Source: Oscillatoriales cyanobacterium (GTDB lineage Bacteria > Cyanobacteriota > Cyanobacteriia > Cyanobacteriales > Laspinemataceae). Taken from it: a DNA stretch of 45,567 nt. Below, piece by piece: positions 1 to 45,567 of the stretch. The notes beneath the pieces are model-generated. The model worked only from the letters and a program-made list of their open reading frames with translations. It was not told the origin of the DNA and did not search any database. The position numbers were made by a program, and so were the translations under genes. The stretch is from contig JAABRM010000058.1 in assembly GCA_011390955.1 (NCBI GenBank), positions 1-45,567 on the forward strand, written 5' to 3'. Position 1 is the first letter of the stretch. Each line of letters starts with the position of its first letter.

Positions 1-354
1 TTTATGCTGTCGGTTAATTATATGTTTCTCAACTAACTGCATTTGACTCGACAAGAGTAAATTTTTCACTTTGACAATGATATATGAGTATAATTAAACT
101 TGTCAATCCGGCTGGCCAAAAATCTCTGATGAGCCAAAACGTTCTCTAATGAGCCAAAACGTAGATCGGGGCGAGGGCAAGCGCCCCGAACAGCTATCCA
201 GTAATTATTGTGCCACAAGGGTTTCTAGTATGTTTACGAAAATTAGTCCCCCTGCCAAAATGTTCGACTACTTAAGTGATGTCTCCAGATCTGACGGCAA
301 GACAAAAGCTACCCATTTTTGAGTAGCAATGGGTAACTCTGTCCAACAATTACG
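1..354. other. Gene-free left edge with tandem repeat and hairpins
   Basis: I see no convincing gene here. A 20-bp unit (TCTCTRATGAGCCAAAACGT) occurs twice in tandem at 123-142 and 143-162 with one mismatch. It is followed by a GC-rich hairpin with arms CGGGGCG at 167-173 and CGCCCCG at 182-188. A second dyad, TACCCAT at 310-316 with ATGGGTA at 329-335, lies just past the end of the minus-strand lipoprotein gene. Read on that strand it is followed by a short T-rich run, so it could be a weak terminator. Confidence 0.5.
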
Positions 355-1071
355 TTACAGTTTCAAACCCCGTTCGGTGAACTGAACCGCCTTAATTTTC
401 CAGTCAGGATGATTGATTAAGGTTTCTCGGAGGCTACCAAAGAGGGCAAACTGTTCGCACATAGATAGAGAGATAAACTGACGACGCGAGTCAGGTTTGA
501 GGCGTAAATCAACGGTGGCGACTCCATCGTCATCAATATTAATCCGATACCCGGCAACGGTAAAATCAGCGCTATTTCTTTCTTGCAATACTTTGCTCAC
601 CGCTGCATCCATTGCCCGATCGCGATCGACGGCTACGGGTTCGGGCATCAGCTTTTTGCATTCAATATCCGGTTGATATAAATTCACTCTCACGGTTTTG
701 AGCGGATCTGGCTTGATCTGAAGGGGTAAGTTTTGCGGGACAATTTTAGGCGATCCTTCTGTCGTGGATTTCGGTGGTGCCACCCTGTAGGGGCGAAGCA
801 TTCCGGTAGATATGGTATCGCTAAAAACCGGCAACGTATTCCCGGAATGCTTCGCCCTCGCTTCATCAACAGATTTCGGCGGGGCGTTTCCCGTAAAGGA
901 TCCGCTTTGCGGAATCGCCTCTGTTTGAGTTATTGCCTTGGGTTGGGGCAGGGCAACTGCCGTGGACTGCACCTCTGTGGAAGTGCGACACCCGGTTAAA
1001 CTCAGTAAAATCATGCCAGTAAGGGTCACTCTGGCGATATATTTTTTGAGGACGCAATTAAAATTGGTCAT
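355..1071 (-). CDS. GerMN-domain lipoprotein (spore-germination-like)
   Basis: Predicted exported lipoprotein of about 238 residues. The N-terminus has basic residues, a short hydrophobic stretch and a lipobox ending LLSLTGC, so the mature protein should be anchored through this cysteine. A proline-rich linker follows, then a C-terminal domain of about 85 residues starting near [12 protein letters not shown] and containing [15 protein letters not shown] recognise this as the GerMN-type domain found in many cyanobacterial proteins annotated as sporulation/germination; its role in non-spore-formers is unknown. I chose the ATG at 1071; an in-frame ATG at 1077 and GTG at 1086 would overlap pyrB. 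The linker contains a palindromic DNA repeat read in frame (separate entry). It is divergent from pyrB, with the two starts only about 4 bp apart. Confidence 0.75.
767..885. repeat. Palindromic element inside the lipoprotein reading frame
   Basis: Perfect 16-bp inverted repeats GGGCGAAGCATTCCGG (791-806) and CCGGAATGCTTCGCCC (842-857) flank a 35-bp centre. Just outside lie imperfect 14-bp direct repeats, GATTTCGGTGGTGC (767-780) and GATTTCGGCGGGGC (872-885), 12 of 14 identical, which resemble a target duplication. The gene reads through without a stop, and the protein repeats APPKS on both sides. A similar palindrome lies in intergenic DNA at 37131-37200. Confidence 0.75.
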
Positions 1072-1075
1072 AACC

Positions 1076-2068
1076 ATGTCTACCACCTCTTGGACTCACC
1101 GCCACATTATTTCTTTAGAAAGTTTTACTCCTGCCGACTATGACACCGTACTGCAAACCGCTGCCAGTTTTCGGGAAGTGCTCTCCCGTCGGGTGAAGAA
1201 AGTTCCCACCCTCCAAGGTCAAGTGGTGACAAATTTATTTTTTGAACCCTCCACCCGGACTCGCAGTAGTTTTGAACTGGCAGCCAAACGTCTAAGTGCA
1301 GATACCCTCAATTTTGCCCCCGGTTCTTCTTCCTTGACCAAAGGAGAAACGATTTTAGATACGGCAAAAACCTATCTGGCAATGGGAACTGACTTGATGG
1401 TAATTCGCCATCAACAGGCAGGAGTTCCCCAGGCGATCGCCAACGAAATGGATCGTTTGCAATCAGGAGTCGGGGTTCTCAATGCCGGGGACGGTCAGCA
1501 TGAACACCCCTCCCAAGCACTCCTCGATCTGTTTACGATTTGCCTGGTCTTAGATCCGGAACAGCCTCGACTCGACCTGTTAGCAGGCAAAAAAATCGCT
1601 ATTGTGGGCGATGTTCTGCATTCACGGGTGGCGCGATCGAATATCTGGAGTTTAACCGCTGCGGCAGGGGCAGAGTTGCATTTAGCCGGCCCACCGACAC
1701 TGCTGCCTCAGTTGTTTGGGGCGATGGGTCAGAACCGACCGGGGAAAATGTTTTTACATTGGAACTTAGATCCAGCTTTAGAAAATGCTGATTTTGTAAT
1801 GACCTTGCGATTGCAGAAAGAACGCATGAGTCAGCATTTGTTACCCAGTGGTCGAGAATATCATCAACAATTCGGCATTACCCGCGATCGCCTCAAACTG
1901 TGTAAACCTGGGGTCAAAGTGCTGCACCCAGGGCCAGTCAACCGAGGGGTTGAGCTCAGTTCTGACCTGATGGACTCCCCCGAATTCAGCCTAGTTTCCC
2001 AACAAGTGACCAGTGGGGTAGCCGTGCGTATGGCCTTGTTATACCTGATGGGGGGTGGCAAAATTTGA
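1076..2068 (+). CDS. pyrB: Aspartate carbamoyltransferase catalytic subunit
   Basis: Condenses carbamoyl phosphate with aspartate to give N-carbamoyl-aspartate, the first committed step of pyrimidine synthesis, in the cytoplasm. The protein of about 330 residues has the carbamoyl-phosphate motif [13 protein letters not shown] near residue 55, the HPSQALLDL segment, and the C-terminal HPGPVNRG motif. The open frame extends upstream to 938, but homologues start close to [15 protein letters not shown], so I use the ATG at 1076. That leaves about 4 bp to the start of the divergent lipoprotein gene, so its promoter must lie within that gene's 5' coding region. moaE follows immediately and is probably co-transcribed. 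No pyrI-like regulatory subunit gene is adjacent. Confidence 0.96.
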
Positions 2069-2076
2069 ATCTTGAT

Positions 2077-2568
2077 ATGAATCCTGTGCTGAAAACTGCC
2101 CCATCTCTTATAGAACAAGATCCGCGCGATCGCTTTGCCATCACTTTTGCGCCCTTATCCCTGGACGAAGTTTATCGGCTGGCTGACGATCCGGCCAATG
2201 GTGCGGTGGTGGTTATGAGTGGCACAGTCCGCAATCAAACCGATGGTAAACCAGTGGTGTTTCTGGAATATCAGGCTTATGAACCAATGGCGATCGCGAT
2301 TTTTCGTCAAATCGCCGCCCAAATTAGGCAACAATGGCCTGATGTGAATCGGGTGGTGATTCACCATCGTACCGGCAGCCTGAAAATCGGTGACATTAGC
2401 GTCCTGGTGGCGGTGGGTTGTCCCCATCGGGGAGAAGCCTTTGCTGCTTGCCGCTATGCGATCGACACCCTAAAACATAATGCGCCGATTTGGAAAAAAG
2501 AGCATTGGGCTGATGGTTCTAGCCATTGGGTCAGCATTGGGGCTTGTGAAACCGAATCCGTCCCCTAA
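2077..2568 (+). CDS. moaE: Molybdopterin synthase catalytic subunit MoaE
   Basis: Large subunit of molybdopterin synthase, which with the thiocarboxylated MoaD transfers sulfur to precursor Z (cPMP) in molybdenum cofactor synthesis. The 163-residue protein shows the typical GAVVVMSGTVRNQTDG start of the fold, the HRTGSLKIGD segment, and the active-site region KHNAPIWKKE near the C-terminus with its conserved lysines. The frame can begin with TTG at 2065, overlapping the pyrB stop as TTGA, but the ATG at 2077 fits the family better. It is tightly linked to pyrB and probably translated from the same transcript. No moaD is seen in the window. Confidence 0.94.
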   Translation: MNPVLKTAPSLIEQDPRDRFAITFAPLSLDEVYRLADDPANGAVVVMSGTVRNQTDGKPVVFLEYQAYEPMAIAIFRQIAAQIRQQWPDVNRVVIHHRTGSLKIGDISVLVAVGCPHRGEAFAACRYAIDTLKHNAPIWKKEHWADGSSHWVSIGACETESVP

Positions 2569-2593
2569 ACAGCAGCGATCGATTAATTTTAGA

Positions 2594-2745
2594 TAAGTAG
2601 ATGTGCATAAATAAATTCACCACAGACCCCATTAGATGCATTGTCATTCCCGCCGATGGCGGCCTTCGCGGGGGTAAACTCCGACGGGAATCCACAGACT
2701 ATCAGGGGGGAACGAAAAGTGCAATTAATTATGTTCACCTACTTA
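2594..2745. mobile_element. MITE-like element, family A, copy 1
   Basis: About 152 bp bounded by inverted termini: TAAGTAGATGTGCATAAATA at the left, and the reverse complement of TAAGTAGGTGAACATAATTA at the right. The right end continues inward as the complement of TTGCACTTTTCGTTC, exactly as in the copies at 14414 and 38205, so this copy is inverted relative to them. The centre contains CATTCCCGC hairpin sequence. It has no coding capacity, so any movement would need a transposase supplied in trans. Confidence 0.8.
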
Positions 2746-2830
2746 TCCGCAGATATCTAAAATCAGACATTTGAAATCAGACTTTTTCATCGGGGACTGC
2801 CATACTGGTGCTAAAACCGATCCCCCCCAA

Positions 2831-2861
2831 CCCCCCTTAAAAAGGGGGCTTTTTATAATTT
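2831..2861 (+). terminator. Hairpin with T-run, terminator-like
   Basis: CCCCC at 2832-2836 pairs with GGGGG at 2844-2848 across TTAAAAA, followed by CTTTTTATAATTTT. The shape fits a Rho-independent terminator on the plus strand, about 260 bp after moaE and beyond the MITE. C-rich/G-rich versions of this hairpin are also common dispersed repeats in cyanobacteria, so the terminator role is uncertain. Confidence 0.45.
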
Positions 2862-3557
2862 TGCCAGAATTGTCTAATCGAGATAACTTTTCAAAAAATC
2901 ACGCGGTTTTTCGGTGCATAGTCCACAGGAAAAACCAGGGATTTTTCTCTGGTTAAAAAATAATTGGCCGCAGTTTTGAGGCGATAATACCGAGGACGAT
3001 CTACGGATAATTTTAGGCTTTTCAGAATTGTTTATCTTTTGTCGGCGAAATAAAAAGTAGGTTAAATTTAGGTAAACATAGAGATAGTTACCGGAAAAGA
3101 TATCTTTTTGGATTTTTTGGTATAATCATTCATAAAGATTGGATTAAAAGAATTAAGCTAAGATTAAAACGATCTGTTTGATACATTTATGAGTAATGGA
3201 TAATGTATAATGAATCATAGATAATCGGAAATAAATAATGGGAATTTGATTATAGCATAAAATTCAGTAGAATTACTGAAGTTTTTCTGAGAAAATTGTC
3301 CCATAATTTATCTAGAATCGTTCAGTTCCAGGCATAGCATCTGAAATTCAGGAACATCGCCAAATCTTGCGGATATTGCTGGTGAAAGCTTGAAGTATAA
3401 TTTAAGGTCAACCGGCTCTGTCCTGGCTCTACTCAACTCTTGATTGGTGACAGCCATTCTTAAAAGTGCCTACTGAGCCCTGGAAAAATTCAGGAACATC
3501 TGCCACAATGGCACTGTCAACCATCAAGGAATCTGTTCTTTAGCTAATTCCACTTCC
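2862..3557. other. Long AT-rich region upstream of the sigma gene
   Basis: About 700 bp without a convincing reading frame. The first part is AT-rich with runs of ATAATG-like sequence near 3190-3240. The part close to the sigma gene holds two copies of ATTCAGGAACATC (3346-3358 and 3488-3500), which may be promoter elements (separate entry). It could hold a long leader or a small RNA gene, but I see no structure that identifies one. Confidence 0.4.
3493..3520 (+). promoter_or_regulatory. Candidate ECF-type promoter of the sigma operon
   Basis: GGAAC at 3493-3497 followed after 18 bp by GTCAA at 3516-3520, about 40 bp before the start codon. GGAAC is the classic -35 core of ECF sigma promoters, and these genes are commonly autoregulated. 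The same ATTCAGGAACATC string occurs once more at 3346-3358, without an obvious -10 partner. The spacing is a little long, so this remains a suggestion. Confidence 0.35.
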
Positions 3558-4214
3558 ATGAGTTACTCTCCTTCTGCATCTTGGTCCAATTCCCAAACCG
3601 CCAAAACCCAAGCGGTTGCATCCCCAGAACAACTTTCAAATAACGATTTGGTACTACGTTGTCAGGAAGGGGTGCATCCCGATCGCGCTGCCTTTGCTGA
3701 ACTGCTGCGTCGTCATCAGTCCCATGTGGAAAAGATTCTTTACCACTTGGCCCCTGACTGGCAAGACCGAGCAGATTTAGCCCAAGAAGTTTGGATCCGG
3801 GTTTATCGCAATGTCAATCGCTTAAAAGATCCCGTGAAGTTCCGGGGTTGGCTGAGTCGGATTGCCACTAACCTGTTTTACGATGAATTGCGTAAGCGCA
3901 AACGGGTACGTCCCCCGATTTCTCTTGATGCTCCTCGCATGGTAGAGGATGGAGAAATGGATTGGGATATTGCCGCCGATCGCCCAGGACCAGATGAAGA
4001 CCTGAGTACCCGTGAGTTTTACGACCAACTGCGAGAAGCGATCGCCGATTTGCCGGAAGTTTTTAGAACAACTATTGTCTTACGGGAAATCGATGGCATG
4101 GCTTATGAGGAAATCGCCGAAATTACCGGCGTATCCCTGGGAACCGTCAAGTCCCGCATTGCCAGAGCTCGCCAACGCTTACAAGTTCAATTACAAGACT
4201 ATTTGAATAGTTAA
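3558..4214 (+). CDS. sigG: ECF-type RNA polymerase sigma factor (SigG-like)
   Basis: Alternative sigma factor of about 218 residues directing RNA polymerase to stress-type promoters. Region 2 covers FAELLRRHQSHVEKILYHL to DLAQEVWIRVYRN and the LSRIATNLFYDELRKRKR DNA-melting/-10 segment. An acidic linker follows, then region 4 with LPEVFRTTIVLREIDGMAYEEIA and the helix-turn-helix GVSLGTVKSRIARARQRL. Regions 1 and 3 are missing, as in ECF factors. The sequence and the downstream gene for a membrane protein with an anti-sigma-like N-terminus resemble cyanobacterial SigG loci. A 12-bp tandem repeat begins in the last codons and runs past the stop. The sigG name is by resemblance. Confidence 0.85.
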   Translation: MSYSPSASWSNSQTAKTQAVASPEQLSNNDLVLRCQEGVHPDRAAFAELLRRHQSHVEKILYHLAPDWQDRADLAQEVWIRVYRNVNRLKDPVKFRGWLSRIATNLFYDELRKRKRVRPPISLDAPRMVEDGEMDWDIAADRPGPDEDLSTREFYDQLREAIADLPEVFRTTIVLREIDGMAYEEIAEITGVSLGTVKSRIARARQRLQVQLQDYLNS

Positions 4215-4328
4215 TTTGAATAGTTAATTTGAATAGTTGATTTAAGTTGATTTAAATAGTTAAAAACTCTTACCTCCACTCCATTAGCTTGGCCATCAGC
4301 TTTGCCATTAGCTTTGCCATCAGCTTTG
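4201..4328. repeat. Two 12-bp tandem repeat arrays between sigma and anti-sigma genes
   Basis: The first array repeats TTGAATAGTTAA from about 4203 to 4250, starting within the last codons and stop of the sigma gene. The second has four 12-bp units CCATYAGCTTKG at 4281-4328. The reverse strand has a 72-codon frame across it encoding a KADGKANG-type repeat, which I regard as a by-product. The arrays separate the two genes by about 260 bp and may affect their coupling. Confidence 0.7.
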
Positions 4329-4472
4329 CTATCTTCCCAGGCATTCTGGAAAGAGTGAGGATTTCCGCCGATGGCATCGTATATCGAGGGAGAAAAATTT
4401 GTTAACATTAGTAATGAGATACCTTGCATTTTTTATTCGGGGTATTTTTCCCCAGTTTAACTTGGTGGTGAT

Positions 4473-5069
4473 GTGAAAATGACCTCCAGAACCGAGTCAT
4501 ATAACAATCATTCCATTGATCCCCTGCCTGGGAGCCCTCGCTTACCAGCACAAAGCCCCCTTGCCCAAGCCGATAGTCTGGCTGCAAAGCTGAATCTTGA
4601 TGCGTTCTCATTGCTGAGTGCCTATATCGATGGTGAAGCAACCCCAGACGAACGCCGTCAGGTGAATGAATGGCTGGATAACGATCCAGAAGTGAAAAGC
4701 CTGTATTTGCATTTGTTGCGGATTCGCCAAAATCTCCAGCAAATGCCCGTTCCCCAATCATCGGCATCTACTGCTGAGACGGTTGAGCGATTTTTCTGGC
4801 TGTTGGATCGACGTCGTCGTCGAATGATGGTGAAGATGGGTGGTGGGGCGATCGCGGCTTTGTTTATGGCCGCCCTTTCTGGTCTGGTTCCCGGAGTCCC
4901 TTCGGTGACACAGTTGGCGAATTCTTCTGACAGTAAGATGGAATCCCAGCAATTAACGATCGCCTTAAACCGACCGATTGTGCCGATTCCTAAAGCTGCG
5001 GTGGCTGTGCCTGTGGATCGGCTAAATTACCCATTGTCTGCCGATCGCGATACCAAAGATCGAGAATAA
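4473..5069 (+). CDS. Probable anti-sigma factor, single-pass membrane protein
   Basis: Protein of about 198 residues. Residues 40-95 (FSLLSAYIDGEATPDERRQVNEWLDNDPE) resemble the cytoplasmic sigma-binding domain of RseA/zinc-less anti-sigma factors. A basic patch RRRRRMM precedes one hydrophobic segment, GGGAIAALFMAALSGLVPG (about 125-143), after which the chain would be periplasmic or lumenal. There is no HxxxCxxC motif, so it is not a ZAS-type factor. It follows the ECF sigma gene on the same strand and probably holds that factor inactive until a signal releases it. Start is GTG at 4473 or ATG at 4479; a GGTGGTG stretch lies just upstream. Confidence 0.7.
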   Translation: MKMTSRTESYNNHSIDPLPGSPRLPAQSPLAQADSLAAKLNLDAFSLLSAYIDGEATPDERRQVNEWLDNDPEVKSLYLHLLRIRQNLQQMPVPQSSASTAETVERFFWLLDRRRRRMMVKMGGGAIAALFMAALSGLVPGVPSVTQLANSSDSKMESQQLTIALNRPIVPIPKAAVAVPVDRLNYPLSADRDTKDRE

Positions 5070-5119
5070 GTCGGGACATGGTTTCCATCGTTGTTAATCT
5101 TAATCATGTCCAGCTTTAA

Positions 5120-5545
5120 TCAAGGGCGATCGCATTTATCGGCGACCTCCTGGTGCCAAATTCCTTCTGGTAAAAACACTCCGCCCCGCAAATCGACTCG
5201 CTGCGGTGTCATAATATATGTCCAAACTAATCCCATCAATGTGCCGGTGACAGTGTACACTTCAATCTGTTGCCGGTTATATTCGTTTTCTTCGGCGGGT
5301 CGATTTGGCGCGTAGCCTTCTAATACATCAATACTTTGAAAAATATGCGGGTCAGTAAAAGATAAGACAACTCCGCGCACTTTCCCTTCACCTAATGTCA
5401 TTCCGGGATAACCCAGTTCGCATAAGTGGAAGAGTTGCCCATAAGCGATCGCTTCTTCCGCTTTGATGACCTTCCCTTCACAATAGCGGGAATAGTTGCA
5501 TTCACCGGGTTTGAGTGTGCCGTAGACGAATATTTTGACTAACAT
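5120..5545 (-). CDS. Gamma-glutamylcyclotransferase-fold (AIG2-like) protein
   Basis: Cytosolic protein of about 141 residues with the GGCT/AIG2 signature near the N-terminus, MLVKIFVYGTLKPGECN. YGQLFHLCELGYPGM follows, then the glutamate-containing VLEGYAPNRPAEENEYNRQQIEV segment. Family members release 5-oxoproline from gamma-glutamyl peptides or amines, but the substrate here is unknown. The frame extends upstream to 5674, but that part is only translated tandem repeat (QPTTNN units), so I start at the ATG at 5545. The TTGTTGG array begins within 3 bp of the start codon, leaving no normal ribosome binding site. The gene is convergent with the anti-sigma gene. Confidence 0.82.
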   Translation of the reverse strand: MLVKIFVYGTLKPGECNYSRYCEGKVIKAEEAIAYGQLFHLCELGYPGMTLGEGKVRGVVLSFTDPHIFQSIDVLEGYAPNRPAEENEYNRQQIEVYTVTGTLMGLVWTYIMTPQRVDLRGGVFLPEGIWHQEVADKCDRP

Positions 5546-5785
5546 ATTGTTGGTTGTTGGTTGTTGGTTGTTGGTTGTTGGTTGTTGGTTGTTGGTTGTT
5601 GGTTGTTGGGGAAAGTGATGCATTGAAAAGTTAAAAGTGATGCATTGAAAAGTTAAAAAAATATCACTATTCACTATTCACTATTCACTATTCACTATTC
5701 ACTTTCTCCTCCGCTCCTCCCTCCGCCCCTCTGCTCCTCTGCTCCTCTGCTCCTCTGCTCCTCTGCTCCTCTGCCCCTCCGCCCC
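5546..5785. repeat. Composite short tandem repeat cluster (STRR)
   Basis: Four arrays follow each other directly. (TTGTTGG)n runs at about 5547-5609. A 22-bp unit starting GTGATGCATTGAAAAG occurs twice at 5615-5658. The 7-mer CACTATT runs at about 5662-5703, and the 8-mer CTCCTCTG at about 5704-5785. They sit directly upstream of the GGCT-fold gene on the minus strand. The same 7- and 8-mers recur at other gene boundaries in this window. Confidence 0.85.
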
Positions 5786-5789
5786 CCTA

Positions 5790-5985
5790 CACCACGGCAA
5801 AGGGAAGCCCCCTCACAGGGGCTTCCCTGGTGAAGTGTGGAGCATATAGGGATTTGCCTGGCCCGGAATTACACTTTAAGAATCTGATGTTTTTAACCCG
5901 ATAAGGCGGACGCTTAAGGCGCAACTCCGGGCCGGGCGACCCTGGCTATGCTTGGGCTTTTTTTGCTGATTTGAAAAGCCCCTAT
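5790..5985. ncRNA. Possible structured RNA of unknown family
   Basis: A compact, strongly paired region. One hairpin has arms GGGAAGCCCC and GGGGCTTCCC (about 5802-5827). A rod-like stem then pairs GCCTGGCCCGGA (about 5856-5867) with TCCGGGCCGGGC (about 5927-5938), and AGCATA/AGGG outside it with CCCT/TATGCT. The loop of about 60 nt carries no motif I recognise. On the plus strand the stem is followed by GGGCTTTTTTT. On the minus strand the outer hairpin would precede the GGCT gene like an attenuator. It is not recognisably 6S, SRP, tmRNA, RNase P or a common riboswitch. The strand is undecided. Confidence 0.3.
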
Positions 5986-6211
5986 TAACCGGAATCATTA
6001 ATTATTATAATAATGGATTTGGTTTTATTTGTCAATAGGTTTAAAATAAAAAAAACGGTTCTTTGGGATAACTTTTACATCTCACTTTTAAGGCGAAAAC
6101 TCGATAAAATTTCTGGGGGATAACGGTAAGCAGACCTATAGCCATCCGGCTAATCGCGCTTTTTGCTATATTTGAGTTGTTAAAATATGGGAGTATATCT
6201 CATTTACGCTT

Positions 6212-6496
6212 ATGACATTAACCCTCACCCTTCCCCCAGAATTAGAGCAGTATCTCTATCAACAAGCAAAACAGCATGGGCTTTCCGTTGAAGCTGTAAC
6301 CTTGCAGCTTTTGAGCGAATCTATTTTATCAAGGCAAAAAGAATCTGAAGCAGCGGATATCCTGCAAACCTGGATTGATGACAAAGATGTTGCAGAACAG
6401 AAAGAAACAGGAAATTACCTGATTCAAGCATTAGATGAAGATCGGCTTTCTGAACGCCAGTTATTTCCTTTGGATATGAAAGGAGTCACCTGGTGA
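6212..6496 (+). CDS. Antitoxin-like small protein of a VapBC-type pair
   Basis: Protein of 94 residues beginning MTLTLTLPPELEQYLYQQAKQHGLSVE, a short strand-helix segment reminiscent of ribbon-helix-helix antitoxins. The C-terminal part is acidic (EAADILQTWIDDKDVAEQ, LDEDRLSE) and could wrap around and inhibit the toxin. The stop overlaps the start of the following PIN gene in a GTGA arrangement, as expected for translational coupling of a type II toxin-antitoxin operon. Antitoxin identity rests mainly on this context. Confidence 0.65.
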   Translation: MTLTLTLPPELEQYLYQQAKQHGLSVEAVTLQLLSESILSRQKESEAADILQTWIDDKDVAEQKETGNYLIQALDEDRLSERQLFPLDMKGVTW

Positions 6497-6945
6497 AACA
6501 AGTTATTGTACTCGATACGGGTATAATTGGACTGGTCACTAATCCCAGTCTATCAGAGCAAGCCATCGCCTGTAACCAGTGGCTTCAGTCTCATCTCAGA
6601 TCGGGCAGCCGAGTAATTCTACCAGAAATTGCCGATTATGAAGTCCGTCGTGAGTTGTTGCGGGCAAATAAAACCAAGGGAATTTCTCGTTTAGAACAAT
6701 TAGCCAAGCTAACTGAATACCTACCAATTACAACGGTTGCTATGCGTCAAGCTGCCGATCTGTGGGCAAAAGCTCGGCAGAAGGGTCAACCAACAGCAGG
6801 GGACAAAACCATTGACGGTGATATGATTTTGATCGCGCAGGCTATGACTCTAGGAAACTCTAATGTTGTGATTGCAACCACCAATGTGAGTCATATGTCG
6901 AGGTTTATTGCTGCGGATTTATGGCAAAACATTCTGAGTGATTAG
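6493..6945 (+). CDS. PIN-domain toxin (VapC-like ribonuclease)
   Basis: PIN-fold protein of 150 residues, expected to be a Mg2+-dependent RNase. The first acidic residue is in VIVLDTGIIGLV, the conserved glutamate in LPEIADYEVRREL, and the later acidic cluster in DKTIDGDMILIAQA. The C-terminus VVIATTNVSHMSRF matches the usual (T/D)xNxxHF segment. Translation starts with GTG at 6493, preceded by GGAG and overlapping the antitoxin stop. The three-residue acidic set looks complete, so the enzyme is probably active. Confidence 0.8.
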   Translation: MKQVIVLDTGIIGLVTNPSLSEQAIACNQWLQSHLRSGSRVILPEIADYEVRRELLRANKTKGISRLEQLAKLTEYLPITTVAMRQAADLWAKARQKGQPTAGDKTIDGDMILIAQAMTLGNSNVVIATTNVSHMSRFIAADLWQNILSD

Positions 6946-6992
6946 TGGCGTTTTTTCAGCGGTGTTTAGATTAATAAATCACTTCTGTATTG

Positions 6993-7055
6993 GCGAAGTA
7001 TGACCTTAATAAATCTCTGATTTTCAGCAATGATTTGTCGGCGGTCATACTTCGC
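6993..7055. repeat. Palindromic repeat after the PIN gene
   Basis: Inverted arms GCGAAGTATGACC (6993-7005) and GGTCATACTTCGC (7043-7055) match over all 13 bp around a 37-bp centre. It lies about 50 bp after the PIN toxin stop and may form a terminator-like stem, but no T-run follows. Confidence 0.65.
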
Positions 7056-7144
7056 TTCTACTTTAATTTTTAGTTTATTAAATTGAAAAAATAATCCGAA
7101 ATTACGTTCTAAAAACTTACTTATAAATTCAGAATCATCAGACA

Positions 7145-7314
7145 AGAAACCGGGTTTCTGGGATAACTTTTATATTTCTTGGGTCAGGGTAAAAGAAAGA
7201 AACCCGGTTTCTGAGAGAGGGCGATCGCGCCCCCCAACCCGCAAACAAGAAACCGGGTTTCTGGGATAACTTTTATATTTGTTGGGTAAGGCTAAAAAAA
7301 GAAACCCGGTTTCT
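7145..7314. repeat. Two copies of the AGAAACCGGGTTTCT paired palindrome
   Basis: Each copy is about 67 bp: AGAAACCGGGTTTCT, a spacer containing GGGATAACTTTTATATTT, then AGAAACCCGGTTTCT. Copies lie at 7145-7212 and 7248-7314, separated by a HIP1-containing linker with CCCCCCAACCCGCAAAC. The second ends 6 bp before the stop of the DUF3368 gene, so it also forms that gene's 3' flank. A third copy with the same linker is at 8143-8208, on the other side of this toxin-antitoxin pair. Confidence 0.85.
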
Positions 7315-7320
7315 GGGTGA

Positions 7321-7794
7321 TTATTCTTCTGCCAAAAGTCGTTGTAATAAGCTTGGGGCCACCCAAAACCCAACCGATCGCAGTCGTTCAAAGGTGGTGG
7401 CTAAATCAATTAACCCGACTCTGGCAGCATCTTTTAAAATGCCAAGTAATCCGATCATGTTTAAGCCCCTTGCTGATGCTATCTGTCGAGCAGCTTTGTC
7501 ATCCAAAATTACTAAATCTGCTGCTAACTGTTCTGCCAATAAAATTGCTTCTCTTTCTCCTGGATCGAGCGGTGCTAAAATCGGATCGGGGTCAACAGTA
7601 ATGGTAATAATTGTTAGCCATTCAGGAGGGCGATCGATCCAATTTTGAACCACTGCTGGAGAGCGATCGGCTTGAAGTTCATCACAAACCGTTTGAGGAA
7701 TGGTGACTTGTCCATATAATTGCGGCAGCAAGTCAATTTGGTCAATCAACAAGAGATAGCAAATGGGAGAGGTATCGGAGACAACGATGGTCAT
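7321..7794 (-). CDS. DUF3368 PIN-domain toxin
   Basis: PIN-fold protein of 157 residues. The N-terminal catalytic aspartate is in IVVSDTSPICYLLLI, the middle acidic residues in VTIPQTVCDELQ and LDPGEREAILLAEQ, and the late aspartates in LVILDDKAARQIA, followed by GLLGILKDAARVGLI. This pattern is the DUF3368 subgroup. It is encoded after, and overlapping by 4 bp (ATGA), a UPF0175-type gene; this pairing is a recurrent toxin-antitoxin arrangement in cyanobacteria. It is probably an RNase held inactive by its partner. Repeat palindromes flank the operon on both sides. Confidence 0.85.
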   Translation of the reverse strand: MTIVVSDTSPICYLLLIDQIDLLPQLYGQVTIPQTVCDELQADRSPAVVQNWIDRPPEWLTIITITVDPDPILAPLDPGEREAILLAEQLAADLVILDDKAARQIASARGLNMIGLLGILKDAARVGLIDLATTFERLRSVGFWVAPSLLQRLLAEE

Positions 7795-8054
7795 GCTCTT
7801 AACTCTCTAATGGTTTGAATGTCTCGTTCTAGTTCGGCGTCGTCATAGTTTAAATAAACTCCCATGCGCTTTAAAAAAGCATGAGTTTCCAGCCGAGAAG
7901 AAAGCCCCAGGATGCGACCTACTTCTGCGGTACTCAGCCCTCCAGAACTGTAGACATCAGCCACAAGCACTTCCAAAACTATGCGCTCGATATGTTTAGA
8001 TTTTCCATCTAATCTTTGGGCGACTTCATCCGGGATGTCAATGGTAATTTGCAT
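7791..8054 (-). CDS. UPF0175 family antitoxin-like protein
   Basis: Small protein of 87 residues beginning MQITIDIPDEVAQRL. A helix-turn-helix-like segment in the middle, YSSGGLSTAEVGRILGLSS, is followed by RLETHAFLKRMGVYLNYDDAELERD, a characteristic UPF0175 tail. It probably binds the operon's DNA and the DUF3368 toxin encoded just downstream, whose start overlaps its stop. The start ATG at 8054 is followed by family-typical sequence. Confidence 0.83.
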   Translation of the reverse strand: MQITIDIPDEVAQRLDGKSKHIERIVLEVLVADVYSSGGLSTAEVGRILGLSSRLETHAFLKRMGVYLNYDDAELERDIQTIRELRA

Positions 8055-8142
8055 ATATGTTTATTTGAAAAAACAGGTTAACCAAGCGTGAGAATCCTAA
8101 CTTTATTATATTGTAGGCGATCGCCCCCCAAACTCGCAAACA

Positions 8143-8208
8143 AGAAACCGGGTTTCTGGGATAACTTTTATATTTATTGGGTAAGGCTAAAAAAGAAACC
8201 CGGTTTCT
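8143..8208. repeat. Third AGAAACCGGGTTTCT paired palindrome
   Basis: AGAAACCGGGTTTCT at 8143-8157 and AGAAACCCGGTTTCT at 8194-8208 around the same GGGATAACTTTTATATTT-type spacer as the copies at 7145 and 7248. The preceding AGGCGATCGCCCCCC linker is also shared. Confidence 0.85.
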
Positions 8209-8237
8209 GGGAGAAGGCGATCGGCTGATTAAACTTG

Positions 8238-8660
8238 TTAATTATCGGAATTATCGGAATTTTCTGGGATCTCTTTAAAAGTCAGTTTATGTTGAGATTG
8301 CAAAAAGCAAATTTCAAATTTATCAAAAATATCTGTTTTTCCTAAAATATTCATATTTACGTTCAGGCGATCGGAAAAACCAACTCGACAAAGAACCCGA
8401 ACCGATCCTAACTGAACCGTTAATAAATTTAGATAAACTGGAATCAAGCTACCATCTCCAACTTGCAAATAAATTTTCTTACCTTGACGATAATCAAAAC
8501 CCATACCTGCGGCAATTCCCGCTTCAATTACCGTATATTCTGCCCCCGAATCAATATAAACTTCTAAGGGAACCCAACAATCGGGAAACTTGATGCCGAT
8601 GGGAATTATCGGTTGATAAGTTCCGCGAATTTTTTTGTAATCAAAGCGGATAATTGCCAT
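8238..8660 (-). CDS. Retropepsin-like aspartic protease family protein
   Basis: Protein of 140 residues with a single retropepsin-type active-site motif, YIDSGAEYTVIE (DSGA in place of the usual D(T/S)GA). Later comes the hydrophobic ILGKTDIF, which matches the conserved ILGxDxL-type segment. Such proteins dimerise to form one active site. Similar short genes are frequent in cyanobacteria, but their substrates are unknown. The gene lies 2 bp after a DUF5678 gene on the same strand, and the two probably form one operon. The C-terminus ends in a short repeated NSDNSDN. Confidence 0.75.
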   Translation of the reverse strand: MAIIRFDYKKIRGTYQPIIPIGIKFPDCWVPLEVYIDSGAEYTVIEAGIAAGMGFDYRQGKKIYLQVGDGSLIPVYLNLLTVQLGSVRVLCRVGFSDRLNVNMNILGKTDIFDKFEICFLQSQHKLTFKEIPENSDNSDN

Positions 8661-8662
8661 AA

Positions 8663-8917
8663 TTAAAGGAGAAATTCTTGAACGTCATCGTGATAAGGAA
8701 CCCGAACCGTAAAAGGCATCCAATCTAACTTTTGATTTTGAAACGGTGCATAAACCTCTTGGTAAGAATCACCAATTCCGACGATTTCACCATTCATCAC
8801 CGCCACAATTTTACCGGGATATTTATCAATCAGTTCATCCAGATGTTCCGCAAGCCAGCGATCGTGAGATTGCAGGATGGTCTTACCTTTTTTTATATTT
8901 TGAGTGTTACTATTCAT
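8663..8917 (-). CDS. DUF5678-like small protein
   Basis: Protein of about 84 residues containing HDRWLAEHLDELIDKYPGKIVAVMNGEIVGIGDSYQEVY, which I recognise as the DUF5678 pattern; its function is unknown. The frame is open to 8986, but the ATG at 8917 has an AGGAAA ribosome binding site at proper distance, so I use it. It is the first gene of a likely two-gene operon with the retropepsin-like gene. The C-terminal MPFTVRVPYHDDVQEFLL may be a docking tail for that partner (inference only). Confidence 0.7.
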   Translation of the reverse strand: MNSNTQNIKKGKTILQSHDRWLAEHLDELIDKYPGKIVAVMNGEIVGIGDSYQEVYAPFQNQKLDWMPFTVRVPYHDDVQEFLL

Positions 8918-9016
8918 GGTGAATTTCCTGGATTTTATGTCTGTATAGGTTGATTTAAAATCGCTGAGTATTTTAAGAGTCTCCATTTTCGCTTGTCACC
9001 AAAAATTATTGTCAAG

Positions 9017-9079
9017 GGTGCGTTACGGCGGATTGTCGCATTTCCTGCTGACTCAAAATTTTTCACCGCCTAACGCACC
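9017..9079. repeat. GGTGCGTTA dispersed palindrome
   Basis: GGTGCGTTACGGCGG (9017-9031) is the near-perfect inverse of CCGCCTAACGCACC (9066-9079). This is a widespread palindrome type in cyanobacterial intergenic DNA. It sits between the DUF5678 gene and the 3' end of the Bro-N-like gene. Confidence 0.7.
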
Positions 9080-9096
9080 ATACCGAATGACTAAAC

Positions 9097-9816
9097 TTAC
9101 ATTTCTAAAATATCATTCGTAAATTCAGAAATTTTTTTAGCCACCATATAGCAAGTCTTGGCGCATTGGTCATTGCCTTGTGTGCCAGTCTTCATTATTT
9201 TTCGCCCTGACAAATCCTCAGCGAATCCAATAAGAGTCAATTCACTGGCAGTAGCATGGTCTCGCCAATTGTCTTTTTCCGATAATCCTTTCTCTCTACG
9301 CAAACCTTTAGCACTCCGACCAAATACTCCTTGATAAATTTGATCTGTGCAAATAGCATAACCCATTTTATACACACCATGACTCTGAAGAACATCAGTA
9401 AATTGACGACGAATTTTTTTGCCTCTAATCCTCGTTTCCTGCCATTCTAAATTATCTAGATTTTTTTGACTATGATTAACTATTTCAGTAGCTACAGTAA
9501 TATCCCGCCTGGGAAGTTTTTGAGATATACTTAGCTTTGACCGGCGAGACTTATGTTGAATTACTTTAGGAAGTAAGCTAATGATATAAGCCAACCCCTC
9601 ACGATCAGTTACAGGAATTTCACGCTGACCACGTCCTGAAAATTTAAAAAATCGACATTTTGTTAAAACTTCTGGATAACTGGTCATTAGACATTTCCAA
9701 ATATAATGTTGACTCTTTTTTTGCTTTATTGTTGCAGCAATGCAATCATACACACTGAAGTATCCATCAGGGGTACGCCGAATAGTTGCGTTATCAAATT
9801 CAGGAAGAAAAGACAT
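9097..9816 (-). CDS. Bro-N/antirepressor-like protein (DinD/KilA-like)
   Basis: Protein of 239 residues. The N-terminal half (RRTPDGYFSVYDCIAATI, then KCRFFKFSGRGQREIPVTDREGLAYIISLLP) resembles the Bro-N DNA-binding module of phage antirepressors. The C-terminal part (YAICTDQIYQGVFGRSAK, WRDHATASELTLIGFAEDL, NDQCAKTCYMVAKKI) resembles the tail of DinD-like and phage antirepressor proteins. Such proteins usually relieve prophage repression or respond to DNA damage. No structural phage genes are near, so this may be a lone remnant. It is followed upstream by a tRNA-like gene and a winged-helix gene on the same strand. Recognition is by pattern only. Confidence 0.6.
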   Translation of the reverse strand: MSFLPEFDNATIRRTPDGYFSVYDCIAATIKQKKSQHYIWKCLMTSYPEVLTKCRFFKFSGRGQREIPVTDREGLAYIISLLPKVIQHKSRRSKLSISQKLPRRDITVATEIVNHSQKNLDNLEWQETRIRGKKIRRQFTDVLQSHGVYKMGYAICTDQIYQGVFGRSAKGLRREKGLSEKDNWRDHATASELTLIGFAEDLSGRKIMKTGTQGNDQCAKTCYMVAKKISEFTNDILEM

Positions 9817-9899
9817 AAGTCCTCCATGAAAGTGTAAAAAAAATAAAAATGGATCGTATAATGGAGGACAGATATATGTACCTCCATCTTGATCTAGTT

Positions 9900-9997
9900 T
9901 GTCAGCGGCGGGGATTGAACCCGCAAGGTTTGGAGCGCCAACTCCTTTAACCGTCCGATTGCACCTCGGATGCGTTTACCATTTTCGCCACGCTGAC
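9900..9997 (-). tRNA. Unusual class II tRNA-like gene
   Basis: On the minus strand, acceptor arms GTCAGCG and CGCTGAC pair perfectly. The D-arm is GCG-loop-CGC with the GG dinucleotide, the anticodon stem is TCCGA/TCGGA, and the T-arm GCGGG-TTCAATC-CCCGC is canonical. An extended variable region of 29 nt can form GGTT/AACC plus GGAG/CTCC, which makes it class II. The body resembles tRNA-Leu, but the 7-nt loop GGTGCAA puts UGC in the anticodon position and lacks the universal U33. No CCA is encoded; the discriminator would be A at 9900. It may be a pseudo-tRNA, a phage-type tRNA or a novel decoder. Confidence 0.6.
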
Positions 9998-10032
9998 CTA
10001 TCAAGTTGTGTTTTTTGTAGACCGGCAGAAGA

Positions 10033-10683
10033 TTACTTAGCCGGTCTATCAAACTCTTCTAGTAAATTTTCCAAATAGGATTCGAGATGAGTCGGAGATT
10101 GATTCTCCAAATCGGTAACCCTTTTTTCAAGCGCTGCGATTCGTTCTAACGCTTTTTGTAAAATTTCAACGACCGCTGGTGGTTTTGATCCTGGTAATTT
10201 TTCATTTCCTTTTTCTGGAGATGAATCCATTTCTGACGATGAACCTTTATTTGCAACAGTATTCAGAAAATCATGTTTTGGTGTTTCGTTGTTGGAAACA
10301 GTGACAGGGATATCATTTACTGGTTTTTTGTGTTCTATTTGATTGATCGAATTACTAGATTCTTGCGTTGCTTCGTCTTCCTTTATGTTGAAAAAATAAT
10401 ACGAAGGGCGTCTCCCGCTACCCGGTTCACAATGAAGATATCCATCATCAACTAAATCACTCAAGCAACGACGAATTAAGGACTCTGCGCTCCCTCGGAT
10501 TAAAGGATTTGACTCAGATTGAATCATAGTCTTCGCTTGTTGGACTGTGAACTTTTTTTCTTCACTGCTTTCTATTTGTTTTGCGTAACTAAGAATATTT
10601 TGCTTAACAAGAGCTAATACTGGCGCTTCTGAGTTGAAAGGCTCATACTCAAGATCGATCAAGGCTTCAGAGGTTTTGTTCAT
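10033..10683 (-). CDS. Winged-helix-like protein with C-terminal coiled coil
   Basis: I do not recognise a named family. The 216-residue protein has an N-terminal region (about 25-100) with VQQAKTMIQSESNPLIRGSAESLIRRCLSDLVDDGYL followed by GSGRRPSYYFF, which looks like a winged helix with a wing hairpin. A low-complexity polar linker covers about 105-170. The C-terminus, EILQKALERIAALEKRVTDLENQ, is a leucine-heptad coiled coil and should cause oligomerisation. It could be a regulator or a replication/partition accessory protein. It lies 35 bp upstream of the tRNA-like gene on the same strand. A nested dyad about 180 bp upstream may be its operator. Confidence 0.55.
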   Translation of the reverse strand: MNKTSEALIDLEYEPFNSEAPVLALVKQNILSYAKQIESSEEKKFTVQQAKTMIQSESNPLIRGSAESLIRRCLSDLVDDGYLHCEPGSGRRPSYYFFNIKEDEATQESSNSINQIEHKKPVNDIPVTVSNNETPKHDFLNTVANKGSSSEMDSSPEKGNEKLPGSKPPAVVEILQKALERIAALEKRVTDLENQSPTHLESYLENLLEEFDRPAK

Positions 10684-11243
10684 TTTGCTTAAGTCCTAGT
10701 TTGTTTCATAAAATTTATGATAGCACACAAAAATCCAAAAGCAAATAAAAAATTTTTTGACTTGTGTTGATTAAAAAATCAATACTAGACGGTTTTTAAG
10801 TGTTAATCTTGCAATTCCCTTATATCAGGAAAAAGTATTATGTGTTAAGGGTTTCAAGCTTTGAGCAATATCTATCAGATTAAATTGCAATACGTTAATC
10901 TGATATTAATCGCCTTGCTCAATCCCAAATAATTGTTGCTATTGAGAAAAAGCTTTTGGATTTATTAATAAAAAAATAATTTGCTTTTCGTGTTGTTGGG
11001 TTGACTCGTAGCTTTCTAAGATTTTCTTGATTTTCAGGAATTACGCACTTACACCACGGGTAGCGTGTGTAAAATTTTGCCCACTCTACTGATAGTGCTT
11101 AATCATTCAATCTGCGTAAAGGGACTGAGGAATGAGATGATCTAAGGTGAAAAGCGAAGTGCTTGCTTCTTCGCAGGAATGACAGTATTCGCACAAAAAA
11201 TTAGCCCGCTGACGAATGCGTTGACGAGTGGCGATGCTGATAG
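10684..11243. other. AT-rich gene-free region with nested dyad symmetry
   Basis: I see no gene here. Nested inverted repeats occupy 10861-10922: TTGAGCAA (10861-10868) and TTGCTCAA (10915-10922) outside, ATCAGATTAA (10874-10883) and TTAATCTGAT (10895-10904) inside, all perfect. This could be an operator for the winged-helix gene, a transcribed hairpin, or a replication-type site. A smaller dyad TTACAC/GTGTAA lies near 11050. A short frame at 11179 reads antisense into the pseudogene and is not supported. Confidence 0.4.
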
Positions 11244-11548
11244 TCATGACTTAGCAATAATCCGGGCGTTTATTAGGGTGAAAATGCGATCGAGTTCGGT
11301 AATTCCGGCGAGTTCGGAAGCCACTGCGGTCTTGGGGTTTCCCCAAGTAGAGCAACTGGCGCCAAGTGGCGCCAAGTGGCGTAGGTTTCTTCCGGAGTGA
11401 GCAGGTTGGCTTTTTTGCGCGAAATCAGGGTTTCTAGGCCAGCTTGCAGTTCATCGGTAAACTTAAATAAGTTGAGTCCCCGAACTTTTTGCAGCTTAAT
11501 GCCGCCTTCAACCCAAGATGATGGCTGTACCATTGTTTTCACAATCAT
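11244..11548 (-). pseudogene. Frameshifted conserved hypothetical gene
   Basis: The N-terminal frame starts at ATG 11548 and encodes VQPSSWVEGGIKLQKVRGLNLFKF up to LLTPEETYA. The natural continuation, ELAGITELDRIFTLINARIIAKS then stop at 11244, is in a different frame. Between them lie a 17-bp palindrome CTTGGGGTTTCCCCAAG (about 11332-11348) and a 10-bp tandem duplication TGGCGCCAAG (about 11358-11381), which look like the insertion that broke the frame. The intact family is a small cyanobacterial protein of unknown function. Unless the ribosome shifts here, the product is truncated with an aberrant tail. Confidence 0.65.
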
Positions 11549-11585
11549 GGCGATTAATCCTATCCTCAAGCGCGATCGCATCTAG

Positions 11586-11630
11586 ATCGCAATCTATATC
11601 GCAATCTATATCGCAATCTATATATATAAT
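11586..11630 (+). promoter_or_regulatory. 12-bp tandem repeats abutting a -10-like box upstream of leuS
   Basis: ATCGCAATCTAT is repeated three times at 11586-11621 and runs directly into ATATATAAT, giving a TATAAT box at 11625-11630. That is about 140 bp before the leuS start. The repeats fill the position where the -35 region and activator sites would be. Promoter use is inferred. Confidence 0.4.
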
Positions 11631-11768
11631 AGTGCCCCAGTCAAGCTAAGGCATTTTTCAGATTAGCCCCAACCCCCAACAAGCAAGCAACAACCAATAA
11701 CGAATAACCAATCAAAGCATATCCCCGGATATAATATCGATGACCGCAAGACAGCAGGAGTGATTTTC

Positions 11769-14327
11769 GTGGAGTCAAAATATAACCCCGCGTCCATTGA
11801 AGAAAAATGGCAGCAGACTTGGATCGAGCAAAACGCCGATCGCACAGAGGAGAATAGCCAAAAGCCAAAATTCTATACTCTGTCGATGTTTCCCTACCCA
11901 TCCGGCAATCTACACATGGGTCATGTGCGGGTTTACACTATTACTGATGTGATTGCCCGATTGAAGCGAATGCAAGGTTATCGGGTACTTAATCCAATGG
12001 GATGGGATGCTTTTGGTTTGCCCGCAGAAAATGCGGCGATCGAGCGAGGAATTCATCCGGCAAAATGGACTTATCAAAATATTGCCCAAATGAAAGGGCA
12101 ATTGCAGAAATTGGGCATTTCTTTTGACTGGAATCGGGAAGTGACCACTTGTTCCCCGGACTATTATAAATGGACCCAGTGGATTTTCTTGCAATTCTAT
12201 CAAGCAGGTCTGGCTTATCAAAAAGAAGCTGCGGTGAATTGGGACCCCATCGACCAAACAGTTTTAGCCAATGAACAAGTAGATAATGAGGGGCGATCGT
12301 GGCGATCGGGGGCGATCGTTGAACGCAAACTATTGCGGCAATGGTTCCTCAAAATTACCGACTATGCCGAACAATTATTAAATGACTTAGATAAACTCAC
12401 CGGATGGCCCGATCGCGTCAAATTGATGCAAGCAAATTGGATCGGCAAATCCACCGGGGCTTATTTAGAATTTCCCATTGTGGGAATGGATGAAAAAATC
12501 GGCGTATTTACCACTCGTCCCGACACGGTTTATGGGGTAACTTATGTGGTTTTAGCCCCCGAACATCCCCTCACCCCTCGCGTCACTACCGCAGATAGAA
12601 AAGCTGCCGTAGAAACATTTATCAAAGAAGTGGGTAGCCAAAGTGAATTAGAACGCACTGCGGAAGATAAACCCAAGCGCGGTATTCCCACTGGAGGCAA
12701 AGCCATTAATCCTTTTACTGGGGAAGAAATTCCCATTTGGATTGCGGATTATGTCCTCTATGAATATGGCACTGGGGCAGTCATGGGAGTTCCTGCCCAT
12801 GATATTCGTGATTTTAAATTTTCCCGTGAAAATAACCTGGGAATTAAAACCGTAATTGTCCCCAATAATACGGAAACTGCCGAACCCTTAAAAGAAGCCT
12901 ATACCGAACCGGGAATAATGATTAATTCCGGGGAATTTGATGGCATGGATTCTACTCAAGGAAAACAGGCAATTATCGATAAAGCAGAAACAGAAGGTTG
13001 GGGGAAAGCGCGAATCCAATATCGCCTAAGAGATTGGCTGATTTCCCGTCAACGTTATTGGGGTGCGCCCATTCCCGTGATTCACTGTCCCAGTTGTGGA
13101 ACTGTCCCGGTTCCTGATGCAGATTTGCCGGTAAAATTACCGGAAGATGTGGAATTTTCTGGTCGTGGGGCGAGTCCTTTAGCCAAGTTAGAAAACTGGG
13201 TAAATGTGCCTTGTCCCAGTTGTGGCGAACCGGCAAAACGGGAAACCGATACGATGGATACTTTTATTGATTCTTCCTGGTATTTCTTGCGTTATGCCGA
13301 TGCCAAAAATGAGCAAGTAGCTTTTGAAAAAGCTAAGGTAAATGACTGGTTGCCCGTGGATCAATATGTGGGGGGAATTGAACACGCCATTCTACATTTG
13401 CTTTATTCTCGGTTCTTTACCAAAGTATTGCGCGATCGCGGCTTATGTAACTTTGACGAACCATTCCAACGGCTATTAACTCAAGGCATGGTACAAGCCA
13501 TGACCTACAAAAATCGTACCACTGGGAAATATATTCCCCCAGCCCAAGTTAATCCCAACGACCCCAAAGATCCCATCACCGGGGAACCCTTGGAAGTCTT
13601 CTATGAAAAGATGTCCAAATCTAAATATAATGGCGTTGACCCATTAGAAGTCATGGCCAAATATGGGGCAGATACAGCGCGGATGTTTATCCTATTTAAA
13701 GCCCCCCCAGAAAAAGATTTAGAATGGGATGATGCAGACGTAGAAGGACAATCTCGCTTTTTAAATCGGGTGTGGCGCTTAGTCACCGAATTTAATGGCA
13801 ATGCCCCTAAATCTATCAAGACTGATAAATTAGATAAAGCCGAAAAAGACTTACGGCGGGCAGTCCATACAGCCATCAAAGAAATCACCGAAGATTTAGA
13901 TGGAGAATATCAATTTAACACGGCAATTTCTGAGTTAATGAAACTCAGTAACGCCTTAACTGAAGCTAAATGCACTAATTCTCCGGTTTATGGCGAAGGT
14001 ATCGAAACCTTAATTATGTTACTTGCCCCATTTGCCCCGCATATTGCGGAGGAATTATGGCAAATTCGCGGCTATCAAAACTCAGTCCATACTCAACCTT
14101 GGCCAAAAGCTGACCCCGATGCTTTAGTCCTGGATGAAATCACCTTAGTGATTCAAATTATGGGCAAAACTCGCGGCACAATTCAAGCCCCTGCGGGCTT
14201 AGATAAAGCGGCATTAGAACAATGTGCCCGTGACTCAGAAATTTACCAACGCTATATTGGCGATGCTGAAGTGAAAAAAGTCATTGTCGTCCCCGATAAA
14301 TTAGTCAACTTTGTCGTGGCGAAATAA
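11769..14327 (+). CDS. leuS: Leucyl-tRNA synthetase
   Basis: Class I aminoacyl-tRNA synthetase of about 852 residues charging tRNA-Leu. The HIGH-type motif is in [16 protein letters not shown] near residue 40. The large CP1 editing domain, including the TTRPDTVYG segment, follows, then a zinc-ribbon-like part with two CPSCG motifs, the KMSKSKYNG loop, and the anticodon-binding C-terminus. The frame is open from GTG 11760, but AGGAG at 11756-11760 is correctly spaced (8 bp) for the GTG at 11769, which gives the family-typical start [14 protein letters not shown]. The gene stands alone. Its 3' side is a palindromic repeat that may act as a terminator. I see no T-box leader. Confidence 0.97.
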
Positions 14328-14329
14328 AC

Positions 14330-14396
14330 AGAAACCGGGTTTCTTGAAGAAACCCGGTTTCTAAGCCCTCGTAGATCGTTCAGAAACCGGGTTTCT
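14330..14396. repeat. AGAAACCGGGTTTCT palindromes after leuS
   Basis: Three 15-bp units lie at 14330-14344, 14348-14362 and 14382-14396. The first starts 3 bp after the leuS stop. The module from 14348 to about 14400 (two palindromes around AGCCCTCGTAGATCGTTC) is duplicated beyond the MITE at 14559-14611. Confidence 0.8.
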
Positions 14397-14413
14397 TTTG
14401 TGGAAATCACAGT

Positions 14414-14541
14414 TAAGTAGGTGAACATAATTAATTGCACTTTTCGTTCTTCGCCGATAGGCTGTGGATTCCCGCATTCGCGGGAATGACAGTTTTTTTC
14501 TCATGGGATCTGTGCTGCATTTATTTCTGCCCATCTACTTA
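14414..14541. mobile_element. MITE-like element, family A, copy 2
   Basis: 128 bp with termini TAAGTAGGTGAACATAATTA at the left, and at the right the reverse complement of TAAGTAGATGGGCAGAAATA. The internal hairpin is ATTCCCGCATTCGCGGGAAT. It is nearly identical in layout to the copy at 38205-38333. It sits between two copies of a 52-bp palindromic module. Confidence 0.85.
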
Positions 14542-14558
14542 TCTGTGGGAAACAAATA

Positions 14559-14611
14559 AGAAACCCGGTTTCTTAGTCCTCGCAGATCGTTCAGAAACCC
14601 GGTTTCTTTTC
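14559..14611. repeat. Second copy of the 52-bp palindrome module
   Basis: AGAAACCCGGTTTCT (14559-14573), then TAGTCCTCGCAGATCGTTC, then AGAAACCCGGTTTCT (14593-14607). It differs from 14348-14400 at only a few positions. Immediately after it comes a TTTGTGTCCTTTGTG-type repeat that leads into the DUF29 gene. Confidence 0.8.
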
Positions 14612-14653
14612 CTCTTTGTGTCCTTTGTGTCTTTGTGGTAAAAACACCTAACC

Positions 14654-15127
14654 ATGAAAAATCAAAATCTCTATGAACAAGACTTTAATCAATGGCTAAA
14701 TAGTCAAATTCAGCAAATTAAACAACATCAGTTTGAACGGATTGATTGGGAGCATTTACTTTTAGAATTAGAGGACATGGGCAAAGCTGAAAAGCGGGCA
14801 TTCGTGAGTAATTTAACTATTTTAATTGCTCATTTACTTAACTTGACCATTCAATCTGATGCCCCCGATACCATGAAAGGAAGTTGGTATAGTTCCGTCA
14901 CCGAACATCGTTTCCGGGTTCTCAAAGACTTAGAAGCAAATCCTTCTTTTAAAAACTATATCCATGAAATCATTTCCAAAGCTTATGACGATGCGCGAAA
15001 ACTAGCGATTAAGGAAAGTAAAAATGCTAAATTAGGGGTGAGACAACCCGCGCAAAAAGAATATCCTCTAGATTGTCCGTTTACCATTGAACAGTTATTA
15101 GATGAAGAATTTTATAGCGATAATTAG
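14654..15127 (+). CDS. DUF29 family protein
   Basis: Protein of 157 residues matching the DUF29 pattern common in cyanobacteria. It starts NLYEQDFNQWLNSQIQQIKQ, then WEHLLLELEDMGKAEKRAF, LIAHLLNLTIQ and the SWYSSVTEHRFRVLKDLE segment, ending CPFTIEQLLDEEFYSDN. It is mainly helical with no membrane segment, and its function is unknown. Genes of this family are often multicopy and associated with repeats; here it is isolated, with repeats on both sides. Confidence 0.83.
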   Translation: MKNQNLYEQDFNQWLNSQIQQIKQHQFERIDWEHLLLELEDMGKAEKRAFVSNLTILIAHLLNLTIQSDAPDTMKGSWYSSVTEHRFRVLKDLEANPSFKNYIHEIISKAYDDARKLAIKESKNAKLGVRQPAQKEYPLDCPFTIEQLLDEEFYSDN

Positions 15128-15213
15128 TAACTACATGGTTCAGGCAATAGAAACTCCAGAACGGGCGATAGATCGCTTCTCTTCCCTCTCTGTGCCTTTC
15201 TGTGTCTCTGTGG

Positions 15214-15363
15214 TATAGTAATTTCAAATAAAAGTGATACAGCTATTGGAGATCGCTATATGTGAAAAAAACCGGTTTATTGCCTGTAACGATTCTAATG
15301 TTGGGTTTCGTTCCTCAACCCAACCTACAAAATAATGTATCATTCTTATTTGAAAATACTATA
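15214..15363. mobile_element. MITE-like element, family B
   Basis: 150 bp with 28-bp imperfect terminal inverted repeats, 25 of 28 identical: TATAGTAATTTCAAATAAAA at 15214, and at 15336-15363 the reverse complement of TATAGTATTTTCAAATAAGA. The interior has a hairpin GTTGGGTT/TCAACCCAAC (15300-15324), itself a common cyanobacterial palindrome. The element ends 105 bp before the XRE-ImmA gene, so it may influence its promoter. There is no transposase. Confidence 0.8.
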
Positions 15364-15467
15364 AATTCCAGAGTAAAAACCTGACATTTAATCTTAAACC
15401 GTAAATTAAAATCTGACAATGTTAGACCGATCGGTTATCTTGATAGTGTAATGACATTGCATGAGAT

Positions 15468-16664
15468 ATGGCCACTAACGTCCTTGACCAAATCGATCCT
15501 AAGAAATTAGGCGAAATGCTACAACAGGCTAGAAAAAAATGCGGCATTACCCAAGCGAATGCGGCTCAAATCATCGATGCTTCACGCACTACAATGATCG
15601 CGATCGAAAAAGGGGAAAGACGACTCAAAGCAACAGAACTAATTAAACTAGCTCGTGCTTATGGGCAATCGGTCAGTGATTTTGTTCGTCCTACTCCAGT
15701 TGTTGAACCTTTTGCCGTTCAATTTCGGGCAGCTTTTCAACACAGCGAGCCAGAAAAAGAGGAAATCGTTGAGGTGATTCAACACTTTGAGCAACTATGC
15801 CGCAACTATCTGGAACTTGAAGAAATGATGGATGCACCATTACCAAAAAACTATCCTCGTGAATATGAGGTTGAGGGGATGCCGATCGCGCAAACTGCGG
15901 AAAGTATTGCTATTAGTGAACGTCAGCGTCTCGGTCTGGGAGATGGCCCGATTTCATTACTCCGAGATATTTTAGAACAAAATGTAGGGCTGCGGATTTT
16001 TTATATTAAAATGCCGGGAAAATATTCAGAAATGTATAACTATGATGCCAAGCTAGGGGGTTGCATTGCGATTAATGCGAATCACCCGGAAGAACGGCGC
16101 CGCTGGTCTTTAGCACATGGATATCTTCACTTTTTAGCTCATCGGAGAAAGTCTGTCCTTGATGAAGTTGAGATTGAATACCAAAGAAGACCCATGAGTG
16201 AAAAATTAGCTGAAGCTTTCCCCGCATATTTTTTAATGCCCACCAGTAGTTTGCTTCGGCAGTTTAATGAAATGTGTCAGTCACAAGGTAAATTTACTCC
16301 GACTAATTTATTTACCCTAGCTCATTATTATGGTGTATCCGTAGAAGCGCTAGTTCTGAGACTGGAAAATATGAAACTTCTGCCGTCTGGAACTTGGGAA
16401 AGATTGCGCGATCGCGGCTTAAAAGTTAGACAGGTGCAGCAAGAACTTGGCTTAGAAGCAATCGATCGCAGGGCTGATATGGTGCCAGTGCATTATCAGC
16501 ATCTAGCGATCGAAGCTTTGGATCAAGGAATTATTAGCGAGGGACGATTTGCTAAGTTATTGGGTTTAAACCGATTAGAATCTCGTGATATCGCCAATAA
16601 ATTAAGAGAGTATTCTAGTGGCATCACCGAAGAAACGACTCATTTAGACCTAAGAAAAGCCTAA
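15468..16664 (+). CDS. XRE regulator fused to ImmA/IrrE-like domain, degenerate protease motif
   Basis: Protein of 398 residues. Residues 13-75 form an XRE helix-turn-helix (LGEMLQQARKKCGITQANAAQIIDASRTT). The middle and C-terminal parts are ImmA/IrrE-like: CIAINANHPEERRRWSLAH, then EAFPAYFLMP. The zinc-protease signature should be HExxH, but residues 217-221 read HGYLH, so the catalytic glutamate is glycine while both histidines remain. The domain may bind zinc without cleaving, or act by other chemistry. It lies 19 bp upstream of a PIN-domain gene and is probably its antitoxin and autorepressor. Confidence 0.8.
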   Translation: MATNVLDQIDPKKLGEMLQQARKKCGITQANAAQIIDASRTTMIAIEKGERRLKATELIKLARAYGQSVSDFVRPTPVVEPFAVQFRAAFQHSEPEKEEIVEVIQHFEQLCRNYLELEEMMDAPLPKNYPREYEVEGMPIAQTAESIAISERQRLGLGDGPISLLRDILEQNVGLRIFYIKMPGKYSEMYNYDAKLGGCIAINANHPEERRRWSLAHGYLHFLAHRRKSVLDEVEIEYQRRPMSEKLAEAFPAYFLMPTSSLLRQFNEMCQSQGKFTPTNLFTLAHYYGVSVEALVLRLENMKLLPSGTWERLRDRGLKVRQVQQELGLEAIDRRADMVPVHYQHLAIEALDQGIISEGRFAKLLGLNRLESRDIANKLREYSSGITEETTHLDLRKA

Positions 16665-16683
16665 GATTGGGAGATTATTAACG

Positions 16684-17229
16684 ATGATTAATCACTCCCA
16701 TCTCTTATTAGATGCTTGTTGTCTCCTAAATGTTTTTGCATCGGGTCAGGGTCTAAATATCTTAAAAGCTTTACCCGTTCAGAATGTAGTGACTCAAATT
16801 GTCCGTGATGATGAATTAAAAACCCTTCAAACCTTAGATGATGGCAAAAATGAAGGCGCCGCACAATTTCAATTAGCACTTTCCCAAGGTTTCTTAACAG
16901 TGGTGGATTTTGCCACTGAAACAGAAGCAGAATTATTTGTCAATTACGCCGTAATTCTTGATGATGGTGAAGCGGCAACTTGTGCGATCGCCTGCCAAAG
17001 AAATTGGGCGATCGCGACTGACGACAAAAAAGCCATATCATTCGCCAAAAAAGAAGCGCCCCAGATTCAAATCATCTCCACATTAGCCTTAGTCAAATAT
17101 TGGGCAGACGAAATAAATCCCGATCTAAACCAGTTACGTTTAGCCCTTGAGTCAATTAGAGTAAAAAGTAAATACATCCCCAACAAAAGCCACCCTTTAT
17201 ATAGCTGGTGGAAAAAGCAGATCGACTGA
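16684..17229 (+). CDS. PIN-domain-like toxin partner
   Basis: Protein of 181 residues with the PIN-fold outline: an N-terminal aspartate in HLLLDACCLLNVFASG, an acidic central segment ILDDGEAATCAIACQ, and late aspartates in WAIATDDKKAISFAKK. It is probably a metal-dependent nuclease toxin. It directly follows the XRE-ImmA gene and likely shares its promoter. This is the third PIN-type module within about 11 kb, and its sequence is clearly different from the other two. Confidence 0.75.
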   Translation: MINHSHLLLDACCLLNVFASGQGLNILKALPVQNVVTQIVRDDELKTLQTLDDGKNEGAAQFQLALSQGFLTVVDFATETEAELFVNYAVILDDGEAATCAIACQRNWAIATDDKKAISFAKKEAPQIQIISTLALVKYWADEINPDLNQLRLALESIRVKSKYIPNKSHPLYSWWKKQID

Positions 17230-17421
17230 ATCAATATTCTTTGTGTCCTTTGTGCCTTTGTGGTAAATCCCTAAAGAAAAAAACAGCCAATTTTTTACCT
17301 AAAAATTATTGACCAATACCCAAATAACCCCTAAAATAGAATGCAGGGGCGCAATGATTGCACCCACTGTGCCGACATATATAGCAATCCTATTTAAGCT
17401 GTAATTGTGGTAAAAAAAGTA

Positions 17422-18237
17422 TTATTTTTGTCTAGTTTGTGCTACAATGCGATCGAAGTACCAGTTAATCCCTGGGCCGAGAATACTGTGCAGTCGATTG
17501 AGTAAAGAAATTTCTAACCCAGGCGCGATCGCGAATACATTTTTCTCGATTCCTTTGACGATTTCTTGGGCAACTCCTGCCGCTGTCCACATATCTGCGG
17601 TGGCGGTAATTCGTTTAGTTTCTTCGGGCTTTGTTTTATTTTCGGCTACTAATTGGGGAGTATCCGTATCGGGGGGATAAACAATCGAAACATTCACCCC
17701 ATAAACCTTCATTTCCCCGCGCAAAGATTCCGCCAATCCCCGTAGGGCAAATTTAGTCGGGGAATAGGTAGTATAACCATAAATACCAATTAATCCTGCC
17801 CCAGAAGACACTAAAACAATATGCCCTTTTTTCCGGGCCAACATTTGCGGGACAACGGCCCGAATTGCGTAAAGGGTGCCAAAATAATTAATGGCCATTG
17901 TTTGCTCGAAAATTGCGATCGCCTGGTCTTGAAAATATCCGGGCTGGGCAATTCCCGCCGAAGTAATTAAATAGTCAACCGGGCCATTTTGTGCGATCGC
18001 TTTTTGAATAGCTGCTTCTATTTCTTCGCGGTGAGAAACATCAGCGGCGATCGTAAAAACTTGCTGATTATTATTAACGCGGGCGGCTTCAATTTCCGTT
18101 TTAGCTTCAGCCAAAATGCTTTCAGTCCGGGCAATAATGGAAATATTTGCCCCTTTGCTGGCTAAAAGTTTGGCGGTGGCTTTACCAATGCCACTAGAAC
18201 CACCTGTAATAATAGCGTGTGAATTATTAAAATTCAT
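17422..18237 (-). CDS. SDR reductase resembling 3-ketodihydrosphingosine reductase
   Basis: Short-chain dehydrogenase of 271 residues. The cofactor motif TGGSSGIG is at residues 11-18, the catalytic serine near 144-145, and YSPTK gives Tyr158 and Lys162. The stretch YPPDTDTPQLVAENKTKPEE closely follows the PPDTDTP...EN.TKP..T signature of eukaryotic 3-ketosphinganine reductase (KDSR), which is unusual among bacterial SDRs. INYFGTLYAIRAV and LRGLAESLRGEM also fit. The predicted reaction is NADPH-dependent reduction of a 3-keto sphingoid-type amine. A hydrophobic patch near the C-terminus (ISLLNRLHSILGPGINWYF) may touch the membrane. It lies downstream of an SPT-like gene, which supports the assignment. 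The start codon directly abuts a TTGTTGG-type array. Confidence 0.82.
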   Translation of the reverse strand: MNFNNSHAIITGGSSGIGKATAKLLASKGANISIIARTESILAEAKTEIEAARVNNNQQVFTIAADVSHREEIEAAIQKAIAQNGPVDYLITSAGIAQPGYFQDQAIAIFEQTMAINYFGTLYAIRAVVPQMLARKKGHIVLVSSGAGLIGIYGYTTYSPTKFALRGLAESLRGEMKVYGVNVSIVYPPDTDTPQLVAENKTKPEETKRITATADMWTAAGVAQEIVKGIEKNVFAIAPGLEISLLNRLHSILGPGINWYFDRIVAQTRQK

Positions 18238-18420
18238 TGGTTATTGGTTGTTTGTTGTTTGTTGTTGGTTGTTGGTTGTTGGTTGTTGGGTAGGGATTCT
18301 TTGGTTGGGGCCGCCATCGGGGGAATAATTAACAATTAACAATTGATAATTGACAATTAAATATAATTATCAATTATCAATTATCAATTATCAATTATCA
18401 ATTATCAATTATCAATTACA
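18238..18420. repeat. STRR cluster between SDR and ACP-SPT genes
   Basis: A TTGTTGG-type array (18240-18290) ends in TAGGGATTCTTTGGTTGGGG. A spacer and then an AATTATC array (about 18325-18419) with both orientations (AATTGAT/ATCAATT) follow. The TTGTTGGGTAGGGATTCT junction is repeated near 27360 and, inverted, near 33840-33865, so the composite itself is a dispersed unit. Confidence 0.85.
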
Positions 18421-18432
18421 CCCTCTTAAAAT

Positions 18433-20103
18433 TTAAGCGCTCATCACGTCGGAACCTTCAAGTTTTGCCCATTCTTGCACCAGGATATCCACAGTGGAAC
18501 GGATTTGCTCCTCCGTATGGTTGCAGGTGACAAAGAAACGCAAGCGGGCGGTGCCTTCCGGGACACTAGGGGCGCCCAAGGGTTGCACGTTAATGCCGCG
18601 ATCGAATAAGGCTTGAGACAACTTAATGCATTTATAAGTCTCGCCAACGATAATCGGAATCACGGGAGAATCGGCACTCATGCCGGTGTTGAGTCCCCGT
18701 TGCCGTGCTAAATCTAAGAAAAGTTTGGCGCGTTGCTGGAGAATGGCGACTCGCTGGGGTTCCGCTTGCAGGACTTGTAAAGCAGCTAAGGCAGCCGCCG
18801 TATTTGCCGGGGACATTCCCACACTATAAACAAAGCCTGGGGCGGTGTATTTCAAGTATTCGACCAGTTCTTTGCAACCGGCAATATAGCCGCCACAACT
18901 GGCAAAGGATTTGCTGAACGTTCCCATCCATAAATCCACGTCTGCTGGATTAACGTTAAACATTTCCCCAATCCCCCGACCATGCTCTCCCAAAACCCCG
19001 ATAGAATGGGCTTCATCGACCATGAGTAAGGCTTTGTAGCGTTTTTTCAGTTCAATGAATTTGGGCAGTTCGGGGATATCTCCGTCGGTGCTGTAAACTC
19101 CTTCGATGACGATTAAGACCCGGTTGTAACGGTGGCGGCGATCGCCCAGAATAGACTCCAGGGCATCGTAGTCATTGTGGGGAAAAGCGATCGCTGTGGC
19201 ACCGGAGAGAATACAACCCTGCATAATGCTGTTGTGGCTTAGGGAGTCGTGAACAATCAGGTCATTTTTGCCAAACAGATGGCCAATAGTGCTGACATTG
19301 GTGCTGTGACCGCCAATGTAAACCATGCTATCCTCAGCGCCGACAAATTCCGCCACGGCTTTTTCCAGTTCTTGGTGTAAAGGTTTTTCCCCGGAAGCAA
19401 TGCGGCTGGCAGACACGGAAGTGCCATAGCGATCGATCGCCTCTTTTGCCGCTTGAGAAACCATCGGATCGCCGGACATTCCCACATAGTTATAGGTGGA
19501 ATAATTAATCAGTTCGCGACCACCAATCACCGTAGTGTCATTACAGACTCGTTCTTGGACGTTAAAATAGGGATTTCTCAGCCCTAACTGGGTAATTTGG
19601 TCTAACTGACCTTTGAGTTTGCGATATTCAGGGAAGCGATCGAACCGATAATATTGTTCGGGAACTTCATCACCGGATTCATCCATACTGGTAGACCCAT
19701 TGGCGATCGGGCTGTCTGCCGCTGCCCCATTTGCGTCATCGGGAGTCTGGAGTCTATCGGACTCATTGGCCAAATACAAGGCCAAAGCGTGAATATTAGG
19801 ATAATCCCACAGCAGAGTTGGTTCGAGCCTGCGTCCGAGGAAATTTTCCAGATTCCCGGATAGGTTAACCGCCTCGATAGAATTCAGACCATATATGGTG
19901 AAATCTTTATGAATGTCGATCTCGGCAACGGGCAGATCCAAGCGTTCGGCAAGCTGATTCACTAACCAGTTGCTAATCGCGGTGGAATCATGGACTTCAT
20001 CCGATGACTTTGGGGCAGATTTTGCTCCCTTGGCTACGAGGTTAGCTGACTTCGTAGCTTTTTTCTGAATGTTTTGCTGGCTTAACTGGTTTAACAATTT
20101 CAT
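18433..20103 (-). CDS. ACP-fused serine palmitoyltransferase-like alpha-oxoamine synthase
   Basis: Protein of 556 residues. Residues about 40-115 are an acyl carrier domain with the phosphopantetheine serine at Ser75 in YGLNSIEAV. A linker covers about 116-160. The PLP-dependent alpha-oxoamine synthase domain runs from about 165: histidine-containing HDSLSHNSIMQG, Asp363 and His366 in VDEAHSIG, and the PLP lysine Lys398 in GTFSKSFASCGG. GTFxKSFxxxGG is closer to serine palmitoyltransferase than to KBL or BioF. Predicted reaction: decarboxylative condensation of an amino acid with an acyl chain carried by its own ACP, giving a 3-keto amine. A strong AGAGGAG ribosome site precedes the ATG. The amino acid could be serine, alanine, glycine or cysteate. 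Confidence 0.88.
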   Translation of the reverse strand: MKLLNQLSQQNIQKKATKSANLVAKGAKSAPKSSDEVHDSTAISNWLVNQLAERLDLPVAEIDIHKDFTIYGLNSIEAVNLSGNLENFLGRRLEPTLLWDYPNIHALALYLANESDRLQTPDDANGAAADSPIANGSTSMDESGDEVPEQYYRFDRFPEYRKLKGQLDQITQLGLRNPYFNVQERVCNDTTVIGGRELINYSTYNYVGMSGDPMVSQAAKEAIDRYGTSVSASRIASGEKPLHQELEKAVAEFVGAEDSMVYIGGHSTNVSTIGHLFGKNDLIVHDSLSHNSIMQGCILSGATAIAFPHNDYDALESILGDRRHRYNRVLIVIEGVYSTDGDIPELPKFIELKKRYKALLMVDEAHSIGVLGEHGRGIGEMFNVNPADVDLWMGTFSKSFASCGGYIAGCKELVEYLKYTAPGFVYSVGMSPANTAAALAALQVLQAEPQRVAILQQRAKLFLDLARQRGLNTGMSADSPVIPIIVGETYKCIKLSQALFDRGINVQPLGAPSVPEGTARLRFFVTCNHTEEQIRSTVDILVQEWAKLEGSDVMSA

Positions 20104-20805
20104 GGTTCACTCCTCTGTTCAATCGACTCAAAAGGTCGGTGGTAGCCCGAATTTACGCGGGCGATCGCGTTCGGCGGGGGGTACACAATGACCTAGCATG
20201 GGATAGCGTTGGCGAAGCCTACAGTCGGCGATCGCTTCTTTAATTTAGCGATAGATTTCCAATCTGGGCGATGCCGCTTGACTCAGTTCCAGAGACGGGC
20301 GTCGCCCAGACTGAAAATAGCATGATGGTTATTTTGCCATGAAGACATAAAAGTAGCGAGGTTTACCCAGAAAATATACTCACTACTTTGGGGTCAGCCC
20401 AATAACTCAACTCAGGCCAGACCAAAAAGTCAGCCATAGACTATAGACATAAAAAAAGACTGGCAAGTTCAGATCGTCTTTGTCAAGACTCAGGCTTGAG
20501 TAGCCACTTTACGGAAATTTTATGTTTATTTTATTTTCTTATAACATTTGTTGTGGCGTTTTATGGTATATCGGGGGGCGATCGGCGGGGGAGCGGGGGG
20601 GCAGAGGAGCAGGGGGGCAGGGAGGCAGAGGAGCGGGGGAGCGGGGGAGCAGAGGGGCAGAGGGGCAGAGGAGCAGGGAGGCAGAGGAGCGGGGGAGCGG
20701 GGGAGCAGAGGGGCAGAGGGGCAGAGGAGCGGGGAAATCAATTATCAATTATCAATTATCAATTATCAATTATTTCCCCCGCCCCAAAAACCCCACACCC
20801 TACGG
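20104..20805. other. Intergenic region with G-rich and AATTATC tandem arrays
   Basis: This 700-bp gap upstream of the ACP-SPT gene contains no supported gene. About 20240-20325 holds an imperfect palindrome, TCTGGGCGATGCC against GGGCGTCGCCCAGA. From about 20571 to 20733 runs an 8-mer array of GCGGGGGA/GCAGAGGG type, followed by an AATTATC array to about 20774. All six-frame readings of the G-rich array are low-complexity artefacts. The size of the gap suggests that the ACP-SPT gene has its own promoter here. Confidence 0.7.
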
Positions 20806-22584
20806 CTAGGGCTTTGATGAATTAGCTAATTCAAAGGGAACGATAGAAAACATTTTGTTTTCTGTATGTAATTTTACCAAGCGATCGCCCATATTTTCCC
20901 AGTAAGACTCTGGGGCAGACTCTAAAGAAGGCTGGATTTTTTCTAGCAACCGGGTTAAACAAATTACCAGCCATTCCCCTTGGGCAAAAAATGAGTCTAA
21001 AGTCTTGCGATTATGCAGCCACATTTGCAAGCAAGCCACCGCTGTATGTAAAACACAATAAGTTTTGGCTAAATCAAATAGTTGGCTAGATTTGCTATAT
21101 TTGGGAGTATAAGCAATTCCTTGCTCGACTAAGAATTGATTTTGAATATGAATTAGTTGGTTGAGTAGATTAGTTAAATTCATAATTCTATCTACTACTT
21201 GAGATTCTGCTTCAGAATTAATCGGCAGGTCGGCTAAATCTGCTTCAGCTAATTCAATTCCTTGTAAAATATCATCACGGCCTCGATTATACATTTCTAG
21301 CAGATTCGGATCGAAATCTGGCAGAGGTTTTTCTAAGTTAAAAATGGTGGCAATTTGTTCGCGAATCCCCGGTGTTTCGCTAATATTGGTTTCAATGTGA
21401 TAGGTAGCGAGTTGCTGAATTTGTAAGGCGATCGCGTGTAAATTGACGGCGGTCGAACCGTCAAATACGCTGACAATTGAATGGTCTCTAAATATTTTCT
21501 GGAAAATGCCATACCAATGTTCTTCTCGTAAGTAATACCGCGCCCCTAACACTGCGGATATGCGCTGAATTAATTGCTCAACGGTGGTGGGAACAAAGTA
21601 TTTAATAATCGATGAAAATAGACTCATTTGATTCGTAGCCACATGAAGCGATCGCACGGCGGCAAAAGAGACACATTCGCATAATAAAATATCCACAAAA
21701 GCTTCAACTAAAGTTTGCCTTGCGTGAGGAATATCCCAAACGGTGCCGCCATAAATTTGCCGGGAAAAGACAAAATCCAAAGTAACTCTTAAAGCTGTAT
21801 CTGCTTGAGCTAATGAAGGGGCAGCCCCAGCGTGTAAAGTGCGGGTAACTTGCAAAGCTTTCAGAATAATTTCTAAACCGGATCCGGGAGTAGAAATTAA
21901 AGCATTGGCAGGCAAAAAGCTGTTTTGAAAATTGACCCCACTAATATTCGCCCCGCGCACTCCATGAGTTTTAATTTTATCTAGATGGCTGAAAGATTTG
22001 GGGTCTAACTTATCTTTTTCCACTAAAAAAACGGAAAAGCCACGAGGCCCACCTTTGGGATTTGTGCGAGTAAATACCGTTAAAGCCGTAGACAGAGTGC
22101 CATTGCCAATCAGCCATTTTTCGCCGGATAATAAATAGCCATGTTCCACCGTTTCTACAGCGGTTTCACTACTTAAAAGATCGCTGCCGTGATTTTTTTC
22201 CGTTAAGCCAAAGGAAATTTTTTCCTGATTTTTAATCCGGTCAGCAATTTTTTGTTTCTGCTCATCACTACCGGCGATCCAAACCGGGGTGGCACCTAAA
22301 TAAGTCACTCCATGAGCGATCGCCACGGTCAGGTCACGACGGGCGATCGTGCGGGAAATTGCCAGAACTTCTTCAAAAGATTTGAGTTTTCCCCCGTAAG
22401 CAGCGGGAATATAATACAAATCTACATTCCAATCGGACAAAAGCTGGCAAATATCTTCTGGATAGGCATCTTGCTCATCCAATTCCATACAATGCTGGAA
22501 AGAAAATAAATTCTCTGGATTCAACGGATCGCCCAGATAGAATTCCAGTGCTTGAGCGGTGTGGTACTGTGTGAGCAAAGACAT
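20806..22584 (-). CDS. Acyl-CoA dehydrogenase family protein
   Basis: Flavoprotein of about 592 residues, longer than simple acyl-CoA dehydrogenases because of a C-terminal helical extension from about 430. The core shows KISFGLTEKNHGSDL (FAD/substrate region), GYLLSGEKWLIGNGT, and a C-terminal FAD-binding part with FDGSTAVNLHAIALQ. It probably introduces an alpha-beta double bond into an acyl chain, here perhaps an acyl-ACP, since its neighbours encode a fatty acyl-AMP ligase and an ACP fusion. The frame is open to 22716, overlapping the ligase gene, but homology begins at MSLLTQYHT, so the ATG at 22584 is preferred, 37 bp after the ligase stop. Confidence 0.85.
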   Translation of the reverse strand: MSLLTQYHTAQALEFYLGDPLNPENLFSFQHCMELDEQDAYPEDICQLLSDWNVDLYYIPAAYGGKLKSFEEVLAISRTIARRDLTVAIAHGVTYLGATPVWIAGSDEQKQKIADRIKNQEKISFGLTEKNHGSDLLSSETAVETVEHGYLLSGEKWLIGNGTLSTALTVFTRTNPKGGPRGFSVFLVEKDKLDPKSFSHLDKIKTHGVRGANISGVNFQNSFLPANALISTPGSGLEIILKALQVTRTLHAGAAPSLAQADTALRVTLDFVFSRQIYGGTVWDIPHARQTLVEAFVDILLCECVSFAAVRSLHVATNQMSLFSSIIKYFVPTTVEQLIQRISAVLGARYYLREEHWYGIFQKIFRDHSIVSVFDGSTAVNLHAIALQIQQLATYHIETNISETPGIREQIATIFNLEKPLPDFDPNLLEMYNRGRDDILQGIELAEADLADLPINSEAESQVVDRIMNLTNLLNQLIHIQNQFLVEQGIAYTPKYSKSSQLFDLAKTYCVLHTAVACLQMWLHNRKTLDSFFAQGEWLVICLTRLLEKIQPSLESAPESYWENMGDRLVKLHTENKMFSIVPFELANSSKP

Positions 22585-22621
22585 GAAAAAACCCCCAGTT
22601 TTATGATCCGGAAATAGCGAC

Positions 22622-24409
22622 TTATTCCCCCACAATATCCAAGGTGCCAGCCAGAAAATTTGCCCGACAAGCATGGCGCTGGATTTTTCCACTAGACGTT
22701 TTGGGAATGCTGCCATACTTAATCAGGAATGCCTGATAAACCTGGAGATCGTGATGGGATGAAACCGATCGCCGAATTGATTGTATCACCGCCTTTGCCT
22801 CCCAGGAATGATGCTGAGAAGGATCTTCTGATGAGAGGGCAGCTTGTCGCTTGCGTTGTCGATAACGCCGTTCCACTTCTGCCACAACGATCAACCGCTC
22901 TTCCCCATCAATTTCCACAGAAAACGCCGCCGAACAAGTGGGGCGAATGGCTGGGTGACTCTGTTCTACGGTGCGTTCAATATCTTGAGGATAATGGTTA
23001 TGACCGTTAACAATAATCAGGTCTTTGAGTCGTCCAGTGACATATAACTCGTCATTGTCCAAAAACCCCAAATCCCCAGTTCGCAGAAATGGGCCTTCCC
23101 CCGTATCCGCTAAATAAGCACCAAAAGCGTGACGGCTTTCTTCGGTTTTATTCCAGTAACCTTGGGCAACGCTAGGACCTTCGATCCAGATTTCTCCCAC
23201 TTCTCCGGCAGTACATCGGGTCAGGGTTTCTGGATGGGCGATCGCGATTTGGTGACGGGGAATTTGCCGACCGCAACCGACTAAGGTCCGAGTGGTTAAC
23301 TCTTTATTTGATTCTGGGGATACGGGGACAACCCAATTTTTCTCTAATGGCTCCGCTGCCACCGTTTGATAAATCGGTAGGGCAGTTTTTGCGCCCCCGG
23401 AAACAATTAAAGTAGTTTCCGCCATGCCATAACAAGGATAAAACGCTTCGCGGCGAAACCCGCATTCGGCAAAAGTGGCGGCAAATTGTTCTAAAGTTTC
23501 GGGAATAATCGGTTCTGCCCCGTTAAAAGCTACCTCCCAAGAACTCAGATCGAGGGTTTGTTTCTGTTCTGGGGTAATTTTATGAATACAGAGTTGGTAG
23601 GCAAAGTTTGGCCCGCCACTGGTGGTGGCTTGATGCCGGGACACCGCTTGCAGCCAACGAAATGGACTCTGAAGAAAGACTAATGGGGACATTAAGACCA
23701 CGGGAAAACCGGCATAAAGCGGTTGCAAGATGCCACCGATTAAGCCCATATCGTGATAGGGGGGCAGCCAAATCACGCCGCGACTTTGGGGGGAATGCCC
23801 AAAACAATGAGCGATCGCCGCTAAATTCTGGAGTAAATTTTGGTGAGAGATCATCACTCCCTTGGGAGTCGCCGTCGAACCGGAGGTATATTGCAGAAAA
23901 GCGAGGTGACGACTTTCTACCTTGGGTTCTTGCCAAGCGTTTGCTTGACTGAGATCGATTTGATCCGTCGCCAACCATCCTAAAGTTTCCAATTCCGGGG
24001 CATCCGCTACTCTTTGGGCCAAACTGGAAAAAATCGATGTGGTGGTCAGGGCAACCGCCGCCTGTGCATCGGTCAAGATTGACTGAATTCGGGATAGGGA
24101 ACGATTTGGCCGTGGCGGATATGCGGGGACTGCCACCACTCCGGCAAATAGACAGCCAAAAAAGGCGCTAATATATTCGATTCCCGGTTGGTAAAGCAAT
24201 AAAGCCCGGTCTCCCGGTTGACAAAACTGTTGCAATTGGCTGGCGATCGCTTGGGCTTGTTGTTCTAATTCTTGATAAGTCAGATCGACGGAAACCGTTT
24301 CTCCGTCAACCAAGAAACGATAGGCTTGTTTGTCCGGTTGATGCCATGCCCTATATCGGAGTAGATCGACTAAAGTGCTTGTTTTCAGTGGAGTTTCTAG
24401 AAAATTCAT
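22622..24409 (-). CDS. Fatty acyl-AMP ligase (FAAL)
   Basis: Adenylate-forming enzyme of 595 residues. The P-loop is LQYTSGSTATPKG near residue 170, then LPPYHDMGLIGGILQPLYAG and FNGAEPI, a pattern of FAALs rather than acyl-CoA ligases. YGMAETTLIVSGG and RTGDLGFLDNDELYVTGRLKD complete the adenylation core. The terminal PKTSSGKIQRHACR holds the catalytic lysine. FAALs activate fatty acids as acyl-AMP and pass them to an ACP instead of CoA. Its likely acceptor is the ACP domain of the SPT-like protein encoded in the same cluster. It is probably first in an operon with the dehydrogenase gene. Confidence 0.92.
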   Translation of the reverse strand: MNFLETPLKTSTLVDLLRYRAWHQPDKQAYRFLVDGETVSVDLTYQELEQQAQAIASQLQQFCQPGDRALLLYQPGIEYISAFFGCLFAGVVAVPAYPPRPNRSLSRIQSILTDAQAAVALTTTSIFSSLAQRVADAPELETLGWLATDQIDLSQANAWQEPKVESRHLAFLQYTSGSTATPKGVMISHQNLLQNLAAIAHCFGHSPQSRGVIWLPPYHDMGLIGGILQPLYAGFPVVLMSPLVFLQSPFRWLQAVSRHQATTSGGPNFAYQLCIHKITPEQKQTLDLSSWEVAFNGAEPIIPETLEQFAATFAECGFRREAFYPCYGMAETTLIVSGGAKTALPIYQTVAAEPLEKNWVVPVSPESNKELTTRTLVGCGRQIPRHQIAIAHPETLTRCTAGEVGEIWIEGPSVAQGYWNKTEESRHAFGAYLADTGEGPFLRTGDLGFLDNDELYVTGRLKDLIIVNGHNHYPQDIERTVEQSHPAIRPTCSAAFSVEIDGEERLIVVAEVERRYRQRKRQAALSSEDPSQHHSWEAKAVIQSIRRSVSSHHDLQVYQAFLIKYGSIPKTSSGKIQRHACRANFLAGTLDIVGE

Positions 24410-24666
24410 TCACAACTAAGTGATGCGTGTTAATATTTCTGGTTTAATTTATCTGAATTGGTGCCTGGAATAATCAGGAAAAAATCAACAACCGGGCTTT
24501 TTGGGCGCTAATTTTAAATCCGATGCTTTATTCATCGCTAAAAAAGAGAATCGCGAACGGTGGACAAGTTGATTGTAGCCTAATTAGATAGAAATCATAA
24601 GTAATCCTGTGGATATTTCCTAGGATGACCATTTCAAAACCGATTTTCTCAGGATATTAGTCAGCT
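24410..24666. promoter_or_regulatory. Divergent promoter region of the lipid locus
   Basis: A 257-bp, AT-rich gap between the minus-strand FAAL gene and the plus-strand saccharopine-dehydrogenase-like gene. It must hold promoters for both. I see no repeat array here, unlike most gaps in this locus, and no confident -35/-10 pair. Confidence 0.4.
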
Positions 24667-25752
24667 ATGAGCGATCGCATTTTAATTATCGGGGGCACCG
24701 GCAGAATTGGCAGTTGTGTAGCCCAGGATATTGCCCAACATACCGACGCGGAGATTACCCTGACTGGCCGAAAAGCCATTTCGACCGGGGTGGGGGATTT
24801 CTCCGTTTTAGCGTTGGATTTAGCCGATCGCGGGCAACTGGAAGAGGCGATCGCTGGCCATAATTTAGTCATTAACTGTGCGGGGCCGTTTAGCTACCGG
24901 GATCGAAGGGTATTACAAACCTGCATTGAACAGGGAGTTAATTATATAGATGTGTGCGACGATCCCCAATTTTGTCACCAAGCCTTAACCCTGAAAGAAC
25001 AGGCGATCGCGGCTGGGGTAACGGCGATCCTCAGTAGTGGCGTCTTTCCGGGAATTTCTAATAGCATGACCCGACAAGCGGTAGAACAGTTAGACGAAGC
25101 GGAAACCATTCACCTCAGTTATGTGGTCGCGGGGTCTGGGGGCGCTGGAGTCACGGTGATGCGAACCACCTTCTTAGAATTACAACATTCCTTTGACGCT
25201 TGGATTGACGGACAATGGCAGCGGGTCAAGCCGTACAGCGATCGCGAAATCGTCGAATTTCCCGCCCCTTATGGTCGGGCTGGGGTTTATTGGTTCCAAA
25301 CCATTGAGGGCGCTACCTTACCCCTGACCTTTCCGGTGAAAAATGTTGTCACCAAATTCGGGTCTGTCCCGGATTTTTATAATTACCTCACGGGGATGGT
25401 GGCCCAATTGCCGCCGAAAATCCTAGAAAATCCCCAAACTATTGAATTTTTAGCTCAAGTTAGCTATGCCATGACTCAAATTACCGATAAATTTACCGGA
25501 GTTGGTCTAGCAATGCGGGCTGAGGTGACGGGAACCAAAGCCGGTCAACGGGCAAAAGCGATCGCCACAATGGTGCATAAAAATACGGCGATCGCAGCCG
25601 GGGCAGGAACCGGCAGTATCGCCGAACTCATCTTAGCGGGAAAACTGCGACAGCCCGGAGTTTGGTTAGTCGAACAAGCCCTATCCACGGACTTATTCAC
25701 TGAAACCATGCAACGGCGGCAAATTCCCATTGGATTGATAATTGATAATTGA
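24667..25752 (+). CDS. Saccharopine-dehydrogenase-like NAD(P)-binding protein
   Basis: Protein of 361 residues with an N-terminal Rossmann fold (ILIIGGTGRIGSCVAQDIAQ, then NCAGPFSYRDRRVLQTCIEQGVNYIDVCDD), the outline of the saccharopine dehydrogenase/trans-enoyl-reductase-like family. It is not diagnostic of lysine metabolism, and this family includes enzymes of lipid pathways. Its position divergent from FAAL suggests a role in the same pathway, for example reduction of an unsaturated or keto intermediate; this is inference. The last codons (IGLIIDN) and the stop are formed by the AATTGAT tandem array, so the natural C-terminus may have been overwritten. Confidence 0.72.
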   Translation: MSDRILIIGGTGRIGSCVAQDIAQHTDAEITLTGRKAISTGVGDFSVLALDLADRGQLEEAIAGHNLVINCAGPFSYRDRRVLQTCIEQGVNYIDVCDDPQFCHQALTLKEQAIAAGVTAILSSGVFPGISNSMTRQAVEQLDEAETIHLSYVVAGSGGAGVTVMRTTFLELQHSFDAWIDGQWQRVKPYSDREIVEFPAPYGRAGVYWFQTIEGATLPLTFPVKNVVTKFGSVPDFYNYLTGMVAQLPPKILENPQTIEFLAQVSYAMTQITDKFTGVGLAMRAEVTGTKAGQRAKAIATMVHKNTAIAAGAGTGSIAELILAGKLRQPGVWLVEQALSTDLFTETMQRRQIPIGLIIDN

Positions 25753-25905
25753 TAATTGATAATTGATAATTGATAATTGATAATTGATAATTGATAATTG
25801 ATAATTGATAATCGATCATGGTATTTAATTGTCAATTGTCAATTATCAATTGTTAATTTTTATTTAATTGTCAATTATCAATTATCAATTGTTAATTGTT
25901 CTCCC
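25733..25905. repeat. AATTGAT tandem array at the 3' end of the saccharopine-like gene
   Basis: The 7-mer AATTGAT runs from about 25735 to 25810, including the last codons and stop of the gene. After an interruption (ATCGATCATGG) come inverted-sense copies (CAATTGTCAATTATCAATTG) to about 25900. The two orientations can pair and form a long stem between the convergent genes. Confidence 0.85.
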
Positions 25906-25926
25906 CCGCTCCCCTATCAATTAAAT

Positions 25927-27303
25927 TTAACCCGTGGTAATTTTTTCTCCGCGAATGGATAAATCTAATAACTCAATTGGATGATAAAGGGGCATAGTTT
26001 TCCCCTGTAACTCCAAATGTTTCTTAATTTGTAAAGAACAACCCGGATTAGGTGAAGCAATTAATTTAGCCCCAGTGTTCACCAAATTCTCAGCTTTTTG
26101 CTGTCCCAATTCGTCGGCAACTTCCGGCTGTAACATATTATAAACTCCCGCACTACCACAACATAAGGCAGCATCGATCGGTTCGCGCAATGTCACCCCC
26201 GGAATTTTTTTAAGCAGTTGACGCGGTTGCACCGATATTTTCTGTCCGTGTAATAAATGACAAGCATCTTGATAAACGATGGGTAATTCCCCATCAGTCA
26301 AGGGAGACAGTTTGCTAGTTAAGCCTACTTCCACGAGAAATTCTTGCACATCTCGGACTTGGTTAGAAAACTGTTTCGCCTTTTCCCGATAGTCTGGATC
26401 GTCTTGTAAAATATGACCATATTCTTTCAAAGTATGGCCACAACCTGCCGCATTAATAATGATAAAATCGACGTTAGTATCGGCAAAACTATCAATCATT
26501 TGACGGGCGATCGCCTGGGCTTGATTTTCTTGTCCTTGGTGCGCGGGTAAAGCCGCACAGCAGCCTTGAGATTTAGGAATCACCACCTCACAACCATTCG
26601 CCGTTAACACTCGCGCTGTAGCTTCATTTACTGGAGAGAAAAAGAGCCGTTGTACGCAGCCCAAAATCATCCCCACCCGATAGCGTTTTTCCCCTTTTGC
26701 CGGAATTAATTCTGGCAATTCTTGGGTTAAAGACTTGAGATTTACTTCTGGTAAAATAGACTCCATTGCCGCCAATTGGGGCGAGATTTTTTTCATAATC
26801 CCGCTAGACCTGACCAGCTTTTGACCCCCAAACTTTTGATATAGATAAAGGGGAAATAATAAGGGTTTTAGGCGGTTAGGATAAGGAAATAGATTAAAAA
26901 TCAGATTCCGCAACAATTTATCCGGCAGCGATCGCGCGACATTTCGTTCCACCTGGGGACGAGTTGCCGCAATTAAATCACCGTATTGTACCCCAGAAGG
27001 ACAAGTGCTGACACAGGCTAAACAGCCCAAACAACTATCAAAATGTTGAGAAGTAATCGGATTTAATTCCGCTTCTCCTTGATTAATCGCATCCATCAGA
27101 TAAATGCGACCACGGGGCGAGTCCATTTCTTTGCCCAACACCCGATAACTGGGACAAGTAGATAAACAAAATCCACAATGAACGCAAGTATCAATTAAAC
27201 TCGGATCCGGCGGATGTTTCGCATCAAATCCGTTTTTTTGACTTACTTTATTTTCGGCATTTTCGGCATTTTCGGCGATCGTTCTATTTTCTGATGTTTG
27301 CAT
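25927..27303 (-). CDS. glcF: Glycolate dehydrogenase iron-sulfur subunit GlcF
   Basis: Protein of 458 residues with two ferredoxin-type 4Fe-4S clusters: Cys40, 43, 46 and 50 in CVHCGFCLSTCP, and Cys91, 94, 97 and 101 in CLGCLACVSTCP. Two CCG-type domains follow (GCCAALPAHQG, NAAGCGHTLKEYG, DACHLLHGQ, CCGSAG). It passes electrons from glycolate oxidation in the photorespiratory pathway. GlcE is encoded just upstream on the same strand; GlcD is not in the window. A TTGTTGG array lies immediately before the ATG, with no clear ribosome binding site. Residues 10-19 (ENAENAEN) come from a 9-bp tandem repeat. Confidence 0.92.
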   Translation of the reverse strand: MQTSENRTIAENAENAENKVSQKNGFDAKHPPDPSLIDTCVHCGFCLSTCPSYRVLGKEMDSPRGRIYLMDAINQGEAELNPITSQHFDSCLGCLACVSTCPSGVQYGDLIAATRPQVERNVARSLPDKLLRNLIFNLFPYPNRLKPLLFPLYLYQKFGGQKLVRSSGIMKKISPQLAAMESILPEVNLKSLTQELPELIPAKGEKRYRVGMILGCVQRLFFSPVNEATARVLTANGCEVVIPKSQGCCAALPAHQGQENQAQAIARQMIDSFADTNVDFIIINAAGCGHTLKEYGHILQDDPDYREKAKQFSNQVRDVQEFLVEVGLTSKLSPLTDGELPIVYQDACHLLHGQKISVQPRQLLKKIPGVTLREPIDAALCCGSAGVYNMLQPEVADELGQQKAENLVNTGAKLIASPNPGCSLQIKKHLELQGKTMPLYHPIELLDLSIRGEKITTG

Positions 27304-27424
27304 ATTTTATTTGTTGGTTGTTGGTTGTTTTTGGTTGTTGGTTGATGGTTGGTGGTTGTTTGTTGTTGGGTAGGGATTCTATGGTTGGTGGTTGACAATT
27401 ATCAATTATCAATTATCAATTGAT
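27304..27424. repeat. STRR cluster between glcE and glcF
   Basis: A TTGTTGG-type array covers about 27310-27366, then the TAGGGATTCTATGGTTGG junction, then an AATTATC array at 27398-27424. The last array runs into the glcE 3' end and supplies its final codons and stop. The same composite (7-mer array plus TAGGGATTCT) is at 18240-18310. Confidence 0.85.
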
Positions 27425-28702
27425 AAATCGATTTGGACTAAAAATATTCTGCGGGTCGAACTGATGTTTAATCCCTTGCATCAGTGGGAGAGCATTCCCA
27501 GAATATCCCCAAATATCAATTTTTTGTTTCAATTCTTGGGAAGCCGCTAAAATTGTCAAAAATCCGGCATTGTTTTCACAAATTTTTCTCAAATTTAATA
27601 ATCCAGATTTAGCAGCAGATTCCTCCGATAACCGTAAACGACCTAAGCCGCTATTGGCATGAATTACCCCCAACCCTTGAACTTTTTCGAGAGTGGCTAC
27701 CGCTGCCGTCGGTCTTACTCCTATTTTGCATAACAATGACTCATTTGATTCATTTTCTTCAATGATTGTTTTTAATCGTTGCCATAAAGTAGCTTCCGAG
27801 TCGTTGCTATAGGAAATTCCTTTTAAGCCTAATTTTTCTCCTACGGCTAATAATCGTTCAGATTGTTCGGCGACACTTTCTGGGACATTAGAAAATTTGG
27901 CCAATAATCCCATACCTCTACCTATATCTAAGGTTTCGACAATTGAGGCGGAAAGAATATCTAAGGCAACGGGGGTTAAAGCGGAAGAACGCACCGTTTG
28001 ACTGGCTTGATTAATGGCAGCAGAGTCACCAGTTAATAAAACGGTTTGGGACGCGGCTTGCAGGGGATAGAGGCGAAATGTCACTTGGGAAATAATCCCT
28101 AATGTGCCGAAGGATCCGGTTAATAATTTCATCAAATCATATCCGGCTACATTTTTGACGACTCTTCCCCCTGCTTTGGCAAGCTGACCATCAGCCCGGA
28201 CAAAAGAAATACCGAGTAATTGGTCGCGCACGCTGTTATAACGCTGTCGCAGGGATCCGGTGTCAGCCGTAGCCACAATACCCCCAATAGTGGCGCGATC
28301 GCTGTAACTGGGATCGAGGGCGAGAAATTGCCCCGTAGCCGCTAAAATTTTTTGCAGTTCGGCATATTTCATCCCTGCTTGTACCGTCACCGTTAAGTCC
28401 CCACTGGCATGATCGATTAGTTGATTCATCCGTGCGGTACTAACTACTATATTGATATCTTTGGGAATACCGCCCCAATGCAGTTTGCTGCCGGAACCAC
28501 AGGGCAGGATCCGCCATTGGTTTTGTCTGGCAAGGCTGACAACCGCCCCCAGTTGTTCTGGGGTTTGGGGATAGACAATGCAGCTTGGTGGCGGATCCAG
28601 GAATAATTTTTCTGGTTGCCAAGGGCTGACAGCCCCTACACCGGCAATGTTTTCCAGTTGTTGAGTCAGTTCTTGAGTAAGTTGTTGAGCGATCGCATTC
28701 AT
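27416..28702 (-). CDS. glcE: Glycolate dehydrogenase FAD-binding subunit GlcE
   Basis: FAD-binding protein of about 428 residues of the FAD_binding_4 family. It shows VVSLARQNQWRILPCGSGSKLHWGG, then LALDPSYSDRATIGGIVATADTGSLRQRYN, VRADGQLAKAGGRVVKNVAGYD and GSFGTLGIISQVTF. It works with GlcD and GlcF in glycolate oxidation. The frame opens at TTG 28714; I use the ATG at 28702 (MNAIAQQLTQEL). It lies about 110 bp upstream of glcF, from which it is separated by tandem repeats. Confidence 0.9.
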   Translation of the reverse strand: MNAIAQQLTQELTQQLENIAGVGAVSPWQPEKLFLDPPPSCIVYPQTPEQLGAVVSLARQNQWRILPCGSGSKLHWGGIPKDINIVVSTARMNQLIDHASGDLTVTVQAGMKYAELQKILAATGQFLALDPSYSDRATIGGIVATADTGSLRQRYNSVRDQLLGISFVRADGQLAKAGGRVVKNVAGYDLMKLLTGSFGTLGIISQVTFRLYPLQAASQTVLLTGDSAAINQASQTVRSSALTPVALDILSASIVETLDIGRGMGLLAKFSNVPESVAEQSERLLAVGEKLGLKGISYSNDSEATLWQRLKTIIEENESNESLLCKIGVRPTAAVATLEKVQGLGVIHANSGLGRLRLSEESAAKSGLLNLRKICENNAGFLTILAASQELKQKIDIWGYSGNALPLMQGIKHQFDPQNIFSPNRFIN

Positions 28703-28861
28703 CTGATTTATCAATTTGTGGTAAGTTAACGATTCAATATTTTTTGGGGGCGGTCAAGGGGGGGTGAAATCATTTTAAGTCTAATTCAGGGAATATTGGG
28801 GCATAAAAATCCCTTACACTGCGTACACCCGGAGGTATGAAAAATTTTTATCGGAGTGGCA

Positions 28862-29485
28862 ATGCCCGGAAAATTTATTGTCTTAGAAGGGGTGGAAGGC
28901 AGCGGCAAAACCACCCAACTGCAACGGTTACAGCAATGGTTATCCCCAAAATGGCCCAAAGAAGTGGTCATCACTCGCGAACCCGGAGGGACTCAACTCG
29001 GTGGGGAACTGCGGCAAATTTTATTAGCCCACCGGGACGGGGAACCAATGCAAGAGAGGGCTGAATTATTATTGTATGCCGCAGACCGCGCCCAGCACGT
29101 CGAAGGCTGGATTAAACCGCAATTAGCAGCCGGGGCAATGGTGTTGTGCGATCGCTACACCGACTCTACTGTGGCTTATCAAGGCTATGGACGAGGCTTA
29201 TCATTAGAATTAATTTCACAAATTAATCAATTAGCGACCAACGGACTGACCAGCGACCTGACGATCTGGCTAGATATTGATGTAGAAATTGGTTTAGCCA
29301 GAGCCAAACAGCGCGGTAAACCTGACCGTTTTGAGCAAGCAAATATTGAATTTCATCGCCGGATTCAAATGGGCTATCAAGCCTTAGCTAAAGCGAACCG
29401 AGAGCGGATTGTGCGAGTAGATGCATCCCTGCCTGTGGAGCAAGTGAGTCAGAAAATTCAAGAAATAGTCAGAAAGGTTTTGTGA
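28862..29485 (+). CDS. tmk: Thymidylate kinase
   Basis: Phosphorylates dTMP to dTDP for DNA synthesis. The 207-residue protein has the P-loop LEGVEGSGKTTQ near residue 8, TREPGGTQLGGELRQ, the DR motif in VLCDRYTDSTVAYQGYGRG, and the LID-like LARAKQRGKPDRFEQ. The frame can start with GTG at 28856, but ATG 28862 has GGAG 5 bp upstream and is preferred. It stands alone, divergent from glcE. Confidence 0.95.
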   Translation: MPGKFIVLEGVEGSGKTTQLQRLQQWLSPKWPKEVVITREPGGTQLGGELRQILLAHRDGEPMQERAELLLYAADRAQHVEGWIKPQLAAGAMVLCDRYTDSTVAYQGYGRGLSLELISQINQLATNGLTSDLTIWLDIDVEIGLARAKQRGKPDRFEQANIEFHRRIQMGYQALAKANRERIVRVDASLPVEQVSQKIQEIVRKVL

Positions 29486-29582
29486 TAAATTGCCAACGAC
29501 TAAAGACCGGTCTATAACTCAACAAATAGTTGAAATCACGAAAGCACTTAGGGCAAATAATTCCAACCGGCGATCGGTGTTT

Positions 29583-29948
29583 TTAGCTTTTGTATTCCAG
29601 GGCAGCCCTGGAATCAGCCGCTAAAAACCGATCTAGCTGATTAATCCACAGTGGCAAATCTTTAGTCACAATTTCCCAAACAATATCTAAATTAATATCA
29701 AAATCGGTTTGATTGAGATAAGTTCTGATATTGACAATTTTTGACCAGGGAATCCCGGACAACTCTTGTTGGCTTTCTGGGGAAATATTTGCCGCTGCTT
29801 CGACGATAATGTCCAAACATTCTACCAAAGAAATCGCCAAAACTTGATTAATTTGTAAATCTTGTTTTTGCCGATTTCGGGCTAAGAATACGGCCTCTTT
29901 TGCCGCATCTAACATATGAGATAATCCGACGGGTTCATCAATAAACAT
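29583..29948 (-). CDS. DUF86/HepT-like HEPN protein with degenerate motif
   Basis: Protein of 121 residues with the DUF86 outline: HMLDAAKEAVFLARNR, LAISLVECLDIIVEAAANI and IPWSKIVNIRTYL followed by FDINLDIVWEIVTKDLP. HepT toxins carry RxxxxHxY directly before this FDINLDIVW segment. Here the stretch reads RTYLNQTD, so the catalytic histidine and tyrosine are absent. No MNT-type nucleotidyltransferase antitoxin gene is adjacent. It may be an inactivated toxin relic or a HEPN protein with another role. Confidence 0.75.
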   Translation of the reverse strand: MFIDEPVGLSHMLDAAKEAVFLARNRQKQDLQINQVLAISLVECLDIIVEAAANISPESQQELSGIPWSKIVNIRTYLNQTDFDINLDIVWEIVTKDLPLWINQLDRFLAADSRAALEYKS

Positions 29949-30288
29949 CTCAGTTTTCTAATGAATAGATCAGAATGTATTAGCATTTTACCATATTTTA
30001 CCATATTTGGGCTTATTTTGCCTTGAAGCGATCCAGTTGTTGGCTAACTTTTCAGCCCGGATCGAAATTTCTCAAACCCTGATTTTTTCAATCTCCCCTG
30101 ACCGATCGGGTTTGACTATCGTTAACCAGATACGCTTAAAGTTAGGTTGCTCAATTTAAGTATTTATATTGTAGGGTGGGCATGCATTCCAGCATCATAT
30201 ACGATAGGGCGGGTAAAATTTTTTGCCCACCCTACGAATGTTAGGGTCTGTTGGATGAATTTTTGTAAATGTTATTAAGTTGCCCTAT
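29949..30288. repeat. Gene-free gap with a GTAGGGTGGGCA palindrome
   Basis: The notable element is at 30171-30235: GTAGGGTGGGCA (30171-30182) and its exact inverse TGCCCACCCTAC (30224-30235), a common cyanobacterial palindrome. A half copy (AGGGTGGGCAT) is at about 37921. The rest of the gap shows a direct repeat ATTTTACCAT near 29985-30000 and nothing else I can support. Confidence 0.65.
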
Positions 30289-31395
30289 TTAAGTTTCTCC
30301 ATTTGTGGAGTAACGGACTCGATCCCAACAATTCCAACAGGGAGTCAACCAACCTCGTAAGAAATAATAACTAGAGGTAAAAAATTCATCCACCACCTGA
30401 CTACTGCGTAATACACTATAATCTCTAGGAATTAAATCGACTAGATCCGGATATTCTTTTCGTTGTTGACATAATTTGTTAGATAAATTCCAAGCGCTGG
30501 GAATCACCGTAATCGTTCGGTTTTGCCTCCCTTCTCTGGCATTCAAAGCTTTTTCTAAAGTCAATTTGACTCGTCCGACATCGATAGGAGAAGCGATAAT
30601 AATTATCTGATAATTACTGAGATTTCGGCTATCAATATATTCAGTAATAGCTGCACTGGTTCGGTTGACGTTGAATGTGTTGGCTTCAGGTATTTGGTTG
30701 AGATCAAATATACCCAGTCGGGGAATTCCCAAAGTGATTAATTGATCTCTAATTAGTTCAAAGTCTGAAGGGATTCTTTCGGTTTCTGATGTCGGTTTTT
30801 TTCGCGATGCGATGATCACCCGATCCTCTAAGAGAATATCACCAGAGTTTCTTTGGTATTCTTGGGCAGTTTGAAGCAGGCGATCGCTCATCTCAAAAAT
30901 TTGCTCCTCTGGTCGATAAGGGCCTCCCGGTTGAGTCACTGCATTCGCTAACAATACAATCAATTTACTTTGATTAGGACGTGCGGTATAATCAGGATTA
31001 TTGGGGCAAATTTCTGAGTGATCCAGATTGGAGCGAATAATCGCATATTCTAACCTGTCAGAAATCCAGGGAACGCTGGCAAAAAGCAAAATCATCAGCA
31101 CTGAGAACACTACATTTTTAACTTTTTTGGGAATAGTTTTTTCTTTAAGTTGCGTCGAACCAATCAGTAAAAAAACAATACATAAGCCAATAGGTTTTAA
31201 AGGGAATGAAATTACATTCCAAATACTTGAAATTGAGCGATCGTCTGGGAACGCAATCCCCATGATAATCAAAACCAATAGCAAAATTGGGATCAACCAC
31301 TTGACATTGATTTGTGGAACCAATTGCAGCAGTACATAACAAATAAAGTAACCAAGTAAAAGCCAAATTACCAGCCGAGTTACCAGTTCAAACAT
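30289..31395 (-). CDS. YdcF/DUF218-like membrane protein
   Basis: Protein of 368 residues. The N-terminal 115 residues contain three to four hydrophobic segments (VIWLLLGYFICYVLL, WLIPILLLVLIIMGIAF, PIGLCIVFLLIGS, VVFSVLMILLFASV). A soluble domain follows with LIVLLANAVTQPGGPYRPEEQIFEMSDRLL, DRVIIASRKKP, and later IIIASPIDVGRVKLTLEKAL, matching the DUF218/ElyC-SanA outline. Family members act in envelope biogenesis in other bacteria; the precise role here is unknown. It is transcribed alone. Confidence 0.7.
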   Translation of the reverse strand: MFELVTRLVIWLLLGYFICYVLLQLVPQINVKWLIPILLLVLIIMGIAFPDDRSISSIWNVISFPLKPIGLCIVFLLIGSTQLKEKTIPKKVKNVVFSVLMILLFASVPWISDRLEYAIIRSNLDHSEICPNNPDYTARPNQSKLIVLLANAVTQPGGPYRPEEQIFEMSDRLLQTAQEYQRNSGDILLEDRVIIASRKKPTSETERIPSDFELIRDQLITLGIPRLGIFDLNQIPEANTFNVNRTSAAITEYIDSRNLSNYQIIIIASPIDVGRVKLTLEKALNAREGRQNRTITVIPSAWNLSNKLCQQRKEYPDLVDLIPRDYSVLRSSQVVDEFFTSSYYFLRGWLTPCWNCWDRVRYSTNGET

Positions 31396-31809
31396 TCTAT
31401 TAAGTCCTTAGCGGATAGTTTTTGATAAAAATCTTTATAAAAATATGTAATTCTTAAGAAACCATAAAAGAAATTTAAAGTATAATAGATATCAAAAGGA
31501 TTTAATCCGGCGATAGAAGCTTGAGCCATGATATCCCCATGAGATGCCTCTGAGATGGTGGGAGCCTTTGTGTTGTTTAGTCAGACAAGACTGGAGATTC
31601 ATCAGCTATCCAGATCGGGCTTTTATCCTCTCCGAAAACAACATCAGCTTTTATAGAACCCAATTGAGAATTACCACATCTTCACTAAACAGTCGTCAGA
31701 GAAATTGTTATAAGCGATTCGCTTGTTTTTTATGGACTGTCACCCACCGCGAAGGGGGGGCAGGCTTAATTGAACCTAAAAATGCATCACACTTACTCAT
31801 CGAGGAGAA
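31396..31809. other. Gap between YdcF-like and pentapeptide genes
   Basis: An AT-rich first part (31400-31500) is likely to hold the divergent promoters. A plus-strand frame of 89 codons (31544-31813) overlaps the pentapeptide gene's ATG by 4 bp but has unusual composition and no recognisable domain, so I do not call it. GAGGAGAA just before 31810 is a good ribosome site for the pentapeptide gene. Confidence 0.4.
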
Positions 31810-32688
31810 ATGAACGTTAATCATTTGCTAAGACTTTACGAACAAGGACTCAGAGACTTTAGTCATCTCCATCTCGAAGGAGCCAACTTAAGCCATGTCT
31901 CTTTAATCCAGGTTAACTTAACTGGCTCTCATCTAACCGGAGCGGATCTTTCTCGCTCTTTCCTCACTAAGTCTAATCTTACTCAGGCGTGCTTAACTCA
32001 AGCAAATTTAAGTTTTATTAAAATGAATGACGGTCAATTGATCGACGCCGATTTGACCAAAGCTAATCTTAGTGGGGCTTTACTGATCAAAAGCCTGGTG
32101 ATGGGGGCGCAACTCAGTGGAGCCAATTTAACTGGGGCTAATCTGAGTGGGGCGCAATTACGCAATGCGAACCTTTGTAGCGCCAATCTCCAAGGGGCTA
32201 ACCTGCGCGGGGCCGACCTGCGCGGCGCCGACCTGCGTTGGGCTAATCTGTATTGTGCCCGCTTAAGCGGAGCCAAACTTGAAGGGGCGCTGCTTAGTGG
32301 GGTTAATCTCAGTGGCGCCTATTTAAATGGCGTGAATCTTCAAGAAATGGAATTAAATGGCGTTAATTTGATGAACGCCAAACTGAGTGCGGCAAATCTA
32401 CAAGGGGCAAAATTAGTCGCGACGAATTTACGAGACGCTAAACTCAGAGGGGCGAATTTCACTGGTGCGAACCTAAGCGGATCCGATTTGACGGGTGCGG
32501 AAATGAATCAAGCGAATTTATCTAAAACTAATTTTACGAGAGCTTGCTTGAGTCAGGTCAACTTGACCGATGCCAATGCGATCGATGCCATCATTGATGA
32601 AACTGAGATTAATCGCTCGATTCTCGCGGATACGATTAAAAAGCGCTTGTCTTCGATCCACGCGGAAATAAGAGCGATCGGCACCTGA
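31810..32688 (+). CDS. Pentapeptide repeat protein
   Basis: Protein of 292 residues built almost entirely of A(D/N)LXX-type pentapeptides from about residue 20 to 265 (for example ANLSGAQLRNANLCSANLQG). It is expected to fold as a right-handed quadrilateral beta-helix. There is no signal peptide or membrane segment, so it is probably cytosolic. Function is not predictable: DNA mimicry as in Qnr/MfpA, protein scaffolding and others are known. A strong GAGGAGAA ribosome site supports the start. Confidence 0.88.
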   Translation: MNVNHLLRLYEQGLRDFSHLHLEGANLSHVSLIQVNLTGSHLTGADLSRSFLTKSNLTQACLTQANLSFIKMNDGQLIDADLTKANLSGALLIKSLVMGAQLSGANLTGANLSGAQLRNANLCSANLQGANLRGADLRGADLRWANLYCARLSGAKLEGALLSGVNLSGAYLNGVNLQEMELNGVNLMNAKLSAANLQGAKLVATNLRDAKLRGANFTGANLSGSDLTGAEMNQANLSKTNFTRACLSQVNLTDANAIDAIIDETEINRSILADTIKKRLSSIHAEIRAIGT

Positions 32689-32782
32689 CGGTTATTTGTT
32701 CTCTGTTACTTGTTATTTGTTAAGTTAGGCAAACGAATAACGAACAACGAATAACTAATAACGAACAACGAACAACGAATAA

Positions 32783-33430
32783 CTATTTCGATCGCCGATT
32801 TTTAGACTGAGGCGGTAAAAAATCTGTATAGGGTTGGTAGAAACTGTAGGGGGGCGAAAAGTGGCTGGGATCGAATGCCTGCGATCGATAGGGATAACGG
32901 CGGCCCGGCTGCATCAACAAAGCGATCGCGCCAACAACCATGATGCTGCCGCCAATGACCAAAACCAAAACCACACCGGCGATCGCCCACAACAGGTTAG
33001 TTTGAAACATCGCCGCTTGTTCATAGCGATCTAAGCGGGGGTTTCTCTGGTCTAACCTTAAACTTTCCATCGCCCGTTGTTGCTCCTGCAACTGCATCGT
33101 CAGTCGTTCCGTTTGAATTTTTTGCTCCTCCAAACTGCTTCTGAGTTGTTCGATTAACAGACGTTGTTGCTCCAGATTCTTTTTCAGTTCGTCCGTACTG
33201 GCTTGTTGTAGCACTAATTGATTATTCCATCGATCCAAATTATTTGGGGATCCCGGTGGCGGAGGTACGGGTACAAGTGGCAGTGACTCTCCCGCACCTG
33301 GTGGAGAACCTGAATTTGATCCCAACCCCGCCAAAGACCCAAAGCCAAAATTAAAACATCCTTTAAATAATAAGAGAGCTAAAACCCCTGTAACGGCACA
33401 GCCCCCTAAAAATGCCGTAGTATTTTTCAT
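32783..33430 (-). CDS. Membrane protein with coiled coil, unknown function
   Basis: I do not recognise a family. The 215-residue protein starts with a hydrophobic stretch (FLGGCAVTGVLALLLFKGC), then a Gly/Pro/Ser-rich linker. Coiled coil follows at about 75-125 (LVLQQASTDELKKNLEQQRL, LIEQLRSSLEEQKIQTE), and a second membrane segment at about 147-175 (LLWAIAGVVLVLVIGGSIMV). The tail is Tyr/Pro-rich. The coiled coil probably sits on the opposite side of the membrane from both ends. Confidence 0.65.
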   Translation of the reverse strand: MKNTTAFLGGCAVTGVLALLLFKGCFNFGFGSLAGLGSNSGSPPGAGESLPLVPVPPPPGSPNNLDRWNNQLVLQQASTDELKKNLEQQRLLIEQLRSSLEEQKIQTERLTMQLQEQQRAMESLRLDQRNPRLDRYEQAAMFQTNLLWAIAGVVLVLVIGGSIMVVGAIALLMQPGRRYPYRSQAFDPSHFSPPYSFYQPYTDFLPPQSKNRRSK

Positions 33431-33621
33431 GGATCCCCTTTCTGTGGTACTACGGCGAAATCACAAGCCATGAACACTGGATATCTCAACTTGCAACGCC
33501 CTTGCTTGAACATACTAACCGAAACCAAGAAGATCAATACTGGCACAGATCCTCATTTATGCAACATTTATGCAACATCTTGACAAAAATATTCAGAGGT
33601 GAGAAGATTTTCTCGATTATC

Positions 33622-33630
33622 TGCTATAAT
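33622..33630 (+). promoter_or_regulatory. Extended -10 promoter of tRNA-Leu
   Basis: TGCTATAAT is a perfect extended -10 element 11 bp before the tRNA. No good -35 is found at the usual distance, which fits an extended -10 promoter. A TTGACA at 33580-33585 is too far away (39 bp). Confidence 0.6.
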
Positions 33631-33641
33631 CAAATTTGACT

Positions 33642-33723
33642 GCGGACATGGCGGAATTGGTAGACGCGCTAGATTTAGGTTCTAGTTCAGCAATGAGTGA
33701 AGGTTCAAGTCCTTTTGTCCGCA
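33642..33723 (+). tRNA. tRNA-Leu (anticodon UAG)
   Basis: Acceptor arms GCGGACA (33642-33648) and TGTCCGC (33716-33722) pair. The D-arm contains GGAATTGGTAGACGC, the anticodon stem-loop is CTAGA-TTTAGGT-TCTAG with anticodon TAG, the variable arm is long (class II), the T-arm loop is TTCAAGT, and the discriminator is A at 33723. CCA is not encoded. An extended -10 (TGCTATAAT, 33622-33630) lies 11 bp upstream. Confidence 0.96.
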
Positions 33724-33765
33724 TTTTTATTACGAATCAACTTTCTGGCGTTAGCTTTTCAGCTA

Positions 33766-34075
33766 GTTTTTAGTTGGTTGTTGTTTGTTGTTGGTTGTTG
33801 GTTGTTGGTTGTTTGTCCCTGGTTTCTAGTGGTTCGTCTTATAACCAAAGAATCCCTACCCAACAACGAACAACGAACAACCAACAACAGGGAGCAGAGG
33901 AGCCGCCAATCGAGCAGAGGAGCGGGGGAGCGGGGGAGCGGGGGAGCGGGGGAGCGGGGGAGCAGAGGAGCAAACAACAAATAACAACCAACAACCAACA
34001 AACAACCAAGAACAACCAACAACCAACAACGAACAACCAACAACAAACAACCAATAACCAATAACCAATAACCGA
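33766..34075. repeat. Large STRR cluster between tRNA-Leu and rpmF
   Basis: TTGTTGG-type units (33773-33812) are followed by ATAACCAAAGAATCCCTACCC (the junction sequence seen at 18290 and 27367, here inverted). CCAACAA-type units, a GCGGGGGA 8-mer array (about 33890-33970), and another CCAACAA array to about 34075 follow. Arrays in both orientations could form a very long stem. All long frames here are translated repeat. Confidence 0.85.
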
Positions 34076-34178
34076 TAAAATAATCTACCGGACTTTTAAT
34101 CCGTTATCGAAAAAATAGGTTACAATGATAAGTTGCTGTCTAACGGCAGTATGTTAATTATTCATTCCCAACACGCCA

Positions 34179-34361
34179 ATGGCTGTCCCAAAGAAGAAAA
34201 CGTCCAAAACCAAACGCGACCAACGCAAAGCCCACTGGAAGAGAAAAGCAACTATCGAAGCTGAAAAAGCACTGTCTATTGGTAAATCTATTTTAACTGG
34301 ACAGGCCAAGGGCTTTGTTTATCCTCCAAGTGAAGAACAAGACGAAGATACCGAAGAGTAG
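34179..34361 (+). CDS. rpmF: 50S ribosomal protein L32
   Basis: Ribosomal protein of 60 residues starting [23 protein letters not shown], the typical bL32 N-terminus. It lacks the four zinc-ligand cysteines of some bL32 proteins. A TACAAT box at about 34121 may be its -10. A strong terminator follows at 34386-34417. In many bacteria rpmF lies with plsX/fabH, but not here. Confidence 0.96.
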
Positions 34362-34385
34362 ATCCCAGTTATTATTGGGTTTGGC

Positions 34386-34417
34386 AAAACAGGGCATCGG
34401 TTTGCCCTGTTTTTTTA
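34386..34417 (+). terminator. Rho-independent terminator of rpmF (bidirectional)
   Basis: The hairpin AAAACAGGGCA-TCGGTT-TGCCCTGTTTTTT has A and T flanks on both sides, so it can serve both rpmF on the plus strand and queA on the minus strand, which converge here. Confidence 0.85.
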
Positions 34418-34421
34418 GTTT

Positions 34422-35555
34422 TTAGCCGTGGGCTTTAGCTGTGGGCAATATCAGCATGGCATCCCCAAAGGAATAAAAACGATACTGGTGTGCGATCGCT
34501 TCTTGATATAAGTCCAACAAACGCTGGCGCCCTACCATTGCGCTAACCAGCATCAACAAACTGGATTTAGGCAAATGAAAATTCGTAATCAAGCCATCCA
34601 CTACCCGCCACCGATAACCCGGATAAATAAATAAATCCGTCTTGCCACAAAACGGTTGTAACTCTCCTCTCGTGGCGGCCCCTTCCAGCGATCGCACCGC
34701 CGTCGTCCCCACCGCAATAACTCGTCCCCCTTGCGCCTTAGTTTCCCGAATTTTGGCCACCGTTGACTCTGGCACCAGCGCCCACTCAGAATGCATAAGA
34801 TGTTCCGTCACATTCTCCACTTCCACCGGGCGAAACGTCCCCACGCCCACATTTAAAGTCACAAAAGCTCGTTGGATCCCCTGTTGCTCTAATCGCGTCA
34901 GTAACTCTTCCGTAAAATGAAGCCCAGCAGTGGGGGCCGCCACCGAACCGGGTTGTTCCGCATAAACCGTTTGATATTGAGACGGTAAAGCCGAAGATTT
35001 GGTGATGTAGGGAGGCAAGGGTACATGACCATATATCTGCAAAACTTGCGCCAAAGTTGCGCCGGTTGGGAGAAATAACTCGATAAATCGCCCCCCGGTT
35101 GACGGATCTGTCCCTAGGACTTTAGCCGTAAATGGACTGGGAATTTCTGCACTTTGGAAAGCTTCAGATTGTAAAGCTTCAGATGGTAAAGCTTCTGATG
35201 CTGGCGCAAATTCGATCTCTGCCCCTGCTTTTAAGCGTCTTCCGGGTTTAACCAATGCTAACCAAATATTCGGCTGGGATTCTTCCAACAACAAGACCTC
35301 AACCGGGGCGCCCGTGGATTTGCGCCCGTATAGACGCGCTTGAATCACGCGAGTATTATTTAAAACCAGCAAATCCCCTGGTTGGAGCAATTCCGGTAAC
35401 TCGCGGAAAATATGGTGACTATGTTCTGTGGGATTTTTCACCACCAATAAGCGAGACGTATCTCTCGGCACTACTGGATTCTGAGCAATTCTCTCCTCTG
35501 GGAGTTCATAGTCATAAGCGTGTAAGGTTTGGTCAAAATTTTGACTATCAGTCAT
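34422..35555 (-). CDS. queA: S-adenosylmethionine:tRNA ribosyltransferase-isomerase
   Basis: Transfers and rearranges the ribosyl group of SAM onto preQ1 in tRNA to give epoxyqueuosine, at tRNAs with GUN anticodons. The 377-residue protein has [76 protein letters not shown] and [18 protein letters not shown], all conserved. Residues about 119-135 are a tandem [15 protein letters not shown] repeat encoded by 15-bp DNA units at 35158-35202. This lengthens a surface loop relative to typical QueA. Confidence 0.95.
35158..35202. repeat. 15-bp tandem repeat within queA
   Basis: Three in-frame units on the plus strand: AAAGCTTCAGATTGT (35158-35172), AAAGCTTCAGATGGT (35173-35187) and AAAGCTTCTGATGCT (35188-35202). 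They encode a five-residue repeat on the minus strand. Confidence 0.85.
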
Positions 35556-36028
35556 TCTCAGTCCTCATTGCCCGATCGTTAAAAATGAAAGATTAAAATT
35601 TGGTAAGTCATACTGTTCAAGCATTTATCTTAAAACTAATTAGCAATTTAAATATATAAAGGCTTAAAAATGAGGGAATATTAAAAAAATATAAAGTTTT
35701 AATAAAATATTGGGCAGGGGGGTGAATTTCCCAGCCCGGAAAAAAGTCAGAATCACCGTAGAAGCGATCGCTTGGATGGCTTTGTGGTCAGCCAAACTAG
35801 AAGATTTCCCAGGGATCGGTCCACGAGATAAAAATAACCAGGCGAAGTCTCGTTCCCAGGCTGGAGCCTGGGAACGAGGGCGGGTAGGGGGGGAAATTTG
35901 GGTAAATTCCCCCAGATGATAGTAGGGATAATCCCGATGATCGCGGGGTCAAAAAATTAAGAAAATATTAATTGTAGCGTTGTCTTTGCCATGAGCAATG
36001 TTGCATCCGCAGCGCTACGCGAACGAAT
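35556..36028. other. Gap with a perfect CTCGTTCCCAGGCT palindrome
   Basis: AT-rich from 35620 to 35710. At 35849-35878 CTCGTTCCCAGGCT and AGCCTGGGAACGAG are exact inverses around GG, a common cyanobacterial dispersed palindrome. A 69-codon frame at 35710-35919 runs through the palindrome and is not supported as a gene. Confidence 0.6.
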
Positions 36029-36418
36029 ATGGAATACATTTATTTCTTCCCCAATGGCAGTCTCTCCATTCGAGTAGTTGAATATCTCCGCAGTGCCATA
36101 CACCTGCCAGTTGCCTTTGTGACAGTGATTCATCTAATTGACGGTTGGATTGTGCGAATTAAAATGAACCGTTGCCTGGATCCGCAGCCAGCAGGGGACT
36201 TTCTCGCGGTAATGAATGAGTTGGGATTTCCCTATCAACCAGGGATCCGTTTGCAAATGGCACTCTGGAGTTTGGAAACGGGACAGTCACCGATTGATGT
36301 GATGCGTCGGTATCAGGTGACGATCGTCTCTCACGGAGGTGCTGATGTTCAAGAAATCGAGCAATTTCGCGAACAATTTGTCAAGGGTTTGGGATATTGC
36401 CCAGAAACCTTGACTTAA
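36029..36418 (+). CDS. Conserved hypothetical protein (129 aa)
   Basis: I do not recognise a family with a known role. The sequence starts MEYIYFFPNGSLSIRVVEYLRSAIHLP and continues DGWIVRIKMNRCLDPQPAGDFLAVMNELGFPYQP. The composition is normal, with no membrane segment and no signal peptide. The C-terminal part (TGQSPIDVMRRYQVTIVSHG) is predicted alpha/beta. Its independence from repeats, its codon use and its good ATG support it as a real gene. It lies convergent with yraN. Confidence 0.6.
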   Translation: MEYIYFFPNGSLSIRVVEYLRSAIHLPVAFVTVIHLIDGWIVRIKMNRCLDPQPAGDFLAVMNELGFPYQPGIRLQMALWSLETGQSPIDVMRRYQVTIVSHGGADVQEIEQFREQFVKGLGYCPETLT

Positions 36419-36471
36419 TTAGGGTTAATTCGGGTTAATTATTTTTAACTGTTATGCAACCCCTGAATCAA

Positions 36472-37101
36472 CTACCGGATTTCAGAGTCGAAAGCGCCAG
36501 CAATATACTGGCGTAAGGTGAGTTGATATTCGCCCAGGGAATTTTTGATGAATATAGGTTGTCCCAATGTAATTGGAGGTGAAAAGCTGGTTGCCCATAT
36601 TGTTTCTTCGGCTGCCGTTCGCATTAGCGTGTCGGAGGCAATTCGCCTCGGATACTTCTGATAACTAACTAAAGCTACATCAAATTGGCAGGGACAATTA
36701 CTCAAATCCGGGCGATCGCTCAAAAATATCTCAGCAGTTTGTAAAAGTTTGGCTTGCTTTTGCGGGGGAATACTCAACAGTCCTCCGGCATCCAAGCTTT
36801 GATTTTTGCGTGTTTTCACTTCCACAAATGCGATCCGTTGGTAAGGATGCTCAGGTAATTGTCCCCCAGGGATTTCGCCAGCAATAATATCAATTTCACC
36901 CCAACGACAACGCCAACGCCTCGCGATAATTGCCCAGCCACGATCCTGTAACCATCGGGCGACTAAATTTTCTCCCAAAATGCCGATAGTTGATTTTTCC
37001 TGGGATTTTTGCGGGTGAGAATCCGGTGATGGTAGTGGCATTTTCGGTGAATTAACTCTTAAAGAGGCGATCGCTGGTAGGATCACCATAGAACCAATCA
37101 T
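36472..37101 (-). CDS. YraN/UPF0102 family nuclease-fold protein
   Basis: Protein of up to 209 residues. The core is LGENLVARWLQDRGWAIIARRW, WGEIDIIAGE and IAFVEVKTRKNQ, the restriction-endonuclease-like pattern with acidic (E, D) and ExK residues of UPF0102. Family members are putative nucleases linked to DNA processing, with function unproven. The N-terminus is long: starts at 37101 or 37089 are possible, and ATG 37041 (MPLPSPDSHPQ) would be closer to the usual length. No ribosome site settles this. Confidence 0.82.
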   Translation of the reverse strand: MIGSMVILPAIASLRVNSPKMPLPSPDSHPQKSQEKSTIGILGENLVARWLQDRGWAIIARRWRCRWGEIDIIAGEIPGGQLPEHPYQRIAFVEVKTRKNQSLDAGGLLSIPPQKQAKLLQTAEIFLSDRPDLSNCPCQFDVALVSYQKYPRRIASDTLMRTAAEETIWATSFSPPITLGQPIFIKNSLGEYQLTLRQYIAGAFDSEIR

Positions 37102-37130
37102 AGCGGCGATTAGCCCCTAAGCGCGATAGC

Positions 37131-37200
37131 GGGCAAAGCATTCGCGCTGAAATTTTATTGCAGAATCGTCAAGATTGTTACGCGAATGCTTTGCCCCTAC
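37131..37200. repeat. GGGCAAAGCATTCGCG palindrome element
   Basis: Arms GGGCAAAGCATTCGCG (37131-37146) and CGCGAATGCTTTGCCC (37181-37196) match exactly, and the right arm continues CCTAC. It is close in sequence and length to the element inside the lipoprotein gene at 791-857, so I treat them as one family. Confidence 0.8.
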
Positions 37201-37269
37201 GATCCTGAACCTGGTTTACATTGCCGAAATCGATTGTAGATATTATTTTCTCATCAAACTTGTCATACC

Positions 37270-37794
37270 ATGAGTCACCAGGAAGATATTGCGGAAAAGT
37301 TTATTACCTTAGTATGTGCTGCGGTAGTGTTCATAACTACTTTAGGCGCCCTGACTACCCTCAACTTTGCCATTGCTGTACCCGCGTGGGCGAATGACTA
37401 CAACCAAGAACAACTGGTTGGGGCTGATTTCTCTGGCCAAGATTTAAAAGACTCTTCCTTTACCAGAGCAAATCTGCGGATTGCCAATTTCAGTAACGCC
37501 GATTTGCGCGGGGTCAGCTTTTTTTCCGCCAACTTGGAAGATGCGAACTTGGAAGGGGCTAACCTGAGCCAAGCCACTTTAGATAAAGCTCGATTCATGG
37601 GCGCCAATTTAACTAATGCGATTTTAGAAGGCGCTTATGCCTTTAATACTGGCTTTAGAGGCGCGATCGTCGATGGTGCCGATTTTACTGATGTATTTAT
37701 GCGCGATGATGCCCATGAAGTGCTGTGTGGTTTGGCGAAAGGCACCAACCCCGTGACGGGTCGCAATACTCGCGATACTCTATTTTGTGATTAA
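37270..37794 (+). CDS. Exported pentapeptide-repeat protein (thylakoid-lumen type)
   Basis: Protein of 174 residues. An N-terminal signal with a hydrophobic core ends at an AWA-ND cleavage site near residue 41, so the mature protein should be in the thylakoid lumen or periplasm. Pentapeptide repeats (A(D/N)FXX/ANLXX) cover about 48-145. The C-terminal region CGLAKGTNPVTGRNTRDTLFC has two cysteines suited to a disulfide, a pattern seen in cyanobacterial lumenal pentapeptide proteins such as relatives of plant TL17-type proteins. Function is unknown. Confidence 0.85.
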   Translation: MSHQEDIAEKFITLVCAAVVFITTLGALTTLNFAIAVPAWANDYNQEQLVGADFSGQDLKDSSFTRANLRIANFSNADLRGVSFFSANLEDANLEGANLSQATLDKARFMGANLTNAILEGAYAFNTGFRGAIVDGADFTDVFMRDDAHEVLCGLAKGTNPVTGRNTRDTLFCD

Positions 37795-38077
37795 GGTTAT
37801 CGGTTATTTACGGATTTGCGGGCGAATGCCATTCGCCCCTACATTTAAAGAGGTGGCGGGGCAAAAGCCCCCCACCTCTTCTGATTTGCTACATTCTAGA
37901 TATTGTCAGATTTATATTTTAGGGTGGGCATCCAAACTGAGGAAAGAGGAAATAGGAAAGAGGAAATAGGAAAATCCTCTCTTCTATGCCTCTCTCTTCT
38001 AGGCATCTCTTTTCTCTTTTCTCTTTCCTCTTTCCTCTGATATGGTCTGCATTTATTTCTGCCCACCTAATTATTTA
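37795..38077. repeat. Palindromes and repeats after the pentapeptide gene
   Basis: GGGCGAATG (37820-37828) and CATTCGCCC (37830-37838) form a tight palindrome followed by CTAC, related to the elements at 37131 and 38927. A strong hairpin AGGTGG-GGGGC-AAAA-GCCCCCCACCT (about 37850-37878) may terminate the upstream gene. A TTTCCTC/TTTTCTC-type simple repeat and a half copy of the MITE family A end (GCATTTATTTCTGCCCACCT, 38049-38068) follow. Confidence 0.7.
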
Positions 38078-38196
38078 ATACCAAATCCGGTTGTTAAAAC
38101 CCGTCGATCGGGTCATCTGTCATTCCCGCGAATGCGGTAATCCACAAGTGTTTTAGGTTACGATCGTAGTCATTATATGACAACCGTATTTGGTAT
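38078..38196. mobile_element. MITE-like element, family C
   Basis: Terminal inverted repeats ATACCAAATCCGGTTGTTA (38078-38096) and TGACAACCGTATTTGGTAT (38178-38196) match at 17 of 19 positions. The 119-bp element contains a further CATTCCCGCGAATGCG segment. It abuts family A sequences on both sides, so elements have probably inserted next to or into each other. Confidence 0.65.
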
Positions 38197-38204
38197 AAAT
38201 CAGC

Positions 38205-38333
38205 TAAGTAGGTGAACATAATTAATTGCACTTTTCGTTCCCCACCGTAAATCCTTGGATTCCCGCCTTCGCGGGAATGACAGTTTTTCTCCCGATCTGG
38301 TCTGTCGTGCATTTATTTCTGTCCACCTACTTA
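38205..38333. mobile_element. MITE-like element, family A, copy 3
   Basis: 129 bp with left end TAAGTAGGTGAACATAATTA and right end the complement of TAAGTAGGTGGACAGAAATA. The internal hairpin is GATTCCCGCCTTCGCGGGAATGA. It has the same layout as the copy at 14414-14541. It ends 15 bp before the dnaG stop. Confidence 0.85.
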
Positions 38334-38348
38334 ATTACCAGCAAAAAA

Positions 38349-40493
38349 TTATCGATAATAATAATGCCAATTTAATTTTTCATCTAATTCCTTAATTCGC
38401 TCTTTTGCTTGATATAATTGCTCACCATACTGCTGCCATTTTTCCGGATCGGTCGTTGCATTCGTCTCTTGCCATAGCTTCAAATAATATCGAGAAAGTT
38501 CTTCACAGTTAGCTCTTTCCATTGATGATGCCGCATCTTGAATTAATTCTTCCACTCTAAAAATATCTTTCTCGGTATATTCGTCTAAATGAAATAATGG
38601 CGAAATTTTGCCATAAAAATCTGGATAATTGATTAAATAGTCGTGCAATTTTGATATTAATTTTTCTGCTGTATCGATTGGATATTCCCGCCGAATATCT
38701 ATTTCTTTTTTGGCACTTTCTACTTGAGCCCTTTCTACTTGGGCAATATGCTGCCATAAGAATCGGTGATGAGATAAAGTAAAATCTAAATTTCTCTCTT
38801 CTAAAGTATCAATAATAATTGACCGATATTCGGGACAATGTAAGTAAAGACGTAGCAATCTAGCCTCCGCTTGTTCTAGCAGAGTATTAGGGTAAATATT
38901 GGTTAAGGCTATTGGGGACTTTGCCGGTAGGGGCGAAAGGCTGTTCGCCCCTACTGAGTACACAACGCTGGTATTCTCTCTGGTATCGTCGCTAATCTCA
39001 TAACTGGGTTCTTCTGATAATTCTTCCGGCATTCGTGCCGATTCTCGAATTGAATCTGCCCTTAGCGGTTGCTGATTTTCCCTGCTTTCTGGCCTTGATT
39101 TTTCGCTACTATTCTTGGCACTTAAATCGCTCTTTTTTTGCGGTCGGTTAAGTTGTTTGAGGATATCTTGAGCCAGAATTGGGATGAGACGAGTATTCCC
39201 TTGGCTGAGGCGTTCGGCGCAATAATTCACATAATAAATCCGGGTGTCGTTCTGATGCAATTGAGTCAATAATTGCAATAGTTCTCTATAGGCTTGCTGA
39301 TATTCATCCGCAGCTTGGAGATTTTTCCCTTTTAAAATTTGTTCAATTTGCCAGTTAAGCCATAACGGGGCATCTAATAAAAGTTGCTGATAGGGTTCGG
39401 GAGAACCACTGGTTTTGAGAAATTCATCGGCGTCTTTGCCATCAGGAATGGTGAGAATTCTTAACTGGATTTCTCCAGAATAAGCCAAATTCGCAATTTC
39501 CCCGATCGCCCGTTCTGCGGCCTTAATTCCCGCTACATCAGCATCAAAGTTTAGGACAATTTGTTTAGATTCGGTATAGCGTAACAGTTGGCGCACTTGG
39601 TGGAGACTGAGGGCAGTTCCCAGGGAAGCCACCACATTAGTAATTCCGGCAGCATGAAGGGCGATCGCATCAAAATATCCTTCCACCACCACCGCTTGGT
39701 CTGCTTTGCCAATCGCAGTTTTGGCTTTATCCAGGGCAAACAGAGTTTTGCCTTTATCAAATAACTGAGTTTCTGGAGAATTGAGATATTTGGGCTGGTC
39801 ATCTCCCAAGGTTCTACCCCCAAAACCGATCGCCCGTCCTTGAACATCATGGATCGGAATCATCAGGCGATCGCGAAATTGGTCATAATAACCGCCCCCA
39901 GACTTCCGGGGCTTAATCAACCCCGCTTGTTCCACCAACTCCGTCGGATAGCGTTTTTGCTGCACCAAATAACTGTAAAGGGTTTCCCAAGTCGGTGGGG
40001 CATAACCCAACTGGAACTGCTGAATCGTATTTTCCCCTAATTGACGCTTAGATTTGAGATAATCTAAAGCCTGACTGCCTTGGGGTTGACGTAAAGTATG
40101 CTGATAAAAACTAGCCGCGATCGCCAAAATTTCATACAACTGTTCCCGCATGGAAAGTTGGCGCTGAAATTCTTGCCGTTCCTCTGGTTCCAGAGTCTTA
40201 ATTGGCACTTGGTAGCGTTTCGCCAAATCCAACACCACCTCAGCAAAAGAATGCTTGCCAATTTCCATCAAAAACTTAATCGCATTCCCCCCAGCCCCAC
40301 AACCAAAGCAATAATACATTTGCTTACTAGGGCTGACCGTAAAACTGGGGGTTTTTTCCTCATGGAATGGACACAAACCCAAAAAGTCTTTCCCCCGTTT
40401 TTTCAGCACCACATATTCGGACACCACATCATAAATGTCAGCCCGTTCTTTAACTTCTTCAATAGTTTCTTGATGCAGTCGCGGAATATTCAT
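38349..40493 (-). CDS. dnaG: DNA primase
   Basis: Synthesises RNA primers at the replication fork. The 714-residue protein has an N-terminal CHC2 zinc finger (CPFHEEKTPSFTVSPSK then CFGCGAGG), the RNAP basic domain, a TOPRIM domain with VEGYFDAIALH and NFDADVAGIKAA, and a C-terminal helicase-interaction region. The frame extends to 40571, but the extra part is translated tandem repeat (RLERLERLERF), so I start at ATG 40493 (MNIPRLHQETIEEV). The linker before the C-terminal domain contains an in-frame palindromic repeat (38927-38954). Confidence 0.95.
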   Translation of the reverse strand: MNIPRLHQETIEEVKERADIYDVVSEYVVLKKRGKDFLGLCPFHEEKTPSFTVSPSKQMYYCFGCGAGGNAIKFLMEIGKHSFAEVVLDLAKRYQVPIKTLEPEERQEFQRQLSMREQLYEILAIAASFYQHTLRQPQGSQALDYLKSKRQLGENTIQQFQLGYAPPTWETLYSYLVQQKRYPTELVEQAGLIKPRKSGGGYYDQFRDRLMIPIHDVQGRAIGFGGRTLGDDQPKYLNSPETQLFDKGKTLFALDKAKTAIGKADQAVVVEGYFDAIALHAAGITNVVASLGTALSLHQVRQLLRYTESKQIVLNFDADVAGIKAAERAIGEIANLAYSGEIQLRILTIPDGKDADEFLKTSGSPEPYQQLLLDAPLWLNWQIEQILKGKNLQAADEYQQAYRELLQLLTQLHQNDTRIYYVNYCAERLSQGNTRLIPILAQDILKQLNRPQKKSDLSAKNSSEKSRPESRENQQPLRADSIRESARMPEELSEEPSYEISDDTRENTSVVYSVGANSLSPLPAKSPIALTNIYPNTLLEQAEARLLRLYLHCPEYRSIIIDTLEERNLDFTLSHHRFLWQHIAQVERAQVESAKKEIDIRREYPIDTAEKLISKLHDYLINYPDFYGKISPLFHLDEYTEKDIFRVEELIQDAASSMERANCEELSRYYLKLWQETNATTDPEKWQQYGEQLYQAKERIKELDEKLNWHYYYR
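38927..38954. repeat. GTAGGGGCGAA palindrome inside dnaG
   Basis: GTAGGGGCGAA (38927-38937) and TTCGCCCCTAC (38944-38954) are exact inverses around a 6-bp loop. The dnaG frame reads through it as VGANSLSPLP in a linker between folded domains. It is the core of the palindrome family also seen at 791-857, 37131-37200 and 37820-37842. Confidence 0.8.
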
Positions 40494-40572
40494 CCCTATT
40501 TCTCTTGCTCTAAACCTTTCTAACCTTTCTAACCTTTCTAACCTTTGTGTCCTTTGTGTCTTTGTGGTCAAA
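40494..40572. repeat. Tandem repeats directly upstream of dnaG
   Basis: AACCTTTCT 9-mers (about 40511-40545) run into TTTGTGTCCTTTGTGTCTTT (40545-40566). The latter string recurs at 14617-14640 and 17237-17263, with a variant at about 15188-15216. It fills the whole gap to the DUF1517 gene stop, so dnaG has no obvious conventional leader. Confidence 0.8.
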
Positions 40573-40574
40573 AC

Positions 40575-41978
40575 TCAAAGTTGCAGCATATCCGCATAAC
40601 CAGTTAATAGCCGATCGTAAGACAAACTATCGGTTGCCTCTTGGGGAGTCCACAGTAACTCTACCACCAACAAATAATCCTGGGTAATTGCGGCAACCCG
40701 TTGTAAAGCTTGTTGTAATTCTTCCGTTGAATGAATCGAACCAAACAAAGGGCGATCGTCTTCCGTACCAATCAACAAAGTGACCACAATATAAGCCGCT
40801 GGCTCGTTATCATCATCAACAGCTATAGGAGAGCGTTCCCGGACTTTACCTTGGACATTGCTAAAAGTTTCCGCAATAAATTTACTGCGTTCAGTAATAG
40901 ATAATTGTTCAAAAACTTGTCCGGCTTGTTCGCGACTTTTCACCGTTTGAGAACTAGAAAAAGCGTGACTCCAATATTCTGGATGTCGCAATAAAGATAA
41001 AGCCGCTTCTTGCAGAAATTCCACCCGACCTTCAGGAGTTTCTAAGTCAGCATTGTAGCTGAGGTCTGTGAGGTAAGATTGCAGATCGCGAGCATTTGCT
41101 AGTAAAGCAATTTGCAATTTACTCACCGTGACCACATCATTATCTAGCTCATTGGCCGCTCCTGACGGGGAATTCTTTTTGGCCAGAAGATACCAGGCGA
41201 TCGCCACCCCACCGCCCATCACCAAGAAAAATAGCACCCATCCCCAAGGAAACCCGCCAGAAGAAGCATTGCTTGACGCTACTCTGGCAGAATCTGCCAT
41301 AGACTCATTCCCTGACACTGGCTCTGTGGAATTCTCCGGGCTGCTAGAATATCCCGGTGCCACCGATGGCTGTGTCGATGGCTGTGTCACCGATGGCTGT
41401 GTCGCCGATGGCGACGATGGAACAACAGGTGCCGATGGGACAACTGGGACAACAATGATATTAGTTTGGGAACGACTTGGCGCAGGTGCGTAAGTCGTCC
41501 CGGTAGATGGGGTTACAGTTGTAGATGCCGGACTGTTACTGGTATTGTTCGGAGTAACTGGTGCAGGCGCTACTGTCGGTCGATCGAAAGAACCGCCGCG
41601 AGCCCGTCCCCCAGTTTGACCCCTGGATGGTTCAGAAGTCGGACTAGATGTGCTGGATCCAGAGGTTGAACTGGGGCTGGCAGAATCACGGGTACTGCTT
41701 CCAGAGCTACTGCTACCGGAAGAATTAGAACGACTGGGACTGCTACTGCCGGAAGAACGACTGGGACTGCTACTGCCGGAAGAACGACTGGGACTCGAAC
41801 GAGAAGGTCTGCTAAAAGAACCCCCTCGACTTCTGCCCCCACTGCTTCTTCTGGCATAAGCGACGGATGAGTCTGTTGTCAGCCACTCTTTAAAATTGCC
41901 TCTTTGGGGACGAATGCTTACTTCGTTTATTAGTAAGAAGGCTAAAAAAGTGGCGAGGATGAGATTAAATTTACGCAT
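40575..41978 (-). CDS. DUF1517 membrane protein
   Basis: Protein of about 467 residues. A signal-type N-terminus (MRKFNLILATFLAFLLIN) is followed by a long Ser/Pro/Gly-rich low-complexity part (about 45-225), one hydrophobic segment (WVLFFLVMGGGVAIAWYLLA, near 250), and a C-terminal DUF1517 domain (VTVSKLQIALLANARDLQSYL to LLWTPQEATDSLSYDRLL). Similar cyanobacterial and plastid proteins are known; function is unknown. The frame opens upstream to 42047, but ATG 41978 gives the proper signal. The Ser-rich part is encoded by tandem repeats around 41700-41800. It lies 52 bp after trmD on the same strand. Confidence 0.83.
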   Translation of the reverse strand: MRKFNLILATFLAFLLINEVSIRPQRGNFKEWLTTDSSVAYARRSSGGRSRGGSFSRPSRSSPSRSSGSSSPSRSSGSSSPSRSNSSGSSSSGSSTRDSASPSSTSGSSTSSPTSEPSRGQTGGRARGGSFDRPTVAPAPVTPNNTSNSPASTTVTPSTGTTYAPAPSRSQTNIIVVPVVPSAPVVPSSPSATQPSVTQPSTQPSVAPGYSSSPENSTEPVSGNESMADSARVASSNASSGGFPWGWVLFFLVMGGGVAIAWYLLAKKNSPSGAANELDNDVVTVSKLQIALLANARDLQSYLTDLSYNADLETPEGRVEFLQEAALSLLRHPEYWSHAFSSSQTVKSREQAGQVFEQLSITERSKFIAETFSNVQGKVRERSPIAVDDDNEPAAYIVVTLLIGTEDDRPLFGSIHSTEELQQALQRVAAITQDYLLVVELLWTPQEATDSLSYDRLLTGYADMLQL

Positions 41979-42030
41979 GGTTAGCTCAAAACCCAAACGG
42001 GCGCTTTCTATGATCCAGGTATAGCCTATT

Positions 42031-42771
42031 TCACGTGGGATCGTCATTTTGAGTCGAAACTTTTGGCGGGTCTGTATTTGTCATCCCTGGACTCAATAAA
42101 TCTGGGCGCCGTTGTTGGGTGCGTTCCAGTTGTTGCTGCGATCGCCACTGAGCAATTGCCCCATGATTGCCCGAAAGCAGCACATCCGGCACTTTCCAGC
42201 CGCGAAACTCTGGCGGGCGGGTATAGTGAGGATAATCCAGCAACCCCAACCCGTTAACAACTTCAAAGCTTTCCGCCATCAGGGATGCCACTTTCCCCAC
42301 GGTTCCCGGCAGCAAACGCACCACCCCATTAATCAACGCCAAAGCGGGAATTTCGCCCCCAGTCAGCACAAAATCACCCAAAGAAATTTCTCTAGTGACT
42401 AAATGCATCACCCGTTCATCCACCCCTTCATAGTGACCGCAAATTAAAACCAGTTGATCGTAATTATTGGCCAACTCCTTAAATAGAGATTGATTCATCC
42501 GTTCTCCTTGCGGGGTTAGATAAATCACCTCGCGACGGGGCAAAACAGGTAAAGATTCTACTGCGGCAAAAATTGGTTCTGGTTTCATCACCATACCCAC
42601 CCCACCCCCGTAGGGTTCATCATCCACTTTACGGTGCTTATCGGTGGTAAAGTCCCTGGGATTCACCAGATTTACGGTAGCAATGTTTTTTTCTAGGGCT
42701 TTGCCCAAAAGCCCGGATTCCAGGGGGCTGGTAAAAAAATCAGGAAATAAAGTCACTAAATCAATACGCAC
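42031..42771 (-). CDS. trmD: tRNA (guanine-37-N1)-methyltransferase
   Basis: SAM-dependent SPOUT methyltransferase modifying G37 of tRNAs with a G36. The 246-residue protein shows RIDLVTLFPDFF, YGGGVGMVMKPEP, ICGHYEGVDERVM and LTGGEIPALALINGVVRLLPG, the trefoil-knot SAM site. The frame can begin at TTG 42789 or GTG 42783, but GTG 42771 gives the family-typical start and has GGA at good spacing. The C-terminal 30 residues are a polar tail (RTQQRRPDLLSPGMTNTD). It is not in the usual rimM/rplS context. Confidence 0.95.
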   Translation of the reverse strand: MRIDLVTLFPDFFTSPLESGLLGKALEKNIATVNLVNPRDFTTDKHRKVDDEPYGGGVGMVMKPEPIFAAVESLPVLPRREVIYLTPQGERMNQSLFKELANNYDQLVLICGHYEGVDERVMHLVTREISLGDFVLTGGEIPALALINGVVRLLPGTVGKVASLMAESFEVVNGLGLLDYPHYTRPPEFRGWKVPDVLLSGNHGAIAQWRSQQQLERTQQRRPDLLSPGMTNTDPPKVSTQNDDPT

Positions 42772-43074
42772 GGGTATTTCCACTCGCAATTTAACTTACA
42801 GTTAGGAGCGTTTCTCTTGTCGAGAGTACCAAAAAGTTTGGTATTTCTAAGGCTTCAGCCTTTAGCATTTAAGTTCGCTCACATTAAATTTATCAGTTCA
42901 GTGATTGCTATAATTGTTTTCAGCGCAAGAGAGAATCCGCTACTATTTCCTTAAATCTGGTGAGCGGATTTAAAGAGCAGAGACCGCCGAACGTCTTCTG
43001 ATCCCCAGAAAAATGTTCTGCCAATGCTCAATTCGCTAGATGCTTTAGACCAAACACGATGATCGGTGACATTA

Positions 43075-43353
43075 ATGGCTCAGTTATTAAGTGCAACAGA
43101 AATTCAAGAAAAAGTAGGCCAGCTATCCGGCTGGAAGCTGGAAGGGAAAGAAATTCGCTGCCAAAAAACCTTTAAAGACTTTGTGGAGGCGATCGCCTGG
43201 GTGAATAAATTGGTCGAACCGGCTGAAGCCGCAGGTCATCACCCAGATATCACAATTTCTTATAACAAAGTAATCGTGAGTTTAACCACTCACGATGCTG
43301 GTGGACTGACAGAACTGGACTTTGACCTAGCCATTGTGATTTCTAGTTTATAG
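43075..43353 (+). CDS. 4a-hydroxytetrahydrobiopterin dehydratase
   Basis: Pterin-4a-carbinolamine dehydratase (PCD/DCoH) of about 92 residues. The active-site signature is AAGHHPDITISYNKVIVSLTTHDAGG, with the two consecutive histidines and the later TH. It recycles 4a-hydroxypterins; in cyanobacteria without phenylalanine hydroxylase it may support pterin or molybdopterin metabolism. The frame opens at GTG 43066, but ATG 43075 (MAQLLSATEIQEK) is more typical. It is monocistronic, with a terminator hairpin at 43415-43444. Confidence 0.92.
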   Translation: MAQLLSATEIQEKVGQLSGWKLEGKEIRCQKTFKDFVEAIAWVNKLVEPAEAAGHHPDITISYNKVIVSLTTHDAGGLTELDFDLAIVISSL

Positions 43354-43414
43354 TTTCGATGACATCATTGTTGCTGGTAGAATTTTTAGTCTGAATCCGG
43401 AAAAATAAATTGTC

Positions 43415-43444
43415 CGAGGGAACAAAGATAGTTCCCTCGCTTTC
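43415..43444 (+). terminator. Terminator-like hairpin after the pterin dehydratase gene
   Basis: CGAGGGAAC (43415-43423) pairs exactly with GTTCCCTCG (43431-43439) across AAAGATA, followed by CTTTCT. The T-tail is short, so termination may be partial. Confidence 0.55.
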
Positions 43445-43578
43445 TAAAAGACGATCCAAAATATCTCCCTAGTAGGCGATCGCCTTAATCTTTAGCTCTC
43501 TAATCCCAGAGCCAGCCAACCAAAAACTCGCCCCTGAACAATATCTAAGCAGGAAGCATTGTAGTAGAAGGTAAACCT

Positions 43579-45252
43579 GTGAACAGCCAAACATTGATAC
43601 CCAGAAGCCTGGAACTGGAAAATCCAAAATTCCAGGAGGATCTAGCGACTAGAGCAGAAATAGTTGAAAAATTATTGGATATTGGTGCCGCGTTGTCGAG
43701 CGCTCACGACTTAGGCAAGTTATTAAATTTAATCTTATCCAAAAGTCGGGAAATTACCTGTAGCGATGCGGGCAGTGTTTATCTGGTAGATCGCAGTGAA
43801 CCAATTCCCAAGCTTCTGTTTAAAGTCGCCCAAAATGATTCTTTACCCAACCTCTCTTTTCAAGAATTTGCGTTACCAATCACCAAGAAAAGCTTGGCTG
43901 GGTATGTGGCTATTACAGGTGAAACTCTGAACCTGGCTAGTGCTTATGATTTGCCCTCAGATGTTCCCTATAATCTCGATCGCAGTTTTGACCATGAGCT
44001 TGGTTATTATACCCGATCGGTGCTCGTATTACCCATGCAGAACCGGGAAGGGGAAATCATGGGGGTGCTCCAACTGATTAACCGCAAGAAAAGTTGGGAT
44101 TTATTAGTTACACCAGAAAATGGTCTTGATGTCACTCAACCTTATTCCGACTGGGAAGAGCGAATTTTGCGGAGTTTAGCTTCTCAAGCGGCAATTTCTA
44201 TTGAAAGAAACGATCTCCAGGAAAGTATTGAAAATCTGTTTGCCGGTTTTGTTAAAGCTTCGGTGCAAGTGATTGAAGCGAGAGACCCTTGCACTTACGG
44301 GCATTCCGAGCGAGTGGCTGAACTGACGGTACGGCTGAGTCAAGAGGCAAATACTGTCACCACAGGTGTATTCAGTTCTCTTTATTTTAGCGATCGCCAA
44401 ATCCAAGAAATTCGCTACGCTGCTTTGCTCCATGATTTTGGCAAAGTCGGAGTCCCGGAAGCCATTTTAGTCAAACAGAAAAAACTTTATCCCCGTCAAT
44501 TAGAATTGGTAAAACACCGCTTTGCTTTAGCCAAGCGGACGTTACAATTTGAATGCGCTCAAGATAAGTTTCGCTATTTAGTGGAGCATCCGGATCGCAG
44601 ACATGGTAGCCATGAAACAAGCTGTCCACATTGCCAAGATTTGTTAAAAATTGATGCACAACTCACCAAGCAACTAGAACAATTAGATCAATATTGGCAG
44701 GTGTTGCTTGAAGCGAATGAACCGAGAATTTTGGCCGAAGAACCCTTAGCTCGTCTCAAAGAACTTTCTCAATATGTTTATGAAGATGTTGATGGGCAAA
44801 TGAAACCTTTGGTGACAGCAGAAGAACTAGAACAATTGATGGTTCGTAAAGGCAATTTAACCCCCGCAGAGCGCTTTGATATTGAATCTCATGTGACTTA
44901 TACTTATGAATTTCTCAAGCAAATTCCTTGGACAAAGGATCTGAAAAATGTGCCGACTCTGGCTTATGGTCATCACGAAAAACTTGATGGTTCGGGATAT
45001 CCTCTCGGTTTAAAAGCTGATGATATTCCCCCGCAAACTCAAATGATGACCATTGCGGATATTTATGATGCCCTGACCGCAGGCGATCGCCCCTATAAAC
45101 GGGGTTTGCCGGTAGAAACTGCCCTAAAAATTCTCCACCAAGAAGCCGCACAAAGGAAAATTAACCGGGAATTTTTGCTGCTGTTTGAACAGCGGCAGGT
45201 ATTCTCGGCGATCGGGCATAGCATAGACAATATCCAACTAGAAACTGCCTAA
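43579..45252 (+). CDS. GAF and HD-GYP domain protein
   Basis: Protein of 557 residues. Residues about 30-215 form a GAF-type sensor (GKLLNLILSKSREITCSDAGSVYLV, then VLVLPMQNREGEIMGVLQLINRKK). An HD-GYP domain follows: YGHSERVAELTVRL near 250, LLHDFGKVGVP near 285, and HHEKLDGSGYPLGL near 465, then IADIYDALTAGDRPYKRGL. The metal and GYP motifs are intact, so it could be a c-di-GMP phosphodiesterase regulated by a small ligand. About 115 extra residues separate the HD and GYP halves compared with typical proteins, and they include CPHC near 348. Start is GTG at 43579. It is transcribed alone. Confidence 0.87.
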   Translation: MNSQTLIPRSLELENPKFQEDLATRAEIVEKLLDIGAALSSAHDLGKLLNLILSKSREITCSDAGSVYLVDRSEPIPKLLFKVAQNDSLPNLSFQEFALPITKKSLAGYVAITGETLNLASAYDLPSDVPYNLDRSFDHELGYYTRSVLVLPMQNREGEIMGVLQLINRKKSWDLLVTPENGLDVTQPYSDWEERILRSLASQAAISIERNDLQESIENLFAGFVKASVQVIEARDPCTYGHSERVAELTVRLSQEANTVTTGVFSSLYFSDRQIQEIRYAALLHDFGKVGVPEAILVKQKKLYPRQLELVKHRFALAKRTLQFECAQDKFRYLVEHPDRRHGSHETSCPHCQDLLKIDAQLTKQLEQLDQYWQVLLEANEPRILAEEPLARLKELSQYVYEDVDGQMKPLVTAEELEQLMVRKGNLTPAERFDIESHVTYTYEFLKQIPWTKDLKNVPTLAYGHHEKLDGSGYPLGLKADDIPPQTQMMTIADIYDALTAGDRPYKRGLPVETALKILHQEAAQRKINREFLLLFEQRQVFSAIGHSIDNIQLETA

Positions 45253-45312
45253 CGCCCCCAGCTAATTAATCACCCAATCAATCCAGAATAACTTTAATAA
45301 GTTTATCATCAC

Positions 45313-45332
45313 AGGTCATCATACTGATGACC
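45313..45332 (+). terminator. Hairpin downstream of the HD-GYP gene
   Basis: GGTCATCA (45314-45321) pairs with TGATGACC (45325-45332) across TAC, followed by TTAATCTTTATAA. It could be a weak terminator, 60 bp past the stop. Confidence 0.45.
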
Positions 45333-45368
45333 TTAATCTTTATAACTCTATATACCGATTGTCATAGT

Positions 45369-45567
45369 TATGAAGTCCAAAAAAAATCTGTCATTCCCGC
45401 GAAGGCGGGAATCCAGAAAACCTCTGTAATTCATTATGAAGTCCAAAAAAACCTGTCATTCCCGCGAAGGCGGGAATCCAGAAAACCTCTGTAATTCATT
45501 ATGAAGTCCAAAAAAACCTGTCATTCCCGCTATGAAGGACAAAAAACCTGTCATTCCCGCGAAGGCG
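45369..45567. repeat. 65-66 bp tandem array containing a CATTCCCGC hairpin, cut by window end
   Basis: Units start with TATGAAGTCCAAAAAA and contain TGTCATTCCCGCGAAGGCGGGAATCC at 45369, 45435 and 45500. A fourth, shortened junction (TATGAAGGAC) is at 45531. The hairpin core ATTCCCGCGAAGGCGGGAAT is the same as in the centre of the MITE family A copies. The array continues beyond the window. Confidence 0.85.

Follow-up and report, generated by a model that had tools for sequence, protein, structure and literature searches.

A FAAL- and carrier protein-fed gene module for a predicted sphingoid-type long-chain base in a cyanobacterium

Two bacterial systems have been described in which the synthase of a long-chain base is fed by a carrier protein. 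An acyl-ACP route to 3-oxo-sphinganine has been proven in Rhodobacteria, and in Caulobacter and other members of the group a dedicated ligase (AasR) places a free fatty acid on a dedicated acyl carrier protein (AcpR) that feeds the serine palmitoyltransferase (SPT), AcpR and AasR being separate and no acyl-CoA dehydrogenase (ACAD) taking part (PMC9386255). The same paper credits E. coli BL21(DE3) with an SPT, an AcpR and an AasR. In Pseudomonas fluorescens MYb115 (PfSgaB and PfSgaC, NZ_CP078138), PfSgaB is a proven SPT; the system has an α-oxoamine synthase (AOS) with SPT activity that is carrier-protein-fed, an iterative polyketide synthase (PKS) that builds the chain, and a proposed short-chain dehydrogenase/reductase (SDR) resembling 3-ketosphinganine reductase (KDSR) (PMC12134224). 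For cyanobacteria no sphingolipid enzyme has been characterised and no genetic basis has been reported, the one tested candidate being BioF-like (PMC8895605). The view repeated in an earlier note on the present DNA, that cyanobacteria are not generally considered sphingolipid producers, agrees with the case of N. punctiforme, whose sole AOS is BioF-like and in which no ceramides were found, but not with the ceramides reported, with no genetic basis, from Scytonema julianum and Moorea producens (PMC8895605). Within the literature that we searched (preprints and most subscription journals lay outside its scope) nothing was found that joins a fatty acyl-AMP ligase (FAAL) with an oxoamine synthase, sphingosine or SPT.

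The window analysed here, a stretch of 45,567 nucleotides from an Oscillatoriales cyanobacterium, carries four minus-strand genes (Table 1) that had been read as encoding a FAAL, an ACAD, an ACP-AOS fusion and an SDR; open reading frames, Pfam domains and solved relatives confirm this reading. We consider it likely that together they provide a route, independent of CoA, to a long-chain base of the sphingoid type. According to the model, the FAAL would adenylate a free fatty acid and transfer it to the ACP domain of the synthase, where the ACAD would probably oxidise it close to the thioester. The AOS domain, using PLP, would then join the chain to an amino acid, for which L-serine is the most likely candidate, and release a 3-keto base with loss of CO2; the SDR would reduce the 3-keto group to yield a 2-amino-1,3-diol. 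Each of these reactions, like the double bond and the later steps discussed below, is what we infer; observed directly are what the genes encode, as judged by homology, the recurrence of the module in other genomes, the place of the AOS in its clade and the joint occurrence of AOS and SDR. Fused genes, a shared gene order, co-occurrence and phylogeny all speak for the core logic of the CoA-free route proposed in the earlier note, in which the FAAL loads the ACP, the AOS condenses and the SDR reduces.

Table 1. Positions of the module genes and of the carrier domain in the window.
Feature	Position	Strand	Domains and evidence
FAAL, 595 aa	22622..24409	(-)	Pfam AMP-binding and DIP2-like C-terminal domain
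ACAD, 592 aa from likely start (ORF open to 22716)	20806..22584	(-)	Three acyl-CoA-dehydrogenase domains (Pfam)
ACP-AOS fusion, 556 aa	18433..20103	(-)	PP-binding, residues 46-111, and Aminotran_1_2, residues 197-539 (Pfam)
ACP domain, residues 46-111, phosphopantetheine Ser75 in GLNS	19771..19968	(-)	PF00550, E 1.5e-11
SDR, 271 aa	17422..18237	(-)	adh_short (Pfam)

The module is best read as a variant of carrier-fed long-chain-base synthesis, itself already known, in which a FAAL and an ACP do the feeding; for cyanobacteria it was not found in the literature searched. The layout of PfSgaAB is shared by a P. putida PKS-AOS pair that belongs to the AOS clade of the window. The window differs from that system in having no PKS, the FAAL presumably loading a ready-made fatty acid instead, in the fusion of ACP to AOS, and in the presence of an ACAD. 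Models of the FAAL family score 442-461 bits on the window ligase, compared with 180 bits for the general acyl-CoA ligase model, all below their curated cut-offs. Its top solved relative is 7r7g (labelled polyketide synthase; 660 bits), and FAAL structures are among the best solved relatives, FadD32 scoring 339 bits. Membership of this family suggests that the enzyme would activate a free fatty acid and then load it onto the ACP.

Conservation of the module is evident at several levels. Genome G229 has the same order, FAAL-ACAD-ACP-AOS-SDR, at 62-72% identity, the ACP and the AOS being unfused there, and in the cyanobacterium G382 FAAL, ACAD, ACP and AOS are fused in one protein of 1683 aa; the gene set is therefore not a chance assembly. 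More widely, a FAAL adjoins or is fused to an AOS of this clade in many cyanobacteria and Planctomycetes. Neighbours were counted by tblastn because the picking of open reading frames misses genes in high-GC loci, and L057 and L058 were left out of the counts. A same-strand FAAL lies near the AOS at 12 of 18 cyanobacterial loci and 45 of 80 named loci, rising to 16/18 and 66/80 if either a FAAL or a PKS is accepted; the named loci are the best 80 of at least 574, and the two sets overlap (L060 is the same place as L044, and L093 as L053). Among 386 cyanobacterial genomes the AOS family occurs in at least 22 and the SDR family in 17. Co-conservation, which the earlier note had asked about, is borne out for these two genes: among the matches listed, 16 of the 17 SDR genomes have the AOS and 16 of the 22 AOS genomes have the SDR, the two genes sometimes lying far apart (Fisher p 1.5e-22; by genus p 8e-13). 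Planktothrix rubescens PCC 7821, for example, has FAAL, ACP and AOS together at L060 and the SDR at another place on its chromosome. The SDR family is missing from six AOS genomes, and the AOS from one SDR genome (G118), again among the matches listed. In three genomes (G211, G058 and G083) a FAAL-ACP-AOS fusion with a different AOS domain sits beside the same SDR family; the AOS domain of the G211 fusion scores best on an SPT model (447 bits, against 361 for bioF).

The second half of the ACP-AOS protein belongs to the AOS family, as judged by its retention of the PLP-binding lysine, stacking histidine, aspartate and substrate arginine; the catalytic set His290, Asp363, His366, Lys398 and Arg522 aligns with that of SPT, KBL, BioF and ALAS. 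It is predicted to use PLP to condense an amino acid, with decarboxylation, with the acyl chain carried by the ACP. By sequence its closest solved structures are S. multivorum SPT (3a2b/8guh, 237 bits) and plant LCB2a (7yjo), which keep the same catalytic residues but are without a fused ACP and fall in clades separate from the window AOS. It lies below every SPT cut-off, scoring 329/640, 295/500 and 247/670 bits on NF047600, NF047599 and NF047603, respectively, so that on the alphaproteobacterial SPT model (247 bits, cut-off 670) it differs from the synthase of the AasR-AcpR system. A structure comparison, of the kind proposed in the earlier note as a check, did place S. multivorum SPT first (E 2e-34), but ThaOS (3e-34) and KBL (1e-33) are nearly level with it and the fold is therefore not discriminating.

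In a careful tree, from which 23 of 73 rows had been removed as long branches or near-duplicates, the AOS clade (support 100/99) is joined by plant LCB2 (100/97) and by bacterial SPT (91/83), and a quick tree also places it nearest SPT/LCB2 (SH-aLRT 97); in both it lies outside the BioF, ALAS and KBL clades. Concerning the grouping with KBL or BioF considered in the earlier note, union with KBL is rejected by the AU test (p 0.005) but union with BioF is not (p 0.155). That the AOS might be a second BioF serving biotin synthesis could also be read from the NCBIfam models, among which bioF scores best, although likewise under its cut-off. We reject this reading on two grounds: the genome encodes a separate BioF (C56), the one other AOS among the matches listed and a member of the cyanobacterial BioF clade, and the two proteins are set apart in both trees. 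Taken by itself, the AU test would leave the reading standing. Biotin synthesis would not, however, account for partners such as a FAAL, an ACP or a PKS, nor for an SDR of the KDSR type, and we regard a second BioF as highly improbable. We hold a capnine or sulfonolipid-type base made from cysteate, a product named in the earlier note, to be just as improbable: cysteate acyltransferases share the AOS fold and one is a named acyl-ACP transferase, but the window AOS scores lower to them (162-165 bits) than to SPT (237 bits), and no cysteate-pathway gene lies beside the module at this locus. The trees themselves were built without cysteate acyltransferase.

The AOS clade contains the PKS-paired AOS of Pseudomonas-type loci (L102, L105, L123 and others; 100/99), L102 standing in by layout for PfSgaB. 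Because the window AOS shares this clade and layout with PfSgaAB-type loci, serine would by analogy be its substrate. The same chemistry with alanine or glycine would give a 1-deoxysphingoid or aminoketone secondary metabolite and not a true sphingolipid base. The patchy spread of the AOS (at least 22/386 genomes) and its PKS-fed relatives in many bacteria would fit secondary metabolism, and the residues that select the amino acid cannot be read from the AOS sequence. PfSgaB, however, which has the same layout as the pairs in the AOS clade, uses almost only L-serine (PMC12134224), and the KDSR-like SDR co-occurs with the AOS; we therefore consider alanine or glycine unlikely, and retain serine as the predicted substrate.

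The SDR is best explained as a KDSR-like reductase of the 3-keto base, a proposal drawn from sequence. Its top solved relative is the 3-ketodihydrosphingosine reductase TSC10 (8jat, 104 bits), and in profile comparison TSC10 scores 156 bits, the next SDR 137. Human KDSR carries both the PPDTDTP and ENKTKP motifs, and both are found in the window SDR, from residues 188 and 199. TSC10 shares the ENxTKP element (as ENRTKP), but PPDTDTP is absent from TSC10. In the tree the SDR falls in a clade supported at 100/99, TSC10 lying on a very long branch; TSC10 was not among the 50 matches listed in a fold search, in which SDR folds are all alike. In the Bacteroidota genome G415 an SDR 39% identical to that of the window adjoins an SPT-like AOS gene. 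SDRs near the Pseudomonas-type PKS-AOS loci lie outside the clade of the window SDR, a further difference from the PfSga system.

Acyl adenylation, an ACP and an ACAD-like enzyme acting on a carrier-bound chain are known from tambjamine-type tailoring, which ends in reduction and transamination; the window would share the loading and ACAD steps but ends with an AOS instead. The first ATG of the ACAD reading frame (20806-22716) would give 636 aa, but homology with relatives begins only at residue 45, and the likely start is therefore the ATG at 22584, 37 bp past the FAAL stop. An ACP match directly follows the ACAD in all eight distant relatives examined, and we propose the enzyme as a putative acyl-ACP dehydrogenase. 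At the expected place of the catalytic Glu, which we take from MCAD Glu376, the window protein has Asp419 (in VFDGST); the same Asp is found in G229 and a Glu in G382, as read by eye. Long ACADs at E up to 1e-60 occur in 19/386 genomes, four of which have the AOS (p 0.017); the family was dropped as a pathway marker.

Candidate genes for later steps point to a product that carries hydroxyl or sugar groups and perhaps resembles a ceramide: in a related cyanobacterium the set is joined by another FAAL and a PF04116 fatty-acid hydroxylase, both also found elsewhere in the present genome, and glycosyltransferases lie beside relatives of the module. The hydroxylase at more than 185 bits is found in 32/386 genomes, nine with AOS (p 1.4e-5) and 23 without, and the test is biased by a profile (A2) made from four AOS genomes; it too was dropped as a marker. 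FAALs resemble one another too closely for scores to single out the second FAAL in the same way. No N-acyltransferase for the module was identified in the genome: a FemAB-like match, presumably of the family of bacterial ceramide synthase, occurs equally in the control Synechococcus elongatus and is hence no evidence. More tentatively, and with considerable doubt, we suggest that some cyanobacteria might make true de novo sphingolipids with the double bond first, the ACAD giving a trans-2-enoyl-ACP, serine condensation turning this into the C4-C5 bond, and the SDR yielding sphingosine (4E) without the eukaryotic dihydroceramide desaturase; an N-acyl chain bearing a hydroxyl group would come from the second FAAL and the hydroxylase, with glycosyltransferases completing a cerebroside.

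The question of whether cyanobacteria make sphingolipids, and by what route, would gain its first genetic footing from this module. It is a concrete and testable gene set, and it points to the cyanobacteria worth testing, with the synthase in at least 22 of 386 genomes and the SDR in 16 of them. It also brings free fatty acids, besides chains built by a PKS, within the range of carrier-fed SPT-like synthesis, both in cyanobacteria and in Planctomycetes. An ACAD with the proposed activity would provide an independent way to sphingosine-type unsaturation.

The four minus-strand genes recognised in the earlier note, encoding a fatty acyl-AMP ligase (FAAL), an acyl-CoA-dehydrogenase-like protein (ACAD), a carrier protein fused to an alpha-oxoamine synthase (ACP-AOS) and a 3-ketosphinganine-reductase-like SDR, are borne out by open reading frames and Pfam. 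The genome they come from belongs to the same order as Planktothrix rubescens PCC 7821 and is thus cyanobacterial. They are separated by 37, 702 and 195 bp, and the two larger gaps contain copies of an interspersed repeat of about 100-190 bp, which makes up most of 117 matched places in the same genome. Because the flanking genes on both sides (an HTH/ImmA-IrrE gene with its partner, and a saccharopine-dehydrogenase-like gene) are on the plus strand, the unit ends at its borders. The HTH/ImmA-IrrE gene and its partner, which has no Pfam match and by eye resembles a PIN-like domain, look like a toxin-antitoxin pair. The products of two adjacent genes at 25927-28714 resemble GlcF and GlcE, subunits of glycolate oxidase, with scores under the model cut-offs in both cases.

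Features of the gene set, its surroundings and a related locus on contig C25 of the same genome
Feature	Position	Strand or arrangement	Remark
FAAL	24409-22622	minus	first in transcription order
ACAD	22584 (likely start) to 20806	minus	second in transcription order
ACP-AOS	20103-18433	minus	third in transcription order
SDR	18237-17422	minus	fourth in transcription order
Interspersed repeat copies	about 18236-18426 and 20590-20803		match to own genome
HTH + ImmA/IrrE-type protein, then 181-aa protein	15468-17229	plus	Pfam match for the first protein
FAAL2 + PF04116 fatty-acid hydroxylase	G000:C25 about 34898-37583 (L221:8899-11584)	divergent neighbours	homology to G229

According to the proposed pathway, FAAL would use ATP to convert a fatty acid to acyl-AMP and then acyl-ACP, ACAD would oxidise the acyl chain, the AOS, with PLP and an amino acid, would release CO2 and form a 3-keto base, and the SDR would reduce this base. 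A 2-enoyl product of ACAD would lead to a base with its double bond between C4 and C5, like sphingosine, and a 3-enoyl product would give a 5-ene base, as in mooreaside A from Moorea, for which a 5-ene is reported in the accessible part of PMC6272925. Among 386 cyanobacterial genomes the long ACAD of the window has 17 relatives at 42-45% identity and one at 64%, in a genome of the same family (G229). An ACP match directly follows all eight members of the 17 whose loci were inspected (L259-L266), which points to a substrate carried on ACP rather than CoA; in three of the eight an MBOAT match comes after the pair. In these loci ACAD-ACP(-MBOAT) forms a separate lipid module. At what we take to be the position of the catalytic Glu expected in ACADs, the window and G229 proteins have Asp, and their activity is putative. 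In another genome (G382) FAAL-ACAD-ACP-AOS is a single 1683-aa protein whose ACAD domain belongs to a different subfamily (22% identity), so the dehydrogenase would have joined the module twice or been replaced.

In the ACP-AOS, Pfam and alignment place the carrier at residues 46-111, with Ser75 in GLNS, and the remainder is an AOS with its catalytic residues retained. In a sequence search its closest solved structures are the SPT of S. multivorum, at 237 bits, and plant LCB2a, at 233 bits, and it falls under every NCBIfam cut-off (bioF 356/426, SPT-CFB 329/640); the one other AOS in the genome, on contig C56, is a BioF. We built two trees, a careful one and a quick one of 73 rows, and curated models supplied the labels of the reference sequences. 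In the careful tree the window AOS groups with others of its kind (30 rows, support 100/99), and this clade adjoins plant LCB2 (100/97) and then bacterial SPT (91/83), and in the AOS trees BioF, ALAS and KBL fall outside this grouping. By the AU test a union with KBL can be rejected (p 0.005) and one with BioF cannot (p 0.155), so that the SPT side is likely for this enzyme, phylogeny alone being no proof.

The SDR family is sharply bimodal in the 386 genomes, with 17 at 54-100% identity (at least 314 bits) and the next at 117 bits. The AOS is present in 16 of the 17, the exception being G118; Fisher p is 1.5e-22 by genome and 8e-13 by genus (12 of 13 SDR genera, 12 of 17 AOS genera), with shared descent not fully corrected in either. 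Linkage alone cannot account for this co-occurrence, because in Planktothrix rubescens PCC 7821 a distance of 1.65 Mb separates the two genes on one chromosome, in G011 the distance is about 20 kb, and in five draft genomes (G262, G157, G070, G320, G123) the genes are on separate contigs. Co-conservation of AOS and SDR thus holds for the 16 genomes, but six AOS genomes lack the SDR family (G382, G235, G237, G251, G022, G002). The assignment of the SDR as KDSR-like agrees with its profile, in which TSC10 is the best solved relative (156 bits; next 137); TSC10 has ENRTKP, the counterpart of the window motif, and falls on a very long branch within the window SDR clade (100/99). This clade also includes an SDR of a Bacteroidota genome, of the same class as a Flavobacteriales genome (G415; L248 about 635-1501), which carries PPDTHTP and ENQFKP, and is 39% identical to the window SDR. 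The match of an SPT-like AOS, which scores 505 bits against a cut-off of 640 on the Bacteroidota SPT model, begins about 20 bp after the end of this SDR. The clade does not take in the SDRs close to PKS-AOS loci of Pseudomonas type.

The AOS occurs at 48-100% identity in 19 of the 386 genomes. At least three further genomes (G211, G058, G083) encode a FAAL-ACP-AOS fusion with a different AOS domain (32-36% identity), that of G211 scoring 447 bits on the SPT model versus 361 on bioF. Loci L057, L217 and L218 hold such fusions with an AOS domain of another, SPT-like type (L057 scored; L057 and L217 in the tree) and adjoin the same SDR family, a second FAAL and a glycosyltransferase; here the synthase would have been swapped within a retained module. 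Among the best 80 of at least 574 relatives in named genomes (53-69% identity) are cyanobacteria, many Planctomycetes, Bordetella, Pseudomonas, Streptomyces and others. A same-strand FAAL lies near the AOS in 12 of 18 cyanobacterial loci and 45 of these best 80, a PKS ketosynthase in 7 and 25, and one or the other in 16 and 66, several of the remaining loci being interrupted by contig ends. The AOS family therefore seems to receive its acyl chains from a carrier protein charged by FAAL or PKS. In 34 of the best 80 the FAAL and the AOS match lie in a single reading frame (only a FAAL fragment in three), and FAAL-AOS fusions 1130-1220 aa or so in length are common in the matches from Planctomycetes (L064-L066, L068, L081, L086 and others), making these organisms possible long-chain-base makers.

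Further candidate genes lie outside the window. In G229 seven consecutive same-strand genes encode FAAL2, a PF04116 hydroxylase, FAAL1, ACAD, ACP, AOS and SDR, and the window genome carries counterparts of the first two next to each other on another contig, with 58% (FAAL2) and 60% (hydroxylase) identity. The best solved relative of the hydroxylase by profile is the ceramide fatty acid hydroxylase SCS7, a weak match (E 0.007), and its family also occurs in 23 AOS-lacking genomes among the 386. A family 28 glycosyltransferase lies near the AOS in L050 (homologues in L051, L067) and a group-1 glycosyltransferase in L044, L057 and L218 (homologues in L045, L054, L217). Together, these genes suggest an elaborated lipid as end product; no N-acyltransferase for the pathway was pinned down. 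A B12-binding radical SAM protein with DUF4070, possibly a tailoring enzyme, adjoins the AOS in L039, L042, L044, L045, L046, L060 and L061, and a PF05118 (aspartyl/asparaginyl hydroxylase family) protein lies near it in L039 (Pfam), L045, L046 and L054 (homology).

Carrier-fed synthesis has precedents in the accessible parts of two reports: in Caulobacter and relatives SPT is fed by a dedicated acyl-ACP synthetase and ACP (PMC9386255), and in P. fluorescens SgaB takes its chains from a monomodular PKS and gives 3-ketosphinganines, almost only from L-serine (PMC12134224), the main text of the latter, as far as accessible, leaving cyanobacteria unmentioned. A P. putida pair in the window AOS clade, KS-AT-DH-ER-KR-ACP followed by an AOS, shares the layout of PfSgaAB. 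The earlier statement that cyanobacteria are not generally sphingolipid producers needs qualifying: according to the accessible part of PMC8895605, N. punctiforme, which has a BioF-like protein as its sole AOS, does not produce unbranched sphingolipids, and no genetic basis had been described for the ceramides reported from Scytonema and Moorea. Among the matches listed in the literature searched, we found no published account of a FAAL-ACAD-ACP-AOS-SDR module. The module would add a variant to carrier-fed long-chain-base synthesis and, within that literature, is new for cyanobacteria.
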